A stretch of 64,000 nt of DNA, taken from assembly GCA_024635795.1 (NCBI GenBank), contig JAGXIH010000020.1, positions 124,001-188,000 on the forward strand, given 5' to 3'. The position numbers and the translations under genes were made by a program. The notes below the pieces were generated by a model. It saw only the letters and a list, made by a program, of their open reading frames with translations, did no database searches and was not told the origin of the DNA. Shown piece after piece: positions 1-64,000 of the stretch. Every line of letters begins with the position of its first letter. Position 1 is the stretch's first letter. The stretch comes from Salegentibacter sp. (GTDB lineage Bacteria; Bacteroidota; Bacteroidia; Flavobacteriales; Flavobacteriaceae).

Positions 1-1590
1 TATGCGGTCATAATCCTCCTCATAACCCTGCTCCACCTTATCGATCATCTCCAGAGTGTATTCCAAACACCATTTCGCGATATAATTGGTATACCAGTTA
101 TTATTTACGTTGTTCTCATATTCATTAGGTCCGGTAACTCCCAGGATTACATATTTATTCTTTTCATTGCTAAAATTGGCTCTCTGATGCCAGAATCTGG
201 CGACTGCGATCATTACCTCCAGCCCTTTTTCAGGGATATATCCAAAATCACCGGTAAAGCGCACATAATTATAAATAGCGTAAACCATAGCGCCGTTACG
301 GTGGATCTCCTCGAAGGTGATCTCCCATTCATTATGGCTTTCTTCCCCATTCATCGTCACCATAGGGTAAAGGGCTGCACCATTCTTAAAACCTAGTTTT
401 TTGGCATTTTCAATGGCTTTATCGAGTTGATTATACCGATAAGTAAGCAGGTTTCTGGCCACCTTTTGGTCTTTGGTCGCCATATAAAAAGGAATACAAT
501 AAGCTTCGGTATCCCAGTAAGTGCTCCCGCCGTATTTCTCACCTGTGAAACCTTTAGGACCTATATTCAGTCTTTCGTCCTTTCCTAAATAGGTTTGATT
601 TAGCTGGAAAATATTAAAGCGTATTCCCTGCTGGGCTTTCACATCGCCGGAAATTGTAATATCGGACATTTCCCAGATCTTCGCCCAGGCTTCTTTTTGC
701 TGCTGAAGTAAATTCTCAAAACCTGAAGCCAGAGCTGTCTCCAATACCTGTTTTGCTGCTGAAACCAATTGATCTCTATCGTGGTTCATATCGGAAACGT
801 AACCCGCATATTTTCTAAGACTAACTTTTTGTCCCTTTTTAGCATTAATTGAATAAGAGAAGGTTAATTTATCTTCGGTTTTAGATTCTTTAAAATCCAG
901 GTCTTTTTTTTCTCCATCAACAAAAACTTCCGACTGCATAAAACTGCCTACATGAAATTCAGTCTTAAGAGTTTTTGAAAGAATAAAGCCTTGATTCCCT
1001 TCGGTTTTAACCTCTAAAGTCTTCCAGAAATGCTCTTCCCAATTGGCATCGGTATTTGTGATTCCGCCATCGAGATAAGGTTCAAAACGGACTTCTGCAT
1101 CGCTGTTTAATACCTCCACTTCAAAATCTATCGCCCCCAGTTCATCTTCAACAATAGACAAAAATCTGGTCGCTTTAACCGAGATTTCCATATCATTGGG
1201 CATAACAGCCACAAAACTGCGACGATGAAAGCCTTCTTTCATATTAAGCTCCCGCCTGAAATCTTTCACCTCTTTACAGGTAAAAAGATCCAGAGCTTCA
1301 TCGTTTACAAAAACATTTATCCCAATCCAGTTTGGTGCATTCAATACTTTGGCGAAATATTCCGGATAACCGTTCTTCCACCATCCCACTCTGGTTTTAT
1401 CGGGATAATATATTCCACCAATATAGCTTCCCTGGAAACTTGGCCCGGAATACTGTTCTTCGAAATTAGCACGCTGGCCCATCACCCCGTTTCCAATACT
1501 GAAAAGGCTTTCTGATGATTTTACTTTATCGGCATCAAATCCCTCCTCAAGTATTGACCATTCGTCTGGTTGTATATAATCCTGGTTCAT
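1..1590 (-). CDS. maltose phosphorylase (GH65), 3' end cut by window edge
   Basis: Phosphorolyses maltose to glucose plus beta-glucose-1-phosphate in the cytoplasm. The reading frame starts at the ATG at 1588-1590 (MNQDYIQPDEWSI) and stays open to base 1, giving the first 530 residues of a family usually about 750-780 long. The N-terminal beta-sandwich and linker pass into the catalytic (alpha/alpha)6 barrel. The motif GVTGPNEYENNVNNN carries the family's general acid, here Glu490, close to Glu487 of the Lactobacillus brevis enzyme. Other GH65 signatures include GGSTYWDTEAYCIPFY and NGAMVYAIYNY. It is the last visible gene of an operon with pgmB and a sugar permease, and its product is the substrate of PgmB. 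Kojibiose or trehalose phosphorylase is possible within GH65, but the starch context favours maltose. Confidence 0.93.
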   Translation of the reverse strand, partial: MNQDYIQPDEWSILEEGFDADKVKSSESLFSIGNGVMGQRANFEEQYSGPSFQGSYIGGIYYPDKTRVGWWKNGYPEYFAKVLNAPNWIGINVFVNDEALDLFTCKEVKDFRRELNMKEGFHRRSFVAVMPNDMEISVKATRFLSIVEDELGAIDFEVEVLNSDAEVRFEPYLDGGITNTDANWEEHFWKTLEVKTEGNQGFILSKTLKTEFHVGSFMQSEVFVDGEKKDLDFKESKTEDKLTFSYSINAKKGQKVSLRKYAGYVSDMNHDRDQLVSAAKQVLETALASGFENLLQQQKEAWAKIWEMSDITISGDVKAQQGIRFNIFQLNQTYLGKDERLNIGPKGFTGEKYGGSTYWDTEAYCIPFYMATKDQKVARNLLTYRYNQLDKAIENAKKLGFKNGAALYPMVTMNGEESHNEWEITFEEIHRNGAMVYAIYNYVRFTGDFGYIPEKGLEVMIAVARFWHQRANFSNEKNKYVILGVTGPNEYENNVNNNWYTNYIAKWCLEYTLEMIDKVEQGYEEDYDRI

Positions 1591-1598
1591 TTAATTCT

Positions 1599-2264
1599 CT
1601 ATTTTCTAAGTAGTTCTTCTATAAATTCTCTTTCTATTTCCGTGAAATCGGAAAACACATAATCGGCTTCACCTAAGGTGGTTTTATCACCAATTCCTAT
1701 ACTGATCATATTAGCCCGGTTCGCCGCCTGAATACCTGCTACCGCATCTTCAAAAACAATGCTGTCTTCGGGCTTTAAGCCCAATTTTTCAGCAGCGATC
1801 AAAAAGACTTCGGGATCGGGTTTTGCTTTGGTAACATTGGTGCCATCCACAATGGCATCAAACTTTTCCAGGAGATCGATTTTTTCCAGAATAGTTCGTG
1901 CATTTTTACTGGCTGAACCCAGGGCAAAGGGAATATCATTCTCAATTAGATAGCCGAGTATTTTTGACACACCCGGTAATATTTCAGACTCATCCATCTC
2001 ATTAACATAAGACAGATAATTTTCGTTCTTGAGGTCCATCTGGCGCTGGAATTCTTCTTCTGAAAGCTCCATCCCACCCCATTTTAAAATTTTCTGAAGT
2101 GAATGCACACGGCTCACTCCTTTAAGTTGTTCGTTCTGTTCTTCGGTAAAATCGAAACCCAGATCGTTGGCCAGCTTTCGCCAGGCCAAAAAATGGAATT
2201 TCGCCGTATCTACTATTACTCCGTCCAAATCGAAGATCACTCCTTTTCTCTTCTTCATTTCCAT
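1599..2264 (-). CDS. pgmB: beta-phosphoglucomutase, HAD superfamily
   Basis: Converts beta-glucose-1-phosphate, the product of the adjacent maltose phosphorylase, to glucose-6-phosphate. The 221-residue protein has the HAD motif I FDLDGVIVDTA near residues 11-21 (nucleophile Asp12 and acid/base Asp14), a helical cap (residues ~20-90), motif II around LGSASKNA, and motif III/IV in KAKPDPEVFL and VFEDAVAGIQAA. KPDPEVF and the cap residues are typical of beta-PGM rather than other HAD phosphatases. The ATG at 2264 lies only 3 nt after the stop of the permease gene, so translation is probably coupled. A second ATG two codons in (MKKRKG) could be the true start. Only 8 nt separate it from the phosphorylase gene. 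Confidence 0.95.
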   Translation of the reverse strand: MEMKKRKGVIFDLDGVIVDTAKFHFLAWRKLANDLGFDFTEEQNEQLKGVSRVHSLQKILKWGGMELSEEEFQRQMDLKNENYLSYVNEMDESEILPGVSKILGYLIENDIPFALGSASKNARTILEKIDLLEKFDAIVDGTNVTKAKPDPEVFLIAAEKLGLKPEDSIVFEDAVAGIQAANRANMISIGIGDKTTLGEADYVFSDFTEIEREFIEELLRK

Positions 2265-2267
2265 AAT

Positions 2268-3623
2268 TTAATTTTTTACTTCTATAGGCTCATCTGCATC
2301 ATAGATCCGGACTGTCAACAAGGCCGCAATAAGAAAAGCGATCCCACTGGTTACCAGGGCATAGATCGGATTTCCGCCATAAAAATATTTCACCATTGGT
2401 CCACCAATAAGTGCATTGATAATTTGAGGTATTACGATAAAGAAATTAAAGATCCCCATATAGACGCCCATTTTTCTAGGCGGAATTGAACCGGCAAGAA
2501 TCGCGTATGGCATAGCCAGAATACTTGCCCAACCAATTCCTATCCCTACCATAGAGAGCAGCAACCAGTATTCATCGGGTGCAATGTAGATTGATAATAA
2601 TCCAAGTCCTCCTGCAATAAGGGAAACCATATGCGTGCTTTTTCTACCAATCTTAAGAGCAATGGCAGGTAAAAAGAATGCAAAAACAGCCGATACAGCG
2701 TTATAAACCCCAAACAATACTCCAACCCAGTCCCCCGCATCCTGATAGGTCTCACTGCTGTTATCTGACAGCGGTAAGCCGTAAATATGATGCGCTATTG
2801 CCGGAGTTGAAAACACCCACATTCCAAACAAACCAAACCATGAAAAAAACTGCACCCAGGCAAGCTGGCGCATAGTGAATGGCATATTTTTAAAGTCGGT
2901 GAAAATATCTAAGAGGCTGGATTTTTTTGCGTCCTCGGGGACCTCTTCTTCCACGTGGTCGTCCATTTTCTCGAGTTCCTCGGGGGAGTATTCCGTAGTA
3001 GTAAAAACCGTTACCAGAATACTACCTACCAGGATCGCCGCACCAATTACAAAGGAAAGCAGAAGGTTTAACGGAACCTCTCCGGCTACTGTACGGTTGC
3101 TAATATCGAACCAATTAGCCAACACATAGGGTAACCAGGAGCCAATTACGGCACCAACTCCAATCAGAATTGTTTGTACACTAAACCCAAGAGTTCGCTG
3201 GTCTGAGGGCAGATTATCTGCAACCAGGGCTCTAAAAGGTTCCATAGCAATATTAAAGGAGGCATCCATCACGAAAAGCATACCCGCTCCTATCCAAAGG
3301 GAAGGAAGAATCGCGATAAACATATCGGCATTGGGCATTAAAATAAGACCAGCCGCTGCAAGAATAGCTCCGGTAAGGAAAAAAGGACGACGCCGGCCCA
3401 ATTTGGTCCAGGTCCTGTCACTATAATATCCAATAATTGGTTGAACTACCAGTCCGGTGATTGGTGCTACCAGCCAGAACCACGAGAGTTCATGAACATC
3501 GGCTCCAAAAATTTGTAAGATTCTACTCGCGTTGGCATTTTGTAGAGCAAAACCCAGTTGTATTCCCAGGAATCCAAAACTCATGTTCCAGATCTCCCAA
3601 AAACTCAAGGTTCGTTTTTGCAT
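2268..3623 (-). CDS. MFS sugar permease, probable maltose/maltodextrin importer (SLC45/GPH-like)
   Basis: Inner-membrane transporter of 451 residues with about 12 hydrophobic segments. It shows the loop 2-3 major-facilitator signature SDRTWTKLGRRRPFF near residues 67-81 and a charged cytoplasmic loop in the middle (EELEKMDDHVEEEVPEDAKK, about 215-235). The RRRPF variant and overall look resemble SLC45/MalY-like sugar:proton symporters found beside maltose genes in Gram-negative bacteria (family knowledge). It is the first gene of the minus-strand maltose operon, 3 nt upstream of pgmB, and its 133-bp upstream gap holds a candidate promoter plus an 18-bp sequence shared with the susC leader. 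The substrate is inferred from neighbours, so glucose or short maltodextrins are also possible. Confidence 0.88.
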   Translation of the reverse strand: MQKRTLSFWEIWNMSFGFLGIQLGFALQNANASRILQIFGADVHELSWFWLVAPITGLVVQPIIGYYSDRTWTKLGRRRPFFLTGAILAAAGLILMPNADMFIAILPSLWIGAGMLFVMDASFNIAMEPFRALVADNLPSDQRTLGFSVQTILIGVGAVIGSWLPYVLANWFDISNRTVAGEVPLNLLLSFVIGAAILVGSILVTVFTTTEYSPEELEKMDDHVEEEVPEDAKKSSLLDIFTDFKNMPFTMRQLAWVQFFSWFGLFGMWVFSTPAIAHHIYGLPLSDNSSETYQDAGDWVGVLFGVYNAVSAVFAFFLPAIALKIGRKSTHMVSLIAGGLGLLSIYIAPDEYWLLLSMVGIGIGWASILAMPYAILAGSIPPRKMGVYMGIFNFFIVIPQIINALIGGPMVKYFYGGNPIYALVTSGIAFLIAALLTVRIYDADEPIEVKN

Positions 3624-3645
3624 ATCGTAAGTTTAAATGTGTTAC

Positions 3646-3665
3646 GATAAGCGCTAAGACTTATC
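3646..3665. repeat. inverted repeat GATAAG-N8-CTTATC in permease leader
   Basis: Perfect 6-bp arms at 3646-3651 and 3660-3665, 22-40 bp before the permease start codon. It could be a small RNA hairpin or an operator. No copy was seen on the susC side, so shared regulation is not supported by this element. Confidence 0.35.
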
Positions 3666-3680
3666 AAAACTTATTAAGGT

Positions 3681-3698
3681 AGGAAGTAAAAATATAAG
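3681..3698 (+). repeat. 18-bp repeat copy 1, shared with susC leader
   Basis: AGGAAGTAAAAATATAAG. An identical 18-mer occurs at 4957-4974. This copy lies in the leader of the permease operon, which is transcribed from the other strand, so the two copies have opposite orientations relative to their genes. That favours a DNA-level site (protein binding) over a leader RNA element. Confidence 0.6.
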
Positions 3699-3721
3699 TT
3701 CTGATAAATTGAAACTGGGGG

Positions 3722-3729
3722 CAAATATA
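3722..3729 (-). promoter_or_regulatory. candidate -7 box of the permease-pgmB-phosphorylase operon
   Basis: Read on the minus strand this is TATATTTG, a full match to the Bacteroidetes -7 consensus TAnnTTTG. It lies about 100 nt upstream of the permease ATG, leaving a leader of roughly 90 nt. No convincing -33 TTG is seen at the usual distance. Confidence 0.5.
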
Positions 3730-3756
3730 ATAAAATTTTAAAAGTAAAACTCTTTA

Positions 3757-4779
3757 TTAGTTTTTTGTGGATTCTCTGCGCACCAAACTGGTTTCTACGA
3801 TAACGGTTTTATAGGACTCTACCTCATCTGGTTTTCTTTCCAGTTTATCGATGAGCAAATGTGCTGCTTCTGCACCCATTCTAGTGCCGTGCTGGCTTAC
3901 CGTGGTAAGGCTTGGGATAAAGTTCTTTGAGAGTTCTCCATCTGTAAAACCAACAACCGAGACATCTTCAGGCACATTGCGACCCTGCCGCCGTAAAGCC
4001 CCTATTGCCGAAACCGCGAATTGCTCGTTTACTGCAAAAAGGCCGTCCACATCCCTGGTCTTCAAAAACTCCCCGATCTCCTTCTCGCTGTTTTCCATAT
4101 CCTCTATTTTAAGAATAAGATCTTCATCTACAGGAAAGTCATTTTCCTCAAGGGCTTCAATATAACCTCTGGTTCTAAGCTTTCCTACACTAACATAGTC
4201 TACTGTAGAAAGGATACCGATCTTTTTACATCCCGTTTCTATCAAATGCTCAACAGCTTTTTTGGCACCTATTATATCATCAATAATAACTTTATCGCAA
4301 TGGACCTCATCTACTACCCTATCAAAAAGTACCACGGGCATTCCCTGATTTATAACCTCGGTGAGGTGATGGTAATCTTCTTTTTGCATAGTTTCCTTGG
4401 CCAGGGAAAGGATAAACCCATCGGTACTTCCGTTTGCCAGAAGATCCAGATTGAGAACCTCCCTGTCAAAAGAATTATTTGAGAGGCATACAATCACATT
4501 ATAACCTTTTTCATTAGCTACCTGTTCCACTCCACTAATCACTGTAGTGAAAAAATAATGTACGATCTCCGGAATAATAATCCCAATGGTCTTGGTCTTA
4601 CGGTTCTTAAGACTTAAAGCAATATTGTTGGGTTTATAATTATAGAGTTTGGCGAAGGCCTTTATCTTTTGCTTGGTATCCTCCCCTATTTCAGGGCTGT
4701 CTTTGAGAGCTTTGGAAACGGTAGAAATAGAGACATCTAATTCTCTTGCAATTTGCTTTAAGGTAAGTTTAGGGCGCAT
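3757..4779 (-). CDS. LacI-family transcriptional regulator of the starch/maltose locus
   Basis: A 340-residue LacI/GalR regulator. The N-terminal helix-turn-helix and hinge are clear: LKQIARELDVSISTVSKALK at about residues 6-25, then the hinge YKPNNIALSLKNRKT near 50-65. A periplasmic-binding-protein-like sensor domain follows (KTIGIIIPEIVHYFFTTVISGVEQ onward) and ends in the usual dimer/effector region with TTVSQHGTRMGAEAAHLLID. It sits between the permease operon and the divergent susC operon, the normal place for a maltose-responsive regulator in Flavobacteriia. A candidate LacI-type operator (4877-4906) lies in the susC upstream region. Whether it activates or represses cannot be told from sequence; the operator position upstream of the -33 box would suit activation. 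Confidence 0.93.
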   Translation of the reverse strand: MRPKLTLKQIARELDVSISTVSKALKDSPEIGEDTKQKIKAFAKLYNYKPNNIALSLKNRKTKTIGIIIPEIVHYFFTTVISGVEQVANEKGYNVIVCLSNNSFDREVLNLDLLANGSTDGFILSLAKETMQKEDYHHLTEVINQGMPVVLFDRVVDEVHCDKVIIDDIIGAKKAVEHLIETGCKKIGILSTVDYVSVGKLRTRGYIEALEENDFPVDEDLILKIEDMENSEKEIGEFLKTRDVDGLFAVNEQFAVSAIGALRRQGRNVPEDVSVVGFTDGELSKNFIPSLTTVSQHGTRMGAEAAHLLIDKLERKPDEVESYKTVIVETSLVRRESTKN

Positions 4780-4876
4780 ACTATTTAATATGGAATTAAT
4801 AATTCAAAAGGTACTAAAAACCTGATATGGTAAAAATATCACAATTTTCATGGCTTATCATTAAAATAAAAAAGTT

Positions 4877-4906
4877 TTCAACACGCAAACGTTTTCGGAC
4901 GTTGAA
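4877..4906. promoter_or_regulatory. candidate LacI-type operator upstream of susC
   Basis: An 8-bp palindrome AAACGTTT with the central CG typical of LacI-family operators lies at 4887-4894. It is nested inside a second inverted repeat, TTCAAC (4877-4882) and GTTGAA (4901-4906), whose centre is one base away. The site is about 17 bp upstream of the candidate -33 box and about 100 bp from the divergent lacI-type gene. Confidence 0.5.
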
Positions 4907-4922
4907 GGTGACCAGAATCACA

Positions 4923-4951
4923 TTTGAGCCGTTAGAATTTACATACTTTTA
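4923..4951 (+). promoter_or_regulatory. candidate susC promoter
   Basis: A -33 box TTTG (4923-4926) and a -7 box TACTTTTA (4944-4951, TAnnTTTG with the last base changed) are separated by 17 bp. Transcription would start near 4957, leaving a leader of about 50 nt that begins with the 18-bp repeat at 4957-4974. Confidence 0.45.
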
Positions 4952-4956
4952 ACCTC

Positions 4957-4974
4957 AGGAAGTAAAAATATAAG
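4957..4974 (+). repeat. 18-bp repeat copy 2, in susC leader
   Basis: AGGAAGTAAAAATATAAG, identical to 3681-3698. It lies 33-50 bp before the susC ATG and just downstream of the predicted transcription start. Confidence 0.6.
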
Positions 4975-5006
4975 ATTAATATTTAGTTAAATCAATAAAA
5001 TAATTT

Positions 5007-7949
5007 ATGAAAACACTATTCAAAAGCACGTTGATGTTGCTCCTTATGCTGCCAATGAGCTTTTTCGCCCAGGAAAGCGTTAGCGGGGTGGTTAGCGAAA
5101 GCGCCTCCGGCCTTCCGGTTCCCGGCGCAAACGTTATTGTCAAAGGAACCAACAACGGTACTGTAACCGATTTTGACGGGAATTATACCATTACTGATGT
5201 ACAACCCGGAGATGTGATTGTCTTCTCATTTCTAGGTTTTGCTACTCAGGAAATTTCTTATGATGGTCAAACCACCATCAATGTTCAACTTGATGAAGAT
5301 GCCGCTACTTTAGAAGAAGTGGTATTAATTGGATATGGTAGTACCTCAGAACAGGATGCTACCGGATCGGTAGAAAAGATTTCTTCCGAATCCTTTAATA
5401 AAGGTGCTGTTGTTTCTCCGGAACAATTGCTTTCAGGTAAATCTGCAGGGGTTAGAATTACTCCAGGTGGAGGTGCTCCGGGAGAAGGCAGCCAGATTAG
5501 AATTCGTGGAGGTTCTTCCCTTTCAGGAAACAACGATCCACTTATTGTAGTTGATGGTATCCCATTAGACCAGAGAGGAGTACAGGGAGTAAGAAATCAA
5601 TTGAACTCGATTAACCCTAACGAAATTGAAGATTTCGTGATCTTAAAAGATGCTGCTGCTACCTCTATCTATGGTTCCAGAGCTTCTAACGGGGTAATTC
5701 TTATTACTACTAAAACCGGTAAAAAGAACAGTCCGCTTCAGTTGGAATATGACTTAAAAGTTTCCGCAGGACAAATTATCGATAAAGTAGATAATTTAAA
5801 TGCACAGGAATTTAGAGCTCTTATTGAATCTACTCCAGGCACAAACCCTGATCTATTAGGTGATACTGAAACCGACTGGCAAGACGTGATCTATCAAACT
5901 TCTATTGGAGCGATTCACAACCTTACAGCTTCCCAGGGATTTGATAATTTTTCTTATCGTGTAAACTATAACCACACTTCTCAAACAGGAGTGTTGAAAA
6001 CAGATGTTTACGAAAGAAATGCACTAAATATCGCATTAAACCAGGATTTATTTGATAATCACTTAAAACTGGCTTTAACTACTAAAGGTATTGTAGACGA
6101 AAACCGATTTGCAGACCAGGGGGCTATTGGAGCCGCTGTGGCTTTTGACCCTACTCAGCCGGTTTATGATGAAAGTTTACCATTTGGTGGCTACTTTGAA
6201 CATAATACTATGGCTGGTAATCAGGTGATTCCTCAACTGCAAGCTACGAGAAACCCATTGGCTCTTCTTGAAACCCTTGATGGAAGAGGAAAAACAATGA
6301 GAAACATCACCAATTTAAATGCTGAATATAAATTCCACTTTCTTCCGGAATTGAAATTCAGTGTTAATGCCGGTTTTGATTATGCAGAAAACGAAGGGCA
6401 CAACTACCGCCCAAGTTATGCGGCAGGAAACGGATTATATATTCAAGGAAGAGAATACACTCAGGAATATTCGGGGATAAACCGGAATACGCTATTGGAT
6501 TTCTATTTTACTTACAAAACCGAGCTTCAAGCCCTTGATACTGAAATGGATTTAACTGCAGGTCACTCTTATCAGGAATTCTATATTGAGAATAATGATG
6601 AGTACACTGTTGCTGATGATCCCGGATACCGTGTTGTTCCTTCAGTAATCAATCGCAATGCCCTGGAATCTTATTTTGCCAGAGCAAGCTTTGACATCGC
6701 CAACAAATACCTGATTTCAGGTAGTGTTCGTCGTGATGGATCATCCAGATTTGGTGCAGATAACAAATGGAGTACTTTCCCTTCAGCCTCTGTAGGATGG
6801 AAAATACACAATGAAGACTTCCTATTGGATTCCAATACTCTATCTCAGTTAAAACTAAGAGCAGGCTACGGGGTAACCGGTAACCAGGAAATTGGTAGTA
6901 ACTATGGCTATATGGGAATCTACTCTCCTAGTGTAGGACCGGCCAGATACCAGTTTGGCAACCAATTCTACAACACTCTCAGACCTGAAGAATTTGATGC
7001 TGATCTTAAATGGGAAGAACTGCAAACCTATAACGTAGGTGTGGACTTCGGTTTCTTCAATAACAGACTTTCTGGTACTGTTGAAGCTTATTACAGAGAA
7101 ACAGAAGATCTTCTGGCTACCGTACCGGTACCTGCAGGAGCTAACCTAAGTGACCTTTTAGTTACCAACGTTGGTGAAACTGTAAGTAAGGGTGTGGAAG
7201 TTGGCCTTAACGGAACGCTTATTCAGAAAGAAGACTTCAACTGGGATATGAACTATAATATCACTTTCCAGGACCTTGAGATCACCAGACTTTCTTTAGG
7301 TGAAAACCCAAATTTCTTTATCCCTCAGGGAGGAATTAGCGGTGGAGTTGGTAACAACATCCAGATCTGGAAAGAAGGTTACGATCCTTCTACCTTCTTT
7401 GTATTCCGTCAGGTTTACAACGAGGCAGGACAACCAATTGAAGGTGCTTATGCAGATGTTAACGGCGACAATGAAATTACAGAAGCCGACAAAGTACCTT
7501 ATAAAAAGGCAAGTCCAGATTACTTTATGGGATTCACCAATACCTTAAACTATAAAAACCTGGATTTCAGCTTTACCTTTAGAGGAAGCTTTGGTAACTA
7601 TATGTACAACAATACCCAGTCTGGAAACGGTTTCGTAACCGCTGGTACAGTAACTCCGCAGGATTACTACTCAAACCTTAACAGCAATGTGCTGGAAAGT
7701 AACTTTGTAAACAACCAGTTTTTCTCAGATTACTATATTCAGAAGGCAGATTTCGTGAAATTGGATAACATTTCACTGGGTTACCTTTTCCCTGGAGAAA
7801 AGGTAGATTTCAGAACCTCGCTTACAGCGACCAACCTTTGGACCATTACAGATTATGATGGGCTTGATCCTGAGATCTCCAGTGGTATTGACAATAATTT
7901 TTACCCAAGGTCTACCAGTCTTGTACTTGGTCTAAACCTTATATTTTAA
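5007..7949 (+). CDS. susC: SusC-like TonB-dependent outer-membrane transporter (starch/maltodextrin)
   Basis: Outer-membrane channel that, with its SusD lid, imports starch oligosaccharides using TonB energy. The 980-residue protein has a signal peptide (residues 1-21, cleavage after SFFA-Q), and a carboxypeptidase-D-like regulatory domain (about 24-100, with GLPVPGANVIVKGT and FDGNYTI). The TonB-box-like segment EEVVLIGYG follows at 103-111, then the plug (about 115-235, with RIRGGSSLSGNNDPLIVVDG) and the 22-strand barrel ending in aromatic Phe980. The first of four plus-strand genes, it is followed 24 nt later by susD. Promoter, putative LacI operator and a shared 18-bp motif lie upstream. 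Starch specificity is inferred from the amylase and maltose phosphorylase in the locus. Confidence 0.96.
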   Translation: MKTLFKSTLMLLLMLPMSFFAQESVSGVVSESASGLPVPGANVIVKGTNNGTVTDFDGNYTITDVQPGDVIVFSFLGFATQEISYDGQTTINVQLDEDAATLEEVVLIGYGSTSEQDATGSVEKISSESFNKGAVVSPEQLLSGKSAGVRITPGGGAPGEGSQIRIRGGSSLSGNNDPLIVVDGIPLDQRGVQGVRNQLNSINPNEIEDFVILKDAAATSIYGSRASNGVILITTKTGKKNSPLQLEYDLKVSAGQIIDKVDNLNAQEFRALIESTPGTNPDLLGDTETDWQDVIYQTSIGAIHNLTASQGFDNFSYRVNYNHTSQTGVLKTDVYERNALNIALNQDLFDNHLKLALTTKGIVDENRFADQGAIGAAVAFDPTQPVYDESLPFGGYFEHNTMAGNQVIPQLQATRNPLALLETLDGRGKTMRNITNLNAEYKFHFLPELKFSVNAGFDYAENEGHNYRPSYAAGNGLYIQGREYTQEYSGINRNTLLDFYFTYKTELQALDTEMDLTAGHSYQEFYIENNDEYTVADDPGYRVVPSVINRNALESYFARASFDIANKYLISGSVRRDGSSRFGADNKWSTFPSASVGWKIHNEDFLLDSNTLSQLKLRAGYGVTGNQEIGSNYGYMGIYSPSVGPARYQFGNQFYNTLRPEEFDADLKWEELQTYNVGVDFGFFNNRLSGTVEAYYRETEDLLATVPVPAGANLSDLLVTNVGETVSKGVEVGLNGTLIQKEDFNWDMNYNITFQDLEITRLSLGENPNFFIPQGGISGGVGNNIQIWKEGYDPSTFFVFRQVYNEAGQPIEGAYADVNGDNEITEADKVPYKKASPDYFMGFTNTLNYKNLDFSFTFRGSFGNYMYNNTQSGNGFVTAGTVTPQDYYSNLNSNVLESNFVNNQFFSDYYIQKADFVKLDNISLGYLFPGEKVDFRTSLTATNLWTITDYDGLDPEISSGIDNNFYPRSTSLVLGLNLIF

Positions 7950-7973
7950 TAATAACAAAATAATATACTAGCT

Positions 7974-9569
7974 ATGTTTAAAACATTTAAATCAATTCTG
8001 CTCGTTTTTCTTGGGGTGGCCCTATTCTGGTCGTGCGAGAGCGACCTGGAATTGCAACCTGAAGATAACAGGAGCACAGCTGAAGCTACCTTCGATAGCC
8101 CCGAAGCTTACAAGCAGTTTTTAGCTAAATTATATGCCGGCCTTTCTGTAAGTGGTCAGGAAGGACCTGCCGGAGATGCAGATCTTCAAGGTCTTGATGA
8201 AGGTTTTTCTCAATACCTGAGACTTTACTGGATGATGCAGGAGTTAACTACCGAAAATGCAGTAATTGGTTGGAATGATGGTACAATAAAAGACCTTCAC
8301 GCCCAAAACTGGACTTCAGGTAATGAGTTTATTAGAACAATGTACTCAAGATTGATGTATCAGGTAGCACTTAATAACGAATTCCTGCGTCAAACCACTC
8401 CCGATCTTTTGGATTCCAGAGGAGTTGAAGGCGCTGAAAGAGAAAGCATTCTCGGGTACCGTGCTGAAGCAAGATTCTTAAGAGCGCTTCACTACTACCA
8501 CGCTTTAGATCTGTTTGGAAACCCTCCTTTTGTAACTGAAGAAGATCCTATTGGAGCCTTCCTTCCTGAGCAAATTCAGAGTCAGGAGTTATTCACTTAC
8601 ATTAAAACTGAATTAGAAGCAATTGAGGAAGATATCAGTCCCGTTGGATCTGCAGAATATGGTCGTGCCAACCAGGCTGCTGTGTGGATGCTTCTTTCAA
8701 AGCTTTATCTTAATGCAGAAACTTATACAGGAACTGCACAATATGACAAAGCAATGGAGTACACCCAGAAGGTGATCAATACCAACTATGATCTTGTAGA
8801 AGACTATCAGAAACTTTTCCTTGCAGATAATGATAAAAACGGTGCGCAGCAGGAAATTATTTTCCCTATCACTTTTGACGGTAACAACACTCAGTCTTAT
8901 GGTGGGATGGCTTTCATTATCCACGCTGCTGTAGGTGGCGATATGGATCCTGCAGACTTTGGAGTAAGTAGTGGTTGGGCCGGATTAAGAACAACATCTG
9001 CTCTAGTGGAGCAATTCCCTGGAGAAGCAGAATCTGCTGACAATAGAGCTTTATTCTTTACTGAAGGACAAACAAAAGAGATCAATGACCTCTCCAGCTT
9101 TACCGATGGTTATGCCGTAACCAAATTCAAGAATGTTGATGTAAACGGCAACCCGGGTTCTGATGGAACCGGAGAATTTCCAGATACCGATTTCCCAATG
9201 TTCCGTCTTGCTGATGCCTACCTTATGTATGCTGAAGCACACCTTCGTGGTGGCGGCGGAAATCTTACTGAAGCCACCAATTTAATCAATGAATTGCGTG
9301 AAAGAGCTTATGGAGATCCAAGTCGAAACATTTCAGAGAGCGATCTTACCCTAAATTTCATCCTTGATGAACGTGCAAGAGAACTTTACTGGGAAGGTCA
9401 CCGCAGAACAGACCGTATAAGATTCGGAGTATTTTCAGACCGCGGCGTATGGCCCTGGAAAGGAAACGTTCCACAGGGAACTACTACAGGAGCTCACAGA
9501 GACCTAATGCCAATCCCAGCTTCAGACTTAGGCGTAAACACCAACTTAACCCAAAATCCAGGATATTAA
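7974..9569 (+). CDS. susD: SusD-like starch-binding outer-membrane lipoprotein
   Basis: Surface lipoprotein that caps the SusC barrel and binds the oligosaccharide. The 531-residue protein has a lipoprotein signal ending LFWSC with lipidated Cys21. The TPR-rich SusD/RagB fold follows: YRAEARFLRALHYYHALDLFG is the strongly conserved N-terminal signature, and FRLADAYLMYAEAHLR and LDERARELYWEGHRRTDRIR are the conserved C-terminal motifs. It is 24 nt after susC and 19 nt before susE, so all are probably cotranscribed. Glycan specificity cannot be read from SusD itself; the neighbouring amylase indicates alpha-glucan. Confidence 0.96.
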   Translation: MFKTFKSILLVFLGVALFWSCESDLELQPEDNRSTAEATFDSPEAYKQFLAKLYAGLSVSGQEGPAGDADLQGLDEGFSQYLRLYWMMQELTTENAVIGWNDGTIKDLHAQNWTSGNEFIRTMYSRLMYQVALNNEFLRQTTPDLLDSRGVEGAERESILGYRAEARFLRALHYYHALDLFGNPPFVTEEDPIGAFLPEQIQSQELFTYIKTELEAIEEDISPVGSAEYGRANQAAVWMLLSKLYLNAETYTGTAQYDKAMEYTQKVINTNYDLVEDYQKLFLADNDKNGAQQEIIFPITFDGNNTQSYGGMAFIIHAAVGGDMDPADFGVSSGWAGLRTTSALVEQFPGEAESADNRALFFTEGQTKEINDLSSFTDGYAVTKFKNVDVNGNPGSDGTGEFPDTDFPMFRLADAYLMYAEAHLRGGGGNLTEATNLINELRERAYGDPSRNISESDLTLNFILDERARELYWEGHRRTDRIRFGVFSDRGVWPWKGNVPQGTTTGAHRDLMPIPASDLGVNTNLTQNPGY

Positions 9570-9588
9570 TTTTATAATAACATTAAAA

Positions 9589-10734
9589 ATGAAAAAACTT
9601 TCAATTTTATTATTCGCATTTGTTGCGTTCATCAGCTTTAACGCATGTACAAGCGACGATGATATAGTATTTGTAGCGCAACCAGATCCCGAAGGGATTG
9701 AATTTACCAACACTTTTTCTGAGGTATACTTACTTACCAGCAGCACCAGTAACAACCTTGCAGAGCGTTTTGTATGGAACGAAGTAGACTTTGATGCTCC
9801 TACTACAATCACTTACGAACTCCAGGGAAGCACTGATGCAGATTTTACTGTAATTGACGTATTAGGAAGTACAGGAGGAAATAACCTTGGAGTTAGCGTA
9901 GGTCAAATGTTAAGCATGGCTGAAGATGCAGGTCTTGATAATGACCCTACAAGCGAGGAACCTAATACCGGAGAACTCTACTTTAGGGTTCGTGCTTTTG
10001 CAGGAGATGGAGAAGGAAATGCTTTGGAAGAATATTCTGAAGTAAGTAACCTAAGTGTGGAACTTCCTGAAAGCGGAGAAGAAGAGGAAGAAACTAAAAG
10101 ACAACTTTACTTTGTTGGAGATGCTTCTGCTGCAGGATGGAATCCTGATAACAACAACACTCCAATGTTCAGAGATGCTGAAAACGAGGATGTATATTAC
10201 TTCCAGGGGCGTTTTGCCGGAGGAGATGATGTAGAAGGCTTCAAGCTTGTTGAAATTCCAGGACAATGGCAACCACAATGGGGTGGCACAGACGGAGTTC
10301 TTAGCGTAAATGCCGGAGATTCTGATGATCCTGCTGCCTTTAAGGTTGCAGCCGATGCTTACTACTCCCTTATGGTAGATGTAGATAATATGACCTACAC
10401 CTGGGAAGAAATAGACGAAAGTGCAGCTACAGTATACAATGAAATAGGAGTTATTGGAGATGCTACCGCTGATGCGTGGGATTCTGACCAGGATATGACT
10501 CAATCTGAGTTTGATCCGTACATCTGGTATGTTAACGATATTGAGCTAACAGACGGTGAAATTAAATTCAGAGCTGATAATGATTGGGCTGCAAGTTGGG
10601 GAGACAGTACCCCATTTAGCGGACAAGGAGCAAATGATAACGACCCTAATATTCCTGCTACCGCCGGAACTTACGACATTTGGTTTAACACACTTGATGG
10701 CCGGTATATTCTTATTCCGCAAGCTGCTGAGTAA
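9589..10734 (+). CDS. susE: SusE/SusF-type starch-binding lipoprotein
   Basis: A 381-residue outer-membrane lipoprotein predicted to hold starch at the cell surface. The lipobox ends with Cys20 followed by TSDDD, an acidic stretch like the surface-export signal of Bacteroidetes lipoproteins. Residues ~25-155 form the SusE N-terminal domain (VYLLTSSTSNNLAERFVW and similar). Two related carbohydrate-binding modules follow, starting at RQLYFVGDASAAGWNPD and at NEIGVIGDATADAWDSDQD. The paired GDA..A..WD pattern shows an internal duplication, with aromatic residues (Trp, Tyr) suited to stacking on glucose rings. An acidic EEEEE linker precedes the first module. It is the third gene of the sus operon and ends just before a strong hairpin that may reduce transcription of the amylase gene. 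Confidence 0.9.
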   Translation: MKKLSILLFAFVAFISFNACTSDDDIVFVAQPDPEGIEFTNTFSEVYLLTSSTSNNLAERFVWNEVDFDAPTTITYELQGSTDADFTVIDVLGSTGGNNLGVSVGQMLSMAEDAGLDNDPTSEEPNTGELYFRVRAFAGDGEGNALEEYSEVSNLSVELPESGEEEEETKRQLYFVGDASAAGWNPDNNNTPMFRDAENEDVYYFQGRFAGGDDVEGFKLVEIPGQWQPQWGGTDGVLSVNAGDSDDPAAFKVAADAYYSLMVDVDNMTYTWEEIDESAATVYNEIGVIGDATADAWDSDQDMTQSEFDPYIWYVNDIELTDGEIKFRADNDWAASWGDSTPFSGQGANDNDPNIPATAGTYDIWFNTLDGRYILIPQAAE

Positions 10735-10749
10735 CTATATATCTTAACA

Positions 10750-10779
10750 AAAGGCTGTCCACTGTGGACAGCCTTTTTT
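10750..10779 (+). terminator. intrinsic terminator or attenuator between susE and amylase
   Basis: A perfect 13-bp inverted repeat (10750-10762 and 10764-10776) is followed by a run of T. It sits inside the sus operon, 13 nt before the amylase ATG, so it may set the ratio of binding proteins to amylase. Confidence 0.8.
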
Positions 10780-10791
10780 AATTCTAAAAAA

Positions 10792-12240
10792 ATGAAAAAA
10801 ATAAAATTAATACTGCCGGTGTTTTTGGGACTCGCTTTGAGTTTTACCTCCTGTTCCAAAGATGATGATCCAATTGTAGATCCTGATGATGATAATTCCG
10901 GAGAAATTCCCGTAGAACCAAAGGAAAAAGAATTACTGGACCTTGATAATTATTCCAGCGGTCAAAAAGTAATGATGCAAACCTTTTACTGGGATGTGGA
11001 ACCCCGCCACGAATGGTGGAATCTGCTTTCAGAAAAAGTTGAAGGTTGGGCAGATGCCGGGATAGGCCGTTTATGGTTTCCGGTAGCCACTAAAGGCCAA
11101 TCGGGAGGCTATTCTATGGGCTACGATCCTTCAGATTATTTCGACTTTGGAGAATATGATCAGCACCAAACCGTCCCAACCCGATTTGGTACAAGGGCTG
11201 AACTAGAAAGCCTAATAGAAAAGTCTCATGATCTGGGACTGGAAGTAATTGCAGATATCGTAATAAACCATAATTCAGGTGGAGGCCTGGAATATAATCC
11301 TTATCGTGAAAAAGATACTTATACTCTTTTCAATGAGGAACACGGTAACGCTTCAGGCTGGTTTAATCGCGATTATGAGAATTTTTATCCAAATAGCACC
11401 AGTCCTTATGATGATGGGAGCTTGTTTTACGAAGAAACAAACCTGGACCACAACCAGGAATATGTACAGGATTGGCTATGGAAAAAAGATAATTCCGTAG
11501 CAAAATATTACAAGAACGAAATGGGCTTTGACGGCTGGAGATTTGATTATGTATTAGGTTTTGAACCCTGGGTAGTTAAAGCCTGGTTAGACGAAGTAGG
11601 CGGATTTTCGGTAGTCGAAATGTGGGATGGCAATGCCTCAAATCTTGCCAATTATGTAGAAGAAACCGGTAGCGGTGCTTTTGATTTTGCTACTTTCTAC
11701 AAACTCGATGAAGCTTTTGATCGTAACGATGATCTTACCTACCTGGAAAGAGATATGTTATGGAAAACCCACCCTGATAAAGCAGTGACCTTCACGGCTA
11801 ATCATGATACCGAAAAAGACGATAATGAAGACAATAATATTTCCGTAGAAAATAAAATGAAGGCTTATGCATTTATTTTAACACATCCCGGATATCCCAC
11901 TATTTTCTATTCAGATTATGAAAATGATAATTTCCAGGGCGAAATCCAGCGATTAATTGAGATTCATAACAGTCTGGCCGTAGGTGATGTTGAAATTCTC
12001 CATGTAGATAATGATGAATATATTATGAAAAGAAGCGGGAATAATGAAAACCCCGGATTAATTATATATATTAGCACCAGCGAGAATACCAAACGCCGAA
12101 ACGTTCAAACAAATTGGAAAAATGTTACCCTTTTAGATTACAGCGGTAACTCAACATACATCCCTACCTCCGATGAAAACGGAACAGTCAATTTGGAAGC
12201 TCCTGCAAATGGATATGCCATCTGGTCTGTTTCAAAATAA
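10792..12240 (+). CDS. surface alpha-amylase lipoprotein (GH13, SusG role)
   Basis: Hydrolyses alpha-1,4-glucan at the cell surface to feed SusCD. The 482-residue protein has a lipobox (SFTSC, Cys21) followed by SKDDD, close to the K(D/E)-rich surface-export signal known from Capnocytophaga, then an acidic/proline linker to about residue 46. The GH13 barrel carries the four usual regions: ADIVINHNSGGG (154-165), GWRFD with nucleophile Asp252, VVEMWD with acid/base Glu276, and ANHDT with Asp339. A short all-beta C-terminal domain ends in YAIWSVSK. The family signature is complete, so it should be active. It is shorter than B. thetaiotaomicron SusG and has no inserted binding module. Transcription probably passes the hairpin at 10750-10779 or starts locally. 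Confidence 0.94.
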   Translation: MKKIKLILPVFLGLALSFTSCSKDDDPIVDPDDDNSGEIPVEPKEKELLDLDNYSSGQKVMMQTFYWDVEPRHEWWNLLSEKVEGWADAGIGRLWFPVATKGQSGGYSMGYDPSDYFDFGEYDQHQTVPTRFGTRAELESLIEKSHDLGLEVIADIVINHNSGGGLEYNPYREKDTYTLFNEEHGNASGWFNRDYENFYPNSTSPYDDGSLFYEETNLDHNQEYVQDWLWKKDNSVAKYYKNEMGFDGWRFDYVLGFEPWVVKAWLDEVGGFSVVEMWDGNASNLANYVEETGSGAFDFATFYKLDEAFDRNDDLTYLERDMLWKTHPDKAVTFTANHDTEKDDNEDNNISVENKMKAYAFILTHPGYPTIFYSDYENDNFQGEIQRLIEIHNSLAVGDVEILHVDNDEYIMKRSGNNENPGLIIYISTSENTKRRNVQTNWKNVTLLDYSGNSTYIPTSDENGTVNLEAPANGYAIWSVSK

Positions 12241-12278
12241 GAATCTATTTTGAATTTTCATAGGTGTTAATTCAAAGA

Positions 12279-12312
12279 AGGCCGGCTTAATTTTTAGCCG
12301 GCCTCTTTTTTT
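12279..12312 (+). terminator. terminator of the sus operon
   Basis: A 9-bp GC-rich stem (AGGCCGGCT at 12279-12287 and its complement at 12296-12304) with an 8-nt loop is followed by C and eight T. It lies 38 nt after the amylase stop. Confidence 0.9.
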
Positions 12313-12539
12313 GCTTCAAATTCAGTAGCTTATTTCTCACCAAATTTAATTTACATTTTTTTCAAAATTTGTAAACTTTTAGCTGTTGATAAATTTTTAT
12401 ATTTCTGATTTTCAGCTTATTAACAATTGGTTTTTGATAACTTTTTATTTTCATGATGTAAATTGTTGTTTATGTTTCTCTATATTTACAAAACAGTTTC
12501 TCAAGAACTGGATTACTAACCTGAAAATTTAAATAGAAT
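12313..12539 (+). promoter_or_regulatory. AT-rich leader/promoter region of the ribonucleotide reductase gene
   Basis: No gene seen. The stretch is very AT-rich. A possible -7 box TATATTTA is at 12481-12488 with TTG about 15 bp upstream (12463-12465), giving a leader of roughly 45 nt. No cobalamin riboswitch (no B12-box GCCACTG-like core) and no clear paired NrdR boxes were recognised. Confidence 0.35.
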
Positions 12540-15095
12540 ATGAGCGCGCCAACAACTACCGCCCCTCCAAAAACTTACGGCCAGGATGAAGCTTTCAAGG
12601 CTTCCCTGGAGTATTTTAAAGGAGATGACTTAGCTGCCCGGGTATGGGTTAACAAATATGCCCTTAAGGATTCTGAAGGGAATATTTATGAGCTTACTCC
12701 AAACGATATGCATCGCCGCATCGCAAAAGAGATTGCCCGCATTGAAAAACGTTATCCAAATTCGATGAGCGAAAACGAAGTTTTTGACCTGATCAAAGAC
12801 TTCAAATATATCGTTCCGCAGGGAAGTCCGATGGCCGGTATTGGAAATCCTTACCAGATCGCCTCTCTTTCAAACTGTTTTGTTATTGGGAACGATGGGA
12901 ATTCAGATTCCTACGGTGGGGTTATGAAAATAGATCAGGAGCAGGTACAGCTTATGAAACGCCGCGGTGGTGTTGGCCATGACCTTTCTCATATACGTCC
13001 TAAGGGTTCTGCTGTAAAGAATTCGGCCCTTACCTCTACCGGAATTGTTCCTTTTATGGAGCGCTATTCCAATTCTACTCGTGAGGTGGCTCAAGATGGA
13101 AGACGCGGTGCCCTTATGCTTTCAGTTTCTATTAATCACCCTGATTCTGAAGATTTCATCAACGCTAAAATGGAGCAGGGCAAAGTTACAGGTGCCAACG
13201 TTTCTGTGCGTATAGATGATGAATTTATGCGTGCGGTAAAAGAAAACAAAAATTACATTCAGAAATATCCAATTTTCAGTGAAAACCCAAAAAACACAAG
13301 GGAAATTGAAGCTGGTAAACTCTGGAAAAAGATTATTCACAATGCGTGGAAATCGGCCGAGCCGGGAATCCTTTTCTGGGATACCATAATCAACGAATCG
13401 GTGCCCGATTGTTATGCCGATCTTGGCTATAAAACAGTATCTACAAACCCTTGTGGCGAGATTCCACTTTGTCCATATGATTCCTGCAGGCTTTTAGCGA
13501 TCAACCTTTACTCTTACGTAGAGAATCCCTTTACCGATAAGGCTAGTTTCAATTTCGATCTTTTCAAAAAACATATTGCGGCAGCTCAGCGAATTATGGA
13601 TGACATTATCGATCTTGAGCTGGAAAAAATTGACAAGATCATAGAAAAAATAGATGCCGATCCTGAAGGTCTTGATATAAAAGGAGTGGAGCGTAACCTA
13701 TGGGTGAATATTCAGAAGAAAGCCAAAGAAGGAAGAAGAACCGGGATAGGCATCACTGCTGAAGGTGATATGCTGGCCGCTCTTGGTATTAAATACGGAA
13801 GCGATAAAGGCATAGAATTCTCAACAGAGATTCATAAGACCATCGCTCTGGAAGCATATCGCGCATCGGTTTATGCAGCAAAAGAGCGTGGTGCTTTCGG
13901 GATTTTCGACTCAGAAAGAGAGAAGGACAATCCATTCATCCTTCGACTTAAAGATGCCGATGAAAAACTATATTATGATATGTTGGAGTACGGCCGAAGA
14001 AATATCGCCTTGCTTACCATTGCTCCAACCGGAACCACAAGTTTAATGACCCAGACTACTTCCGGAATCGAGCCGGTATTTTTACCAGTTTATAAACGTA
14101 GAAGGAAGGTAAATCCAAACGATAAAGACTCCAGGGTTGATTTTGTGGATGAAGTTGGTGATTCCTGGGAAGAATATGTGGTTTTCCACCACCGTTTCAA
14201 GGAATGGATGAAGATTAACGGTCACGATATTGATCGTTCTTACACTCAGGCTGAACTTGATGAACTTGTTAAAGCATCTCCATATTACCAGGCCACTTCC
14301 AACGATGTTGACTGGTCAAGCAAAGTACGCATGCAGGGAGCGGTTCAAAAATGGGTAGATCACTCCATTAGTGTGACTATTAACTTACCTAATGATGCAA
14401 CAGAAGAGCTCGTAGGCCAACTTTATCTTGAAGCATGGCAGGAGGGTTGTAAAGGTGTAACTGTTTATCGCGATGGGTCACGAAGTGGGGTTCTTATTTC
14501 AAATGAAGAGAAAAAAGAGGAGGAAGAGACCGAAAGTCACTCTCATTTCCCTACTACCAGGCCGGAGGTTCTTACCGCCGATGTTGTTAGGTTCCAGAAC
14601 AACAAGGATAAATGGATCGCTTTTATCGGACTTATAGACGATAGACCCTATGAGATCTTTACCGGATTCTCTGATGATGAGGATGGAATTCTTATCCCAC
14701 GCTGGGTAAACGACGGTCTCATCATCAAGAATAGAAATGAAGATGGGACTTCAAGGTATGACTTCCAATATGAGAACAAGCGTGGTTACAAAACAACCAT
14801 AGAAGGATTATCTCATAAATTTAATCCTGAATATTGGAATTACGCAAAACTTATTTCAAGTACCCTGCGCCACGGTATGTCTATAGAAAAAGTGGTAGAC
14901 CTTATTAATAGTCTGCAATTAGACAGCGAGTCCATAAACACCTGGAAAAACGGTGTAGCCCGGGCTCTCAAGCGATATGTTGCCGATGGCACCCTCGCTC
15001 AAAAACAAAAATGCAGCAATTGCGGCTCATCTAATCTTATGTACCAGGAAGGCTGCCTTACCTGTCAGGACTGCGGTTCTTCCAAATGTGGATAG
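12540..15095 (+). CDS. nrdJ: adenosylcobalamin-dependent (class II) ribonucleotide reductase
   Basis: Makes deoxyribonucleotides with B12 as radical source and no oxygen requirement. The 851-residue protein has the redox Cys113 in LSNCFVIG, the active-site motif NPCGEIPLC with thiyl Cys305 and Glu307, and Cys316 at the same +11 spacing as in Thermotoga NrdJ. The phosphate-binding loop APTGTTSLM and the barrel end GCKGVTVYRDGSR follow. The tail has a TSCPD-like domain and a C-terminal Cys cluster (CSNCGSSN...CLTCQDCGSSKCG), which resembles a zinc ribbon and may also shuttle electrons. It begins MSAPTTTAPP, without the ATP-cone domain of many reductases. It is a single-gene unit between two terminators and unrelated in function to its neighbours. 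Confidence 0.95.
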   Translation: MSAPTTTAPPKTYGQDEAFKASLEYFKGDDLAARVWVNKYALKDSEGNIYELTPNDMHRRIAKEIARIEKRYPNSMSENEVFDLIKDFKYIVPQGSPMAGIGNPYQIASLSNCFVIGNDGNSDSYGGVMKIDQEQVQLMKRRGGVGHDLSHIRPKGSAVKNSALTSTGIVPFMERYSNSTREVAQDGRRGALMLSVSINHPDSEDFINAKMEQGKVTGANVSVRIDDEFMRAVKENKNYIQKYPIFSENPKNTREIEAGKLWKKIIHNAWKSAEPGILFWDTIINESVPDCYADLGYKTVSTNPCGEIPLCPYDSCRLLAINLYSYVENPFTDKASFNFDLFKKHIAAAQRIMDDIIDLELEKIDKIIEKIDADPEGLDIKGVERNLWVNIQKKAKEGRRTGIGITAEGDMLAALGIKYGSDKGIEFSTEIHKTIALEAYRASVYAAKERGAFGIFDSEREKDNPFILRLKDADEKLYYDMLEYGRRNIALLTIAPTGTTSLMTQTTSGIEPVFLPVYKRRRKVNPNDKDSRVDFVDEVGDSWEEYVVFHHRFKEWMKINGHDIDRSYTQAELDELVKASPYYQATSNDVDWSSKVRMQGAVQKWVDHSISVTINLPNDATEELVGQLYLEAWQEGCKGVTVYRDGSRSGVLISNEEKKEEEETESHSHFPTTRPEVLTADVVRFQNNKDKWIAFIGLIDDRPYEIFTGFSDDEDGILIPRWVNDGLIIKNRNEDGTSRYDFQYENKRGYKTTIEGLSHKFNPEYWNYAKLISSTLRHGMSIEKVVDLINSLQLDSESINTWKNGVARALKRYVADGTLAQKQKCSNCGSSNLMYQEGCLTCQDCGSSKCG

Positions 15096-15120
15096 ACAAC
15101 TCTTGTAGGATTAGATTTAA

Positions 15121-15155
15121 AAAGGTCTTTCAGAAATTCTGAAAGACCTTTTTAT
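15121..15155. terminator. bidirectional terminator between convergent nrdJ and GH5-like genes
   Basis: A perfect 15-bp inverted repeat (15121-15135 and 15137-15151) is flanked by A-rich sequence on the left and T-rich sequence on the right, so it can end transcription from both strands. nrdJ stops at 15095 and the minus-strand gene stops at 15177. Confidence 0.88.
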
Positions 15156-15176
15156 TTTAAGGAAGTTCTTAAATTG

Positions 15177-17774
15177 TTATTTAAGCAGTACTCTTATTAT
15201 TCCTACTCCGTGCTTTTTCAAATGTTCTTCTTCACTTAGGCCGGGCCCGATAGAAAACTGAAGACTTTCCACTTCCTCAATATTGAAATCCTCCGAATTA
15301 TTATGCTTGAAATAATAAGGCAAAAATGTAGGATAAGGCCTTGGGAGCGTTACGGTTTTTACCGGCTGCAAGTCTTCGAGCTTAATTTCATATTCTCTGG
15401 TTTCTGGATTAAGGTGGAGAATCTTTCCAAAAGCAGCTCCATTCTTCATTAATAAGGCTACTTGTAGCTTTGTGCCTTTCTCATTTAAAGCTCTGGCTTT
15501 TACTACAAGCTTCTCTTTTCCAGAAAATTCTGCTCTTCTTCCTTCGGTTTTTCTGTTGAAATTATATTTGAAGGAATAATCATAAACTGGAGTAGCTTCA
15601 GGATTTTCAATGTCTTTTCTGAATAATTCCTCCACATTCACCTGATATTCGGCTTCGCCTGAATTATGGGTGGGCACCAGATTTAGAGTAGGCAACCACT
15701 CTCCTACCACATAATCGTCGTCTTCAAGTGCATTAAAAAGAACAAGTGGAGTTCCCTGCCGAACAACTCTGACTTTATATTCTTCAGCAGCATGAAAATC
15801 CCAATCCCCGGGATTCCCTTTTAAATTTCCGGGAAAGGTGAAATCTCCCGCATCGGTTGTAACAATTATTCGATACTGTAAAAAACCATGAGCCAGCAAC
15901 TTTTCCGGAACCTCAGCCGAATATGTGTAGGCTTTTTTATTCTTCAATTCGATACTCTCGTAAATATTGCCGTTTTGCAACCAGGCTTCTGCTTTTTCGA
16001 TCTTTTCATTGGAAACGATCTCTGCGGAAATTTCTAATTCTGAAGCTGAAGAGATTTCCTTAACCGGCTCGTGAATTACATATGTCCTTTCCACTGTAGA
16101 CTCAGGCGCACTGAATTCTTCCAGGCTAAAATTTTTTAAATCTGCTGAAGCTTTGTCAAATTCCAAACCTGAATCTTTCAGTAGATAAGTTCCGGGTTGT
16201 ATCTTGAAAGTGTTTTCAGAAACTTCAGCTTGAAAATCATTGCCTTCGTTTAAAGTTTCAACACTAAAATCATTAGCCAGGCCTGGCAAGTCCAGGCTCA
16301 TTTCCCATTCGTTCCAGTTGATTACCGTCACGGTTTTTTCCAGGCTGTTAGAACCAAAAGGATTATCCACCAAAATAGCATCGGGCATTACCTCTAGCCG
16401 CCAAACGCCGTCTTTCAATTTATCAAGGAAATAAGCGCCTTGGCCCTCATATTTTACCAGATTTGAATTTCCATAGCCGGCAATGAGCTTAAGATCATCT
16501 CCATATTTTGGCTGCAGGGAATTACTATTGGTATAGATAAATTTCTCTTCAGAATTTAAAGCCGCCAGGTCATCCTCATAACTGACCTCAAAATCCTGAA
16601 ATTCTCGATTTTTGGGATAAGTGCCAAAATCGCTGTTCACCGGAACCTGATGGAAAACCTCCCCGGCGATCATTAAGGCCAGGGCTTTTTGTGGCGTATA
16701 ACCCAAATTCATATAATGCGTATTGTACTCGGTATTTCCGTGAGCAAGGTAAGTAGGATCGTAAGCAAAATGCGTCGCTGTCTGAATGCCAGCCTCCCTG
16801 AAACTGCGGGCCATCGCAGGATAGATATAGGATTTATTCACATCGGCAGCATCGAATTCATAAACCAGTTTGGCTGCCTTATTTTTGGTTATCACATCAT
16901 CAAATGGAATATTATATTCGTCCACATTCGGCAGTAAATTGCCTTCCAGTTCCTTCTGAAATCCCAGCCCGGTTGGATACCACTGAAAGGTTCCCCCTTG
17001 AATACCGGCATCAAAGTAGGCTTCGGTCAGGTTGATACTGTGACTAACGTTGTAAAAAATTGGCTTTTTGGCACCGGTGCTGCGCATTGCATCCACCATT
17101 TTCTGAATGAAGTCTGTAACCTCTTCCGGCTCTCCCCTGTGGTGTGGTTCATTACTTACTTCAAAAGCAATAATATTAGGCTCATCTTTATAAGCAACCC
17201 GGGTATATGGATTTACGTGATTTAAAAACTGCGCCAGGTAATTTTCCTGTGCTTTTATAGCATCAGGATCGGTTAGGCTTCCAGCTTTTCCATATTTATT
17301 GGAAAATCCGGGAGTATCTTCATCGGGTTCAGGCCAACCGTTACCCCAATATGCGATGGGAGTAATCACAAAATTTATCCCGCGATCTTTTAATTGTTGT
17401 AGCAGATAATCGAAGCTTTCCAAATGTTCATTTTCCAGCAAATTCCCTTTTTCATCACTAATTTCGGTGTCCCAAACGTGAATCCTGTAAAGATCAAAAC
17501 CCAGCCGTGAAAAATGATACACATCCTTATCTATGGCTTCTTTTAGATCAATACCAAGTTTTTTTGCTGAACGAAAGCCGTAGGCAAAAGGCACCGAATA
17601 ATTTACTCCAAAGCCTTTCACTTCTTCATCATTATGGCCCCATCGCATAAGACCGGTTTCATCAACGTAAACATTTTCTTTGGCAGTCATATCGGGATTT
17701 TGCGCCCAAATATTGCCGACAAACAGAAATACCAGCAATGCAATGAATTTCCTGAAGTATTGTTTTATTCTCAT
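15177..17774 (-). CDS. exported GH5-like (clan A) glycoside hydrolase with C-terminal accessory domains
   Basis: Secreted enzyme of about 865 residues. I place the start at the ATG at 17774 (MRIKQYFRKF), 4 nt after the upstream GH2 stop; a TTG 12 nt earlier would overlap that stop. A signal peptide ends near VGNIWA-Q. The clan A TIM barrel covers about residues 40-420, with acid/base Glu209 in FEVSNEPHH and nucleophile Glu306 in KLVYEFDAAD. The second half (about 430-865) is beta-rich with no recognised catalytic motif, probably sandwich or binding modules. The substrate is not determinable; beta-mannan, galactan or a beta-galactoside polymer are options given the GH2 partner and galactose genes. 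No anchoring signal or type IX secretion domain is obvious at the C terminus. Confidence 0.8.
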   Translation of the reverse strand: MRIKQYFRKFIALLVFLFVGNIWAQNPDMTAKENVYVDETGLMRWGHNDEEVKGFGVNYSVPFAYGFRSAKKLGIDLKEAIDKDVYHFSRLGFDLYRIHVWDTEISDEKGNLLENEHLESFDYLLQQLKDRGINFVITPIAYWGNGWPEPDEDTPGFSNKYGKAGSLTDPDAIKAQENYLAQFLNHVNPYTRVAYKDEPNIIAFEVSNEPHHRGEPEEVTDFIQKMVDAMRSTGAKKPIFYNVSHSINLTEAYFDAGIQGGTFQWYPTGLGFQKELEGNLLPNVDEYNIPFDDVITKNKAAKLVYEFDAADVNKSYIYPAMARSFREAGIQTATHFAYDPTYLAHGNTEYNTHYMNLGYTPQKALALMIAGEVFHQVPVNSDFGTYPKNREFQDFEVSYEDDLAALNSEEKFIYTNSNSLQPKYGDDLKLIAGYGNSNLVKYEGQGAYFLDKLKDGVWRLEVMPDAILVDNPFGSNSLEKTVTVINWNEWEMSLDLPGLANDFSVETLNEGNDFQAEVSENTFKIQPGTYLLKDSGLEFDKASADLKNFSLEEFSAPESTVERTYVIHEPVKEISSASELEISAEIVSNEKIEKAEAWLQNGNIYESIELKNKKAYTYSAEVPEKLLAHGFLQYRIIVTTDAGDFTFPGNLKGNPGDWDFHAAEEYKVRVVRQGTPLVLFNALEDDDYVVGEWLPTLNLVPTHNSGEAEYQVNVEELFRKDIENPEATPVYDYSFKYNFNRKTEGRRAEFSGKEKLVVKARALNEKGTKLQVALLMKNGAAFGKILHLNPETREYEIKLEDLQPVKTVTLPRPYPTFLPYYFKHNNSEDFNIEEVESLQFSIGPGLSEEEHLKKHGVGIIRVLLK

Positions 17775-17778
17775 ATTA

Positions 17779-20136
17779 TTATTCAATTATTAATTGATCA
17801 TCCTCTAAACCTTCGGAAGAGGCACTGATTTTAAGAGCATCAGAAAAAGATTCCGTTCTTAAAAGAACCGTTGTGATTCCGGCTTCTGTAATATTTTCTG
17901 GACCAATTAATTCAGCATTACTGCCTTCCAAAGTGAATTTTACCGGGTTATCTGCGGTTGGCACGAGATTTCCGTTTTCGTCCAGTATTTTGGCGTAAAT
18001 AAATACAAGATCAGGAGTATTTGCAGCGAGTTCTTTCCCTGAGAAGTCTACTGATAACTCAATTTTAGAAGCTTTCCCCGGTGTTTCCACCGAATGTGAA
18101 GCTACTTCATTTCCATCTATATAACCTATGGCTTTTAGCTCTCCAGGGGTAAATTCATTTAATTTGAATACAAAAGGCGGAAATAGAAGCTCATCTGATA
18201 TTTCGTTTCTTTCAGGTGCCTTTCTTTCGATCAATTCGTCATTTAAATAGAGCGCAACTTCTTCAGTATTACTAAAAACCTTGATGTTTTTAGTCGAATT
18301 TTCTGTCCAGTAACTAGCGATAAAAACCATGGGGTCAGAAAAATCATGAGTATAAGGCGCTTTCTGACTCTTATAAAAATAATAGGCAAATTTGGGAATC
18401 CTGAAAATATCAGAAATTCCCGAGGCTTCAAGATCGTCGCTATAACCCCGATTATAATCAAACATTAACCAATTGGCGTGACCAATGGTTTGTTCTCCAC
18501 GAAGGTTACTATTAAAAGCTTCCTGATAGTTTAAGGCTTGTTGCAACAAGCCCTTTTCCCCCGCCCCGCGAAGTTGCCGGCTGGAACGTTCACTTTCTTT
18601 TAGATCGCTAAACGCCTTTTGATTAAATCCGGCATTTTGGGCATAATACTCCCAGTCCCCATATTCGGCTATAAGAATTGGTCTGTTGGGTTTATTATAA
18701 TCGTTCCAGTATTCTGGAGGTTTAGCGTGTTGTCTTGCCGGAATAAACAAATCGTATGAGGTATGGTCAATCCAGCCGGCAGTAAAGATATTCTCATAGG
18801 GCAATTCAGCTTTTAAAATGCTATTTGCCCTAATCATGAATTCTTCTGTCATTGCGGATTCATTCAGGGAGTTCTCCCAAAAAACGATACTGGGATGATT
18901 CCGGTCTCTTCTCGCCATATCCTTAATATCCTGGATCGCATTTTCTACAAACTCCCCTTCCTCATAATATTGCCAGCCGGGAATAGCATTCATAACCAGT
19001 AAACCCAGTTCATCACAAGCTTCAACAAAAGCAGTAGCATGAGGATAATGAGACAATCGCACAAAGTTGAATCCGGCTTCCTTTATCTTATAAGCATCGC
19101 GGTATTGCGCCTCATCGGAAAGCGCATAACCAACGTAGGGATATTCCTGGTGGCGATTAGTGCCGTTTATAAATAGATTCTCGCCATTTAATAAAAAAAC
19201 ATTCCCCTGAAGCTCGATTTCTCTGATTCCGGTTTTTATACTTTTTGAATCGACTAAATTTCCATCAGCAAAAACATCTATTTGTACCTCATAAAGATTC
19301 GGATTTTTGGGAGACCACAAAAGTGGATCCTCAATATTGATCTCTTCGGAAATCGAAATAGCTCCTCCAGCTTCTACAGACTTTTCTGAAGAAGTAAACT
19401 TGGATTCCTTTCCATTTTTATCTGAAAAAGTGATTCCCAACTGAAGATCACTGGCAGTCTCACTTTCATTTATGATATGGGTTTTAATAATACCTGAAGC
19501 CTTTTGGGTTGTAATCGAGTCAAAGTGTACCAAAACCCCGCCGCTATTCACTTCATCTGCATGCACCGCATCGGTAATATAAATTTTGTTGGTTCTAATC
19601 AGGTGAATATTTCGGTAAATCCCACCGTACAGATTAAAATCGAGGTCTTTTAGAATTTTTCCCGGCGGAATTGTAGTGTCATCAATATTTAAAACTTCAA
19701 CTTTTATAATATTTGAAGAATTTTCCTTTAAATGATCTGTCGCATCTACGGTAAAAGGTAAATACCCACCCTTATGCGTTTTTACAAGTGAATTATTAAT
19801 AAAAACCTTTGCTTCCTGCATCACTCCTTCAAAATGCAAAAACCATTTTTTGCCATTTAAGGAGTCAATATCTATAGTCTTTTTATAAACAGCTTTTCCT
19901 TGCCATTGATCGTTAACGACCAGGGGTTCTATCTTTGTGGTGTGTGGAATATGGGCTGTTTCCCAGTTATCATTTAGCGTGTTTTCTACTCTCTGAAATT
20001 GCCATTCTTTTCCGAAATTCTCCACCAGCCTTGCTGAAGCAATGCTATTCTCATTATCGGTACCTTTTTTAGGGGAACAGGCCATGAAATGCAAGTTTCC
20101 CAGAAGCATAAACAAAAGTAGTTTTATATATTTCAC
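17779..20136 (-). CDS. GH2 glycosidase lipoprotein, beta-galactosidase-like
   Basis: A 785-residue lipoprotein (lipobox LHFMAC, Cys20) with all GH2 parts in order. These are the N-terminal sugar-binding sandwich (about 35-185), the immunoglobulin-like domain (about 190-305), and the TIM barrel (about 307-600), with acid/base Glu426 in WENSLNESAM and nucleophile Glu491 in ILIAEYGDWEYY. The C-terminal beta domains include a Big-like segment (KIELSVDFSGKELAANTPD). The motif NFVRLSHYPHATAFVEACDELGLLV is typical of GH2 but the split is mine. Beta-galactosidase is favoured by the adjoining galactose operon; beta-glucuronidase or beta-mannosidase cannot be excluded. It is first in a two-gene operon with the GH5-like gene, with a promoter overlapping a putative Nudix-regulator operator. 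Confidence 0.85.
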   Translation of the reverse strand: MKYIKLLLFMLLGNLHFMACSPKKGTDNENSIASARLVENFGKEWQFQRVENTLNDNWETAHIPHTTKIEPLVVNDQWQGKAVYKKTIDIDSLNGKKWFLHFEGVMQEAKVFINNSLVKTHKGGYLPFTVDATDHLKENSSNIIKVEVLNIDDTTIPPGKILKDLDFNLYGGIYRNIHLIRTNKIYITDAVHADEVNSGGVLVHFDSITTQKASGIIKTHIINESETASDLQLGITFSDKNGKESKFTSSEKSVEAGGAISISEEINIEDPLLWSPKNPNLYEVQIDVFADGNLVDSKSIKTGIREIELQGNVFLLNGENLFINGTNRHQEYPYVGYALSDEAQYRDAYKIKEAGFNFVRLSHYPHATAFVEACDELGLLVMNAIPGWQYYEEGEFVENAIQDIKDMARRDRNHPSIVFWENSLNESAMTEEFMIRANSILKAELPYENIFTAGWIDHTSYDLFIPARQHAKPPEYWNDYNKPNRPILIAEYGDWEYYAQNAGFNQKAFSDLKESERSSRQLRGAGEKGLLQQALNYQEAFNSNLRGEQTIGHANWLMFDYNRGYSDDLEASGISDIFRIPKFAYYFYKSQKAPYTHDFSDPMVFIASYWTENSTKNIKVFSNTEEVALYLNDELIERKAPERNEISDELLFPPFVFKLNEFTPGELKAIGYIDGNEVASHSVETPGKASKIELSVDFSGKELAANTPDLVFIYAKILDENGNLVPTADNPVKFTLEGSNAELIGPENITEAGITTVLLRTESFSDALKISASSEGLEDDQLIIE

Positions 20137-20182
20137 GGCTCTAATAATTAATATTTATGACTCAATTCCCTAATAAGTTTTA

Positions 20183-20213
20183 TAAATGTAAAATTTACAA
20201 TTATTTCAGCAAA
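20183..20213 (-). promoter_or_regulatory. candidate promoter of the GH2-GH5 operon
   Basis: On the minus strand a -33 box TTTG (complement of 20210-20213) and a -7 box TACATTTA (complement of 20183-20190) are separated by 19 bp, the Bacteroidetes norm. The -7 box overlaps a perfect palindrome (20187-20199), as expected for repression. Confidence 0.55.
20187..20199. promoter_or_regulatory. candidate operator TGTAAAATTTACA of the galactose regulator
   Basis: Perfect 13-bp palindrome overlapping the -7 box of the GH2 promoter. Its 11-bp core GTAAAATTTAC resembles GTAAATTATAC before galK (21037-21047) and GTAATAATTAC before the symporter (25059-25069). Confidence 0.5.
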
Positions 20214-20273
20214 AACAAAGAAATCTTCCCATTATATTCATAAGAAGAACGATTAAATGTTTAGGAATATGAA

Positions 20274-20978
20274 TCAGACTATTCCAAAATCATATCCTGA
20301 TTTCAGTAATTTCTGATATTTTTTTTGATCAAACTTATAAAGAAATGCACCCCGGCGGGAGCTTGATTTGTCCTTTTCGTCAAGTTTTATTAGCACATTC
20401 AGGGAAAGAAGTTTCTTTCGAAAATTCCTTCCATCCAATTCCTTCTGGTAGATAACTTCATAGAGTTTCTGCAGCTGGGGAATGGTGAATTTCTCGGGTA
20501 AAAGTTCAAAACCAATAGGTTGATATCGGGCCTTTCTTCGTAATTTTTCAAGACCGTCGGCCAACATCTTATCATGGTCCAAAACAAGCCCGGGCACCTC
20601 ATTTATGTCGAACCAATGAGCTCCATGACTTTCCACCAGCTTTTTGTCATAATCATTTATCCTTATTAAAGCGTACTGCACAATAGAAATGGTTCTATAG
20701 CCGGGATCACGTTCGGCCGCGCCATAGGCACCCAGTTGCTCCATAAAAACATTCTCCAGGCCGGTGATTTCAGCAAGAACTCTTTTAGCGGCTTCCTCCA
20801 CATCTTCATCCAAATTCACAAAACTGCCTATTAAAGACCATTCTCCTTTCCTGGGTTCTACTCTTCGTCTAAAAACCAGTAATTTTAGTTGTCCCTCATC
20901 AAAACCAAAGATCAAACAATCTGTGGCCACATACATTTTTTCACTGCGCTGATAGAAATCGATTAAAGTTTCGGGCAT
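20274..20978 (-). CDS. Nudix-domain transcriptional regulator (NrtR/AraR type), probable galactose regulator
   Basis: A 234-residue protein with an N-terminal Nudix fold (about 12-150) and a C-terminal winged helix (about 155-234, with FTIPQLQKLYEVIYQKELD and NFRKKLLSL). The Nudix box aligns at residues 51-74, but the metal-binding Glu positions are altered: the helix reads RVLAEITGL, so two of the catalytic Glu are Val67 and Ile71 and the second Gly is Ser52. Hydrolase activity is therefore unlikely and the domain is probably a ligand sensor, as proposed for sugar-responsive members in Bacteroidetes. It is divergent from galK with a 105-bp shared control region and downstream of the GH2-GH5 operon. 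Galactose as effector is inferred from neighbours. Confidence 0.87.
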   Translation of the reverse strand: MPETLIDFYQRSEKMYVATDCLIFGFDEGQLKLLVFRRRVEPRKGEWSLIGSFVNLDEDVEEAAKRVLAEITGLENVFMEQLGAYGAAERDPGYRTISIVQYALIRINDYDKKLVESHGAHWFDINEVPGLVLDHDKMLADGLEKLRRKARYQPIGFELLPEKFTIPQLQKLYEVIYQKELDGRNFRKKLLSLNVLIKLDEKDKSSSRRGAFLYKFDQKKYQKLLKSGYDFGIV

Positions 20979-21019
20979 CTATTAAAATTTTGCTTAAATA
21001 TATGGAAAAGAAAATTTTC

Positions 21020-21041
21020 TTTACAAGCAGATGAATGTAAA
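21020..21041. repeat. inverted repeat TTTACA-N10-TGTAAA in regulator/galK control region
   Basis: Perfect 6-bp arms at 21020-21025 and 21036-21041. The right arm is also the left half of the candidate operator GTAAATTATAC. This could be two half-sites for a dimer, or a looped pair. Confidence 0.4.
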
Positions 21042-21047
21042 TTATAC
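21037..21047. promoter_or_regulatory. candidate galactose-regulator operator upstream of galK
   Basis: GTAAATTATAC, an imperfect 11-bp palindrome matching the GTAAWNWTTAC pattern except at one base. It lies in the spacer just upstream of the galK -7 box, suiting repression. Confidence 0.45.
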
Positions 21048-21053
21048 CTTTAT

Positions 21054-21061
21054 TATCTTTG
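21054..21061 (+). promoter_or_regulatory. candidate -7 box of galKT
   Basis: TATCTTTG, a full TAnnTTTG match, 22 bp before the TTG start codon of galK. The mRNA leader would be only about 16 nt. Confidence 0.55.
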
Positions 21062-21083
21062 TAACTCACTAAAGTTTTAAGTA

Positions 21084-22235
21084 TTGAACAAGGAATTCAG
21101 TTTTAAAAATTATAAAGATTTTTCGGGCCAGGTTGAAATAGAATCCCCCGGACGCATAAACCTCATTGGAGAGCATACCGATTATAATAACGGTTTTGTG
21201 ATGCCCACTGCAATTGACAAAAAGATCTATTTTAAACTCCGTAAAAACTATAAAGGTTCCCTTTGCCGAATTTACAGTGAAACTTATAATTCCTCTTTTG
21301 AGTTTAGTTTGAACAAGATCAAAAGAAGCAAAAATGCCTGGGAAAATTATATTCTCGGTGTGGTCAATGAAATGCAGAAATTAGGAAAACAACTTGGCGG
21401 CTTCGATTGTATTTTAAAGAGTGACATACCCATTGGAGCAGGAATAAGTTCATCAGCAGCTTTAGAATGCGGCCTGGCGAGCGGATTGAACGAGTTATTT
21501 GACCTGCAGCTTAGCAAGATTGACATCATTGAACTCGCTCAACGTGCAGAACATAATTTCGTTGGTTCCAATTGCGGAATTATGGATCAGTATGCCTCGG
21601 TAATGAGTAAAGAAGATCACTTAATTCTTCTGGATTGCGAAAGCCTCGATGCGGAATACATTCCGGCCGATTTCAAGAATTGTAAAATTTTACTACTGAA
21701 CACCAGGGTTTCCCACAGCCTGGCCGATAGTGAGTACAACACCCGCAGGCAGGAATGTGAAGAAGGAGTTAGAATTATTGCTGGAGAAAATTCGCAAGTA
21801 AAAAGTTTGCGCGATGTAGATGAACAAATGCTTGAACATTTTAAAGATAAATTACCCGGCAGAATCTATGATCGATGTAGCTATGTGATCGAGGAAAACA
21901 AAAGGGTGCAAAAAGCTGCTAAAGCTATTAAAAATAGTGATCTTAAGGAATTTGGCAAGCTGATGTATGCATCTCACGAAGGGCTTCAGCATAAATACGA
22001 AGTGAGTTGTCCCGAATTGGATTTCCTTGTGGATCTTGCCCGTGATAAAGATTTTATTCACGGTGCCCGGATGATGGGCGGTGGCTTTGGCGGATGCACC
22101 ATCAACATTATCGAAGCTGACAAAATTGATAATTTTATCCAGGAAGCAGATAAAACCTATTTCAATGAATTCGGGTTACACCCGGAACCAATTATCGTTG
22201 AAGCCGATGCCGGCACCATTATCCACAAAAACTAA
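21084..22235 (+). CDS. galK: galactokinase
   Basis: Phosphorylates galactose to galactose-1-phosphate in the cytoplasm (Leloir pathway). The 383-residue GHMP kinase shows the galactokinase signature GRINLIGEHTDYNNGFVMP (23-41), the ATP-binding motif PIGAGISSSAALECGLASGL, a Mg/catalytic region NCGIMDQYASVM, and the C-terminal GHMP motif GARMMGGGFGGCTI. The start is TTG at 21084; there is no in-frame ATG before the conserved signature, and the length to the motif fits the family. It is the first gene of galKT, with 4 nt before galT. The candidate operator and a -7 box lie immediately upstream, divergent from the Nudix regulator. Confidence 0.96.
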   Translation: MNKEFSFKNYKDFSGQVEIESPGRINLIGEHTDYNNGFVMPTAIDKKIYFKLRKNYKGSLCRIYSETYNSSFEFSLNKIKRSKNAWENYILGVVNEMQKLGKQLGGFDCILKSDIPIGAGISSSAALECGLASGLNELFDLQLSKIDIIELAQRAEHNFVGSNCGIMDQYASVMSKEDHLILLDCESLDAEYIPADFKNCKILLLNTRVSHSLADSEYNTRRQECEEGVRIIAGENSQVKSLRDVDEQMLEHFKDKLPGRIYDRCSYVIEENKRVQKAAKAIKNSDLKEFGKLMYASHEGLQHKYEVSCPELDFLVDLARDKDFIHGARMMGGGFGGCTINIIEADKIDNFIQEADKTYFNEFGLHPEPIIVEADAGTIIHKN

Positions 22236-22239
22236 GATC

Positions 22240-23280
22240 ATGAGCACAGATATCAATACAACACCACACAGAAGATATAATATACTAACCGGGGAATGGA
22301 TCCTGGTTTCTCCACACCGGACCAAACGACCCTGGCAAGGAAAAACCGAGAAACAAACCACCGAAAAAAGGGAAACTTACGATCCCACCTGTTACCTGTG
22401 TCCTGGAAATACGCGTAACAGCGGAAAAACCAATCCTGATTACAAAAAGCCTTTTTCTTTTGAAAATGACTTCCCGTCACTTTTACCGGAAAATCCTTCG
22501 GAAGCCTATGAACAAGATCTTCTAAAAGCCGAACCTGAAAGTGGCATCTGTAAAGTGGTATGTTTCTCACCAGATCATTCCCTTACACTTCCAATAATGA
22601 GAGTTGAAGATATTGCTGAAGTAGTAAAGTTGTGGAAAAGAGAGTATGCTGAATTAGGTGCGCAGGAGAACATAAACTATGTCCAGATCTTTGAAAATAA
22701 AGGTGACATAATGGGATGCAGCAATCCGCATCCCCACGGGCAGATCTGGTCTCAGAAGTCTATTCCTACCGAGGTTCAGAAAAAATCTACCCATTTAAAA
22801 GCACATTGGGAGAAAACAAACCGAAGCCTGCTTGCAGATTATCTAAAGCAGGAATTAGAATTAAAAGAACGAATACTTGAAGAGACTGAACACTTTGTTG
22901 CGCTTATCCCCTACTGGGCGGTATGGCCTTTCGAAGCGATGATTATTCCAAAGAATCATTATCAGCATATCGGGCAACTGAACGAAGAAGAGGAAAGAGA
23001 TTTTGCGAAAATTATAAAGAAGCTTACCATTAAATACGATAACCTATTTGAAACTTCTTTTCCATACTCTTCGGGGATACACCAGGCTCCCACTGATGGC
23101 CAGGAATACCCGGAATGGCATTTCCATATGAGTTTTTACCCGCCACTGCTACGCTCTGCCACGATTAAGAAGTTCATGGTAGGCTATGAAATGTTTGCAG
23201 GTCCGCAGCGGGATATTACCGCGGAACAAGCTGTTCAGAGATTACGAGAATTACCGGAGGAACATTACACCTTCCAGTAA
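22240..23280 (+). CDS. galT: galactose-1-phosphate uridylyltransferase
   Basis: Exchanges UDP between UDP-glucose and galactose-1-phosphate. I start it at the ATG at 22240 (MSTDINTTPHRRYN), 4 nt after galK, giving 346 residues, the usual length; an upstream open frame inside galK would add an unrelated 53 residues. Family marks are YNILTGEWILVSPHRTKRPW at the N terminus, the metal-site pair TCYLCPG, and the uridylylated His motif SNPHPHGQIW. The late histidine motif EWHFHMSFYPP is also present. galT converges with the symporter gene, whose stop is only 16 bp away with no terminator hairpin in the gap. UDP-galactose 4-epimerase is not in the window. Confidence 0.96.
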   Translation: MSTDINTTPHRRYNILTGEWILVSPHRTKRPWQGKTEKQTTEKRETYDPTCYLCPGNTRNSGKTNPDYKKPFSFENDFPSLLPENPSEAYEQDLLKAEPESGICKVVCFSPDHSLTLPIMRVEDIAEVVKLWKREYAELGAQENINYVQIFENKGDIMGCSNPHPHGQIWSQKSIPTEVQKKSTHLKAHWEKTNRSLLADYLKQELELKERILEETEHFVALIPYWAVWPFEAMIIPKNHYQHIGQLNEEEERDFAKIIKKLTIKYDNLFETSFPYSSGIHQAPTDGQEYPEWHFHMSFYPPLLRSATIKKFMVGYEMFAGPQRDITAEQAVQRLRELPEEHYTFQ

Positions 23281-23296
23281 TTTTAAAGCTTCTTTC

Positions 23297-24973
23297 TTAC
23301 CAGAATAAGGCGTAAAGCATTACCAGAATAAGCAGCACTGCGAAACTTCCGATATTAAAAGCCGATCCGGTTTTGAATAATTCCTTACTTAAAGGAATAG
23401 ATTTCTCGTGGTTTTTGCCTTTTCCTTCCACCAGGCTAATGACCACCATTAATGCCATAGTAAGAAGCCAGGTCGCCATCATTTGATGCATAAATGGAAG
23501 ATTAAGGAAGAACGGACTATCAATCCATCCGTTTGGCCCTATTTTGAAGTAAAAGGCAATTGGGATGGACGCCAGCACTCCATAAATGGCAGCCTTATTT
23601 GTAGTTTTCCTCCAGAAAAGTCCGAGGATAAATACCGCCAGAATTCCCGGGCTTACAACCCCCGTATATTCCTGAATGTATTGGAACACCTGGCCAAGAT
23701 TCTTTAATTGAGGCGCCAGAATCACCGCGATAATAAGGGCAACAGAAGCTGAGATACGCCCAACTTTTACCAATCCCTTTTCAGATTTTCCTTTTTGGAA
23801 ATAGGGCTTATATATATCCATCGTGAATATGGTCGCGGTAGAATTCAGCATTGAAGCTACAGAAGATACGATGGCTGCAGCAAGGGCAGCCAAAACGAGG
23901 CCTTTAAGTCCTGCCGGGATGAATTCTTTTATCAACCAGGGAGCCGCATTATCGTTAATTATATTTCCCGTACCCGAAAAGAAAGAAATATCGGTAAATG
24001 CAGAAGAAATCTCTCCGTTTGGACCAGTATTCATTACAAAAGCGATAATACCGGGAATTACTACTATAAGTGGAATTACCAACTTAAGGAATGCCGCCAG
24101 CACAATACCTTTTTGAGATTCCTTTAAGCTTTTTGCAGCCAGAGTTCTTTGAATAATATACTGGTTAAAACCCCAGTAATAAAGGTTGGCTACCCACATA
24201 CCACCAAGCAATACGGCCAGACCCGGAAGGTCCCACCAGGCATCTTTCCCATTGGGCGTGATGATCTCACCTTTTTCAAGGATCATCGAGAATTTGTCTG
24301 GAACCTGTTCATAGATAGAAACCATTCCGTTTATAACTCCGCCCCCATCAGTAACATTATCAAGAGCTATATAAGTCATAATCAATCCACCGATAATAAG
24401 TAAAATAACCTGTACAACATCGGTCCAGGCTACCGCCGAAAGTCCTCCATACAGTGAATAAGCGGCAGCAAAAAGAGCAAGTCCGAAAATTGAATAAAGA
24501 AAAAGGGAACCATCGCCATCACCAATAATGGTATCCAGTGCAGTAGCTCCCAGGTATAGTACCGAGGTAAGGTTTACAAAAATGAAAAGGGCAATCCAGA
24601 ATATAGCAAGGATAGTTTTGAGACTTGTACCGTAACGTACCTCTACAAATTCAGGGATAGTATAAAGTCCTTTTTTAATGAAAATAGGCAGGAAAAATTT
24701 ACCTACTATGAGAAGCGTTAATGCCGCCATCCATTCATACGAAGCGATCGCAAGGCCTATTGCAAAGCCAGAACCCGACATTCCTATAAATTGTTCTGCA
24801 GAGATATTGGCAGCGATCAATGAGGCTCCAATAGCCCACCAGGGAAGCGATTTACCTGCCAGGAAATAATCTTCAGAAGTACTTCCTTTCCCCCGGGAAA
24901 CCCACAACCCGATCGCAACGATGCTTAATGCATAAACAACAAAAACCAACTGATCTAAAAATCCAAACTCCAT
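23297..24973 (-). CDS. sodium/sugar symporter (SSS/SGLT family), probable galactose importer
   Basis: Inner-membrane Na+-coupled symporter of 558 residues with about 14 membrane helices. Signatures are GSASY-type turns near the N terminus (GSGFAIGLAIASYEWMAAL), the SSS motif YSLYGGLSAVAWTDVVQ in helix 5, and the sugar-transporter region VANLYYWGFNQYIIQRTLAA. The last resembles vertebrate SGLT and Vibrio vSGLT (family knowledge). It begins MEFGFLDQLVFVVYALSI and ends in a final helix. It is the only galactose-locus transporter here, convergent with galT and downstream of galM on the same strand. The upstream 111 bp contains a 34-bp perfect palindrome and a GTAATAATTAC site, so it likely has its own promoter rather than relying on galM. 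Confidence 0.93.
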   Translation of the reverse strand: MEFGFLDQLVFVVYALSIVAIGLWVSRGKGSTSEDYFLAGKSLPWWAIGASLIAANISAEQFIGMSGSGFAIGLAIASYEWMAALTLLIVGKFFLPIFIKKGLYTIPEFVEVRYGTSLKTILAIFWIALFIFVNLTSVLYLGATALDTIIGDGDGSLFLYSIFGLALFAAAYSLYGGLSAVAWTDVVQVILLIIGGLIMTYIALDNVTDGGGVINGMVSIYEQVPDKFSMILEKGEIITPNGKDAWWDLPGLAVLLGGMWVANLYYWGFNQYIIQRTLAAKSLKESQKGIVLAAFLKLVIPLIVVIPGIIAFVMNTGPNGEISSAFTDISFFSGTGNIINDNAAPWLIKEFIPAGLKGLVLAALAAAIVSSVASMLNSTATIFTMDIYKPYFQKGKSEKGLVKVGRISASVALIIAVILAPQLKNLGQVFQYIQEYTGVVSPGILAVFILGLFWRKTTNKAAIYGVLASIPIAFYFKIGPNGWIDSPFFLNLPFMHQMMATWLLTMALMVVISLVEGKGKNHEKSIPLSKELFKTGSAFNIGSFAVLLILVMLYALFW

Positions 24974-25024
24974 ATTTTACTGTATTATATGAAAGCTTCT
25001 ATATGCCGAGAAAGCTTGTGAAAT

Positions 25025-25058
25025 TTTCATTAAATATAAAATTTTATATTTAATGAAA
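25025..25058. repeat. 34-bp perfect AT-only-core palindrome upstream of the symporter
   Basis: Arms 25025-25041 and 25042-25058 are exact complements with no spacer. On the minus strand it contains TATATTTA (complement of 25031-25038), a plausible -7 box for the symporter. It lies between the galM stop and the symporter start, so it may be an operator, a cruciform site or a weak terminator; it lacks GC pairs and a T run, which argues against the last. Confidence 0.6.
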
Positions 25059-25069
25059 GTAATAATTAC
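25059..25069. promoter_or_regulatory. candidate galactose-regulator site GTAATAATTAC
   Basis: Perfect 11-bp palindrome directly abutting the 34-bp palindrome, 86-96 bp upstream of the symporter ATG. It fits GTAAWNWTTAC, shared with the GH2 and galK upstream regions. In AT-rich DNA a chance match is possible. Confidence 0.38.
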
Positions 25070-25084
25070 AGTTATAATTATAGG

Positions 25085-26080
25085 CTAGGAAGCTACCTGA
25101 AACTTCAGATAAATACGATTATAATACAAGTCTCCGGGCTTAAGTGTGCTGGACGGAAAATTCCTGAAATTAGGAGAATCAGGAAAATTTTGTGCTTCCA
25201 GACAGATAGAAGGATACTTCTCTGAAATCAGGGTTTTATACTCCAGATCTTCCGGTAGTTCTTCAGGAACATAAGCCACCAAGGCTGGCTGATTGGTCTT
25301 GATTTCCATTTTTATTCCGGTTAGGGGAGCAAACAACACTGCCGCATTTTCATTTTTGTCATTAATAAGTACAAAACTATCGTCTAACGGGCGATTTCCA
25401 ATAAGTTTGCTCTGGCTAAAATCTTTTGGTTGATTTTTAAGTTTTACCAGGTCTCCTGTTGGCAACATTTTATCGTTCACCTTCAGAATCTTTTTTGCTG
25501 AAATTTGAAGAAAATGATCACTTACACTACCTTCCCCATTAAGATTAAAATAAGCGTGATTTGTAATATTAACTACAGTTTTCTTATCGCTGGAGGCGGT
25601 ATATTCAATTAAAATTTCATTTTCCTCGGTGAGGGTGTATTTCACTGTGGCCTTTAAATTTCCGGGATAGCCCTCTTCCCCATCTTCACTGAAGTAAGAA
25701 AGTTTTACCGATGGATTTTCTCCTGAAGTCTGTTCTTCTATTTTCCAAATTTTATATGGAAAGCCATAATCTCCACCGTGTAGATGGACCCCGTTTTTCT
25801 GTTGAAGCTCATAGGTTTTGTCATCCAATTTAAATTTCCCACCTGAGATACGGCCTGCATAACGCCCTACGGAAGCTCCGAAACATTTATTATGGCTCTT
25901 ATAATCCGGCTTAACAAACTCAGTGGCTTTGGGAGAAACTATCACATTAGTGGGTTTACCCTTTTTATCCTTAATTATAAAACTAAGAATGGCTGCTCCA
26001 TAATTGAGAATTTCAAGCTTGTTTTGTTGCTTGTTCACCAATTGGATGGTCTTCAATTCTTCTTCTGTGATCGTTCTCAA
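25085..26080 (-). CDS. galM: aldose 1-epimerase (mutarotase)
   Basis: Interconverts beta- and alpha-galactose so that galactokinase can use it. The 331-residue protein has catalytic His in TNHAYFNLNGEG, the ligand site RYAGRISGGKFKLDDKTYEL, and the general base Glu in SICLEAQNFPDSPN. No signal peptide is present, so it is cytoplasmic. The start is TTG at 26080: an in-frame TAA lies four codons upstream and no ATG is available. It follows the DUF885 gene by 13 nt, so it seems to be the third gene of a hydrolase-peptidase-galM transcription unit, an unexpected partner set. A second, more distant epimerase-like gene is at 36989. Confidence 0.94.
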   Translation of the reverse strand: MRTITEEELKTIQLVNKQQNKLEILNYGAAILSFIIKDKKGKPTNVIVSPKATEFVKPDYKSHNKCFGASVGRYAGRISGGKFKLDDKTYELQQKNGVHLHGGDYGFPYKIWKIEEQTSGENPSVKLSYFSEDGEEGYPGNLKATVKYTLTEENEILIEYTASSDKKTVVNITNHAYFNLNGEGSVSDHFLQISAKKILKVNDKMLPTGDLVKLKNQPKDFSQSKLIGNRPLDDSFVLINDKNENAAVLFAPLTGIKMEIKTNQPALVAYVPEELPEDLEYKTLISEKYPSICLEAQNFPDSPNFRNFPSSTLKPGDLYYNRIYLKFQVAS

Positions 26081-26093
26081 TATTTCTGATTAA

Positions 26094-27914
26094 TTAGTTT
26101 TTCTCTTCTATCCAGTTCATCACTCTCTCCTCGAGAATATTTAACGGCAAAGCCCCATTCAATAATATCAGATCGTGAAATTCCCTAATATCAAAATCAT
26201 CACCTAATTGTGTCTTGGCTGTTTCCCTCAACTCGAGGATCTTATTCATACCCACTTTATAAGCCGTGGCCTGCCCGGGCATTACAATATGTCTTTCCAC
26301 CATCTTAACGGCGTCACTTTCGGCATTCGGGGTGTTTTGTTTATAATAGTCAATACCTTCTTCCCTTGTCCATTTTTTTGCGTGAATCCCTGTATCTACT
26401 ACCAGACGGCAGGAACGCCAGAGTTCCATGGCAAGCCTTCCAAAATCTGAATATGGATCTTCATAAAAACCTATTTCTTTTGGAACAAATTCGCTGTAGA
26501 GTCCCCATCCTTCAATGTAGGCTGTATAGAAGCTGTGCTTTCTGAATTCAGGAATATTTTCCAGCTCCTGGGCAATAGCCAACTGCATATGATGGCCGGG
26601 AATCCCCTCGTGGTAAGCCAAAGCTTCCATCTGGTATATTGGCATTGCCTTCATATCATATAAATTAGCATAATAGGTGCCGGGCCGGGAGCCATCTTTT
26701 GCGGGTTGCTGATAAAAAGCCTTCCCTGCACTACGTTCTCTAAAAGGTTCTACTGCCTTTACCACAATATCAGCTTTGGGCTGGGTTAAAAAGAGCTCAT
26801 CGAGGCGACCTTTCATAGTGTTGATAATGTCGGTGGCTTCAGCGAGGTACTTTTCACGCCCTTCAGGAGTATCTTCGTAATAAAATTGCGGGTCATTCCG
26901 CATGAAATCGAAGAATTCCTGCATAGAGCCCTCAAATCCAACCTCCTCCATAAGCACTTCCATTTCGGCATGGATCCTGGCTACTTCAGATTTCCCCATC
27001 TCGTGAATTTCTTCCGCAGTAAGATTAGTGGTAGTAAATCTCTTTAATGCATTATTATAAAATTCGATTCCTTTTGGAAATTTCCATGCCCCGTCCTCAA
27101 TAGTCGCACGTTTTTGTTGATTTTCCAAGGTAGCGATCAGATTTTCGTAAGCGGGTTTCACTTTATTGATAAGCGCCTGTTCTGCATCGCTAATAAGCTT
27201 TCGCTTTTCCTCCTCTGAAATATCCAGCGCCTGAACTTTTGTATAAAAATCTTCTAATAATACACTTCGCTCACTGGCCTTGCCAAATGGTTTACCTTTA
27301 ATAATATTCTTGCTGTCTTCCAGCACTTTATCAAAGACAAATTTTGGAGGAACTATTCCATTCTGCTCCCTAATTTTAATATTTCCTATAATATCTTCTA
27401 TCAAACCTGGAAAACCTTCCAGGCGCGAAATATAGTCCCGTGCATCACTTACTGAATCGATGCGGTGCATATTGATAAGAAATGCAGGCAGCTCAGACTG
27501 GTACCCGTGCATCTGGTTTACGGGATAATTGTAGAAGCGATAATCATAATCGGCGATCTCATTTTCAATTTGCTGTTTATACAACCTGTAGCTTAACCGG
27601 CTTTCTTCGTTCAGGGCTTCAACATCAACCGTTTTAAGATATTCAAGACGCTTTTTTGCTTTTTTGAGATCTTCGGCATATTTCAGGTGAGAAAGATCAT
27701 CCCATTTACCATAGTCTGATTTGTAGCCCAGACGCGTTTGCAACATGGGGGAATCATCTATATCTTTCTGAAATTCCTTTTCAAAATACTGATTGAGTTC
27801 AGCAGAAGTTTTTTCTATTTCAGCTTCCGAATAATTGTTTTTTTCTTTTCCGCAGGCAACAAAAACCACCAACAGAAGTATAATTAGATATTGTTCTTTT
27901 ATTCTGAAATTCAT
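26094..27914 (-). CDS. DUF885 family lipoprotein, putative metallopeptidase
   Basis: A 606-residue lipoprotein with signal and lipobox ending VVFVAC (Cys21 region), then GKEKNN. It belongs to the DUF885 family; the defining motif EALAYHEGIPGHHMQLAIAQ near residue 420 contains an HExxxxH/HH arrangement that looks like a zinc peptidase site, followed by the second conserved Glu/Tyr region YIEGWGLYSE. The rest is mostly alpha-helical, as in M32-like folds. The biochemical substrate is unknown; a peptidase or peptide-like hydrolase on the outer or inner membrane is inferred. It lies 7 nt after the CocE-type gene and 13 nt before galM, so the three are likely cotranscribed. Confidence 0.85.
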   Translation of the reverse strand: MNFRIKEQYLIILLLVVFVACGKEKNNYSEAEIEKTSAELNQYFEKEFQKDIDDSPMLQTRLGYKSDYGKWDDLSHLKYAEDLKKAKKRLEYLKTVDVEALNEESRLSYRLYKQQIENEIADYDYRFYNYPVNQMHGYQSELPAFLINMHRIDSVSDARDYISRLEGFPGLIEDIIGNIKIREQNGIVPPKFVFDKVLEDSKNIIKGKPFGKASERSVLLEDFYTKVQALDISEEEKRKLISDAEQALINKVKPAYENLIATLENQQKRATIEDGAWKFPKGIEFYNNALKRFTTTNLTAEEIHEMGKSEVARIHAEMEVLMEEVGFEGSMQEFFDFMRNDPQFYYEDTPEGREKYLAEATDIINTMKGRLDELFLTQPKADIVVKAVEPFRERSAGKAFYQQPAKDGSRPGTYYANLYDMKAMPIYQMEALAYHEGIPGHHMQLAIAQELENIPEFRKHSFYTAYIEGWGLYSEFVPKEIGFYEDPYSDFGRLAMELWRSCRLVVDTGIHAKKWTREEGIDYYKQNTPNAESDAVKMVERHIVMPGQATAYKVGMNKILELRETAKTQLGDDFDIREFHDLILLNGALPLNILEERVMNWIEEKN

Positions 27915-27921
27915 TAAGAAA

Positions 27922-29769
27922 TCAATTTTTTATTTCGGTGAATTTAATCTTAGAATCGCCATAAACAGTATGGGTTTGGGTCTTGAAATCTTCTTCTGAA
28001 GCTTCAAAAATATTAGGCACAAAGGTTTGTGGGTTAAGATCTATAAGTGGAAACCAGGTACTCTGCACCTGAATTTGCAGTTTGTGGCCTTTCTTGAAGG
28101 TATGGTTTATATCTTGAAGTTTAATAGCCACTTCGGTTTTTTGGTTTGGAGTAAAAGGTTCAGGCTTTTCAAAGCTGTTTCTAAAACGGCCGCGCATTAT
28201 CTCACTTCGTACCATCATATGATAGTTATCCATATTCAAATGCGGCATGGTTTCATCATAATTTTCAGAATCCATGGGATAAACATCAATTACCTTAACT
28301 ACCCAATCGGCAGCTGTACCGGTTGTGGCAACCTTTAACACAGCTTCAATTTCCCCGGCAAGCTTCATATCTTCCTCAAGTCGTTCGGTTTCAAAAATAA
28401 GCACATCGGGCCTTCTCGCAGCAAAGCGCTGATCGCCGGTCATATATTCCCGAGGAGTAAAAACCGCTTTGATCTCATCGTTATAAGGGACCGGTTTCTT
28501 TACGTCGCTTACAAAACTCTTTTTTGTTTCTGAAGCCTCATTTGTAAGTTGTTGGTCATCACCCAGAAAAAACACTTTTTCTTCACCCTGCGGAGGCCAT
28601 TGCTCATAATTATTCCATTCACGTTTTCCTGTATCGTAAATATAAGCTTCAGGTAGGTCTGGATTATCATTTGCGTCACCTTTCAGAAAATGATTAAAAA
28701 ATTGAGTTTCTATATTCTGCTGATAATCTTTTGAAATATTATCTCCAAAATATACATTTCCTACGGCTTGTCTTTCGGTTAAGCGTGCCCAATCGCCGTG
28801 GCTCCAGGGCCCCATCACCATTGTATTGTAGTTATCGCTTCGCTCCTCAATATTTTTATAAGTCTCGAAGGGGCCGTATAAGTCTTCAGCGTCAAAAAGT
28901 CCGCCTACTACCATCACGGCCGGCTTTATGTCTTCCAAATGTTGAATGATCCCGCGGCTCTGCCAGAATTCATCGTAATTCGGATGTTCTTTTAGCTGTT
29001 GCCAGAATTCATTGTCTTCCCCGTAATATTTATCAAGATTGCTCAATGGTCCAACATCCAGAAAAAACTGATATTGATCCTGGGTACCAAGACCGGGAAG
29101 TTCATACCAGGCTTCATCGGTAGGCCCGTCACTCTGGTAACCAAAAAGTGCGGTTGCTCTCCAGTAGCTTAAAAGATAGGCTCCGTTATGGTGAAAATCA
29201 TCAAAATAAAAATCCCCGATCCCGGCTTGGGGAGAGGCAGCTTTTAGGGCGGGATGGGCATCCAGTAAAGAAGCTATCGCGTAATGCCCGGGATAAGAAA
29301 TTCCCCAGGTACCAACCCGACCGTTGTTGTTTTCAACATTATTTATAAGCCACTCAATGGTATCGTAAGTATCGCTGGACTCATCGGTTTGCTTCCCGGT
29401 TTTTTCGGGAATAAAAGCCCTCATATTATCATATTCCCCCTCGCTCATCCATCGGCCCCGCACATCCTGATAGACAATAATATTGCCTTCCTGCATTAGA
29501 AATTTATTAGGCCCTATAAGCGAACGGAATTGATCTTCTCCATAGGGACGCGAACTATACGGAGTTCGCTGCATAAGAATTGGGTAGTCTTTAGAAGTAT
29601 CTTTAGGCGAATAAATAGTGGTATGCAATTTAACACCATCCCGCATTGGGATAGCAACTTCGGTTTTATTGTAATGCTCTTTTACCTTAAATTCCTGGGT
29701 CTGAGCAATAAGTTGCAGACTAAGCCCATTGATAAACAATACAATAAATAAATTTCGGAGTAAATTCAT
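27922..29769 (-). CDS. CocE/NonD family exported alpha/beta hydrolase (X-Pro dipeptidyl-peptidase S15-like)
   Basis: A 615-residue exported hydrolase with signal peptide (MNLLRNLFIVLFINGLSLQLIAQ). The S15/CocE fold is clear: DVRGRWMSEGEYDN, nucleophile Ser in GTWGISYPGHYA, acid Asp in GGLFDAEDLYGP, and His in MGPWSHGDWARL, followed by the C-terminal jelly-roll domain (about 390-615). Family members act on X-Pro peptides, cocaine-like esters or glutaryl-beta-lactams; the natural substrate here is unknown. With the DUF885 protein downstream, a periplasmic peptide-degrading pair is plausible. A TATCTTTA -7-like box is 26-33 bp upstream, and the dsbD stop is 62 bp upstream. Confidence 0.88.
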   Translation of the reverse strand: MNLLRNLFIVLFINGLSLQLIAQTQEFKVKEHYNKTEVAIPMRDGVKLHTTIYSPKDTSKDYPILMQRTPYSSRPYGEDQFRSLIGPNKFLMQEGNIIVYQDVRGRWMSEGEYDNMRAFIPEKTGKQTDESSDTYDTIEWLINNVENNNGRVGTWGISYPGHYAIASLLDAHPALKAASPQAGIGDFYFDDFHHNGAYLLSYWRATALFGYQSDGPTDEAWYELPGLGTQDQYQFFLDVGPLSNLDKYYGEDNEFWQQLKEHPNYDEFWQSRGIIQHLEDIKPAVMVVGGLFDAEDLYGPFETYKNIEERSDNYNTMVMGPWSHGDWARLTERQAVGNVYFGDNISKDYQQNIETQFFNHFLKGDANDNPDLPEAYIYDTGKREWNNYEQWPPQGEEKVFFLGDDQQLTNEASETKKSFVSDVKKPVPYNDEIKAVFTPREYMTGDQRFAARRPDVLIFETERLEEDMKLAGEIEAVLKVATTGTAADWVVKVIDVYPMDSENYDETMPHLNMDNYHMMVRSEIMRGRFRNSFEKPEPFTPNQKTEVAIKLQDINHTFKKGHKLQIQVQSTWFPLIDLNPQTFVPNIFEASEEDFKTQTHTVYGDSKIKFTEIKN

Positions 29770-29794
29770 TTTAAGAATAGATTTTTAAAGTTCC

Positions 29795-29802
29795 TAAAGA
29801 TA
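29795..29802 (-). promoter_or_regulatory. candidate -7 box of the CocE-DUF885-galM unit
   Basis: On the minus strand TATCTTTA, one base from the TAnnTTTG consensus, 26-33 bp upstream of the start codon. Confidence 0.35.
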
Positions 29803-29831
29803 GAAATTACCCGCATAAACAGGAAGAAAAT

Positions 29832-31850
29832 TTAGTTTTTAGAAGCCTCCCGGAATTTTTCCAGTCCTTCTTGTAACCATTTGTAATATTTATCGGCATC
29901 TGGCATATAACCTACGGGTTCATGCAACATATTCACCTCAGGATCTACCAGCACATAAAAAGGTTGCGAGTTATTACGGAAATTGATAGTTTGAAAAGTA
30001 GCCCATTTATCGCCAATAGTCTTTATTGGTTTAATACTACCATTTGGCCTTATGTAATTAAACTGCTCGTCTTCTTCCAGTTCTTTGCGGTCATCTACAT
30101 AAAGAGAGATAAGAATATAATCATCTCTAATTGTTTCAAAAACTTCCGGTTCACTCCAAACCTGTTCTTCCATTTTACGGCAGTTTACGCAGGCCCAGCC
30201 GGTAAAATCTATCATTATTGGTTTGTTTTCTCTTTTTGCCGCTTCCAGACCTTTATCCCAGTCTTTATAAGCTTCAAGACCTAACGGTGCTTCGGTACCT
30301 TTATCATAAACACTGTAAAATAATGGAGGTGGAAATCCACTCAGCAGTTTCAGATTTGCGTGGCTGGTATTCGTTAGTCCAGGAATTAAATAGATCACAA
30401 ATAGAAGCACCAGTACTCCTACTCCAAAACGGCCTTTACTTATTCTTTGCTTAGAACCATCGTGTGGAAAGCGAAGCAATCCGAAGAGATAAGCTACCAG
30501 ACCTAATCCTGCAAGGATCCAGATCCCAATAAAAATCTCACGTTTTAAAATTCCCCAGTGCTGAACAAGATCGGCATTAGAAAGGAATTTAAAGGCAAGG
30601 CCAAGTTCTATGAAACCTAGTGTCACCTTTACAGTATTAAGCCAACCACCACTCTTTGGCAGCGAATCCAACCAGTTAGGGAAAAGGGCAAAAAGAGCAA
30701 ATGGTAATGCCAGGGCAAGGCCAAAGCCACCCATGCCTACAGAAAGCTGCATCGCACCACCATCACTGGTTAACGAACCTCCAAGCAGAGACCCGAGGAT
30801 TGGCCCCGTACAGGAAAAAGAAACCAGGGCGAGGGTTAGTGCCATAAAGAAAATCCCAACGAATCCTCCTACACTTGAAGCCTTATCATCCATTTTACTG
30901 CTCCATGAACTGGGCAGGGTTATTTCATAATATCCAAAGAAAGAAAAAGCAAATATTATGAAAATGACGAAGAAGAGAACATTAAGCGCAACATTGGTAG
31001 AAATATTATTCAGTAATTCAGGATTTACACTATCCAGAAGATGGAAGGGTAAGCTCAGTAAAAGATAGATAAGAACAATAAAGAAACCGTAGGATATAGC
31101 ATTAACAGTACCCTTTTTTCGGTTTTTCGCTCCTTTTGTAAAAAAGGAAACCGTTAACGGAATCATAGGAAATACACATGGGGTTAATAAGGCGATAAGG
31201 CCTCCAAGAAATCCTAAAAGAAATATATTAGTGAAATTATTTCCCTCTTCTTCATCGGTATGGTAAGCTTCCATTCCCTTAAGATTCATATCCAGGGCAT
31301 CGGCAAGTTCCTGATCTCTGTCAGAGATCTCAAGATCGGTAAAACCTGCGGTCACCTGTTTGTCCTGAAGGGAAATGGTAAAACGTTCTGTCTCCGGGGG
31401 CAAACATTGCTCATCATCACAAACCGAAAAATAAACCTCAGCAACCACTTCGGGTCCTTTAGGATTAATCACCCTAATTTTTTGATTGAAGACCACTTCA
31501 TCATCAAAATAAATGATATCGGCTCCAAAGACTTCATCATAATAAGGCTCGGCCTCGGGTTCTTCGGTTTCACCTATAAGTTCAAAAGTTTCAGGAGAAT
31601 TATTATAGGTGAATTTAGTAGGGATTGGCGCAATTTCAATATCGGCTTCCTGTTGGGAATACAGGTGCCAGCCTTCTTCCAGCTTAGCGGTAAAAATAAG
31701 ATTGTAAATACTGTCGTTCTCCTGTTCTACCTCAGCTTCCCAGCTAATTGGATTTGAAAACTGATAATTTTGATCGTTGTCGTCAAAAAACTGTGCATTA
31801 GCCGTTGTAAATGAAAAAACTAATAGAAACAGACTTGCCAGGTACCTCAT
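29832..31850 (-). CDS. dsbD: DsbD-like thiol:disulfide interchange protein
   Basis: Carries reducing power from cytoplasmic thioredoxin across the inner membrane. The 672-residue protein has a signal peptide (LVFSFTTANA-Q), and an N-terminal DsbD-alpha-like domain with the pair in SVCDDEQCLPPE near residue 137-149. A membrane core of about eight helices follows, with the conserved Cys-Pro in LLTPCVFPMIPLTVSFF and the second Cys in FSCTGPILGSLL. The C-terminal thioredoxin domain has the active site WACVNCRKME. All three redox modules are intact. It overlaps the end of tilS by 4 nt (ATGA), showing tight coupling in the pabB-tilS-dsbD unit, a function-mixed operon common in Flavobacteriia. Confidence 0.93.
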   Translation of the reverse strand: MRYLASLFLLVFSFTTANAQFFDDNDQNYQFSNPISWEAEVEQENDSIYNLIFTAKLEEGWHLYSQQEADIEIAPIPTKFTYNNSPETFELIGETEEPEAEPYYDEVFGADIIYFDDEVVFNQKIRVINPKGPEVVAEVYFSVCDDEQCLPPETERFTISLQDKQVTAGFTDLEISDRDQELADALDMNLKGMEAYHTDEEEGNNFTNIFLLGFLGGLIALLTPCVFPMIPLTVSFFTKGAKNRKKGTVNAISYGFFIVLIYLLLSLPFHLLDSVNPELLNNISTNVALNVLFFVIFIIFAFSFFGYYEITLPSSWSSKMDDKASSVGGFVGIFFMALTLALVSFSCTGPILGSLLGGSLTSDGGAMQLSVGMGGFGLALALPFALFALFPNWLDSLPKSGGWLNTVKVTLGFIELGLAFKFLSNADLVQHWGILKREIFIGIWILAGLGLVAYLFGLLRFPHDGSKQRISKGRFGVGVLVLLFVIYLIPGLTNTSHANLKLLSGFPPPLFYSVYDKGTEAPLGLEAYKDWDKGLEAAKRENKPIMIDFTGWACVNCRKMEEQVWSEPEVFETIRDDYILISLYVDDRKELEEDEQFNYIRPNGSIKPIKTIGDKWATFQTINFRNNSQPFYVLVDPEVNMLHEPVGYMPDADKYYKWLQEGLEKFREASKN

Positions 31851-33166
31851 AAATTACAGGTGATTTTTAATATTTTCTGATCGGGTGAACCTATTGCGAA
31901 CCGCCTGTCGGCACGTTGGTTCACCACCCAAACTATTTTTTCTCCCGAACACAGCAACCAGCTGTTTTCCTTTTCGGGTAAGGATAATTTTTTGTCCTTA
32001 AAGAAGTCGCTAAGCTTCTTCTTTCCTTTCATTCCAAAAGGATAAAAGTAGTCTCCTTTTCGCCATTTACGCACAACTAACGGGTACTCAAGCAACTCCG
32101 GATCAACATAAATACAATTTTCTGCCTTCTCCTCTATTTCCTTAACCTCAGAAAATGTAAAAGTACCAATAGGCAGCATCACAAATTCTTCATTTTTTTC
32201 AATATGAAAATCCTGATTGTGGGTTTCTGAAGGTAGCTCGGTAAGAATGAGTTTTTCCCGGTCTTTTATCAACCTGTGTGTAGCCGAAAAAACCATCTTC
32301 CCCGGCTGAGCATTTAGTAGGTTGTGGACATCGTTCCATTCAGTGAAACCAAAAGATTTCAACAATTGGTATAAAACCGATTTGGTGTTTGGGATCTTCT
32401 GAAGGAAAGCAATATCCAGTTCATAACCCAACTTTCCCTTCTTTACCGTTTCGGGATAGATAAGACTGATGTAGTCTTCTACCAGATCCTGACTTTCCTT
32501 TAAATGCGATTGGGTTTGCAAAAAAGACTTTAAAAATTCAGGATTAAGTTCCTCAAAAAGCGGCACCATTTCGTGCCTTATTTTATTCCGAAGATATATG
32601 GTAGAGGCATTGCTGCTATCTTCCCGCCATTCTATATGTTGCTGTTTCGCGTAGGCTTCAATCTCTTTCCTTGAAAATTGAAGCAGGGGGCGTATTACTT
32701 TATTATTCTCTGTTTTTATCCCCGAAAGGCCTTCCAGCCCGGTCCCTCGCAAAAGATTTATAAGGAAAGTCTCCAAATCGTCGTTGGCGTGATGGGCGGT
32801 GAGCACATAATCAAATTTATGCTGAAGTCTTAGCTCTTCAAACCAGTGGTAACGTAAATCCCGCGCAGCCATTTGAATGGAAAGTCCTTTATCCTCAGCA
32901 TATTTTTCGGTATCAAAATTCTGGGAAAAAACTTCGGTTTCCGTCTCCTTTGCCAGCTTTTTGACGAATCTTTCGTCTGCATCGCTTTCTTCTCCGCGAA
33001 GATTAAAATTGCAATGGGCAACAGCGAAATCCAGTTTGGCCTCTTTGCACAAATGCAAAAGCGCTACACTGTCTAACCCACCACTAACCGCCAGCAATAG
33101 CCTGGAGTTAAAGAGGTAAGAAAAATCAGTTTTGATAAGATTTTTAAAAGCTTTTTCCATATCCAT
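31847..33166 (-). CDS. tilS: tRNA(Ile)-lysidine synthetase
   Basis: Modifies the wobble cytidine of the CAU-anticodon tRNA-Ile to lysidine so that it reads AUA codons; essential in most bacteria. The 439-residue protein has the PP-loop SGGLDSVALLHL near residue 30, the family motif HNANDD-type (TAHHANDDLETFLINLLRG), GLSGI, and the substrate-binding region RNKIRHEMVPLFEELNP. The C-terminal TilS domain includes RKWRKGDYFYPFGMKGKKKLSDFF. Start is ATG 33166 or the ATG two codons later. It lies 21 nt after pabB and overlaps dsbD by 4 nt. Confidence 0.95.
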   Translation of the reverse strand: MDMEKAFKNLIKTDFSYLFNSRLLLAVSGGLDSVALLHLCKEAKLDFAVAHCNFNLRGEESDADERFVKKLAKETETEVFSQNFDTEKYAEDKGLSIQMAARDLRYHWFEELRLQHKFDYVLTAHHANDDLETFLINLLRGTGLEGLSGIKTENNKVIRPLLQFSRKEIEAYAKQQHIEWREDSSNASTIYLRNKIRHEMVPLFEELNPEFLKSFLQTQSHLKESQDLVEDYISLIYPETVKKGKLGYELDIAFLQKIPNTKSVLYQLLKSFGFTEWNDVHNLLNAQPGKMVFSATHRLIKDREKLILTELPSETHNQDFHIEKNEEFVMLPIGTFTFSEVKEIEEKAENCIYVDPELLEYPLVVRKWRKGDYFYPFGMKGKKKLSDFFKDKKLSLPEKENSWLLCSGEKIVWVVNQRADRRFAIGSPDQKILKITCNL

Positions 33167-33187
33167 TCAAAGATACAAAAGCCGGAT

Positions 33188-34495
33188 TTAAGAAAGTACC
33201 TGCCGCATCGCTTTTGCCTTTAAAAGGCATTCCTCATATTCCTTCTCCGGAATTGACTGCGCCGTTATGGCTCCACCTACAGAAAAAGACACATATTCTT
33301 TTTCAGAATTATAAAGGATACTGCGAATTACCACATTGAAATCGAAGTCGCCGTTTGGAGTAAAGTAACCCACCGCCCCGCTGTAGAGTCCGCGTTTGGC
33401 ATCTTCCAGCTCCTCGATGATCTTCATAGCCGAGATCTTTGGCGCGCCGGTCATACTCCCCATAGGGAAAGTAACACGCAGAGCCTCCACCGGTGGAATA
33501 TTCTCTTCGAGTTCTGCTGAAACCGTAGAGATCAATTGGTGTACCTGTTTAAAGTGATATACCCTGCACAACTCTTCCACCTCCACACTTCCTTTTTTGG
33601 CGATCCTGGAAAGGTCATTGCGCACAAGATCCACGATCATCACATTTTCTGAACGTTCCTTGGGATCTTTCTTCAGATTTTCTGCTATTTTTAAATCCTC
33701 TTCGGAATCTTCTGATCGCCGGGCTGTGCCCTTTATAGGTTGGGAAATAAGTTTGGAACCTGTTTTTTTTAGGTAGCGCTCAGGTGATGCTGATAGCAGA
33801 TAATGCTCTTCCAGCCGCAGAAAAGTTGCAAACGGAGGCCCCGAAATAGCATTGAGATCCTGAAAAACCTGCACGGGATCGATCATACGGTTTTCAGAAA
33901 AGAATTCCTGGCAAAAATTGGCCTCGTAGATATCGCCCCGCTGAATGTGTTTCAGCATTTGTCCAACTTTTTCCAGGTAATTTTGCTCAGAAGTTCGGGC
34001 CTGAATTGTAGAGGCCCTGGCGGAAGATTCTTCAACTTCTTCCTGCTGATTATTTGTAGGGCCACTTTGTTTTATTTCTACCAGATCATCCTCCATTTCA
34101 TCATCTACCATTCTCAGGTAGTGCATCTCAAGTTGCTTCCCCTTCAGCAGAAACAGTTTCTGAGGCTGAAAAAAATACAGATCAGGAAAGCCTAAACCAT
34201 CGAAATTTTTACTGGAAAGCTTTTCCACATCGTTTTTCAGATCGTACGACAAATAGCCAAAGATCCAGTCTTTAGTAGTCTCCTGATATTCCTGAAGCTT
34301 ATCGAAAGCACTATGATAATCGGTTTTGATAGCGGTAAACGCCTCCACTGCCAGTAGTGCATCGAATTCGCCATGCTTTTGTATGTAATCGTTACTATCC
34401 AGCCAGGCCACCTCCTGAAACTGCCGGCTCCAATGAAGTAACTTTTGTTTAAAATCCTTGGGGTTCTCTATTGTAAATTGTTTTGCGCTGCGCAC
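33188..34495 (-). CDS. pabB: aminodeoxychorismate synthase component I
   Basis: Converts chorismate to 4-amino-4-deoxychorismate for folate, with ammonia from a glutaminase partner not seen here. The 435-residue chorismate-binding enzyme shows GDIYEANFCQEF, SASPERYL, PIKGTARRSEDSEED (PIKGT rather than anthranilate-synthase PIAGT), VMIVDLVRNDLSRIA and the terminal FPMGSMTGAPKISAMKIIEELE. PIKGT and the length fit PabB. The start is GTG at 34495, with a TACCTTTG -7 box only 21-28 bp upstream, so the leader is about 14 nt. The first gene of a unit with tilS and dsbD. Confidence 0.9.
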   Translation of the reverse strand: MRSAKQFTIENPKDFKQKLLHWSRQFQEVAWLDSNDYIQKHGEFDALLAVEAFTAIKTDYHSAFDKLQEYQETTKDWIFGYLSYDLKNDVEKLSSKNFDGLGFPDLYFFQPQKLFLLKGKQLEMHYLRMVDDEMEDDLVEIKQSGPTNNQQEEVEESSARASTIQARTSEQNYLEKVGQMLKHIQRGDIYEANFCQEFFSENRMIDPVQVFQDLNAISGPPFATFLRLEEHYLLSASPERYLKKTGSKLISQPIKGTARRSEDSEEDLKIAENLKKDPKERSENVMIVDLVRNDLSRIAKKGSVEVEELCRVYHFKQVHQLISTVSAELEENIPPVEALRVTFPMGSMTGAPKISAMKIIEELEDAKRGLYSGAVGYFTPNGDFDFNVVIRSILYNSEKEYVSFSVGGAITAQSIPEKEYEECLLKAKAMRQVLS

Positions 34496-34515
34496 GAATA
34501 ATTAAATTTGGAAGG

Positions 34516-34523
34516 CAAAGGTA
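34516..34523 (-). promoter_or_regulatory. candidate -7 box of pabB-tilS-dsbD
   Basis: Minus-strand TACCTTTG, full match to TAnnTTTG, followed by a very short leader before the GTG start at 34495. Confidence 0.5.
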
Positions 34524-34616
34524 AAAAGACGAAAGCTAAAGAATGAAGGTTCCACCAAAGCTTTTTCAATAATGTGGAAATTAATCAAGTTGATTTTAGA
34601 GATAAACTAAAAATAA

Positions 34617-35177
34617 TTATTTTTCATTGTCGTTTTCCGGGCTTTCTTCCACATCCTGGGAGAAACTGGTTAGCACATCTTGGATCCCTAATTCCAGAAC
34701 TTCATTTAATATTTTTCCATCCTGAAAATTATCTCTGAAAGACGGTAAGCTAAAACTTTGCACAACCTGCCCTCCGAATCGAGGAAAAATAGTTTTGCAA
34801 TATTCCAGGGCTGCAGCACCGCCCCTTGCGCCCGGAGAAGTACTCATAAGCAGAATCTTTTTTCCAGCTAAAAAGTTACGATCAAGCCGCGAAAGCCAGT
34901 CGATTATATTTTTGAAAAAGGCAGAGACATTGCGGTTGTGTTCATTAACAGTAATTACCAGGGCATCGTGCTGCGATATCTGGTTTTTAATAATGCTCGC
35001 ATTTAAAGGTATCCCCCGCTCTTTTTCAATATCGGCGCAATAAATCGGCAATTCATAATCGGTTAGACTAATAGTTTTGATCTCGTGCCCCTGAATGCGC
35101 CCGGTGATATGGTTCAATAACTGTAAATTGATAGGTGTACTGCTGTTGGAGCCCGTAAAGGCAAGTATTTTCTTCAT
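34617..35177 (-). CDS. NADPH-dependent FMN reductase-like flavoprotein
   Basis: A 186-residue flavodoxin-fold reductase. The phosphate loop FTGSNSSTPINLQLL at the N terminus binds FMN phosphate, and LMSTSPGARGGAAALEY matches the GGxR-type loop of the NADPH:FMN reductase family (MdaB/SsuE/azoreductase-like). Such proteins reduce FMN, quinones or azo/nitro compounds using NADPH; the real substrate is unknown. An acidic tail (SQDVEESPENDNEK) ends the protein. It is a single gene with a TATTTTTG -7 box 20-27 bp upstream, adjacent to the repeat-rich intergenic region at 35178-35637. Confidence 0.85.
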   Translation of the reverse strand: MKKILAFTGSNSSTPINLQLLNHITGRIQGHEIKTISLTDYELPIYCADIEKERGIPLNASIIKNQISQHDALVITVNEHNRNVSAFFKNIIDWLSRLDRNFLAGKKILLMSTSPGARGGAAALEYCKTIFPRFGGQVVQSFSLPSFRDNFQDGKILNEVLELGIQDVLTSFSQDVEESPENDNEK

Positions 35178-35196
35178 AGTTGGTTAAGCTTATGTC

Positions 35197-35204
35197 CAAA
35201 AATA
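35197..35204 (-). promoter_or_regulatory. candidate -7 box of the FMN reductase gene
   Basis: Minus-strand TATTTTTG, full TAnnTTTG match, 20-27 bp upstream of the ATG at 35177. Confidence 0.5.
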
Positions 35205-35253
35205 TAGAAACTAAAGCTTTTTAGCCTGATTTTATGATTTTCATTAACATTTT

Positions 35254-35279
35254 AAAAAGACTTACCGGTAAGTCTTTTT
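35254..35279. repeat. 26-bp perfect palindrome with A/T-run ends (terminator-like)
   Basis: Five A, GACTTACC, then its exact complement and five T. It has the form of a bidirectional terminator but lies between two divergent genes, where neither needs one. It may insulate the two promoters or end a small unseen transcript. Confidence 0.6.
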
Positions 35280-35285
35280 CTGTTT

Positions 35286-35318
35286 AACCCTGCAAGGGCT
35301 CCAAGCCCTTGCAGGGTT
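35286..35318. repeat. 15-bp-arm GC-rich hairpin in the divergent region
   Basis: AACCCTGCAAGGGCT (35286-35300) and its exact complement (35304-35318) surround a CCA loop. It is followed by no T run. Looks like an interspersed extragenic palindrome. Confidence 0.65.
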
Positions 35319-35336
35319 ACTTATAAAACCGGACAG

Positions 35337-35600
35337 GTTCAACTAAGAGTTTAAAATGCTGCCTTCGGTAATAAAATAAAATGGAGACAGGAACATTTTA
35401 CAGGCTGTCGGAGTCAATGGGATCCCGACTTCCGTCGGGATTAGTTCAACTAACTGTTTTAAATGCTGCCTTCGGCAGTCTAATAAAAGGAAACTGCAAC
35501 ATTATAAAAAGATGGGGAAGAATGAACGAGATCCCGCCCTGCGGCGGGATTAGTTCAACTAACTGTTTTAAATGCTGCCTTCGGCAGTTTTAAAACAGAG
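35337..35600. repeat. three-copy ~108-bp tandem repeat with two conserved hairpins
   Basis: Units begin at 35337, 35444 and 35553 (periods 107 and 109; the third is truncated). Each starts GTTCAACTAA, followed by a GTTTTAAA-like segment and TGCTGCCTTCGG, and units 1 and 2 end in a hairpin. The unit-end hairpins ATCCCGAC/GTCGGGAT (35422-35441) and ATCCCGCC/GGCGGGAT (35531-35550) differ by a paired change that keeps the stem. The middle of the unit is diverged. The last copy folds into a longer compound hairpin (35563-35598) right before the helicase promoter. A 70-codon frame at 35381-35593 crosses the units and is not credible as protein. Nothing else is seen in 35178-35637. Confidence 0.75.
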
Positions 35601-35606
35601 TTTCAC

Positions 35607-35614
35607 TAACTTTG
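35607..35614 (+). promoter_or_regulatory. candidate -7 box of the DEAD-box helicase gene
   Basis: TAACTTTG, full TAnnTTTG match, 24-31 bp before the GTG start and 8 bp after the compound hairpin of the tandem repeat. Confidence 0.5.
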
Positions 35615-35637
35615 CTGGCCCATAAAAACTTCAAGCT

Positions 35638-36987
35638 GTGACTTTTCAGGATTTAAATATTACAACTCCTTTGCGAAATGCATTGGATGATCTAGGGATT
35701 ACCTCCCCAACGCCTATTCAGGAACAAACTTTTTCTACTATAATGTCCGGCAGGGATATGGTGGGGATCGCTCAAACCGGTACGGGGAAGACCTTTGCCT
35801 ATATGCTCCCTATTTTAAGGATGCTTAAATATTCTGAACAAAAGAATCCCAGAGTGCTCATTCTGGTTCCTACCAGGGAATTAGTGGTACAGGTCGTGGA
35901 AGAGATCGAAAAGCTTACTGCTTATATGAATGTGCGCATAACCGGGATTTATGGCGGGGTGAATATTAACACCCAGCACCAAAACCTTATGCAAGGCCAG
36001 GATATCGTAGTGGCTACGCCGGGAAGGCTTTACGATTTGGTTCTTAGACGGGCGCTTCAGCTAAAATCTATCCAAAAACTTGTGATCGATGAAGTAGATG
36101 TCATGCTGGACCTGGGCTTCAAATTTCAGATCAATAATATTTTTGAATTGCTTCCGGAGAACAGACAAAACATAATGTTTTCAGCCACCATTACTGAAAA
36201 TGTTGAAATCCTGATCGAGTCTAATTTTAAAAGGCCGGAGAAAATTTCGGTTGCAGCCAGTGGAACTCCGCTCGACAATATTGAACAAACGGGATATAAA
36301 ATCCCGAATTTTAATACCAAGGTAAATTTTCTGAAACATATTCTTCAGGATAAAGAAACCTACTCCAAGTTACTCATCTTTGTAGCCTACAAACGAATGG
36401 CCGATCGGCTTCACCAGGAACTTCAATCGCATTTCCCTGATGAGTGTACGGTAATTCACTCCAATAAGACTCAGAATTACAGGCTGCGAAGCATTAAACA
36501 ATTCGGCAGTGGATTTTCCAGGATACTGGTGGCTACAGATGTGATGGCCCGGGGTCTGGATATAGAATCAGTGAGCCACGTGATCAATTTTGACACCCCA
36601 AAATATCCCGAAAATTATATGCACCGTATCGGCCGAACGGGTCGGGCTGAAAAAGAAGGGAAGTCTATATTATTAACCACCGAAGCCGAAACCGAATACC
36701 TGGAAAACATTGAAGCTTTGATGAAAATGGAAGTTCCGCGGAAAGAACTCCCGAAAGAAGTTGAGATTTCTACGGAACTGATCCCTGAAGAGCAACCCAG
36801 AATCTTTGAAGCGAACAATCCTTCAAAAACTTCCGACGCCGATGCCCCGGGGCCTGCTTTCCAAGAGAAAAAGGAGAAAAACAGAAAAGAAAATCTGGGC
36901 GGATCCTATAGAAGGGAAATCGTGAAGAAATATAAAAAGCCTCAAACCAGAGGCGACAAAAATGCCAACCGCAGAAGAAAGAAATAA
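35638..36987 (+). CDS. DEAD-box ATP-dependent RNA helicase
   Basis: Unwinds RNA duplexes, probably in ribosome assembly, mRNA decay or cold response. The 449-residue protein has all core motifs: Q motif near PTPIQEQTF, AQTGTGKTFAY (I), PTRELVVQV (Ia), TPGRLYDL (Ib), DEVDVML (II, with DEVD in place of DEAD), FSATI (III), VATDVMARGLDIESV (V) and HRIGRTGRAEKEG (VI). A lysine/arginine-rich tail from about 395 (EKKEKNRKENLG to ANRRRKK) probably binds RNA. Start is GTG at 35638; no upstream in-frame ATG is suitable. It is followed one nt later by the epimerase-like gene. Resembles RhlE/DbpA-type helicases, but the subfamily is not settled. Confidence 0.93.
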   Translation: MTFQDLNITTPLRNALDDLGITSPTPIQEQTFSTIMSGRDMVGIAQTGTGKTFAYMLPILRMLKYSEQKNPRVLILVPTRELVVQVVEEIEKLTAYMNVRITGIYGGVNINTQHQNLMQGQDIVVATPGRLYDLVLRRALQLKSIQKLVIDEVDVMLDLGFKFQINNIFELLPENRQNIMFSATITENVEILIESNFKRPEKISVAASGTPLDNIEQTGYKIPNFNTKVNFLKHILQDKETYSKLLIFVAYKRMADRLHQELQSHFPDECTVIHSNKTQNYRLRSIKQFGSGFSRILVATDVMARGLDIESVSHVINFDTPKYPENYMHRIGRTGRAEKEGKSILLTTEAETEYLENIEALMKMEVPRKELPKEVEISTELIPEEQPRIFEANNPSKTSDADAPGPAFQEKKEKNRKENLGGSYRREIVKKYKKPQTRGDKNANRRRKK

Positions 36988-36988
36988 G

Positions 36989-37861
36989 ATGCATCAAATA
37001 AAGAATGAATTTCTGAGTATTGCCGTAAACCTTGTAGGTGCTGAACTTTCCAGTATCAAAAACATTGAAACCGGCATTGAACATCTTTGGCAAGGCAATC
37101 CTGAAATCTGGGCGAGTCAGGCGCCGAACCTTTTTCCTGTAATTGGAGTGTTAAAGAACGGCGAATATACCTTTGAAGGCAAAACCTATAAAATGCCCAG
37201 ACACGGGTTTGTGCGTTACAACAAAAATATTCAGTTAAAATCAAAAACTGAAAACGAACTGGTTTTCGAATTACAGTTTTCAGAAGAAAGTCTGCAGCAA
37301 TATCCGTTTAAATTTAATTTTGAAATCGCCTTTAAACTTGATGGAAAGAAACTGGAAATATCTCATAAAGTCTTTAATTTAGATGAAAAGACTATGTATT
37401 TCTCCCTGGGGGGCCACCCGGCTTTTAATGCCCCGCTATTAGAAAATGAGGAGTACGAAGATTATTACCTGGAATTTGACCAAAAGCTTGATCTACGCAC
37501 TTACTTGCTTAATAAAGAAGGTCTGGTTAGCGAAAGAACCGAAGGAATTCTTGATAATGAGAATAAGATCTGGTTAAAGAAGGATCTCTTTGATAATGAC
37601 GCACTTATTTTTAAAGATATTCCCTCGAAAAAAGTGGTCCTGAAAAGCAAAAATTCGGGAGCTGTTTTAAGCATGGAATATTCAGATTTTAAAAACCTGG
37701 GAATATGGGCTAAACCCGGCGCAGCATACGTTTGTATAGAACCCTGGCTGGGCATCGCCGATGTGGAAGGCACCGACCAAAACCTGAAAACAAAAGAAGG
37801 TATCGAACAGCTGGAGCCGGGGAAGGTATTTGAGGCCTCGTATGCGATTAATATTTCCTAA
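36989..37861 (+). CDS. aldose 1-epimerase family protein (YeaD/LacX-like)
   Basis: A 290-residue protein with the galactose-mutarotase-like beta-sandwich. Features are LVGAELSSIKNIETG at the N terminus, LFPVIGVLKNGEYTFEGKTYKMPRHGFVR, SLGGHPAFNAPL with the catalytic His, and the late Glu in CIEPWLGIADVEG. These match the YeaD/LacX branch (hexose-6-phosphate or unknown aldose epimerase) rather than GalM. I start it at the ATG at 36989, one nt after the helicase stop; an earlier ATG at 36962 would overlap the helicase and adds non-family sequence (MPTAEERNK). No signal peptide. A terminator follows at 37904-37930. Confidence 0.88.
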   Translation: MHQIKNEFLSIAVNLVGAELSSIKNIETGIEHLWQGNPEIWASQAPNLFPVIGVLKNGEYTFEGKTYKMPRHGFVRYNKNIQLKSKTENELVFELQFSEESLQQYPFKFNFEIAFKLDGKKLEISHKVFNLDEKTMYFSLGGHPAFNAPLLENEEYEDYYLEFDQKLDLRTYLLNKEGLVSERTEGILDNENKIWLKKDLFDNDALIFKDIPSKKVVLKSKNSGAVLSMEYSDFKNLGIWAKPGAAYVCIEPWLGIADVEGTDQNLKTKEGIEQLEPGKVFEASYAINIS

Positions 37862-37903
37862 CCCGTTACCATTAAAGTTGTCCTGGCTCCTATTCAAAAA
37901 TAT

Positions 37904-37930
37904 AAAATCCCGCGGGTGCGGGATTTTTTT
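37904..37930 (+). terminator. terminator after the epimerase-like gene
   Basis: A 10-bp stem (AAAATCCCGC at 37904-37913 and complement at 37918-37927) with a GGGT loop and T run, 43 nt after the stop. The minus-strand small gene ends just beyond, so it may serve both directions. Confidence 0.85.
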
Positions 37931-37938
37931 ATCTTTTC

Positions 37939-38046
37939 TTAAGTTCGGTTCTTTTTCTTCGCGGCCTTGGCAGCACGTTTTTCCTTTAAACTCAAAACCG
38001 GCTCTTTTTTAGCCGAATTCTTCGAGGGTGATTTTTCTTTTGACAT
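37939..38046 (-). CDS. very small lysine/alanine-rich basic protein, conserved-type unknown
   Basis: A 35-residue open frame from the ATG at 38046: MSKEKSPSKNSAKKEP at the start and LKEKRAAKAAKKKNRT at the end. About one third of residues are Lys or Arg. I reject the longer frame from 38136, whose first 30 residues read through the likely promoter. A -33 TTTG and -7 TATCTTTA (16 bp apart, complement of 38072-38099) precede it, supporting a real short gene. Small basic proteins of this look are common in Flavobacteriia; a nucleic-acid or ribosome-related role is a guess from charge only. Confidence 0.6.
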   Translation of the reverse strand: MSKEKSPSKNSAKKEPVLSLKEKRAAKAAKKKNRT

Positions 38047-38071
38047 TTTTTCTATGTTTAATTTAACGCTA

Positions 38072-38099
38072 TAAAGATAGACAAAGAACAGATGCCAAA
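38072..38099 (-). promoter_or_regulatory. candidate promoter of the small basic protein gene
   Basis: Minus strand: TTTG (complement of 38096-38099), 16-bp spacer, TATCTTTA (complement of 38072-38079). Start codon is 26 nt downstream. Confidence 0.45.
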
Positions 38100-38121
38100 T
38101 TAATTCACCTGAAATAAAAAT

Positions 38122-38156
38122 AAAACCCGGAATCATCTTGGATTCCGGGTTTTTTT
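38122..38156 (-). terminator. terminator of lpdA (bidirectional form)
   Basis: A 13-bp stem (38122-38134 with 38141-38153) and 6-nt loop, with A-rich sequence on the left (T run for the minus strand) and T run on the right. The lpdA stop at 38178 is 22 nt away. Confidence 0.88.
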
Positions 38157-38177
38157 GATCAATTATTTTCCGAAGAC

Positions 38178-39584
38178 TTAAACGTGCAGGGCACGATCGT
38201 CGGTGGCGGCCAGAGCGGCTTCCTTAATAGCTTCAGCGAAAGTTGGATGCGCGTGGCTCATTCTCGAAATATCCTCGGCAGAAGCGCGGAATTCCATCGC
38301 GGTTACCGCTTCAGCAATAAGATCGGCAGTACGAGCACCTATCATATGTACTCCTAGAACCTCATCGGTTTTTTCATCAGCCAGAATTTTTACGAATCCG
38401 TCCAGATCTCCACTGGCTCTGGAACGGCCCAGGGCACGCATTGGAAATTTTCCTTCTTTATACTTTACACCATCTTCCTTTAGCTGCTCTTCGGTTTTCC
38501 CTACTGCAGCAACTTCCGGCCAGGTATAAACTACACCCGGAATCAGGTTATAATCGATATGCGGTTTTTGTCCGGTAATAACCTCAGCTACAAAAGATCC
38601 TTCTTCACTCGCTTTATGGGCAAGCATAGGTCCGGTAATCACATCTCCAATTGCATAAATATTCTCTACGTTGGTTTGCAGATGCTCGTTTACATCTATG
38701 GTGCCTTTATCAGATACCTTTACTCCGGCTGCATCGGCATTTAATCCGTCTGTAAAAGGTTTACGACCCACTGAAACCAGGCAGTAATCTCCTTTAAATT
38801 CTACTTCCTTATCTTTTTTATCATCTGCTTTGATGATGATTTCGTCACCATTGCGCTCAACAGATTTCACTTTGGTAGAAGTATGGAATTTCACACCTTG
38901 TTTCTTCAGTACTTTTTGAAGTTCTTTAGAAAGTGCACTATCCATTGTAGGGATAATTCTATCCATAAATTCTACTACAGTAACCTCAGCTCCTAAACGG
39001 CGGTAAACCTGACCTAATTCCAGACCAATCACTCCTCCACCAATAACGATCATATGCTTGGGGATTTCCTTTAGCGTGAGAGCTTCGGTAGAAGTAATAA
39101 CGCGTTCCTTATCTAAGTCTATAAACGGAAGGTTTGATGGCTTAGACCCGGTAGCGATAATGGTTTTTTCAGCCTCGATGGTTTCTGTTTCGCCATCGTT
39201 CTTTTTGATGTTGATGTGGGTTTTATCTTTAAAAGAGCCAACACCTTCAAATACATCGATCTTGTTTTTATCCATCAGGTACTTCACTCCGTCGCAGGTT
39301 TGACTCACCACCGAGGATTTACGCTCCATCATTTTTTCAAGGTTTACCTTTACCTCGCCAGGGATTTCAATTCCGTGATCTTCAAAATGCGCTATGGCAT
39401 CGTGATAATGATGAGAAGAATCCAGTAGGGCTTTACTCGGGATACAACCTACATTCAGGCAGGTTCCCCCCAAAGTTGAATATTTTTCTATGATAGCAGT
39501 TTTCATTCCCAGTTGCGCGCAGCGTATAGCGGCCACATATCCTCCGGGGCCAGAACCTATAACTGCAACATCATATTTACTCAT
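38178..39584 (-). CDS. lpdA: dihydrolipoyl dehydrogenase (E3)
   Basis: Reoxidises dihydrolipoamide of the 2-oxoacid dehydrogenase complexes and glycine cleavage system with NAD+. The 468-residue FAD enzyme has the N-terminal Rossmann motif VIGSGPGGYVAAI, the redox disulfide GGTCLNVGCIPSKALL (residues ~40-55), the NAD motif VIGGGVIGLELGQVYRRLG, the FAD-binding IYAIGDVITGPMLAHKA, and the catalytic His-Glu pair in SHAHPTFAEAIKEAAL at the C terminus. It is a single-gene unit with its own TATTTTTG -7 box (39624-39631) and terminator. None of the E1/E2 partners are in the window. Confidence 0.97.
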   Translation of the reverse strand: MSKYDVAVIGSGPGGYVAAIRCAQLGMKTAIIEKYSTLGGTCLNVGCIPSKALLDSSHHYHDAIAHFEDHGIEIPGEVKVNLEKMMERKSSVVSQTCDGVKYLMDKNKIDVFEGVGSFKDKTHINIKKNDGETETIEAEKTIIATGSKPSNLPFIDLDKERVITSTEALTLKEIPKHMIVIGGGVIGLELGQVYRRLGAEVTVVEFMDRIIPTMDSALSKELQKVLKKQGVKFHTSTKVKSVERNGDEIIIKADDKKDKEVEFKGDYCLVSVGRKPFTDGLNADAAGVKVSDKGTIDVNEHLQTNVENIYAIGDVITGPMLAHKASEEGSFVAEVITGQKPHIDYNLIPGVVYTWPEVAAVGKTEEQLKEDGVKYKEGKFPMRALGRSRASGDLDGFVKILADEKTDEVLGVHMIGARTADLIAEAVTAMEFRASAEDISRMSHAHPTFAEAIKEAALAATDDRALHV

Positions 39585-39623
39585 AATTTTATGTTTTGTA
39601 TTGAAATTTTAACAAATTGAATC

Positions 39624-39631
39624 CAAAAATA
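39624..39631 (-). promoter_or_regulatory. candidate -7 box of lpdA
   Basis: Minus-strand TATTTTTG, full TAnnTTTG match, 40-47 bp upstream of the ATG at 39584. Confidence 0.5.
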
Positions 39632-39672
39632 CAACTATTCGCGGCAATGACCAATGCACCTAAAGTTATGAT

Positions 39673-41031
39673 TTAAGCTTTAACATAAACAGTTTTCTTA
39701 TTAACAAATTCCATCATTCCTTCTTTTGCTAACTCGCGTCCGTAGCCCGATCGCTTAGTTCCACCAAAGGGAAGTCTGGGATCAGATTTTACCAGCTCAT
39801 TAACGAAATAAGCGCCATCACTCACGCTGCCGGCCATCTCCATAGCTTTTTCGACATCTTTTGTACAGACCGTAGTTCCCAGACCAAATTTTGATTTTTC
39901 TGAAAGTTCAAAAGCTTCCTCAATATTTTTTGCTTTGATCATTGCTGCAAGTGGTCCAAAGGTTTCTTCATCGAAAGCCGGCATACCCGGTTTTACATTT
40001 CCGAGGATGGTAGGCTGGTGGAAACATTCGTTCTGTTCGCCGCCGAGTAATAACTCAGCTCCCTGTTCCACAGACCTTTTAACCTGGCTTTGAAGTTGAT
40101 CTGCCAAATCCTTTCGGGCAAGCGGACCTACCTGGGTAGTATCATCCATAATATCGCCTGCTTTTAATTCGCTGACTGCTGTATTGAATTTAGAAACAAA
40201 TTCATCGTAAATTCCTTCCAGTAAAATAAAACGTTTCGCAGCGATACAGCTTTGTCCGCAGTTTAGCATTCTGGCAGAAACCGCTGTTTTTACAGCCCGA
40301 TCTATATCGGCATCTTCCCAAACTATAAAGGAATTATTTCCGCCTAATTCCAGTAAACTCTTTTTTATATACTTCCCGGAAAGTTGAGCCACCGCCGATC
40401 CTGCAGCTTCACTTCCCGTTAAGGTAACTGCCTGAACTGCATCGTGAGCAATAATCATTTCGGTTTGATCGTGATGTACAATTAAATTCTGAAATACACC
40501 TTTTGGATATCCTGCTTTTTCAAAAACCTCTTCAATCTTTAAAGCACAGCCAAAAACATTTGGAGCGTGTTTTAAAATTCCGGTATTTCCTGCGGTAAGT
40601 GTAGGCGCAGCAAACCTAAAAACCTGCCAGAATGGAAAATTCCAGGGCATAATTGCAAAAACACTTCCTATAGGATCGTGCCTAACATAGCTATGGGTGG
40701 CATCCGTTTTTATCTCTTCCGGAGCAAGAAATTCTACAGCATTTTCAGCATAATAATCACAAACCCAGGCGCATTTATTGACTTCCGCCCTTGATTCAGA
40801 AATTGGTTTTCCCATTTCCTGAGTGATCATTTGCGCATACTCTTCAACATTATCCCTTAATATCTGCGCGGCTTTTTTTAAAAGTCCGGTTCTTGAAGAA
40901 AGAGATGTCTTGCTCCAGTCTTTAAAAACTTCTCCCGATAGGTCTAAAACCTTTTTAGTTTCTTCCGTGGTTTGCGCGGTATACTTTCCAACTTGTTCTC
41001 CGTTATAGGGGTTTGTGCTATAAAATTCCAT
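39673..41031 (-). CDS. sad: NAD(P)-dependent succinate-semialdehyde dehydrogenase (Sad/YneI type)
   Basis: Oxidises succinate semialdehyde, or a related omega-acid aldehyde, to the acid. The 452-residue aldehyde dehydrogenase has cofactor region IMPWNFPFWQVFRF and LKHAPNVFGCALKIEEVF, general base Glu in LELGGNNSFIVWEDADID, and nucleophile Cys in NCGQSCIAAKRFIL. LKHAPNV and MTREMGKPI-like MITQEMGKPISESRAEV place it with E. coli Sad (YneI) rather than GabD. It follows the strong terminator that closes the upstream amine-type operon, so it may be transcribed separately, but its reaction fits downstream of the GABA-type transaminase at 48602. Confidence 0.9.
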   Translation of the reverse strand: MEFYSTNPYNGEQVGKYTAQTTEETKKVLDLSGEVFKDWSKTSLSSRTGLLKKAAQILRDNVEEYAQMITQEMGKPISESRAEVNKCAWVCDYYAENAVEFLAPEEIKTDATHSYVRHDPIGSVFAIMPWNFPFWQVFRFAAPTLTAGNTGILKHAPNVFGCALKIEEVFEKAGYPKGVFQNLIVHHDQTEMIIAHDAVQAVTLTGSEAAGSAVAQLSGKYIKKSLLELGGNNSFIVWEDADIDRAVKTAVSARMLNCGQSCIAAKRFILLEGIYDEFVSKFNTAVSELKAGDIMDDTTQVGPLARKDLADQLQSQVKRSVEQGAELLLGGEQNECFHQPTILGNVKPGMPAFDEETFGPLAAMIKAKNIEEAFELSEKSKFGLGTTVCTKDVEKAMEMAGSVSDGAYFVNELVKSDPRLPFGGTKRSGYGRELAKEGMMEFVNKKTVYVKA

Positions 41032-41085
41032 TGTGTTTTATTTTTTAATGACTATTGAATTAGGAATGAAAATAAGGAACTAACT

Positions 41086-41140
41086 AAAAAAACCTGGTGT
41101 AATAAATAATAGCAAAATCCATTATTTATAACACCAGGTT
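41086..41140 (-). terminator. terminator closing the C45/ATP-grasp/decarboxylase operon
   Basis: Two 20-nt arms (41091-41110 and 41121-41140) pair with one mismatch around a 10-nt loop. The A-run 41086-41092 is a U tract on the minus-strand RNA. The C45 gene stops at 41175, so this marks the end of the upstream operon and separates it from sad. Confidence 0.88.
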
Positions 41141-41174
41141 CTATAGGAATATATTTAAAATCAAGAAATAGAAA

Positions 41175-42425
41175 TTAACTCCTCCAGGAATCGGCATATC
41201 CTGTTCCCATTTTACTCCAGAAACCGGCTACGGCTTGCCAGGAGACTTCTCCATTATTAATTATTTTTCCTCTTAATTTTTCAAGCTCCTTATCGTTTGT
41301 TGATGGGTGGGCTTGAGCCATGGCATTTACCATAATTTCGGTAACAGTTTCCTGCCAATCTACATTTTCAGCATATTGCTCTTCGAATGGATCTTCCAGC
41401 GTTTGGGCTATTGCTACATTTTCCTGATTCCTCCATCCAGTTGCAACCTCAACTTGTTCATAATTTACAAGCTTATATACTTCCTGGAAGTTTTCGAAAG
41501 TTTGTGCTACAGAAGTACCCGGCCAGCGAAGTTCTACTTTGCCTTCTAACGGACGGTATACTGAAGTAAACAAGGTTCCAAAACCTTCCTTGAATTTAGT
41601 ATTGTAAAGAGGAGCTTTTAGAAAAGCATCTGCTACCTGGGTGGAATCAACTCTTTTCGCTGATAACATTTTATTCAGAAAAGAAGAACGTTCCTGGGTT
41701 TTATTAAAAGCAGCATTTTCCGGCCAGTCTATTGACCCCTGATGATTTGTAGTAAAAGAAGCATCGGTAACCACTGGATTTTTATCCGGCGCCAGCTGTA
41801 CCGTTTTGAATTTTCCGGTTTTATCTACCACGGTAACGTTGTAAGACATATGCGAAGGAATCCTGATTAAAGCCGCTACAGCTTCATCAACATTACTGCA
41901 AAATTCTAAAACGTAACGTAAAATAAACGGAATACCAAAGCCTACCCCGACCTCTTTTCGACCTCCAAAAGTGAGCGAAATGGCCAGGCCGTCTTCGTTC
42001 ATGCCGTCTACTGCTCCAATAAGACAATCGCTGGTGGCGATTACTTTTTTATTATTCCAGGAGGAGAGGAATTGTGTCCCTTCCATAAGGTCTGGATGAA
42101 AATCATAATTTCTAACCAGCTGAATATCCTCTCCCGTAGTAACCGCCTGTGAGCAACCACTAATGTAAGCAGGAGGTTGAAAGCCCGTTAAAAAACGTGC
42201 GGCAGCTTTATCTCCTTTTGCTAGTTTGCATAAGCGTTGATAGGTAGGCCACATCTCTGGCATATATTTTCTAAGTGCTACCTGAGAGGTTTTAAGATCT
42301 GGATAATTAGCTGTTCCTTTAGAATTAAGCCAGCTTTTATAAGCCGGCCAGTGAGTTTTATATAATTTCCGCCATTTAGCTCCCGGTTTGCCGGGTTCAG
42401 AAATAGCATTGAAATCTAATTGCAT
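41175..42425 (-). CDS. C45-family autoproteolytic Ntn acyltransferase/hydrolase
   Basis: A 416-residue Ntn-hydrolase related to isopenicillin acyl-CoA:6-APA acyltransferase. It should cut itself between Gly90 and Cys91 (PPAYISGCSQAV), exposing Cys91 as nucleophile. The following family motif is VRNYDFHPDLMEG, the equivalent of the usual ARNxDxx. Further family marks are IGAVDGMNEDGLAISL and TTNHQGSIDWPE. Such enzymes form or cleave amides between an acyl group and an amine. No signal peptide, so cytoplasmic. It is the last gene of the minus-strand operon, 84 nt after the ATP-grasp gene and just before the terminator. Amide cleavage or formation on the ligase product is inferred. Confidence 0.82.
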   Translation of the reverse strand: MQLDFNAISEPGKPGAKWRKLYKTHWPAYKSWLNSKGTANYPDLKTSQVALRKYMPEMWPTYQRLCKLAKGDKAAARFLTGFQPPAYISGCSQAVTTGEDIQLVRNYDFHPDLMEGTQFLSSWNNKKVIATSDCLIGAVDGMNEDGLAISLTFGGRKEVGVGFGIPFILRYVLEFCSNVDEAVAALIRIPSHMSYNVTVVDKTGKFKTVQLAPDKNPVVTDASFTTNHQGSIDWPENAAFNKTQERSSFLNKMLSAKRVDSTQVADAFLKAPLYNTKFKEGFGTLFTSVYRPLEGKVELRWPGTSVAQTFENFQEVYKLVNYEQVEVATGWRNQENVAIAQTLEDPFEEQYAENVDWQETVTEIMVNAMAQAHPSTNDKELEKLRGKIINNGEVSWQAVAGFWSKMGTGYADSWRS

Positions 42426-42509
42426 TTAGTATAGGTTTAAATAGTTGCTTGTTTTCTAGGGGTGGCAAAGTAGTTTTAATTCCTTTTACCCCTTCAGAAT
42501 ACCAGCATA

Positions 42510-44300
42510 TTATTTAGTTAAAGTTCCTGATAATTTTGGCTTCTTCTTATCTTCTACCATTTCAGAAGTATACTGTGCCCGAATAGCTTTGATCCAGTGC
42601 TTAGCCCTGTTATTCAGCTTAAAATCATCGGTCATCATACGGCCACGACTTACCAAAATTCCCATATCTGCTCCTTCATAGAGGTAGTCCCCTTTTCTGC
42701 AAATTCTTAGGAAAAAGGCTTCATTTTCATTCTCAACTGCCCTACGGTGAGTATCCATCCTATCAAATTGTATATGACCGGTATCATACATTCTGTAGAT
42801 ACCTGATTTTGGTGCTTTAGTCACGTATTCTATGGTGTCTTCCGTATGTTTTATGATTAGCTGGCTCCATCCATCAATATTTTCCTGGCGAGCCCAACGA
42901 TTATTGATAGCCTCAATATCAAGGTCGTAATCGATATCCATCCATTCCAGAATATGGAAAACGAATAATGGTGCATCGGCAAGGGCAAAAACAGCGTGGT
43001 TTGTTATGGAACTTGCCCCGGTAACCCGCGGATTCAATTCCCCTAAATAGATCTCTCCGTTATCCTGGTCTATTAAGAAATCAAGTTCAAAATAACCTTT
43101 ATAACCTTCTTCCCTCAATTGATTTCCAAACAATTGGGTATATTCTATAGCCTTTTCCCTTAACTCCGGAGTAAAGGCATTGGGATAGATCTCGTTTCCG
43201 CACCATCCACCTTCGTAAGGAGTAAGTTCTTTAAAACCTACCAGTTCTGTCATTAGCGGAGCCACAATCGTTCCGTGCCTGGTAACACAAGCTTCAATGG
43301 CAGAACCCCTGCAGCGAATACGCTTCATCACTTTAACTTCCTCTTCTTTCTCGATCTCTTCAGCATGTTTTTGGTATTCTTCTTTATTCGAAATAAAGAA
43401 GGTAGTATGCCCAGAATCACCAAAAGGAGTTTGGATAACCAATTCGTTTCCAAGGTGTTTAGAAACCTCTCTTAGATGCTCGTAATTATCTACTTTAGTC
43501 AGCACATAAGGCACACAGGCCACTCCTGCCTTTTCTGCAATCCGGTTGGTGTTTACTTTATTATCCAGGAAAGTTCGCATTTCGGCTTTTGGAAACATAA
43601 TTTCCAGCCCAAGTTTTTCTGCAAGTTCTTCTGTTTTCTCATTAAACATAAGGAACATCGCTTTACCGGATCTACCGTCTATAGATCTGGTTTTTAGATA
43701 ATCCTGAACTTCGGGATGTTGTAACAGATAATTATTTATATCCTCAATGCCTTCAAAATCATCGTGTGGTATCTCTGTTTTTGGAGAAAATACATTGGGA
43801 TGAAGGCCGTCAAAACATTCGATATGGGTAATAAATTTAAATCCTTTTATCCATTCGTCGGCTCCCAAAAGATTGAAGTTTGTAGCACTTATAAAGTACA
43901 GAGGCTCCTCATTTTTATGAAAAGATCTTCTTATGTCTGAAACTCCGCTAAGTTTAGACTTTCCTCCTTTTTGAATGGAGGCACTTCCCGAAACTTTGGT
44001 ATTTTTTGCCTTTTTAACTCCAACTACCTTTTTGCTTTTAGTCGTTTTCGTCTTTTTATCTTCGGAAACTTTAGGAGCTTTTTTCTTTTTATTAGCTGAA
44101 GAAGCAGGAGCCTTCCCTTGCTGCGCAGTAGAATCTGAAGGCACAGATTTCTTTCCTTTTAAAGGTTTTTCTTCTGTAACCTTTAATTTTCTGTCCTTTT
44201 TAGCACTGCGTTCCGGGGATACCGGTTCTTTTTTTGCAGCGGTTTTCTTTTTATTAGCTGCTCCCTTATTTTTGGAAGCTTTTGGTTTCTTAGATTCCAT
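42510..44300 (-). CDS. ATP-grasp ligase with histone-H1-like lysine-rich N-terminal tail
   Basis: A 596-residue protein in two unlike parts. Residues 1-118 are low-complexity and strongly basic (37 Lys, with Ala, Ser, Pro, Thr), like bacterial histone-H1-type tails. From about 130 a biotin-carboxylase-like ATP-grasp enzyme begins: a pre-ATP domain (EEPLYFISATNFNLLGADEW), the nucleotide-binding part with TPFGDSGHTTFFIS, and the Mg site in GYFELDFLID and YLGELNPRVTGASS. Such ligases join a carboxylate to an amine or thiol through an acyl phosphate; no biotin domain is present. Substrates are unknown. It follows the decarboxylase by 12 nt in one operon, suggesting its amine substrate comes from there. 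The tail could bind polyanions such as nucleic acid or polyphosphate, or be a localisation signal. Confidence 0.85.
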   Translation of the reverse strand: MESKKPKASKNKGAANKKKTAAKKEPVSPERSAKKDRKLKVTEEKPLKGKKSVPSDSTAQQGKAPASSANKKKKAPKVSEDKKTKTTKSKKVVGVKKAKNTKVSGSASIQKGGKSKLSGVSDIRRSFHKNEEPLYFISATNFNLLGADEWIKGFKFITHIECFDGLHPNVFSPKTEIPHDDFEGIEDINNYLLQHPEVQDYLKTRSIDGRSGKAMFLMFNEKTEELAEKLGLEIMFPKAEMRTFLDNKVNTNRIAEKAGVACVPYVLTKVDNYEHLREVSKHLGNELVIQTPFGDSGHTTFFISNKEEYQKHAEEIEKEEEVKVMKRIRCRGSAIEACVTRHGTIVAPLMTELVGFKELTPYEGGWCGNEIYPNAFTPELREKAIEYTQLFGNQLREEGYKGYFELDFLIDQDNGEIYLGELNPRVTGASSITNHAVFALADAPLFVFHILEWMDIDYDLDIEAINNRWARQENIDGWSQLIIKHTEDTIEYVTKAPKSGIYRMYDTGHIQFDRMDTHRRAVENENEAFFLRICRKGDYLYEGADMGILVSRGRMMTDDFKLNNRAKHWIKAIRAQYTSEMVEDKKKPKLSGTLTK

Positions 44301-44312
44301 AATTTTAATTTT

Positions 44313-47060
44313 TTAAGTTAGTGATTTTTTTTTCGCATTATTTCCCATAGAGCCCATCGAACTCACTGTTTTTTGGCGGTTTAGCACATTATCTTTAAAA
44401 ACTCTTAGACCGAGATCTGCCCGGTAGCCGTGAATTTCAGATACATCCAGTGCATTAAGGAACCGTATTATCTCTTTACTTACTACCTGTCCCGGCACAA
44501 GCACGGGAAATCCCGGTGGATAAGGGATTATAAAAGATGAAGCTACCAGGATCCTGTTATCTTCCATTGCCGGCAAACATTCCATTAGCGGCATATATTC
44601 ATAATTCTCTTCATTGTAAGCGAGAAAAAATGCTTCTCTTATGTTTCCGCCCGGAACTCCGGGAACTGCCTGAAAGGAATGATGGAAATAACTAAAATCA
44701 GGCAATGGCGGAAAGTCTTCGGTTAAAGATTTGATGCGTTCATTACGGTTCTTAGCCTCTTTTTGACTAAGAGATTTAAATTCCTGGTCCAATTCATCGG
44801 CAATCTTTAATAATGCGTTGGTTAAATAAGTTACACTTCCCCTGGTGGTCCCAATATTCGTCATAAACAAAACCGTATTTCGGGAGGTTTTATTGATCTG
44901 AATATTGAATTTATCCATGAGGTATTTATTCTTAAAGGTATCCCCATCTACTCCTGTCCTTCCAATATGCAAAGTGATCTTTGTTGGATCTAATACAAAT
45001 TCATCCTGCTCCCAGGCTGTTTCCATCCTGTTCCAACCTTCCTTGGAATTATAATATTCTTTTATACCCGATTTCCGGTGTTGTTCCGGGATAAAATTGC
45101 TTATAGTCAATACATCAAAATACTTTTTCAATTTGGGATGATCGTTGACTTTAGCTCTTAAAACCATCGCCAGTTCGATGCTTTTTTCAACCAACTCATA
45201 ACCTTCAAATTGCACCTGCCTTCTTCCAACATCCAGGGAAGCCAGCATTTGATAATTAGGAGAGGTTGAAGTATGCGTCATATAGGCTTCCATAAAGGTA
45301 TTCTCACTTTTTTTACGGAAATCCTCGTCCCAGATATGTATCATAGAACCCTGGCGGAAACTACTGAGGGTTTTATGGGTACTCTGCGTAGAATACACCC
45401 GAATTCGCACCTCATCTGGATTTGGTAGAACAGGAATTTCATTCTTTTTAAGACCTTTTATATGAGCCTTGTATTCTTCACGGTAACTACTGCTTTGATA
45501 TTTATCAAAAAGTTTTTGAGCAACGAACATTCCCGTACGTTGTTTATAATTATAGGTAAAACCTGCAAATGCAAACCAGGCTTCATCCCACAAAAAAATC
45601 ATATCTGGCTTGATGGCCAGTACTTCCTGCATAACTTTTTCCACGTTATAAACTAACCCGTCAAAAGTGCAATTGGTTAGCAATAACATTTTAACCAGGC
45701 TTAACCTTCCTGCCTTTTTTAGTTGAAGTAACTTTTCTTTAATCTGCTCCAGAGGTACGGCGCCATACATAGAATACTCTTCTATAGGATAAGAATCCAG
45801 ATAAACCGGATAGGCCCCTGCCAGTACAAGTCCGTAATGATGTGATTTATGACAATCTCTGTCTATTAAGATCACATCTCCCGGTTTTACCAAAGCCTGC
45901 ACTACAATTTTGTTGGCGGTAGAAGTACCGTTAGTCACAAAAAAGGTATTTCTTGAACCATAGGCATCACTGGCCTTTTGCTGCGCTTTTTTCAGGGAAC
46001 CGGTTGGTTGTAATAAAGAATCCAATCCGCCGGTGGTAGAAGAAGTTTCCGCCAGAAACATATTTCTACCGTAAAAATTCCCAAAATCTTTAATCCATCT
46101 GGACTTAAACACCGAATTACCCCGCGAAATCGGCATCGCGTGAAATATTCCGGTAGGTTTTTTACTATAATCTTTTAAAGCTGAAAAAAACGGAGTTTCA
46201 TAGCGCTCGCTTATTCCCCTAATAATGGTAAGGTGCAACTCTTGCAGGTCTTCAGTTCGGTAAAATATTCTTCTGAAGGTCTTTAAGGTACTGTCTTTTA
46301 AATTCCCTAAAGCCGTATCGGTTACATAATAAGTATCCAGTTCGGGCCTGAATTTTTTCACCATAGTACCCAAAATTGGTCCCAGCTCCGTAGGTGATTT
46401 GGTAGCCAGATCCAATTTCAGGATATTCTGAATAAAAGGTTTTATCACCGGAGTGATCTTTTTTGAATGATACGGAGGTGCATAACGTATTACCACCGCC
46501 TGGATATTAAAATTAAACTGAAGCGCGATTAAAGCATCTTCAAAAGAACGCTGTACTACAATGCCATAAGCAAATTGTTCATTAGAAAGTCGCATTTCTT
46601 TTAGATCGTGCCTAAGTTTACTCTCTTCTGCCTGAGAAATATCCTCAACAAACATCACTTCAAAATAATTCTTTTTGGATACTTCAGAATATTCCCCTTT
46701 ATCGTTGAGCTCTACGCCTGGATCATCATCTTCCAAAAAATCAGGATTGCTTCTGTACCTGTCGCTTACCAGATTTTTTGTGATCTCCGCAATTTTATTG
46801 GAAAGTGCGGTATGCTCATGTCTTTCCAACATATCCCGAAACGAATCTATACAGGACAAGCCCGGAAACGCGAAAAAGCACTCTATACCTTCAAGATCCT
46901 TTAAAAGTTGCCGAAGATTCTTTGTATACAACTTTTCATTTTCTGATCCGCGAGGAGAAGAATAGAGTTTTGTAGACTCATTTTTTAAGTTATTCCAGGA
47001 TTCCACCCGAAGTTGAGCCATATTATAATAATGTGAACTGTCTATTTTTTTCTCTGGCAT
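44313..47060 (-). CDS. Orn/Lys/Arg-type PLP decarboxylase, long form
   Basis: A fold-type I PLP enzyme of the acid-inducible amino-acid decarboxylase group, about 915 residues, longer than the usual ~710-760. I place the start at the ATG at 47060 (MPEKKIDSSHYYN), 4 nt after the VOC gene; the frame from 47108 runs inside that gene. Residues up to about 290 contain a wing/receiver-like domain (YFEVMFVEDISQAEESKL and QAVVIRYAPPY). The catalytic domain has TNGTSTANKIVVQAL, HKSHHYG, Asp492 in FLWDEAWFAF and the PLP Lys563 in YSTQSTHKTLSSFRQGS. The C-terminal domain includes FPVLVPGQVVS. The substrate among Lys, Orn, Arg or another amino acid is undetermined. Its place between a VOC and an ATP-grasp gene suggests an amine-making step in a pathway. 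Confidence 0.88.
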   Translation of the reverse strand: MPEKKIDSSHYYNMAQLRVESWNNLKNESTKLYSSPRGSENEKLYTKNLRQLLKDLEGIECFFAFPGLSCIDSFRDMLERHEHTALSNKIAEITKNLVSDRYRSNPDFLEDDDPGVELNDKGEYSEVSKKNYFEVMFVEDISQAEESKLRHDLKEMRLSNEQFAYGIVVQRSFEDALIALQFNFNIQAVVIRYAPPYHSKKITPVIKPFIQNILKLDLATKSPTELGPILGTMVKKFRPELDTYYVTDTALGNLKDSTLKTFRRIFYRTEDLQELHLTIIRGISERYETPFFSALKDYSKKPTGIFHAMPISRGNSVFKSRWIKDFGNFYGRNMFLAETSSTTGGLDSLLQPTGSLKKAQQKASDAYGSRNTFFVTNGTSTANKIVVQALVKPGDVILIDRDCHKSHHYGLVLAGAYPVYLDSYPIEEYSMYGAVPLEQIKEKLLQLKKAGRLSLVKMLLLTNCTFDGLVYNVEKVMQEVLAIKPDMIFLWDEAWFAFAGFTYNYKQRTGMFVAQKLFDKYQSSSYREEYKAHIKGLKKNEIPVLPNPDEVRIRVYSTQSTHKTLSSFRQGSMIHIWDEDFRKKSENTFMEAYMTHTSTSPNYQMLASLDVGRRQVQFEGYELVEKSIELAMVLRAKVNDHPKLKKYFDVLTISNFIPEQHRKSGIKEYYNSKEGWNRMETAWEQDEFVLDPTKITLHIGRTGVDGDTFKNKYLMDKFNIQINKTSRNTVLFMTNIGTTRGSVTYLTNALLKIADELDQEFKSLSQKEAKNRNERIKSLTEDFPPLPDFSYFHHSFQAVPGVPGGNIREAFFLAYNEENYEYMPLMECLPAMEDNRILVASSFIIPYPPGFPVLVPGQVVSKEIIRFLNALDVSEIHGYRADLGLRVFKDNVLNRQKTVSSMGSMGNNAKKKSLT

Positions 47061-47064
47061 ATAA

Positions 47065-47472
47065 TTAATCTTTTGAATGTAAGGCAAGTTTATTTCCTTC
47101 AGAATCAATAAAAATGGCGAAATGTCCCGACTCCGGATTAATCAGGGTTTTGGTCATCACAATTCTTCCTCCGGCTGCTTCAACCCTATTTAAAACACGG
47201 TTTAGGTCTTTACCTGCATTAAGATAAAGCAGGGGACCTATTATACCGGGTATAGAATTTGGCCCTGTAACAATCGCTCCTCCAATACCCTTTTCAGCAG
47301 GGAAAAAAGCCATAGCATAATTTCCATCAAATTGAGTTTCCATATCTATCTTAAAGATGCGGTTATAAAAATCTACAGCCTGTTGAAAATTGATCGCAGG
47401 GATTTCAAACCAGCTTATAAAGTCCTTTACAGGTTGTTCTTCTTTTTGTTTCTTAGGTGATGTTCCTCCCAT
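47065..47472 (-). CDS. VOC-family (glyoxalase/bleomycin-resistance fold) protein
   Basis: A 135-residue protein with one vicinal-oxygen-chelate module: WFEIPAINFQQAVDFYNRIFKIDM, GIGGAIVTGPN, and GHFAIFIDSEGNKLALHSK. The fold pairs two beta-alpha-beta-beta-beta units and usually binds a divalent metal or a ligand. It begins with a short charged stretch (MGGTSPKKQKEEQP). Substrate unknown; in this setting it may bind or isomerise a pathway intermediate, or be an accessory protein. Spaced 15 nt after the C-N hydrolase and 4 nt before the decarboxylase, it is firmly inside the operon. Confidence 0.85.
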   Translation of the reverse strand: MGGTSPKKQKEEQPVKDFISWFEIPAINFQQAVDFYNRIFKIDMETQFDGNYAMAFFPAEKGIGGAIVTGPNSIPGIIGPLLYLNAGKDLNRVLNRVEAAGGRIVMTKTLINPESGHFAIFIDSEGNKLALHSKD

Positions 47473-47487
47473 AGTTCTGTTTTTTAA

Positions 47488-48420
47488 TTATCCTCCAAAT
47501 CCTTTATATCCTGTAGGATTAGCCGGTGGTTCGTATTCGTGTTCTTTCATTTTTAATTCTGCCAGGTTATCTAACCTTGTAGGCTTAATAAGCGGTCCCA
47601 GGGAATTAAGATATGGCAGTTGAGCCCCATGTTGGTAAATATTAAATTGACCTATATGATCTCTGAAACTTTTTAAAGGTTGTCCCAAACGTAACACCCC
47701 AAGCTCCCGACTTCTCCTCACCCGACTGATATTAAGTTCCAACGGAAATATTTCTTCATTACCTTCAGCCTGATAAATCACACGACCATCGGGTCCACAA
47801 ACCAGCGATCTTCCATTACCACCGGATTCGAGTCCGTTTACATCGAAGAAATAACACTGATTCACCGCCGCCATAGCCCTTACAATAGACAATTCAATAT
47901 CCCTGTCTATAGTTCCTGTCATGGTAGGATGCAAGATAACCTCTGCCCCCATCACTGCCAGTGTACGCACTGTTTCAGGAAACCACATATCATAACAAAC
48001 AGATATCCCAAATCTTGCAACTCCCGGCACATCAAAAACGCAGAAATCTGAACCCGGAGTCACTCCTACCTCATAAGGATAAAAAGGAAACATTTTTCTG
48101 TATCGTGTAACGATCTCTCCTTCAGGATTAATTACTGTTGCAGTGTTATAGATTTTACCTTCGCTTTTTTCGAATATAGAACCCGGTAATAACCAAACCT
48201 TATGTTTTTTGGCCATAGCCTGCATCTCCTTTTCAAATTCACCCGGAATTTCCTGCGCATAATGGGTTAAAGGGCCGTAGCCGCATAATTCACTAAAAAC
48301 CACCATGTCTACCCAAGGGTAAAGGCTCATGGTAATATCAAGCTTCAGCTTCATCATTTCCACATTGGAAACGACTGCAGAAACCTTCATTTGTATTCCT
48401 GCTATTGCAAATGGATTCAT
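47488..48420 (-). CDS. carbon-nitrogen hydrolase (nitrilase superfamily)
   Basis: A 310-residue amidase/carbamylase. The Glu-Lys-Cys triad is visible: FSELCGYGP (Glu), RKMFPFYPYE (Lys) and SVCYDMWFPETVR (Cys). CYDMWFPE resembles the CxDxWFPE of N-carbamoylputrescine and related amidases, but the rest does not identify a substrate. The C-terminal extension (about residues 260-310, QFNIYQHGAQLPYLNSLGP to NPTGYKGFGG) is not part of the core fold and is Pro/Gly-rich. First gene of the tightly spaced group 48420 to 42510; 181 nt separate it from the transaminase gene upstream. It could remove an acyl or carbamoyl protecting group. Confidence 0.86.
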   Translation of the reverse strand: MNPFAIAGIQMKVSAVVSNVEMMKLKLDITMSLYPWVDMVVFSELCGYGPLTHYAQEIPGEFEKEMQAMAKKHKVWLLPGSIFEKSEGKIYNTATVINPEGEIVTRYRKMFPFYPYEVGVTPGSDFCVFDVPGVARFGISVCYDMWFPETVRTLAVMGAEVILHPTMTGTIDRDIELSIVRAMAAVNQCYFFDVNGLESGGNGRSLVCGPDGRVIYQAEGNEEIFPLELNISRVRRSRELGVLRLGQPLKSFRDHIGQFNIYQHGAQLPYLNSLGPLIKPTRLDNLAELKMKEHEYEPPANPTGYKGFGG

Positions 48421-48549
48421 ATATTTTTTATTTCTTGTTATCCGCAGAAAATATTTCCCCGGATTCTTTTAATCGGTTTCTATCTTATTCTTTTAGAAAA
48501 CCTATCAATTAGTAATTTCATTAATTAATTTCACGACAAAATTGTCCAC

Positions 48550-48567
48550 AACATTCCATTGAATGTT
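48550..48567. promoter_or_regulatory. inverted repeat AACATTC-N4-GAATGTT upstream of the C-N hydrolase gene
   Basis: Perfect 7-bp arms (48550-48556 and 48561-48567) in the 181-bp gap before the hydrolase gene. Too weak for a terminator; possibly an operator. The rest of the gap shows no gene. Confidence 0.35.
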
Positions 48568-48601
48568 CCCCATAGAAGAACTTCAAGCTTTCCTATACAA
48601 C

Positions 48602-49909
48602 TTAAGTATGTTTTTTAATTTGGTCTTCCAGAATATCCAGACCTCTATTTAATTGCTCTTCGGTAATTACCAGTGGACACAAAATTCTTAATACATTTTT
48701 AAAGGTACCGGCGCTTATAAGAATCAGGCCTTCCTGGGCGCAAGCTTTCACGATCTTGTCGCAAAGCTCGGTATGGGGTTTTCCGGGATCGTTATCTTTT
48801 ATAAATTCTATCCCTATCATAGCTCCAAGTCCTCTTACATCACCAATTTCCGGACATTCCTTTCTGAAATCTTCCATCCGGTCTGTAATTATCTTACCTA
48901 TATATTTAGCACGCTCATTTAGCTTTTCATCCTTCATCAACTGGATGGTGGCCAAAGCTGCTGCGCAGCATACAGGACTGCCAATATAGGTGCCACCAAT
49001 AGTACCCGATGCCGCCGCATCCATAATTTCAGCTCTGCCAAGTACCGCTGCAATTGGAAGACCGGAGCCCATAGATTTGGCATAAGTACTAAGGTCGGGT
49101 TGCACCCCGTAGTGCTGCCAGCTGGCCCAATGTCCTGTGCGGCAAAATCCACTTTGAATCTCATCAAAAATTAGCAAAACACCGTGTTCATCACAAAAGG
49201 AGCGAAGGCCTTCCAGGTATTTTTGAGGAATAGGATTAAAACCGCCTTCTCCCTGAATTGGTTCAACAATAATAGCAGCAACGCTATTTATATCAACCAT
49301 ACTATGCGCACTTTCCCTAAGCCTTTTTAGCTCTGTTTCCACAAACTCCTCCATACTTTGTGTACCGTGATATTTGTAAAAATTCGGAAAAAGAATTCGG
49401 TATACTTCTGGAGCAAAAGGCCCGGAAGCAAATTTGTAGTTCACTTTACTGGTCAGGCTCATCCCCATCAATGTTCGCCCGTGATAAGCTTCTGTAAAAC
49501 AAATTACCGCAGGTCTTTTCGTAGCCTGTCGTGCAATTTTAATGGCATTTTCTACTGCCTCGGCGCCGGTGCTGATAAGCATCGCCTTTGTTTTTTCTCC
49601 GTGAGGAAGAATTTCAACAAGTTCTTCACAGAGTTTAATATAAGGTTCATAAGTAACCACATTAAAACTGGTATGGAGATACTTTTCTGCCTGTTCCTGA
49701 ATAGCCTTTACCACAGGTTCGGGACAATGGCCGGCATTTACAACACCTATCCCACCGGCAAAGTCTATATGTTCATTTCCGTCTACATCTGTAATTATTG
49801 CTCCTTTAGCCTCACTAACAGTGGCTGTATTAAAAATACCAACTCCGTTGGCTACAATGTTTTTTCTCCTATCAAGGAGCTGTTGAGATTTGGTTCGCTC
49901 TTCAGTCAT
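48602..49909 (-). CDS. gabT: class III aminotransferase, 4-aminobutyrate transaminase type
   Basis: Moves an omega-amino group to a keto acid, typically GABA plus 2-oxoglutarate to succinate semialdehyde plus glutamate. The 435-residue fold-type I PLP enzyme has GGIGVVNAGHCPEPVVKA, STGAEAVENAIKIARQAT, AYHGRTLMGMSLT, EPIQGEGGFNPIP, the Asp in LLIFDEIQSGFCRTG and the PLP Lys in TYAKSMGSGLPIAAVLG. These match GABA/5-aminovalerate/putrescine-type transaminases; the exact amine is not determinable. Same strand as, and directly upstream of, the C-N hydrolase operon. The Sad-type dehydrogenase at 39673 could take its aldehyde product. Confidence 0.9.
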   Translation of the reverse strand: MTEERTKSQQLLDRRKNIVANGVGIFNTATVSEAKGAIITDVDGNEHIDFAGGIGVVNAGHCPEPVVKAIQEQAEKYLHTSFNVVTYEPYIKLCEELVEILPHGEKTKAMLISTGAEAVENAIKIARQATKRPAVICFTEAYHGRTLMGMSLTSKVNYKFASGPFAPEVYRILFPNFYKYHGTQSMEEFVETELKRLRESAHSMVDINSVAAIIVEPIQGEGGFNPIPQKYLEGLRSFCDEHGVLLIFDEIQSGFCRTGHWASWQHYGVQPDLSTYAKSMGSGLPIAAVLGRAEIMDAAASGTIGGTYIGSPVCCAAALATIQLMKDEKLNERAKYIGKIITDRMEDFRKECPEIGDVRGLGAMIGIEFIKDNDPGKPHTELCDKIVKACAQEGLILISAGTFKNVLRILCPLVITEEQLNRGLDILEDQIKKHT

Positions 49910-50291
49910 AAATATTTTCAGTTGAATGGTTAATCTAATATATGCAATGAAGAGGTATGTAAGTAGATCCCAATCGCCTTTCGCTGCTTGTTAATATACA
50001 ATATTATTTTATTATTTAAAACGACCTTTTTATTGAAGATTAACAATAAGGATATTTTTATGATTAATAAACAGGAAGAAATTTGTTAAATGTTTAGAAT
50101 AAAAATCAAATCAGAATAAATTCTACTTCTTTAATATTCAATAATTTACAGAGCTACGAAGCCACACCTGAAGGAATATTTATTCAGATGAATAGCGCTC
50201 ATAAAATATTAATAAATAAAATAAGAGTTTAAATATTTGATTATGCTGTAATTAGAATATTCTATCAAAGCCTGTTTTCCCGTCACAAGGA
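49910..50291. other. 382-bp AT-rich gene-free stretch between gabT and the Lrp gene
   Basis: No credible reading frame or strong hairpin was seen. It contains the gabT upstream region and A/T tracts typical of Lrp-type binding regions, but no single site can be assigned. A clear TAnnTTTG box for gabT is not visible. Confidence 0.4.
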
Positions 50292-50750
50292 TTAAAGGTC
50301 TATTGCGGTGGTATTCTTAACCTTTTCTATAGTAAAGGTACTCTGTGTACTGCCAATATGATCCAGGGTGGTGAGTTTGGTAACCATAAATTCTCTGTAA
50401 GCTGCCATATCTTCCACCAGAACTTTTAAGATATAATCATATTCACCGCTCACGTGGAAACATTCCAGAACCTCGGGCAGGCTCGTGACTTCAGCTTCAA
50501 AACGGGTAAGATAATTTTTGGTATGCTGAATAAGTTTTATCTGGCAAAAAACCGTAAAGGATTTATCAACTTTATCAGGATTTAACAGGGCAACATATTT
50601 TGAGATTACCCCTTCCCTTTCCAGGCGCTTGATGCGTTCATAGACCGCAGTTATTGACAGATCCAATTTCACGGAAATCTCCTTATTCGTCATTTTGCTA
50701 TCCCGTTGCAAATGCTTTAGGATCTGAAGGTCCTTTTTATCAAGTTTCAT
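50292..50750 (-). CDS. Lrp/AsnC-family transcriptional regulator
   Basis: A 152-residue regulator: an N-terminal winged helix-turn-helix (KDLQILKHLQRDSKMTNKEIS, then LDLSITAVYERIKRLEREGVI) and a C-terminal RAM ligand-binding domain (KSFTVFCQIKLIQHTKNYL to TLDHIGSTQSTFTIEKV). It starts at the ATG at 50750 and is divergent from the Cys/Met-type PLP enzyme gene with a 160-bp shared region, so that gene is the likely target. The amine-type island on the other side is a second possible target. The effector is probably an amino acid (family knowledge). Confidence 0.93.
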   Translation of the reverse strand: MKLDKKDLQILKHLQRDSKMTNKEISVKLDLSITAVYERIKRLEREGVISKYVALLNPDKVDKSFTVFCQIKLIQHTKNYLTRFEAEVTSLPEVLECFHVSGEYDYILKVLVEDMAAYREFMVTKLTTLDHIGSTQSTFTIEKVKNTTAIDL

Positions 50751-50849
50751 ATTCGGAAAAATTTTCTATTCTTAAAACCAAACCTACACAAATTAAGATT
50801 ATTATTCTTATTATATGTATTATCATAGTTTATTTTACTGAATTCTTAC

Positions 50850-50875
50850 ATTTCAGTTGATTTTTATCCTGAAAT
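50850..50875. promoter_or_regulatory. inverted repeat ATTTCAG-N12-CTGAAAT in the Lrp/PLP-enzyme control region
   Basis: Perfect 7-bp arms at 50850-50856 and 50869-50875, 36-61 bp before the PLP enzyme ATG. Size and place fit an Lrp-type operator; the T-rich spacer also fits. Confidence 0.42.
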
Positions 50876-50910
50876 AGCTGTTATTTGATATAATCTAAAA
50901 TCAGAACACC

Positions 50911-52125
50911 ATGAAATTTAAACCAGCAGATAAAATTCAGGACTTACAATACTTTGGAGAATTTGGAGGCGTGAATCCTTCCATTTCCGATTCATCCACT
51001 TATACTTTCCTTTCAGCAAAAACAATGTTTGACACCTTTGAAGGGAACGCAGACGGTTGTTATCTTTATTCAAGGCATTCTTCTCCCTCCAACCTTTATC
51101 TGGGCGAAGCTCTTGCAGCTATGGAAGGCACCGAAACTGCAAACGTTGCCGCCAGCGGAATGGGCGCTATTACCCCTGCCCTGCTTCAGCTTTGCCAAGC
51201 CGGAGACCATATTGTTTCCAGTCGTACCATTTACGGCGGAACCTATGCATTTCTTAAAAATTTCGCCCCAAGACTGAATATCAATACCGCTTTTGTCGAT
51301 ATCACCAACGCCGAAAAAGTTGAAGCAGCTATCACGGAAAACACCAAAGTTTTGTATTGTGAAGCCATAAGCAATCCATTGCTGGAAGTGGCTGATCTTG
51401 CTGAACTGGCTGAAATTGCCAAAAAACACGGACTCACTTTCGTAGTAGATAATACTTTTTCTCCATTATCTATAAGTCCCAAAGAACTTGGCGCCGATAT
51501 CGTGATCCATAGTTTGACGAAATTCATCAACGGTAGCAGCGATACCGTTGGCGGAGTTACCTGCGGAAGTCAGGAGTTTATAGATTCCCTTAGAAGTGTA
51601 AACGACGGTGCGAATATGCTTCTAGGTCCAACAATGGACAGTATGAGAGCTGCTTCTATTCTGAAGAATCTAAGAACGCTTCATATTCGAATAAAGCAAC
51701 ACAGCCACAATGCAATGTATCTTGCCAAAAGATTCCAGGAAGATGGGCTTAGAACAGTTTATCCCGGTTTAAAATCTCATCCCGGCCACGAGACCTTCAA
51801 AAAGATGATGAATGAAGATTATGGTTTTGGTGGTTTACTTACTCTTGATGTAGGAAGCCTGGAAAAAGCCAACGAACTCATGGAATTAATGCAGAAGAGA
51901 AATCTGGGGTATCTGGCAGTGAGCTTAGGTTTCTACAAAACACTATTCAGCGCACCAGGAAGCTCTACTTCTTCTGAAATTCCTGAGGAAGAACAAAAAG
52001 AAATGGGACTAAGCGATGGCCTTATTCGCTTTAGCATTGGCCTGGACAATGATATTGAAAGAACCTTTCAAACTATGAAGGAATGTATGCTTGAAGTAGG
52101 AGTTCTTAAGAAGGAAACCGCTTAA
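50911..52125 (+). CDS. Cys/Met-metabolism PLP enzyme (methionine gamma-lyase / cystathionine gamma-synthase type)
   Basis: A 404-residue fold-type I PLP enzyme. Family signatures: YSRHSSPSNLYLGEALAAMEG (substrate and PLP region), ASGMGAITPALL, SSRTIYGGTYAFL, VVDNTFSPLSISPKELGAD and the PLP lysine in HSLTKFINGSSDTVGG. The C-terminal domain has the SLGFYKTLFSAPGSSTSSE region, the usual SLG..ES-like motif before GLIRFSIGLDN. Whether it makes cystathionine, cleaves methionine to methanethiol, or uses O-acetylhomoserine cannot be told. It is divergent from an Lrp-type regulator, which commonly controls amino-acid degradation genes; degradation (gamma-lyase) is therefore a slightly better guess. 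Terminator follows at 52149-52179. Confidence 0.88.
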   Translation: MKFKPADKIQDLQYFGEFGGVNPSISDSSTYTFLSAKTMFDTFEGNADGCYLYSRHSSPSNLYLGEALAAMEGTETANVAASGMGAITPALLQLCQAGDHIVSSRTIYGGTYAFLKNFAPRLNINTAFVDITNAEKVEAAITENTKVLYCEAISNPLLEVADLAELAEIAKKHGLTFVVDNTFSPLSISPKELGADIVIHSLTKFINGSSDTVGGVTCGSQEFIDSLRSVNDGANMLLGPTMDSMRAASILKNLRTLHIRIKQHSHNAMYLAKRFQEDGLRTVYPGLKSHPGHETFKKMMNEDYGFGGLLTLDVGSLEKANELMELMQKRNLGYLAVSLGFYKTLFSAPGSSTSSEIPEEEQKEMGLSDGLIRFSIGLDNDIERTFQTMKECMLEVGVLKKETA

Positions 52126-52148
52126 TTGATTTAAAATCATTGATTAAT

Positions 52149-52184
52149 AAGACCTCATCGTTCTACCCGATGAGGTCTTTTATT
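52149..52184 (+). terminator. terminator after the Cys/Met PLP enzyme gene
   Basis: A 12-bp stem (52149-52160 with 52168-52179) and 7-nt loop, followed by a T-rich tract. Located 24 nt after the stop. Confidence 0.9.
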
Positions 52185-52242
52185 TTTAGTTAACTATCTT
52201 TAAAAAATGCAAGTCCTTTTAAGCAACTAATTTTAACTCGTA

Positions 52243-52824
52243 ATGAATATCTTAAAATATTTTGTATTAGTTCTTTTTCTGAACTTCACCCTTAATGCCG
52301 TTGCTCAAAACCAAAGTGAAATTCGGGGGTATTATGGAATTTCTTCCTACGATTTAAAAAGCAATCAAAGTCTTGATGGCGGTGCCAGTTATGATCCGGA
52401 AACCGGTTATGAACTTGGCATCAGATATATCCTGAGATTGCCCAACGGTCTTGGTCTTGAAAGCGGGGTGGGTTTCTACACGGGTGATATAAAAATAACT
52501 TCGGCACCAATGCCTGAGCAAACTTCCAGGAGGGAAAGACTTCAAATCACCTCTATCCCGGTTTTACTTAATTACAGATTTCTGGATTATTTCTTTGTCA
52601 ACGGCGGTCCGGTTTTGGATTTTCAGAATTCAGACCATAGTTTAGATTCTCAATCGGGCATGGGTTTTAGTCTCGGGATAGGAATAAACCACTATATCAG
52701 GAACTTCCAGATGTTCGTTAATCCCAATTTTCGGCATTATGCATTAATTCCGTTTGAAAAAGAAAATCATCACTTCAAACTTTCAGGTTTAGGTATTCAG
52801 TTTGGTATGGGGTATAGTTTTTAA
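52243..52824 (+). CDS. small outer-membrane beta-barrel protein
   Basis: A 193-residue exported protein with signal peptide (LFLNFTLNAVA-Q) and an eight-strand barrel look: alternating hydrophobic strands such as YELGIRYILRL, GLGLESGVGFYTGDI and ISKL-type turns, ending GIQFGMGYSF with a terminal Phe. It fits the outer-membrane beta-barrel (OmpW/opacity-like) group in Bacteroidetes. No specific function can be read. Single gene, 117 bp after the preceding gene and its terminator. A role in adhesion or permeability is only inferred. Confidence 0.75.
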   Translation: MNILKYFVLVLFLNFTLNAVAQNQSEIRGYYGISSYDLKSNQSLDGGASYDPETGYELGIRYILRLPNGLGLESGVGFYTGDIKITSAPMPEQTSRRERLQITSIPVLLNYRFLDYFFVNGGPVLDFQNSDHSLDSQSGMGFSLGIGINHYIRNFQMFVNPNFRHYALIPFEKENHHFKLSGLGIQFGMGYSF

Positions 52825-52951
52825 TTTTAGACCCCAGTAAAACTTGTTGGTTTTACAGTAAAATCGTAAAATTACGGGCAGAAACGATAATTTTAATCCC
52901 CGCTCCCCGGGAAAATTATTCTCAGGGAGGTTTTATCATACAAAAGCCCTA

Positions 52952-54430
52952 ATGGAAAACGAATCTACCAGCCCTCAGGATGAACAAATTGTTGAAAACA
53001 GAGAATTAAATATTTGGGAAGCATTAATCCCGGTTTTCGCCCTGGTAGCGATGCTCGCCTTTAATGTTTATGTATTCGGGGATGACGCTCTTAGCGGTTC
53101 CAATCAATTTATTCTTCTACTCGGCGGCGCAGTTGCAGCTATTGTTGGTTACTTCAATAATACGAAGTATGATAAAATGATAGATGAGGTTGCTTCTAAT
53201 ATTCAGAGCACTGCGGGAGCTATCCTTATTCTTCTCATGGTTGGGGCACTGGCCGGGACCTGGCTTATTTCCGGAATTATACCCACCATGATCTATTATG
53301 GTTTACAAATCTTAAATCCTACAATTTTTCTTGCGGCTTGCGTCGTAATCTGTTCGGTGATCTCGGTAGCAACCGGGAGTAGCTGGACTACATCGGCGAC
53401 GGTTGGTATTGCTTTAATTGGTATTGCTGAAGCTTTAGGGATCTCTGTAGGAATGACCGCAGGGGCCATCCTTTCAGGGGCGTATTTTGGAGATAAATTG
53501 TCCCCTTTAAGCGATACTACTAACCTTGCACCGGCAATGGCAGGAACCGATCTCTTTACACATATACGGTATATGACCCTTACCACCGTACCAACAATTC
53601 TTATTACAATTATAGTGTTTGTAATTATTGGCTTAAACCTGGAACCTACAGGAATAACCGACACCTCCTCCATTCTTAAGTCCATAGAAAATTCCTTTAC
53701 GATTTCCCCCTGGCTTTTTGTGGTACCTCTTCTGGTAATCCTTTTGATCGTTAAAAAGATTTCTCCACTTATTGCCCTTTTACTGGGAACTCTCTTGGGG
53801 GCAGCCGCCGCCCTAATTTTCCAGCCTGGGGTAGTAGTTCAAATTGCAGGTACTAATGATCTTACCTTTATAAGTGGTTATAAAGGAGTAATGCAGGCCA
53901 TTACCGTTGATACTTCCGTTCAAACCGATAACGAAAACCTTAACGACCTGTTTTCTTCAGGAGGTATGGCAGGAATGCTGGGAACCATCTGGCTTATCAT
54001 TTGCGCGATGGTCTTTGGCGGAATTATGGATGCTATTGGTGCCCTTGCGCGCATAAGTAAAGCTTTGCTGAATTTATTCCATACCACATTCGGGCTTTTT
54101 GCAAGTACGGTTTTCAGCTGTCTTGCCCTTAACGCTACCGCTTCAGATCAATACCTGGCTATTGTGGTTCCCGGAAAAATGTTTGCAAAAGCCTATAGGG
54201 ATAAGGGCCTTGCTCCTGAAAACCTTAGCCGTACGCTGGAAGATTCTGGTACGGTAACTTCAGTATTAGTGCCCTGGAATACCTGTGGAGCATATCACAG
54301 CGGGGTTCTGGGTGTACCGGTAGCTTCCTATTTCGGCTATGCGATCTTTAATTATTTGAGTCCGTTTATGACCCTCTTCTTCGCGGCTTTCGGAATCAAG
54401 ATCAAACAATTAAGAGAAAAATCAGCCTAA
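52952..54430 (+). CDS. Na+/H+ antiporter, NhaC family
   Basis: An inner-membrane protein of 492 residues with about 11-12 helices. The N-terminal cytoplasmic part is acidic (MENESTSPQDEQIVENREL). NhaC-family marks are VATGSSWTTSATVGIALIGI, GAILSGAYFGDKLSPLSDTTNLAP and the late motif LEDSGTVTSVLVPWNTCGAYHSGVLGVP. These carry the conserved Asp/Ser/Thr residues for ion exchange. It would export Na+ for protons, fitting a marine lifestyle and a cell that uses Na+-coupled sugar import. A minority of NhaC homologues exchange malate/lactate, so ion specificity is not certain. Single-gene unit. Confidence 0.92.
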   Translation: MENESTSPQDEQIVENRELNIWEALIPVFALVAMLAFNVYVFGDDALSGSNQFILLLGGAVAAIVGYFNNTKYDKMIDEVASNIQSTAGAILILLMVGALAGTWLISGIIPTMIYYGLQILNPTIFLAACVVICSVISVATGSSWTTSATVGIALIGIAEALGISVGMTAGAILSGAYFGDKLSPLSDTTNLAPAMAGTDLFTHIRYMTLTTVPTILITIIVFVIIGLNLEPTGITDTSSILKSIENSFTISPWLFVVPLLVILLIVKKISPLIALLLGTLLGAAAALIFQPGVVVQIAGTNDLTFISGYKGVMQAITVDTSVQTDNENLNDLFSSGGMAGMLGTIWLIICAMVFGGIMDAIGALARISKALLNLFHTTFGLFASTVFSCLALNATASDQYLAIVVPGKMFAKAYRDKGLAPENLSRTLEDSGTVTSVLVPWNTCGAYHSGVLGVPVASYFGYAIFNYLSPFMTLFFAAFGIKIKQLREKSA

Positions 54431-54536
54431 TTAACAAATAGATCTTTTCTATTCAGAAATAAATTCAGTATAAGTAAAACTTATAATCAGATAAGCAATA
54501 AAAATTTGAATCTGTATAAACTTTGAAGTCATTCTG

Positions 54537-54544
54537 TAAATTTG
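54537..54544 (+). promoter_or_regulatory. candidate -7 box of the peroxiredoxin-thioredoxin operon
   Basis: TAAATTTG, full TAnnTTTG match, 48-55 bp before the peroxiredoxin ATG. The leader would be A-rich and about 40 nt long. Confidence 0.5.
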
Positions 54545-54591
54545 CACGCAGAATTAAAACCAATAAATTAAATTTTAAAAATTAAAACAAT

Positions 54592-55230
54592 ATGTCATTA
54601 GTAGGAAAAAAATTTCCAAATCTTAGCGTTGATGCAATGAATGAAATGGGAGACACTTTCAAGATCAATGTTCTTGAAGAAGCTCAGAAAAACAATAAAA
54701 AAGTATTGCTTTTCTGGTACCCAAAAGATTTTACCTTTGTTTGCCCCACCGAACTACATGCATTTCAACAAGCTTTGGAAGAATTTGAAAAAAGAAATGT
54801 TATGGTAATTGGTGCTTCCTGTGATACTCCAGAAGTACATTTCGCCTGGTTAAATACTCCAAAAGATAATGGTGGTATTGAAGGTGTTACTTACCCAATC
54901 CTTGCCGATACTAACCGTAACCTTAGCTCGCGTCTTGGAATTCTGGATATCACTGCAGAGTCTTATGATGAAGAAACCGGAGATCTTACCTTAGAAGGTG
55001 ATAACGTAACTTACCGTGCCACTTACCTTATCGATGAAGAAGGGAAAATTTTCCACGAAGGTGTGAACGATATGCCACTAGGTAGAAACGTTGCCGAATT
55101 CCTGAGATTGATAGATGCTTATACGCACGTACAGGAAAAAGGTGAGGTTTGCCCGGCAAACTGGGAAGAAGGTAAAGAAGCGATGAACGCTAACCGCGAT
55201 GGAGTTGCCTCTTACCTAAGCTTAAACTAA
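54592..55230 (+). CDS. 2-Cys peroxiredoxin (AhpC/TSA type)
   Basis: Reduces hydrogen peroxide and organic peroxides. The 212-residue protein has the peroxidatic Cys in FTFVCPTELHAF (about residue 50) with the conserved Pro/Thr, and the resolving Cys in EVCPANWEEGKEA near 178. An acidic insertion, ESYDEETGDLTLEGDN, sits after the LGILDIT strand. The GGLG and YF motifs of overoxidation-sensitive forms are not seen, suggesting a robust enzyme. It starts the peroxide-defence operon: a thioredoxin 19 nt downstream is the likely reductant, as an AhpF-type reductase is absent here. Highly expressed by context; the promoter is of the full TAnnTTTG type. Confidence 0.94.
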   Translation: MSLVGKKFPNLSVDAMNEMGDTFKINVLEEAQKNNKKVLLFWYPKDFTFVCPTELHAFQQALEEFEKRNVMVIGASCDTPEVHFAWLNTPKDNGGIEGVTYPILADTNRNLSSRLGILDITAESYDEETGDLTLEGDNVTYRATYLIDEEGKIFHEGVNDMPLGRNVAEFLRLIDAYTHVQEKGEVCPANWEEGKEAMNANRDGVASYLSLN

Positions 55231-55248
55231 AAAAACTTAAATACTGTT

Positions 55249-55563
55249 ATGGTAAAAGAATTAGATCAGGATAACCTGGGCGAGATTGTTGAGAACAACG
55301 ACACCGTTGTTGTACAATATATGGCCGGATGGTGTGGCAACTGCCGCTTGATGAAGCCTAAGTTCAAGAAACTGGCTTCAGAAAATGAGAACGCTACGTT
55401 TCTCATGGTAGATGCGGAAAAATTTCCGGAGTCTAGAAAACTGGCTAAGGTGGACAACCTGCCAACCTTCGCGACTTTTAAGAACGGAAGTTTTAAAAAC
55501 CAGGTTCAGACCAATAAATTCGAGCCCTTAAAAGACTTAGTAAATGAAGTTACCAATAATTAG
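55249..55563 (+). CDS. thioredoxin-family protein
   Basis: A 104-residue thioredoxin fold. The active site WCGNCRLMKPKFKKLA has CGNC in place of the classical CGPC, and the cis-proline region reads VDNLPTFATFKNG. There is no signal peptide, so it is cytoplasmic, and it is probably the electron donor for the adjacent peroxiredoxin. The CGNC site predicts a redox potential unlike that of CGPC thioredoxin. Its last 20 bases overlap the start of the next gene in another frame. Confidence 0.9.
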   Translation: MVKELDQDNLGEIVENNDTVVVQYMAGWCGNCRLMKPKFKKLASENENATFLMVDAEKFPESRKLAKVDNLPTFATFKNGSFKNQVQTNKFEPLKDLVNEVTNN

Positions 55564-55792
55564 GCACCTGCAGCGCAATAACGAGCTGGAAAAGCTTGAA
55601 AATGCTATAGAGGTATTGGAAAATTATACCGAACACCGCTCTGTTAAAGATGATGAAATGGATGTAATCGGGGAACTGGTTTCCAACCTTTGTGGAGCTG
55701 TAGAAGTGCAGAAAATGATAGATGACGGTGTTGACGAAAAAGATGCCGCCAACGGATTTATGAAGAAGGTAATTGGATCTATAGATCAATAG
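55544..55792 (+). CDS. small DUF6952-like acidic helical protein
   Basis: An 82-residue protein: MKLPIIRHLQRNNELEKLEN, then helical stretches (AIEVLENYTEHRSVKDDEMD, VIGELVSNLCGAVEVQKMID). It looks like the small family found after thioredoxin in Bacteroidetes, here called DUF6952 from memory. It overlaps the thioredoxin gene by 20 bp, so expression is probably tightly coupled. One Cys lies in SNLCGA, too little for a redox motif. Function unknown; an accessory protein to the thioredoxin is an inference. A terminator follows. Confidence 0.75.
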   Translation: MKLPIIRHLQRNNELEKLENAIEVLENYTEHRSVKDDEMDVIGELVSNLCGAVEVQKMIDDGVDEKDAANGFMKKVIGSIDQ

Positions 55793-55816
55793 GCATTCTT
55801 CAAAACCCTTAAGAAC

Positions 55817-55850
55817 AGGCCGCTTTTGAAAGAAGCGGCCTTTTTGTTTT
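55817..55850 (+). terminator. terminator of the peroxiredoxin-thioredoxin operon
   Basis: A 9-bp GC-rich stem (55817-55825 with 55833-55841), 7-nt loop and T run, 25 nt after the last stop. Confidence 0.9.
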
Positions 55851-55919
55851 TATGATAATTTTAGTAAAAGCCTGTCTCATAAATCCTAAATTTATCCCCC
55901 TTAACCAATAAAATATATT

Positions 55920-56420
55920 ATGTCTCAGATAACATTAAAAGGAGAGCGTGTTAACACCTATGGAAGTCTTCCTGAAAAAGGTGAAAAAGCCCCGCATTTT
56001 CAACTAGTAAAAAACGACCTGTCAACTGCTACCCTGGAGGACTTTAAGGGCAAAAGAGTAATTATGAATATTTTTCCCAGTATAGATACTGGGGTTTGTG
56101 CAACTTCGGTGAGGAATTTCAATCAAAAAGCTACCGAGCTCGATAACACCGTTGTGCTGTGTATTTCCAGGGATTTACCATTTGCTCAAAAAAGGTTTGT
56201 AAATGATGAAGGTTTAAAAAATGTGATAAATCTTTCAGATTTTAAAGAAAGGAATTTTGGGAAAGATTACGGACTTGAAATGATAGACGGCCCGATGGAA
56301 GGCTTGCTTTCGCGGGTGGTAATTGTTCTGGATGAGAACGGAAAGGTAATTCACAGTCAGCAGGTACCAGAAATTGCTGAAGAACCAGATTATCTTGCGG
56401 CACTAAAAAACCTTCTATAA
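55920..56420 (+). CDS. tpx: thiol peroxidase
   Basis: Atypical 2-Cys peroxiredoxin of 166 residues that removes lipid and other alkyl peroxides. Peroxidatic Cys in SIDTGVCATSVRNFNQKA, resolving-region VLCISRDLPFAQKRF, and the late GLLSRVVIVLDENGKVIHSQ are all as in E. coli Tpx. It starts its own unit after the terminator at 55817-55850, with a weaker TAAATTTA box at 55887-55894. Its stop shares one base with the start of dgkA (TAATG), so the two are translated together although functions differ. Confidence 0.95.
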   Translation: MSQITLKGERVNTYGSLPEKGEKAPHFQLVKNDLSTATLEDFKGKRVIMNIFPSIDTGVCATSVRNFNQKATELDNTVVLCISRDLPFAQKRFVNDEGLKNVINLSDFKERNFGKDYGLEMIDGPMEGLLSRVVIVLDENGKVIHSQQVPEIAEEPDYLAALKNLL

Positions 56421-56782
56421 TGCGGGATTCTTTTCTCGGAAAACGCATAAGAGGAGGTGGTTATGCCATAAAAGGAGCCTGGCTGTTGCTTCGGCACGAA
56501 GCCAGCATTCAGGTCCAGTTTGGGATAGCCGTTATTGTAACTATTACAGGAATTTATTTTGAAATCACTAAAACCGAATGGCTGTTCCAATTTACAGCCA
56601 TTGGGATGGTAATGGCTGCCGAAGGTCTAAATAGTGCCATAGAGGCCCTGGCAGATTTCGTGCATCCAGACTTCCACAGTAAAATAGGTCATATTAAGGA
56701 TGTGGCAGCCGGCGGGGTATTCTTTGCCGCTCTAATTGCTGTGATTATCGGTGGCTTTATTTATTTACCCTATATTTTTTAA
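56420..56782 (+). CDS. dgkA: diacylglycerol kinase (DgkA family)
   Basis: Small integral membrane lipid kinase of 120 residues that recycles diacylglycerol (or undecaprenol) into phospholipid synthesis. Three membrane helices are evident. The family motif is in KGAWLLLRHEASIQVQF and the active-site sequence AAEGLNSAIEALADFV carries the Glu and Asn-Ser that bind Mg-ATP. The last conserved part is HIKDVAAGGVFFAAL. Length and motif order are complete. It shares one base with the tpx stop. A terminator follows. Confidence 0.93.
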   Translation: MRDSFLGKRIRGGGYAIKGAWLLLRHEASIQVQFGIAVIVTITGIYFEITKTEWLFQFTAIGMVMAAEGLNSAIEALADFVHPDFHSKIGHIKDVAAGGVFFAALIAVIIGGFIYLPYIF

Positions 56783-56817
56783 AACTGAAAAATGTGTCAT
56801 CACATTTAAGCCATGAT

Positions 56818-56847
56818 GATATCCCATATTTGGGATATCCGTTTTTT
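56818..56847 (+). terminator. terminator of tpx-dgkA
   Basis: A 9-bp stem (GATATCCCA at 56818-56826 with 56831-56839), TATT loop and a T tract to 56847, 36 nt after the dgkA stop. Confidence 0.8.
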
Positions 56848-57142
56848 ACATAGAACAGAACCTGTTTTTTCTTCCCTTTCAGCTATTCGCTTTCCATTCC
56901 TTTAAACTCTTCTCTTATCCTCTTTTTAAAAATTTTGTTCTAAGATATAATAAGGCTTAATTCCAATATTCCGCAGAACTAAAACTAGCCTAATCAACAT
57001 ATTAAACACCATGTCCCCGCTTTCCTCAAAAAGATTTAGGATCTGCAATGTCATATTTCTGCAATTTTTGAGTTAATCATATATCTAAAATGTTAATTTT
57101 AAAGACAAAATAGCTTTTCCGTACATTAGATGATCTAATTTG
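56848..57142. other. AT-rich gene-free stretch before ftsK
   Basis: Part of the 390-bp gap between dgkA and ftsK. After the terminator no reading frame, repeat or hairpin of note was seen up to the ftsK promoter. Confidence 0.4.
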
Positions 57143-57150
57143 TATTTTTG
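57143..57150 (+). promoter_or_regulatory. candidate -7 box of the ftsK operon
   Basis: TATTTTTG, full TAnnTTTG match, 23-30 bp upstream of the ATG at 57173. The predicted transcription start lies downstream of the TTG at 57140, which argues against using that TTG as the start codon. Confidence 0.5.
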
Positions 57151-57172
57151 CCCAAAATCTCTCAAAGCTTAT

Positions 57173-59533
57173 ATGGCCCGAAAAAAAATTAAAAACAAAA
57201 AAACCACCACAAACAAAAGCAACAAGATCTCGCCCAAATTAAACAGGCAGCAAAAAGTGGTTTTAGGGAGTTTTTTAATGTTATTTGGCATTGCCCTAAT
57301 CATAGCTTTTACCTCTTTTTTGTTCAACTGGCACGCCGACCAAAGCACCCTCTCTGAATTTGGAAACAGGGAAATAGAAGCCAGAAACTGGTTAAGCAAA
57401 TTTGGAGCTTTGGTGAGTGATTTCTTCATTTACAAAGGTTTCGGACTGGCCGCGTTCGTTTTTGCGGGTTTAATCGGCATTAGTGGGATATACCTCTTTT
57501 TTAATCTGAAGTCACTACGGCTGGGGATCTACTGGTTTTGGGGAGTTTTGGTAATGCTTTGGATTTCAATATTTTTTGGTTTTTTTGCTGAAAGCAATGC
57601 CCTTTTAGGCGGAAGAGTTGGCTTTGAAACCAACGATTTCCTTCAGGATTATCTCGGGTTCTTCGGGACAGCCTTGCTAATGCTGTTTTTGCTTATCGCT
57701 TATCTTAGTTTAAGGCTGAAAATCACGCCAGAAATGGTGGGCGGTTTTATAAGTAAAAAGCATGAAAGCTTACAAAGTGAATTTAAAACTAATAATCCTG
57801 AAGCCTCAGAAACCGATGAGGAGTTAAGCTGGAAAGAAGAGACCTTAAATAAAACAGAAACAAAAACTTCTGAAGTCAAGCTTGATCCGGATCCCTCTAA
57901 GGATAAAAAGAAAGAAACCCGGGTTTCTGAAGAGAAAAAAACTGAATCTCACGATGAAGTAGCTATGGAAGTTGAAACTCCGCCCGAGGAAGAAGTTGAG
58001 GAGGATAAGCAAAGCAGAAAACTGGTAGAAGATTTTGGTGAATTTGACCCCACCCTGGAACTTAGCAACTACACCTTCCCCACTCTGGAATTATTAAAAG
58101 ATTACGGCGGCACTATCACCGTAGACCAGGAAGAACTTGAAGGGAACAAGAACCGTATCGTAGACACGCTTAAGAATTACAAAATAGAGATCGCACAAAT
58201 AAAAGCGACGGTGGGACCAACGGTTACTCTTTATGAGATCGTGCCTGAGGCAGGCATTAGGATCTCCAAGATCAAAAACCTGGAAGATGATATTGCCCTT
58301 TCACTTTCGGCCCTTGGAATAAGGATTATCGCTCCCATCCCGGGGAAAGGAACTATCGGGATCGAGGTTCCGAATAAAAATGCATCCATAGTTTCTATGC
58401 GCTCGGTAATCGCTTCCTCGAAATTCAGAAATGCCGAAATGGAACTTCCTATGGCCCTTGGGAAAACTATTTCTAATGAAACCTTTGTGGTAGACCTGGC
58501 AAAAATGCCTCACCTGCTTATGGCCGGAGCCACAGGTCAGGGAAAATCGGTAGGATTGAATGCTATTCTAACTTCGCTGTTGTATTCCAAACATCCTGCA
58601 GAAGTCAAGTTCGTACTGGTAGACCCGAAAAAAGTTGAGCTTACGCTGTTCAACAAGATTGAACGCCATTACCTGGCAAAATTACCAGACACTGGAGACG
58701 CCATCATCACTGATAACACCAAAGTAATAAACACCCTGAATTCTATGTGTATCGAGATGGACAACAGGTATGAGTTACTTAAAGATGCGATGGTACGTAA
58801 CATCAAGGAATATAATGCCAAATTCAAAGCCCGAAAGCTTAACCCTGAAAACGGACATAAATTTCTTCCTTATATCGTATTAGTGGTAGATGAATTTGCC
58901 GATTTAATCATGACAGCCGGGAAAGAAGTGGAAACCCCTATTGCCAGGCTGGCTCAATTGGCCCGTGCTATAGGTATCCATTTAATTATTGCTACTCAAC
59001 GTCCATCGGTGAACGTAATTACAGGTATTATAAAAGCCAACTTCCCTGCAAGGATCGCCTTCAGGGTTACATCTAAGATAGATTCCAGAACAATATTGGA
59101 CGGCCAGGGCGCCGATCAGCTAATTGGCCGGGGAGATATGCTTTTTACCCAGGGGAACGAATTAAAACGATTGCAATGTGCCTTTGTAGATACCCCTGAG
59201 GTTGATAAGATCACAGAATTTATTGGTTCACAAAAAGCCTATCCTGAAGCCTACCAACTTCCCGCATACGAAAGTGAAGATAGTGGCACAGGAGTTGATA
59301 TAGATGTGAGCGAGAGAGACAAACTCTTTCGGGAGGCCGCAGAAGTGATTGTAACAGCTCAACAAGGCTCGGCTTCTTTATTGCAACGCAAATTAAAACT
59401 TGGCTACAATCGTGCCGGCCGGATTATAGATCAGCTGGAAGCCGCAGGAATAGTTGGCCCGTTTGAAGGGAGTAAAGCCCGCCAGGTTTTGATCACTGAT
59501 CTGGTTGCACTGGATCAGTTATTAAATGAATAA
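57173..59533 (+). CDS. ftsK: DNA translocase FtsK
   Basis: Division-septum DNA pump that clears chromosome ends during cell division. I start it at the ATG at 57173 (MARKKIKNKKTT), giving 786 residues. About four N-terminal membrane helices anchor it at the septum, followed by an acidic/lysine-rich linker (about 200-290), an alpha/beta motor domain with Walker A GATGQGKSVGLN and Walker B VLVVDEFADLIM, and a C-terminal gamma winged helix (SASLLQRKLKLGYNRAGRII) that reads orientation sequences. The linker is short compared with E. coli, as in most Bacteroidetes. It heads a unit with a LolA-like, an LptF/G-like and a ribB gene. Confidence 0.96.
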   Translation: MARKKIKNKKTTTNKSNKISPKLNRQQKVVLGSFLMLFGIALIIAFTSFLFNWHADQSTLSEFGNREIEARNWLSKFGALVSDFFIYKGFGLAAFVFAGLIGISGIYLFFNLKSLRLGIYWFWGVLVMLWISIFFGFFAESNALLGGRVGFETNDFLQDYLGFFGTALLMLFLLIAYLSLRLKITPEMVGGFISKKHESLQSEFKTNNPEASETDEELSWKEETLNKTETKTSEVKLDPDPSKDKKKETRVSEEKKTESHDEVAMEVETPPEEEVEEDKQSRKLVEDFGEFDPTLELSNYTFPTLELLKDYGGTITVDQEELEGNKNRIVDTLKNYKIEIAQIKATVGPTVTLYEIVPEAGIRISKIKNLEDDIALSLSALGIRIIAPIPGKGTIGIEVPNKNASIVSMRSVIASSKFRNAEMELPMALGKTISNETFVVDLAKMPHLLMAGATGQGKSVGLNAILTSLLYSKHPAEVKFVLVDPKKVELTLFNKIERHYLAKLPDTGDAIITDNTKVINTLNSMCIEMDNRYELLKDAMVRNIKEYNAKFKARKLNPENGHKFLPYIVLVVDEFADLIMTAGKEVETPIARLAQLARAIGIHLIIATQRPSVNVITGIIKANFPARIAFRVTSKIDSRTILDGQGADQLIGRGDMLFTQGNELKRLQCAFVDTPEVDKITEFIGSQKAYPEAYQLPAYESEDSGTGVDIDVSERDKLFREAAEVIVTAQQGSASLLQRKLKLGYNRAGRIIDQLEAAGIVGPFEGSKARQVLITDLVALDQLLNE

Positions 59534-59552
59534 CCAAACACATAAAAAAGTA

Positions 59553-60194
59553 ATGAAAAAATTAGTATTTATTATCGTAGCCCTGGTAAGCATTAACCTA
59601 AGCGCCCAGAATTCACAAAAAGCCGAAAAGCTTTTAAATGAGGTTTCCTCAAAAGTGAAAGCTTACGATAATATGGTAATAGACTTTAAGTATTCTCTTG
59701 AAAACACCGCCGAGAATGTAAACCAGGAAACCCGTGGGGATGTAAGCATTAAAGGGGAGAAATATCTTCTCAATCTTATGGGCACTACCCAGTTGTTTGA
59801 TGGAAAAATGATCTATACCATAATCCCGGAAGACGAAGAGATCAACATCTCTACCTATGTTGAAGAAGATGAGAATAATATCACCCCTTCAAAGATGTTC
59901 AGTTTCTATGAAGAAGGATATAATTACGAATGGGATACCGCCCAAAACGTAAAAGGAAGACAAATTCAGTATATCAAGCTTACTCCAAAGGACAGTAATG
60001 CTGAGGTAAAAAACATCTTGCTGGGAATAGACAGCCAGACAAAACACATCTATAACCTTATTCAAACCCAGGATAACGACACCAAAATAACGATTACGGT
60101 AAAAAGTTTTAAAACCAATCAGCCGCTTTCACAAAACCTATTTACCTTTGACCAGGCTCGCTATGATTCTTACTATATAAACAGGCTCGACTAA
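59553..60194 (+). CDS. lolA: LolA-like outer-membrane lipoprotein carrier
   Basis: Periplasmic chaperone that ferries lipoproteins to the outer membrane. I start it at the ATG at 59553 (MKKLVFIIVALVSINLSAQ), which gives a clean signal peptide and 213 residues; an ATG at 59526 would overlap ftsK. The family look is EKLLNEVSSKVKAYDNMVIDF, GDVSIKGEKYLLNLM, and GKMIYTIIPEDEEINI, as in LolA/LolB-like Bacteroidetes proteins. The final strand and the Arg-binding groove are less conserved. It lies 19 nt after ftsK and one nt before the LptF/G gene, suiting a shared envelope role. Confidence 0.85.
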   Translation: MKKLVFIIVALVSINLSAQNSQKAEKLLNEVSSKVKAYDNMVIDFKYSLENTAENVNQETRGDVSIKGEKYLLNLMGTTQLFDGKMIYTIIPEDEEINISTYVEEDENNITPSKMFSFYEEGYNYEWDTAQNVKGRQIQYIKLTPKDSNAEVKNILLGIDSQTKHIYNLIQTQDNDTKITITVKSFKTNQPLSQNLFTFDQARYDSYYINRLD

Positions 60195-60195
60195 A

Positions 60196-61644
60196 TTGAA
60201 AATATTAGACAGGTACATATTAATCAGCTACCTCAAAACATTTTTTACAGTTTTTATCATCCTTATGTTCATCTTTGTGCTCCAAACCATTTGGTTGTAC
60301 ATAGGTGAACTGGCTGGTAAAGATCTTGATGCTGAGATAATTTTTAAGTTTCTGCTCTATTTTTCACCAAAACTAGTCCCCCTGGTTTTGCCCCTTACCA
60401 TCCTGCTTACCTCAATTATGACTTTCGGAAATTTCGCTGAAAATTATGAGTTTGCGGCTATGAAATCCTCTGGAATTTCCCTGCAAAGAGCAATGCGCAG
60501 TCTTACTTTCTTTATCCTCCTGGTGAGTCTTACCGCTTTTTTCTTCGCCAACAACGTTATTCCAGCCGCCGAATTCAAATCTATAAATCTTCGGAAAAAT
60601 ATTGCTCAGCTAAAACCAGCTATGGCTATCACCGAAGGCACTTTCAACGAAGTCGGAACTATAAATATTAAAGTAGATAAGAAAAGCGGGCCAAACGACC
60701 AATACCTCGACGATGTGATCATCCATCAAAAGACTGCACGAAGCGGGAATTTCACCGTGATCAAAGCAGTTGAAGGGGAGCTTGTAGGGAGTACAGATTC
60801 TGATGTTTTATCCCTTATCCTAAAAGACGGAAATTATTACGATGAGATTCAACCTAATGATCTTTCAAAACGAAGGAATAAACCATTTGCCAAGAGTGCC
60901 TTCAGGGAATATACCATTAACCTGGATCTTTCCGACATCAACGATGTAGACCTGGAAGACGAATCTTATAGCAATACTCAGGGAATGCTCAAGATATCGG
61001 AATTAAATCAAAGTATAGATTCCTTTTCCACCAGCTATAATACCAATATAAAGGAGTTTTCCCAAAATATGTTTCGCCGTACCGGCTTGCAAAATATAAA
61101 TACCAATCTTCAGCCGGTAGATACCGTAAAAGTGATAGAAAATTCCATCCTGCAGGAATATGACAATAATGAGGCTGTACAAATCGTAAACCTGGCTTTA
61201 GGAAGTGTGAATGGTTCTATGTCTCATCTTATCATGAAGAAAAACGAATTCAGGAATGCGACAAAACAACTCAACAAGTTTGAGATCGCTTTGCACGAAA
61301 AATATGTGCTGGCATTTGCCTGTATCGTTTTATTCTTTGTGGGCGCACCACTTGGCGCGATAATTCGTAAGGGTGGCATGGGCCTACCCATGGTAGTTGC
61401 GATACTTATATTTCTTACCTATCATTTTATCGGGATCTTTGCCAAAAACAGTGCAGAAGACGGTAGTGTGAGTCCCTTTGTGGCGAGTTGGCTCTCCACC
61501 CTCATCATGTTGCCTCTTGGAATTTACCTCACATACAGGGCTACTACAGACCAGGGACTTTTTGCCTTCGATAATTTAATTCAACCCATTAAGAAAGGGC
61601 TTAAAAAAGCCGGACTATTGCGCCGGAAAACCGAAATAGAATAA
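60196..61644 (+). CDS. LptF/LptG-family permease (YjgP/YjgQ)
   Basis: Inner-membrane permease of the lipopolysaccharide export ABC system. The 482-residue protein has two membrane blocks (about residues 10-110 with PKLVPLVLPLTILLTSIM, and about 370-460 with FVGAPLGAIIRKGGMGLPMVVAILIF) around a periplasmic beta-jellyroll (about 115-350). FETYEFAAMKSSGISL-like sequence (ENYEFAAMKSSGIS) is the coupling region for the ATPase LptB. Start is TTG at 60196, one base after the preceding stop; the first Met-coded start fits poorly. The ABC ATPase and the second permease are outside the window. Confidence 0.9.
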   Translation: MKILDRYILISYLKTFFTVFIILMFIFVLQTIWLYIGELAGKDLDAEIIFKFLLYFSPKLVPLVLPLTILLTSIMTFGNFAENYEFAAMKSSGISLQRAMRSLTFFILLVSLTAFFFANNVIPAAEFKSINLRKNIAQLKPAMAITEGTFNEVGTINIKVDKKSGPNDQYLDDVIIHQKTARSGNFTVIKAVEGELVGSTDSDVLSLILKDGNYYDEIQPNDLSKRRNKPFAKSAFREYTINLDLSDINDVDLEDESYSNTQGMLKISELNQSIDSFSTSYNTNIKEFSQNMFRRTGLQNINTNLQPVDTVKVIENSILQEYDNNEAVQIVNLALGSVNGSMSHLIMKKNEFRNATKQLNKFEIALHEKYVLAFACIVLFFVGAPLGAIIRKGGMGLPMVVAILIFLTYHFIGIFAKNSAEDGSVSPFVASWLSTLIMLPLGIYLTYRATTDQGLFAFDNLIQPIKKGLKKAGLLRRKTEIE

Positions 61645-61671
61645 ATATCTTTACAGCCAAATACCGCAAAA

Positions 61672-62820
61672 ATGCCGCAGAAAACTTCAACCCAGCACAA
61701 TATTAAATTGCACAACATCAAAGACGCCATAGATGATATCCGTGCAGGAAAGGTCATTATCGTTGTAGACGATATAGATCGTGAAAATGAAGGAGATTTT
61801 GTGGCGGCTGCCGAAATGGTAACCCCTGAAATGATCAATTTTATGGCCACCCACGGACGCGGACTCATTTGCGCACCGATAACCGAAGAACGCTGCCGGG
61901 ACCTCAAATTGGAGATGATGGTTGGTAAAAACACCGATCCTCTGGAAACCGCTTTTACAATTTCAGTAGATCTAAAGGGCCAGGGTGTAACCACAGGAAT
62001 TTCAGCTGCAGACAGGGCTAAAACCGTAAAATCACTAATAGACCCATCTACCAAAGCCACCGATCTAAGTCGGCCAGGGCATATTTTTCCGCTTAAAGCC
62101 AGGGAAGGCGGGGTTTTAAGAAGAACAGGCCACACTGAAGCCGCAATAGATTTTGCACGCCTTGCTGGCTTTGAACCAGCCGGAGTGATCGTAGAGATCA
62201 TGAATGAGGATGGAACCATGGCCAGACTACCACAACTTATGGAAGTAGCCCGGCGTTTTGATCTTAAGGTGGTCTCTATAGAAGACCTTATTGCATACAG
62301 AATGCAACACGATTCTCTCATCGAGAAAAAAGAGGATTTTGATATAGAAACCCGCTTCGGAAAATTCAGGCTAAGAGCTTATCTTCAAACCACCAACAAT
62401 CAGGTGCATATTGCTCTAACCAAAGGAAACTGGAAGCCTGATGAAGAGGTTTTGGTGCGTGTTAATTCCACCCTAATTAACAATGATATCCTGGGAACCC
62501 TTACCAATGATGCCGATAAAAAACTGGACAGTATGTTCCAGGCTATTAATGAAGAAGGGCGCGGAGCAATTGTCTTCATCAATCCGGCTAGCCAGTCTCT
62601 CAACCTTCTAAACAGGCTTTCTGAACTGAAAGACCTTCAGAAGCAAGGCCAGAAAAAGGCTCCACCTATTCATATGGATAATAAGGATTTTGGAATAGGC
62701 GCCCAGATACTTCACGACCTGGAGATCCATAAATTCAAGCTGCTATCAAATTCACAACAAACCAAACGAGTGGGAATGATTGGATATGGACTGGAGATTA
62801 CCAGATATGTAAATTATTAA
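61672..62820 (+). CDS. ribB: 3,4-dihydroxy-2-butanone-4-phosphate synthase fused to a degenerate GTP cyclohydrolase II domain (RibBX-like)
   Basis: Makes the four-carbon precursor of riboflavin from ribulose-5-phosphate. In the 382-residue protein, RibB residues (1-215) are intact: DDIDRENEGDFVAAAEM, THGRGLICAPITEERC, HTEAAIDFARLAG. The C-terminal domain (about 220-382) is folded like GTP cyclohydrolase II but lacks its active site: the family HSEC...CDCG zinc region reads VNSTLINNDILGTLTNDAD with no Cys, and the RQEGR motif is NPASQ. The end GYGLEITRYVNY is close to the family C terminus, though shortened. So GTP cyclohydrolase II activity is not expected and another gene must supply it. Known as RibBX in other bacteria. 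Its stop overlaps the convergent nitroreductase stop by four bases. Confidence 0.9.
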   Translation: MPQKTSTQHNIKLHNIKDAIDDIRAGKVIIVVDDIDRENEGDFVAAAEMVTPEMINFMATHGRGLICAPITEERCRDLKLEMMVGKNTDPLETAFTISVDLKGQGVTTGISAADRAKTVKSLIDPSTKATDLSRPGHIFPLKAREGGVLRRTGHTEAAIDFARLAGFEPAGVIVEIMNEDGTMARLPQLMEVARRFDLKVVSIEDLIAYRMQHDSLIEKKEDFDIETRFGKFRLRAYLQTTNNQVHIALTKGNWKPDEEVLVRVNSTLINNDILGTLTNDADKKLDSMFQAINEEGRGAIVFINPASQSLNLLNRLSELKDLQKQGQKKAPPIHMDNKDFGIGAQILHDLEIHKFKLLSNSQQTKRVGMIGYGLEITRYVNY

Positions 62821-63449
62821 TCTATTTCAATTATCACGTCCTCAAGGGGCCTACGCACTTTCTTAAAGTTGGAAAACATATCATCTCCGGCGCGGTACCC
62901 AACAGGAAGCACCAGTACCGATCTAAGGTTTCGCTCCTCAAGTTTTAATAGTTTATCGTACTCATCAGGCTGGAATCCTTCCATTGGACAGGCATCAATT
63001 TCTTCGATCGCACAAACCGTGAGTAAATTTCCAAGACTTAAATAGGCCTGGTTGATCGCCCATTCTGTTATTTCGGCGGAAGCTTTTGCTTCAAAATCCC
63101 CGATTAAAAATTCTTTAAAAGGTGCGAGAATCTCCTCCGGGGTTTCACGAACGTGTTTTACCAGTTTGAAGTAATTTTCAATAAACTCCTTTCCTACTTT
63201 CTTTTCGATGCAGATAATTAATACGTGAGAAGCCGTCCCCACCTGTTGCTGGTTAAACGAGAAATTCTGAAGTTGCTCCTGAAGTTTCTTATTTTTAACC
63301 ATCACCAATTTTAATGGTTGAAGTCCATAAGAGGTTGCAGTAAGATTAAAAGCCTTTTTAAGGATCTCGATCTTTTCGCTGGTTAATTCTTTTTCAGCAT
63401 CAAATTTTTTAGTAGCATAACGCCATTCCAACGCCTTTATATTGCCCAT
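62817..63449 (-). CDS. nitroreductase-family NAD(P)H-dependent flavin oxidoreductase
   Basis: A 210-residue FMN enzyme of the NfsB/NfnB type. It begins MGNIKALEWRYATKKFDAEK, close to the family start LEWRYATKKFD, has TSYGLQPLKLVMVKNKK for FMN contacts, and ACPMEGFQPDEYDKLLKLEE plus LVLPVGYRAGDD at the C terminus. Such dimeric enzymes reduce nitro compounds, quinones or flavins. A TACCTTTG -7 box (63473-63480) lies 24-31 bp upstream. Its stop overlaps that of the convergent ribB gene in TTAA, and no hairpin terminator lies between them. Confidence 0.92.
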   Translation of the reverse strand: MGNIKALEWRYATKKFDAEKELTSEKIEILKKAFNLTATSYGLQPLKLVMVKNKKLQEQLQNFSFNQQQVGTASHVLIICIEKKVGKEFIENYFKLVKHVRETPEEILAPFKEFLIGDFEAKASAEITEWAINQAYLSLGNLLTVCAIEEIDACPMEGFQPDEYDKLLKLEERNLRSVLVLPVGYRAGDDMFSNFKKVRRPLEDVIIEID

Positions 63450-63472
63450 ATTCCTGTGCTTTTATTTTAGAA

Positions 63473-63480
63473 CAAAGGTA
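63473..63480 (-). promoter_or_regulatory. candidate -7 box of the nitroreductase gene
   Basis: Minus-strand TACCTTTG, full TAnnTTTG match, 24-31 bp upstream of the ATG at 63449. Confidence 0.5.
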
Positions 63481-63574
63481 AACAATGTTAGAAGCCTGGT
63501 AAACGTTAAGGAATAAAATAAAACTATAGGTAAATAATATGAACTATCTTTATATTGTATAACAGCCGGAGAAA

Positions 63575-64000
63575 ATGAAACAAGTTAAAAAGGTAATTCT
63601 CGCCTCAGTACTTTCCTTAGTTATTGCCATCTTGATTGTCCTGGGTCTTAAAGCGTATATTGAAAGGGACACCCAGCATCTCATTTTCGAAGATATTTCC
63701 CTGGTTCCCTCTTCAGAAACGGTTATTGTCCTGGGAGCCAGTGTACATTCAGACGGGAAACTATCCCCAATTTTAAAAGACCGGGTAGATACCGCCCTTG
63801 AACTATATAGAAATAAAAAAGTAAACCGCTTCCTGGTTACCGGTGATCACAGCACCGAGGATTATAACGAAGTTAACGCCATGGGAAATTACCTTATGGA
63901 ACGTGGAATTCCCGAAAGCAAGATTCTTCTCGATCATGCCGGGCTGGACACTTATGACAGTATGTACAGATCAAATGCTGTTTTTGGCATAGAAAACGCT
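63575..64000 (+). CDS. SanA/YdcF (DUF218) membrane protein, 3' end cut by window edge
   Basis: The frame opens at the ATG at 63575 (MKQVKKVILASVLSLVIA) and stays open to base 64000, giving the first 142 residues. One N-terminal membrane helix (about 7-26) is followed by a periplasmic DUF218 domain: ETVIVLGASVHSDGKLSPIL, LKDRVDTALELYRNKKVNRF, LVTGDHSTEDYNEVNAM and GIPESKILLDHAGLDTYDSM. This is the SanA/ElyC type linked to envelope barrier function in enterobacteria (family knowledge). A TATCTTTA box at 63545-63552 is 23-30 bp upstream. Divergent from the nitroreductase gene. Confidence 0.88.
   Translation, partial: MKQVKKVILASVLSLVIAILIVLGLKAYIERDTQHLIFEDISLVPSSETVIVLGASVHSDGKLSPILKDRVDTALELYRNKKVNRFLVTGDHSTEDYNEVNAMGNYLMERGIPESKILLDHAGLDTYDSMYRSNAVFGIENA

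What the first reader, a model, noticed from the sequence alone, without database searches (positions are those of the whole stretch)
39673..49909. Candidate undescribed amine/omega-amino-acid pathway: decarboxylase, ATP-grasp ligase, C45 Ntn enzyme, C-N hydrolase, VOC, GABA-type transaminase and Sad-type dehydrogenase
Seen: six minus-strand genes from 49909 to 41175 with tight spacing inside 48420-42510 (15, 4 and 12 nt) and a long hairpin terminator after the last, followed by sad. Known: each family alone has a clear chemistry (decarboxylation of a basic amino acid, ATP-driven amide formation, omega-transamination, aldehyde oxidation, amide hydrolysis). Inferred: in that order these are the same steps as the E. 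coli gamma-glutamyl-putrescine route (protect amine, deaminate, oxidise, deprotect, then GABA to succinate), but with non-homologous enzymes: ATP-grasp for the GS-like ligase and C45/nitrilase for the hydrolase. Alternatively the set makes an acylated amine product instead of degrading one.
Basis: partly seen in the sequence, partly recalled or inferred. Interest (0 to 1): 0.74.

Follow-up and report, generated by a model that had tools for sequence, protein, structure and literature searches.

The report
Conserved unexplained amino-acid-to-GABA operon
Seven neighbouring bacterial genes form a conserved enzyme unit that most likely turns an amino acid into GABA and then succinate through a chemically protected intermediate; the substrates of its two central enzymes are not yet assigned.

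Summary
In detail: six minus-strand genes (transaminase TA, C-N hydrolase NIT, VOC, decarboxylase DC, ATP-grasp ATPg, C45) at 49909-41175 with 15/4/12-nt gaps, a strong hairpin, then a Sad-like dehydrogenase (ALDH). The GABA-to-succinate tail is supported: TA scores 505.7 against the GABA-transaminase cut-off 506.65, and one locus fills the ALDH slot with a distant enzyme over the succinate-semialdehyde-dehydrogenase cut-off. The start is open: DC keeps the PLP machinery, but the Glu proposed to bind lysine's side chain is Asn in 84 of 84 rows; ATPg has a biotin-carboxylase/PurK/PylC-like fold without the carboxylase base. Best guess: ATPg acylates a basic amino acid's omega-amine, DC decarboxylates the conjugate, TA and ALDH oxidise it, NIT or C45 frees GABA. 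Paper listings showed no description of the set.

The parts
48602..49909 (-). TA: class III aminotransferase, close to GABA transaminase
   Evidence: TIGR00700 505.7 bits against cut-off 506.65; nine relatives scanned: six listed at 488.4-506.5, three not listed for that model at the E-value limit used, none over the cut-off; PLP Lys278 in 56 of 56 rows, Arg145 in 53 of 56 (2 gaps, 1 Val)
47488..48420 (-). NIT: carbon-nitrogen hydrolase (nitrilase superfamily), predicted amidase
   Evidence: PF00795 108 bits; Glu44, Lys109, Cys142 in 61, 62 and 61 of 62 rows, the rest gaps
47065..47472 (-). VOC: glyoxalase/VOC-fold protein, role unknown
   Evidence: PF00903 26.2 bits; in 55 of 65 loci with enough flank
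44313..47108 (-). DC: 931-aa (915 from the ATG at 47060) PLP decarboxylase of the Orn/Lys/Arg group, Rv2531c-like
   Evidence: PF01276 263 bits; PDB 9n0n/9n0o E about 1e-236; Lys579, His420, Asp508 aligned with CadA Lys367, His245, Asp330
42510..44300 (-). ATPg: ATP-grasp enzyme of family PRK06524 with a low-confidence basic N-terminal tail (about residues 1-113)
41175..42425 (-). C45: Ntn-type acyltransferase/amidohydrolase
   Evidence: NF040521 164.8 bits, cut-off 85; Cys91 in 64 of 64 rows
41084..41146 (-). hairpin with T run: terminator or attenuator between C45 and ALDH
   Evidence: z -5.0, 0 of 200 shuffles for 41032-41174; sequence
39673..41031 (-). ALDH: Sad/YneI-like aldehyde dehydrogenase
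   Evidence: NF006915 NADP-dependent SSADH 508.8 bits, cut-off 730; an ALDH is downstream of ATPg in 53 of 71 loci with enough flank, 15 of the 56 present in all being only 27-32% identical to it
50292..50750 (-). Lrp/AsnC regulator upstream, candidate controller
   Evidence: PF01037 80 bits; hits in the same place in seven loci titled Salegentibacter (5), Christiangramia and Gillisia

Best explanation
A catabolic operon that makes GABA, and from it succinate, out of an amino acid through an N-protected intermediate. Proposed order: ATPg uses ATP to acylate the omega-amine of a basic amino acid (ornithine best fits a four-carbon product); DC removes CO2 from that conjugate; TA turns the freed amine into an aldehyde; ALDH oxidises it; NIT (or C45, or an amidase-signature enzyme in some rhizobia) removes the acyl group to give GABA; TA and ALDH then take GABA to succinate. 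Shown: the gene set, its co-inheritance, intact catalytic residues, the changed base position in ATPg and the changed side-chain position in DC. Inferred: every substrate, the order of steps, the identity of the acyl group.
Against: TA and ALDH would have to act twice, or other copies must help. PylC is tied with biotin carboxylase and PurK, so the fold does not choose the substrate. Transporters scoring as GltP/DctA-like lie beside C45 in L050 and L097 and AspT stands beside orphan relatives of DC, which points to acidic substrates. AdiA has Thr where CadA has Glu, so plain arginine is not excluded. Six loci with room keep DC and ATPg without NIT or TA, four of them as VOC-DC-ATPg; L118 has TA but no NIT hit. 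Fourteen loci use ALDHs only 27-30% identical to the window's; four scanned are nearest lactaldehyde dehydrogenase.
Confidence: 0.33

Rival explanations
1. Ligate, decarboxylate, hydrolyse: ATPg joins the gamma-carboxylate of glutamate to an amine X, DC decarboxylates the gamma-glutamyl conjugate to GABA-X, NIT or C45 splits it to GABA + X, TA and ALDH give succinate. Each enzyme acts once and no step is missing. This is the logic of butirosin BtrJ/BtrK (recalled; one search found no paper on them in the library).
For: DC upstream of ATPg in 66 of 66 loci with enough flank; Asn739 and Arg743 suit an amide or carboxylate side chain; GltP/DctA-like symporter next to C45 in two loci, Glu dehydrogenase genes near three rhizobial copies.
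Against: From glutamate the net reaction is a costly GABA shunt unless X matters; ATPg stands without adjacent DC in Roseateles, Shinella, Sinorhizobium RAC02 and C. necator; X unknown.
Confidence: 0.22
2. Analogue of the DavBATD lysine route or the arginine-oxygenase route (recalled): DC gives a carboxamide (oxidative decarboxylation of Orn/Lys/Arg, or plain decarboxylation of glutamine), NIT hydrolyses it, TA and ALDH finish. ATPg and C45 serve a side branch.
For: DC, NIT, TA and ALDH form a gapless chain; the six loci with room that lack NIT are the six that lack TA; NIT has an intact amidase triad; L096 and L112 have an amidase-signature enzyme in the stretch.
Against: Leaves ATPg, the most constant partner of DC, without a role; carboxamide formation by this fold is not known to me; no O2-dependent feature was tested; L118 has TA without a NIT hit.
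Confidence: 0.15
3. Biosynthesis: DC and ATPg make an amide-linked small molecule (GABA or polyamine conjugate, an osmolyte or signal), C45 transfers acyl groups, and TA/ALDH/NIT recycle it.
For: Four loci are just VOC-DC-ATPg (L076, L081, L086, L090); the Pfam name of C45's family is an acyltransferase.
Against: Transporters in the annotated plasmid stretches that I read are mostly of substrate-binding ABC or permease type, and the GABA-degrading tail is kept in most loci.
Confidence: 0.15
4. ATPg is a biotin-dependent or free carboxylase acting on a guanidino, urea or amine group, as its legacy name 'biotin carboxylase' says.
For: Closest sequence and fold matches include biotin carboxylases; a urea-transporter-type gene stands divergently beside four minimal loci.
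Against: The BC Glu296 region is not kept in ATPg (role recalled); none of the seven proteins is a biotin carrier or carboxyltransferase and no further family is in more than 10 of 90 loci (the smaller ORF clusters were not all identified).
Confidence: 0.07

Closest known systems
E. coli Puu pathway (gamma-glutamylated putrescine to GABA)
   Same: amide ligase, aldehyde dehydrogenase, amide hydrolase and GABA-transaminase-like enzyme in one cluster (E. coli genes seen)
   Different: ligase is ATP-grasp, not glutamine-synthetase-like; hydrolase is nitrilase/C45, not PuuD; no amine oxidase among the seven; own decarboxylase and VOC
Rv2531c-type large decarboxylase (PDB 9n0o is Rv2531c per PMC12910592; 9n0n and 9n0p bear the same molecule name)
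   Same: DC aligns over residues 29-915, E about 1e-236
   Different: activity of Rv2531c not clarified (PMC12910592, passages); it reads Ile where DC has Arg743
E. coli CadA, SpeF, AdiA
   Same: catalytic Lys, His, Asp aligned
   Different: CadA Glu526 / SpeF Glu532 replaced by Asn739 (AdiA has Thr571); 23-27% identity; longer N-terminal region
PylC (ATP-grasp lysine-epsilon-N ligase)
   Different: 10% identity; tied with BC and PurK
Lysine DavBATD and arginine-to-4-guanidinobutyrate routes (recalled)
   Same: nitrilase-family amidase, GabT- and GabD-type steps; ketoarginine-route genes sit with ATPg/C45/NIT in Roseateles and Shinella
   Different: no flavin monooxygenase among the seven; ATP-grasp and C45 added

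Membership tests
E. coli Puu pathway | glutamine-synthetase-like ligase PuuA in the cluster | tested here: not met
   the only ligase-type protein among the seven is ATP-grasp PRK06524
E. coli Puu pathway | FAD amine oxidase PuuB in the cluster | tested here: not met
   none of the seven proteins has a DAO domain; the rest of the genome was not searched
E. coli Puu pathway | GABA transaminase PuuE | tested here: inconclusive
   TIGR00700 505.7 against 506.65; PRK09792 395.8 against 747
Orn/Lys/Arg decarboxylase group | PLP lysine and PLP-binding residues | tested here: met
Lysine or ornithine decarboxylase | acidic residue for the side-chain amine (CadA Glu526, SpeF Glu532) | tested here: not met
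   Asn in 84 of 84 rows with letters there, 2 gaps; role of Glu526 rests on docking and an older proposal cited in PMC5607190 (passages)
Biotin carboxylase | Glu296 bicarbonate base (recalled) | tested here: not met
   profile alignment with AccC ends at that motif, where ATPg has no Glu (A6)
Biotin carboxylase | fold | tested here: inconclusive
C45 family | family score and Cys at the autoproteolysis site | tested here: met
   NF040521 over cut-off; Cys91 64 of 64, preceded by Gly in 45 and Ala in 19; autoproteolysis itself not tested
Nitrilase superfamily | Glu-Lys-Cys triad | tested here: met
Succinate-semialdehyde dehydrogenase | curated score | tested here: inconclusive
   window ALDH under every cut-off shown (25 of 43 families); the L058 enzyme in the same slot over it
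Each family above | substrate turnover | not testable with these tools
   needs assays

The most novel reading that the evidence does not exclude
A new GABA-forming route in which a PylC-like ATP-grasp ligase first acylates an amino acid and an Rv2531c-type PLP enzyme decarboxylates the conjugate rather than a free amino acid. That would be a substrate class not assigned, as far as I know, to this decarboxylase fold, and would give the Rv2531c-like family its first function.
Probability: 0.35. Interest if true: 0.72.

Novelty: new variant of a known kind. Interest (0 to 1): 0.55.

Why it matters
The set is found in records titled Bacteroidota, Ignavibacteriota, Balneolota, Calditrichota and Gemmatimonadota, with related sets in Pseudomonadota, where I could search plasmid records only. 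For two of its proteins I found no described reaction: PRK06524, named 'biotin carboxylase' by NCBI, and the large decarboxylase family of Rv2531c, whose structure is solved but whose activity a 2026 review passage says was not clarified (PMC12910592). The operon supplies context: partner enzymes, a likely end product (GABA, succinate) and a short list of substrates to try.

Tried and rejected
Chance clustering: rejected by synteny and co-occurrence. Biotin carboxylase: disfavoured for lack of the base and of partners among the seven. Plain lysine/ornithine decarboxylase: weakened by Asn739. My first hand reading of where CadA Glu526 falls was wrong and was replaced by the column mapping. C45 as an obligatory deprotecting enzyme: rejected, 0 of 22 genomes behind 23 C45-less loci match at E <= 1e-10; that call itself warns that an empty answer needs a positive control, which is, where the same query rings in 4 genomes down to 40% identity; completeness of the 22 is not known.

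Led nowhere: seven paper searches on the gene set, its parts or analogous routes, of which I saw listings only; no listed title or abstract start describes the set. (a PDB code) hit an unrelated physics paper. Rv2531c search: 7 papers, passages of one read. Glu526 search: 2 papers, passages of one read. Promoter and terminator scans found no more sites than shuffles; tandem repeats unremarkable; no tRNA in the window. The five DC-bearing genomes each have an arginase-family gene, but so do 9 of 14 control genomes, so this says little. A structure of C45 was never obtained. Phylum labels on the ATPg tree need 4 changes where 3 is the least: compatible with transfer, no proof.

Of the plasmid records with a match (32 for ATPg, 38 for DC, 20 of each listed) I opened 15 stretches. 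Not all fit: S. meliloti ml66 (L094) has DC among transposases with no ATPg hit nearby, R. leguminosarum OyaliB (L093) has only a C45 fragment, Ensifer and Phyllobacterium have DC without ATPg.
Full report
What is there. The window lies in a 62%-complete, 1.98-Mb bin (G000) whose closest named relatives at this locus are Salegentibacter (ATPg 83-92% identical over the best segment). DC is listed from a TTG at 47108, but orthologues start at the residue aligned with the ATG at 47060, which gives the 4-nt gap to VOC.

Is it a unit? tblastn of the window proteins against them gives one common order, TA-NIT-(VOC)-DC-ATPg-(C45)-(ALDH), on one strand except one C45. Counting loci with enough flank: DC 66 of 66, NIT 57 of 63, TA 55 of 61, VOC 55 of 65, ALDH 53 of 71, C45 55 of 78; 36 of 80 carry all six besides VOC. 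DC is usually next to ATPg, but a permease stands between them in L064 and L067 and two other genes in L085 and L091. In 296 genomes sampled across the phylum, DC and NIT each occur in the same five, ATPg and C45 in four of the five; in the fifth, G192, the DC match is cut at its C-terminal side by a contig end. None of the four was found in the other 291 at the E-value limits used (1e-50, 1e-40, 1e-40, 1e-25). Distances of DC, ATPg, NIT, C45 and TA rise together (Mantel r 0.70 to 0.90, 0 of 2000 permutations for each of ten pairs); this reflects shared descent of the cluster and does not by itself show interaction. Patchy occurrence, presence in several phyla and on plasmids suggest transfer.

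What it produces. The tail is best supported. In the Saprospiraceae locus L058 the ALDH slot holds a protein 32% identical to the window's ALDH that scores 723.8 on the SSADH model (cut-off 646.35), and Roseobacter ponti has a gabT at 542.8 (cut-off 506.65) 2.7 kb upstream of NIT-DC-ATPg-C45. Against this, 14 other loci hold ALDHs 27-30% identical to the window's, of which four were scanned: all four are nearest to lactaldehyde dehydrogenase and under the cut-offs shown. 18 loci with room have no ALDH hit.

What it starts from. Neighbours in other bacteria disagree. Roseateles and Shinella hold NIT, ATPg and C45 without adjacent DC in a stretch with an Lrp regulator, an amino acid permease, an agmatinase-family enzyme, ketoarginine decarboxylase, an ALDH, a D-amino acid dehydrogenase and an alanine racemase that in Roseateles is fused to an arginase-family domain; Sinorhizobium RAC02 has the same layout read by eye (family scores run for Roseateles only). 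Roseateles has a DC elsewhere on the same plasmid. That is arginine chemistry leading towards GABA. Cupriavidus necator pBB1 has ABC-transporter genes of peptide type (by eye) followed by NIT-ATPg-C45, again without DC. R. leguminosarum WSM1689 (L096) and S. meliloti RU11/001 pSymA (L112) have DC-ATPg-C45, an ABC transporter and an amidase-signature enzyme. Persicitalea and C. oxalaticus have a GltP/DctA-like symporter beside C45, and orphan DC relatives stand beside the aspartate-alanine antiporter AspT in Ensifer and Phyllobacterium (scored in Ensifer). An amino acid permease forms an ORF cluster of four loci and stands between DC and ATPg in L064 and L067.

Mechanism. I commit, at about one in three, to: ATPg protects the omega-amine of a basic amino acid, DC decarboxylates the conjugate, TA and ALDH make the acid, NIT or C45 deprotects to GABA, TA and ALDH take GABA on. 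It explains the DC-ATPg pairing, the changed DC pocket, the ligase-plus-hydrolase pattern and the replacement of DC by a ketoarginine route in some Pseudomonadota. It does not explain VOC, the acidic-substrate transporters or the minimal VOC-DC-ATPg loci, and it uses TA and ALDH twice. The main rival (glutamyl ligation, decarboxylation, hydrolysis) uses each enzyme once and fits the acidic transporters, but needs an unknown amine and does not fit stretches without DC.

Novelty. The listings in an open-licence library showed no paper describing this gene set; most subscription journals are absent there, so this is weak evidence. The activity of Rv2531c, the nearest solved relative of DC, is stated as not clarified in a 2026 review (PMC12910592, passages). 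Families are known, the combination and its reaction are not: a new variant of a known kind, with a real chance of an unassigned decarboxylase substrate class.

Noticed in passing
L081:4268-6481 and similar ORFs in L076, L086, L090: A urea-transporter domain (PF03253) fused to a peptidase M23 domain stands divergently beside the minimal VOC-DC-ATPg loci (Pfam run on L081 only).
   Followed up: partly
L095:15798-17585: A 595-aa protein joins an alanine racemase N-terminal domain to an arginase-family domain, inside an arginine catabolic stretch.
   Followed up: partly
L098:8059-14522 and L115:7983-12502: A relative of the decarboxylase without ATPg is flanked on both sides (Ensifer) or followed (Phyllobacterium) by an AspT-type antiporter, suggesting a decarboxylation/antiport cycle.
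   Followed up: partly
window 42510-44300, residues 1-113 of the protein: The ATP-grasp enzyme carries a long Lys/Ser/Ala-rich, low-confidence N-terminal tail that is much shorter in L010 and L011.
   Followed up: no
L023:11598-14083 and L030:11606-13990: Brumimicrobium loci carry two C45 genes in tandem.
   Followed up: no
window 52952-54430: NhaC-type antiporter over its cut-off (390 against 370) that also matches the arginine/ornithine antiporter ArcD model (341 bits, cut-off 650).
   Followed up: no
L011:5623-6612 (genome G171): The C45 match there spans one in-frame TAA, so the gene may be shortened or interrupted in that genome.
   Followed up: no
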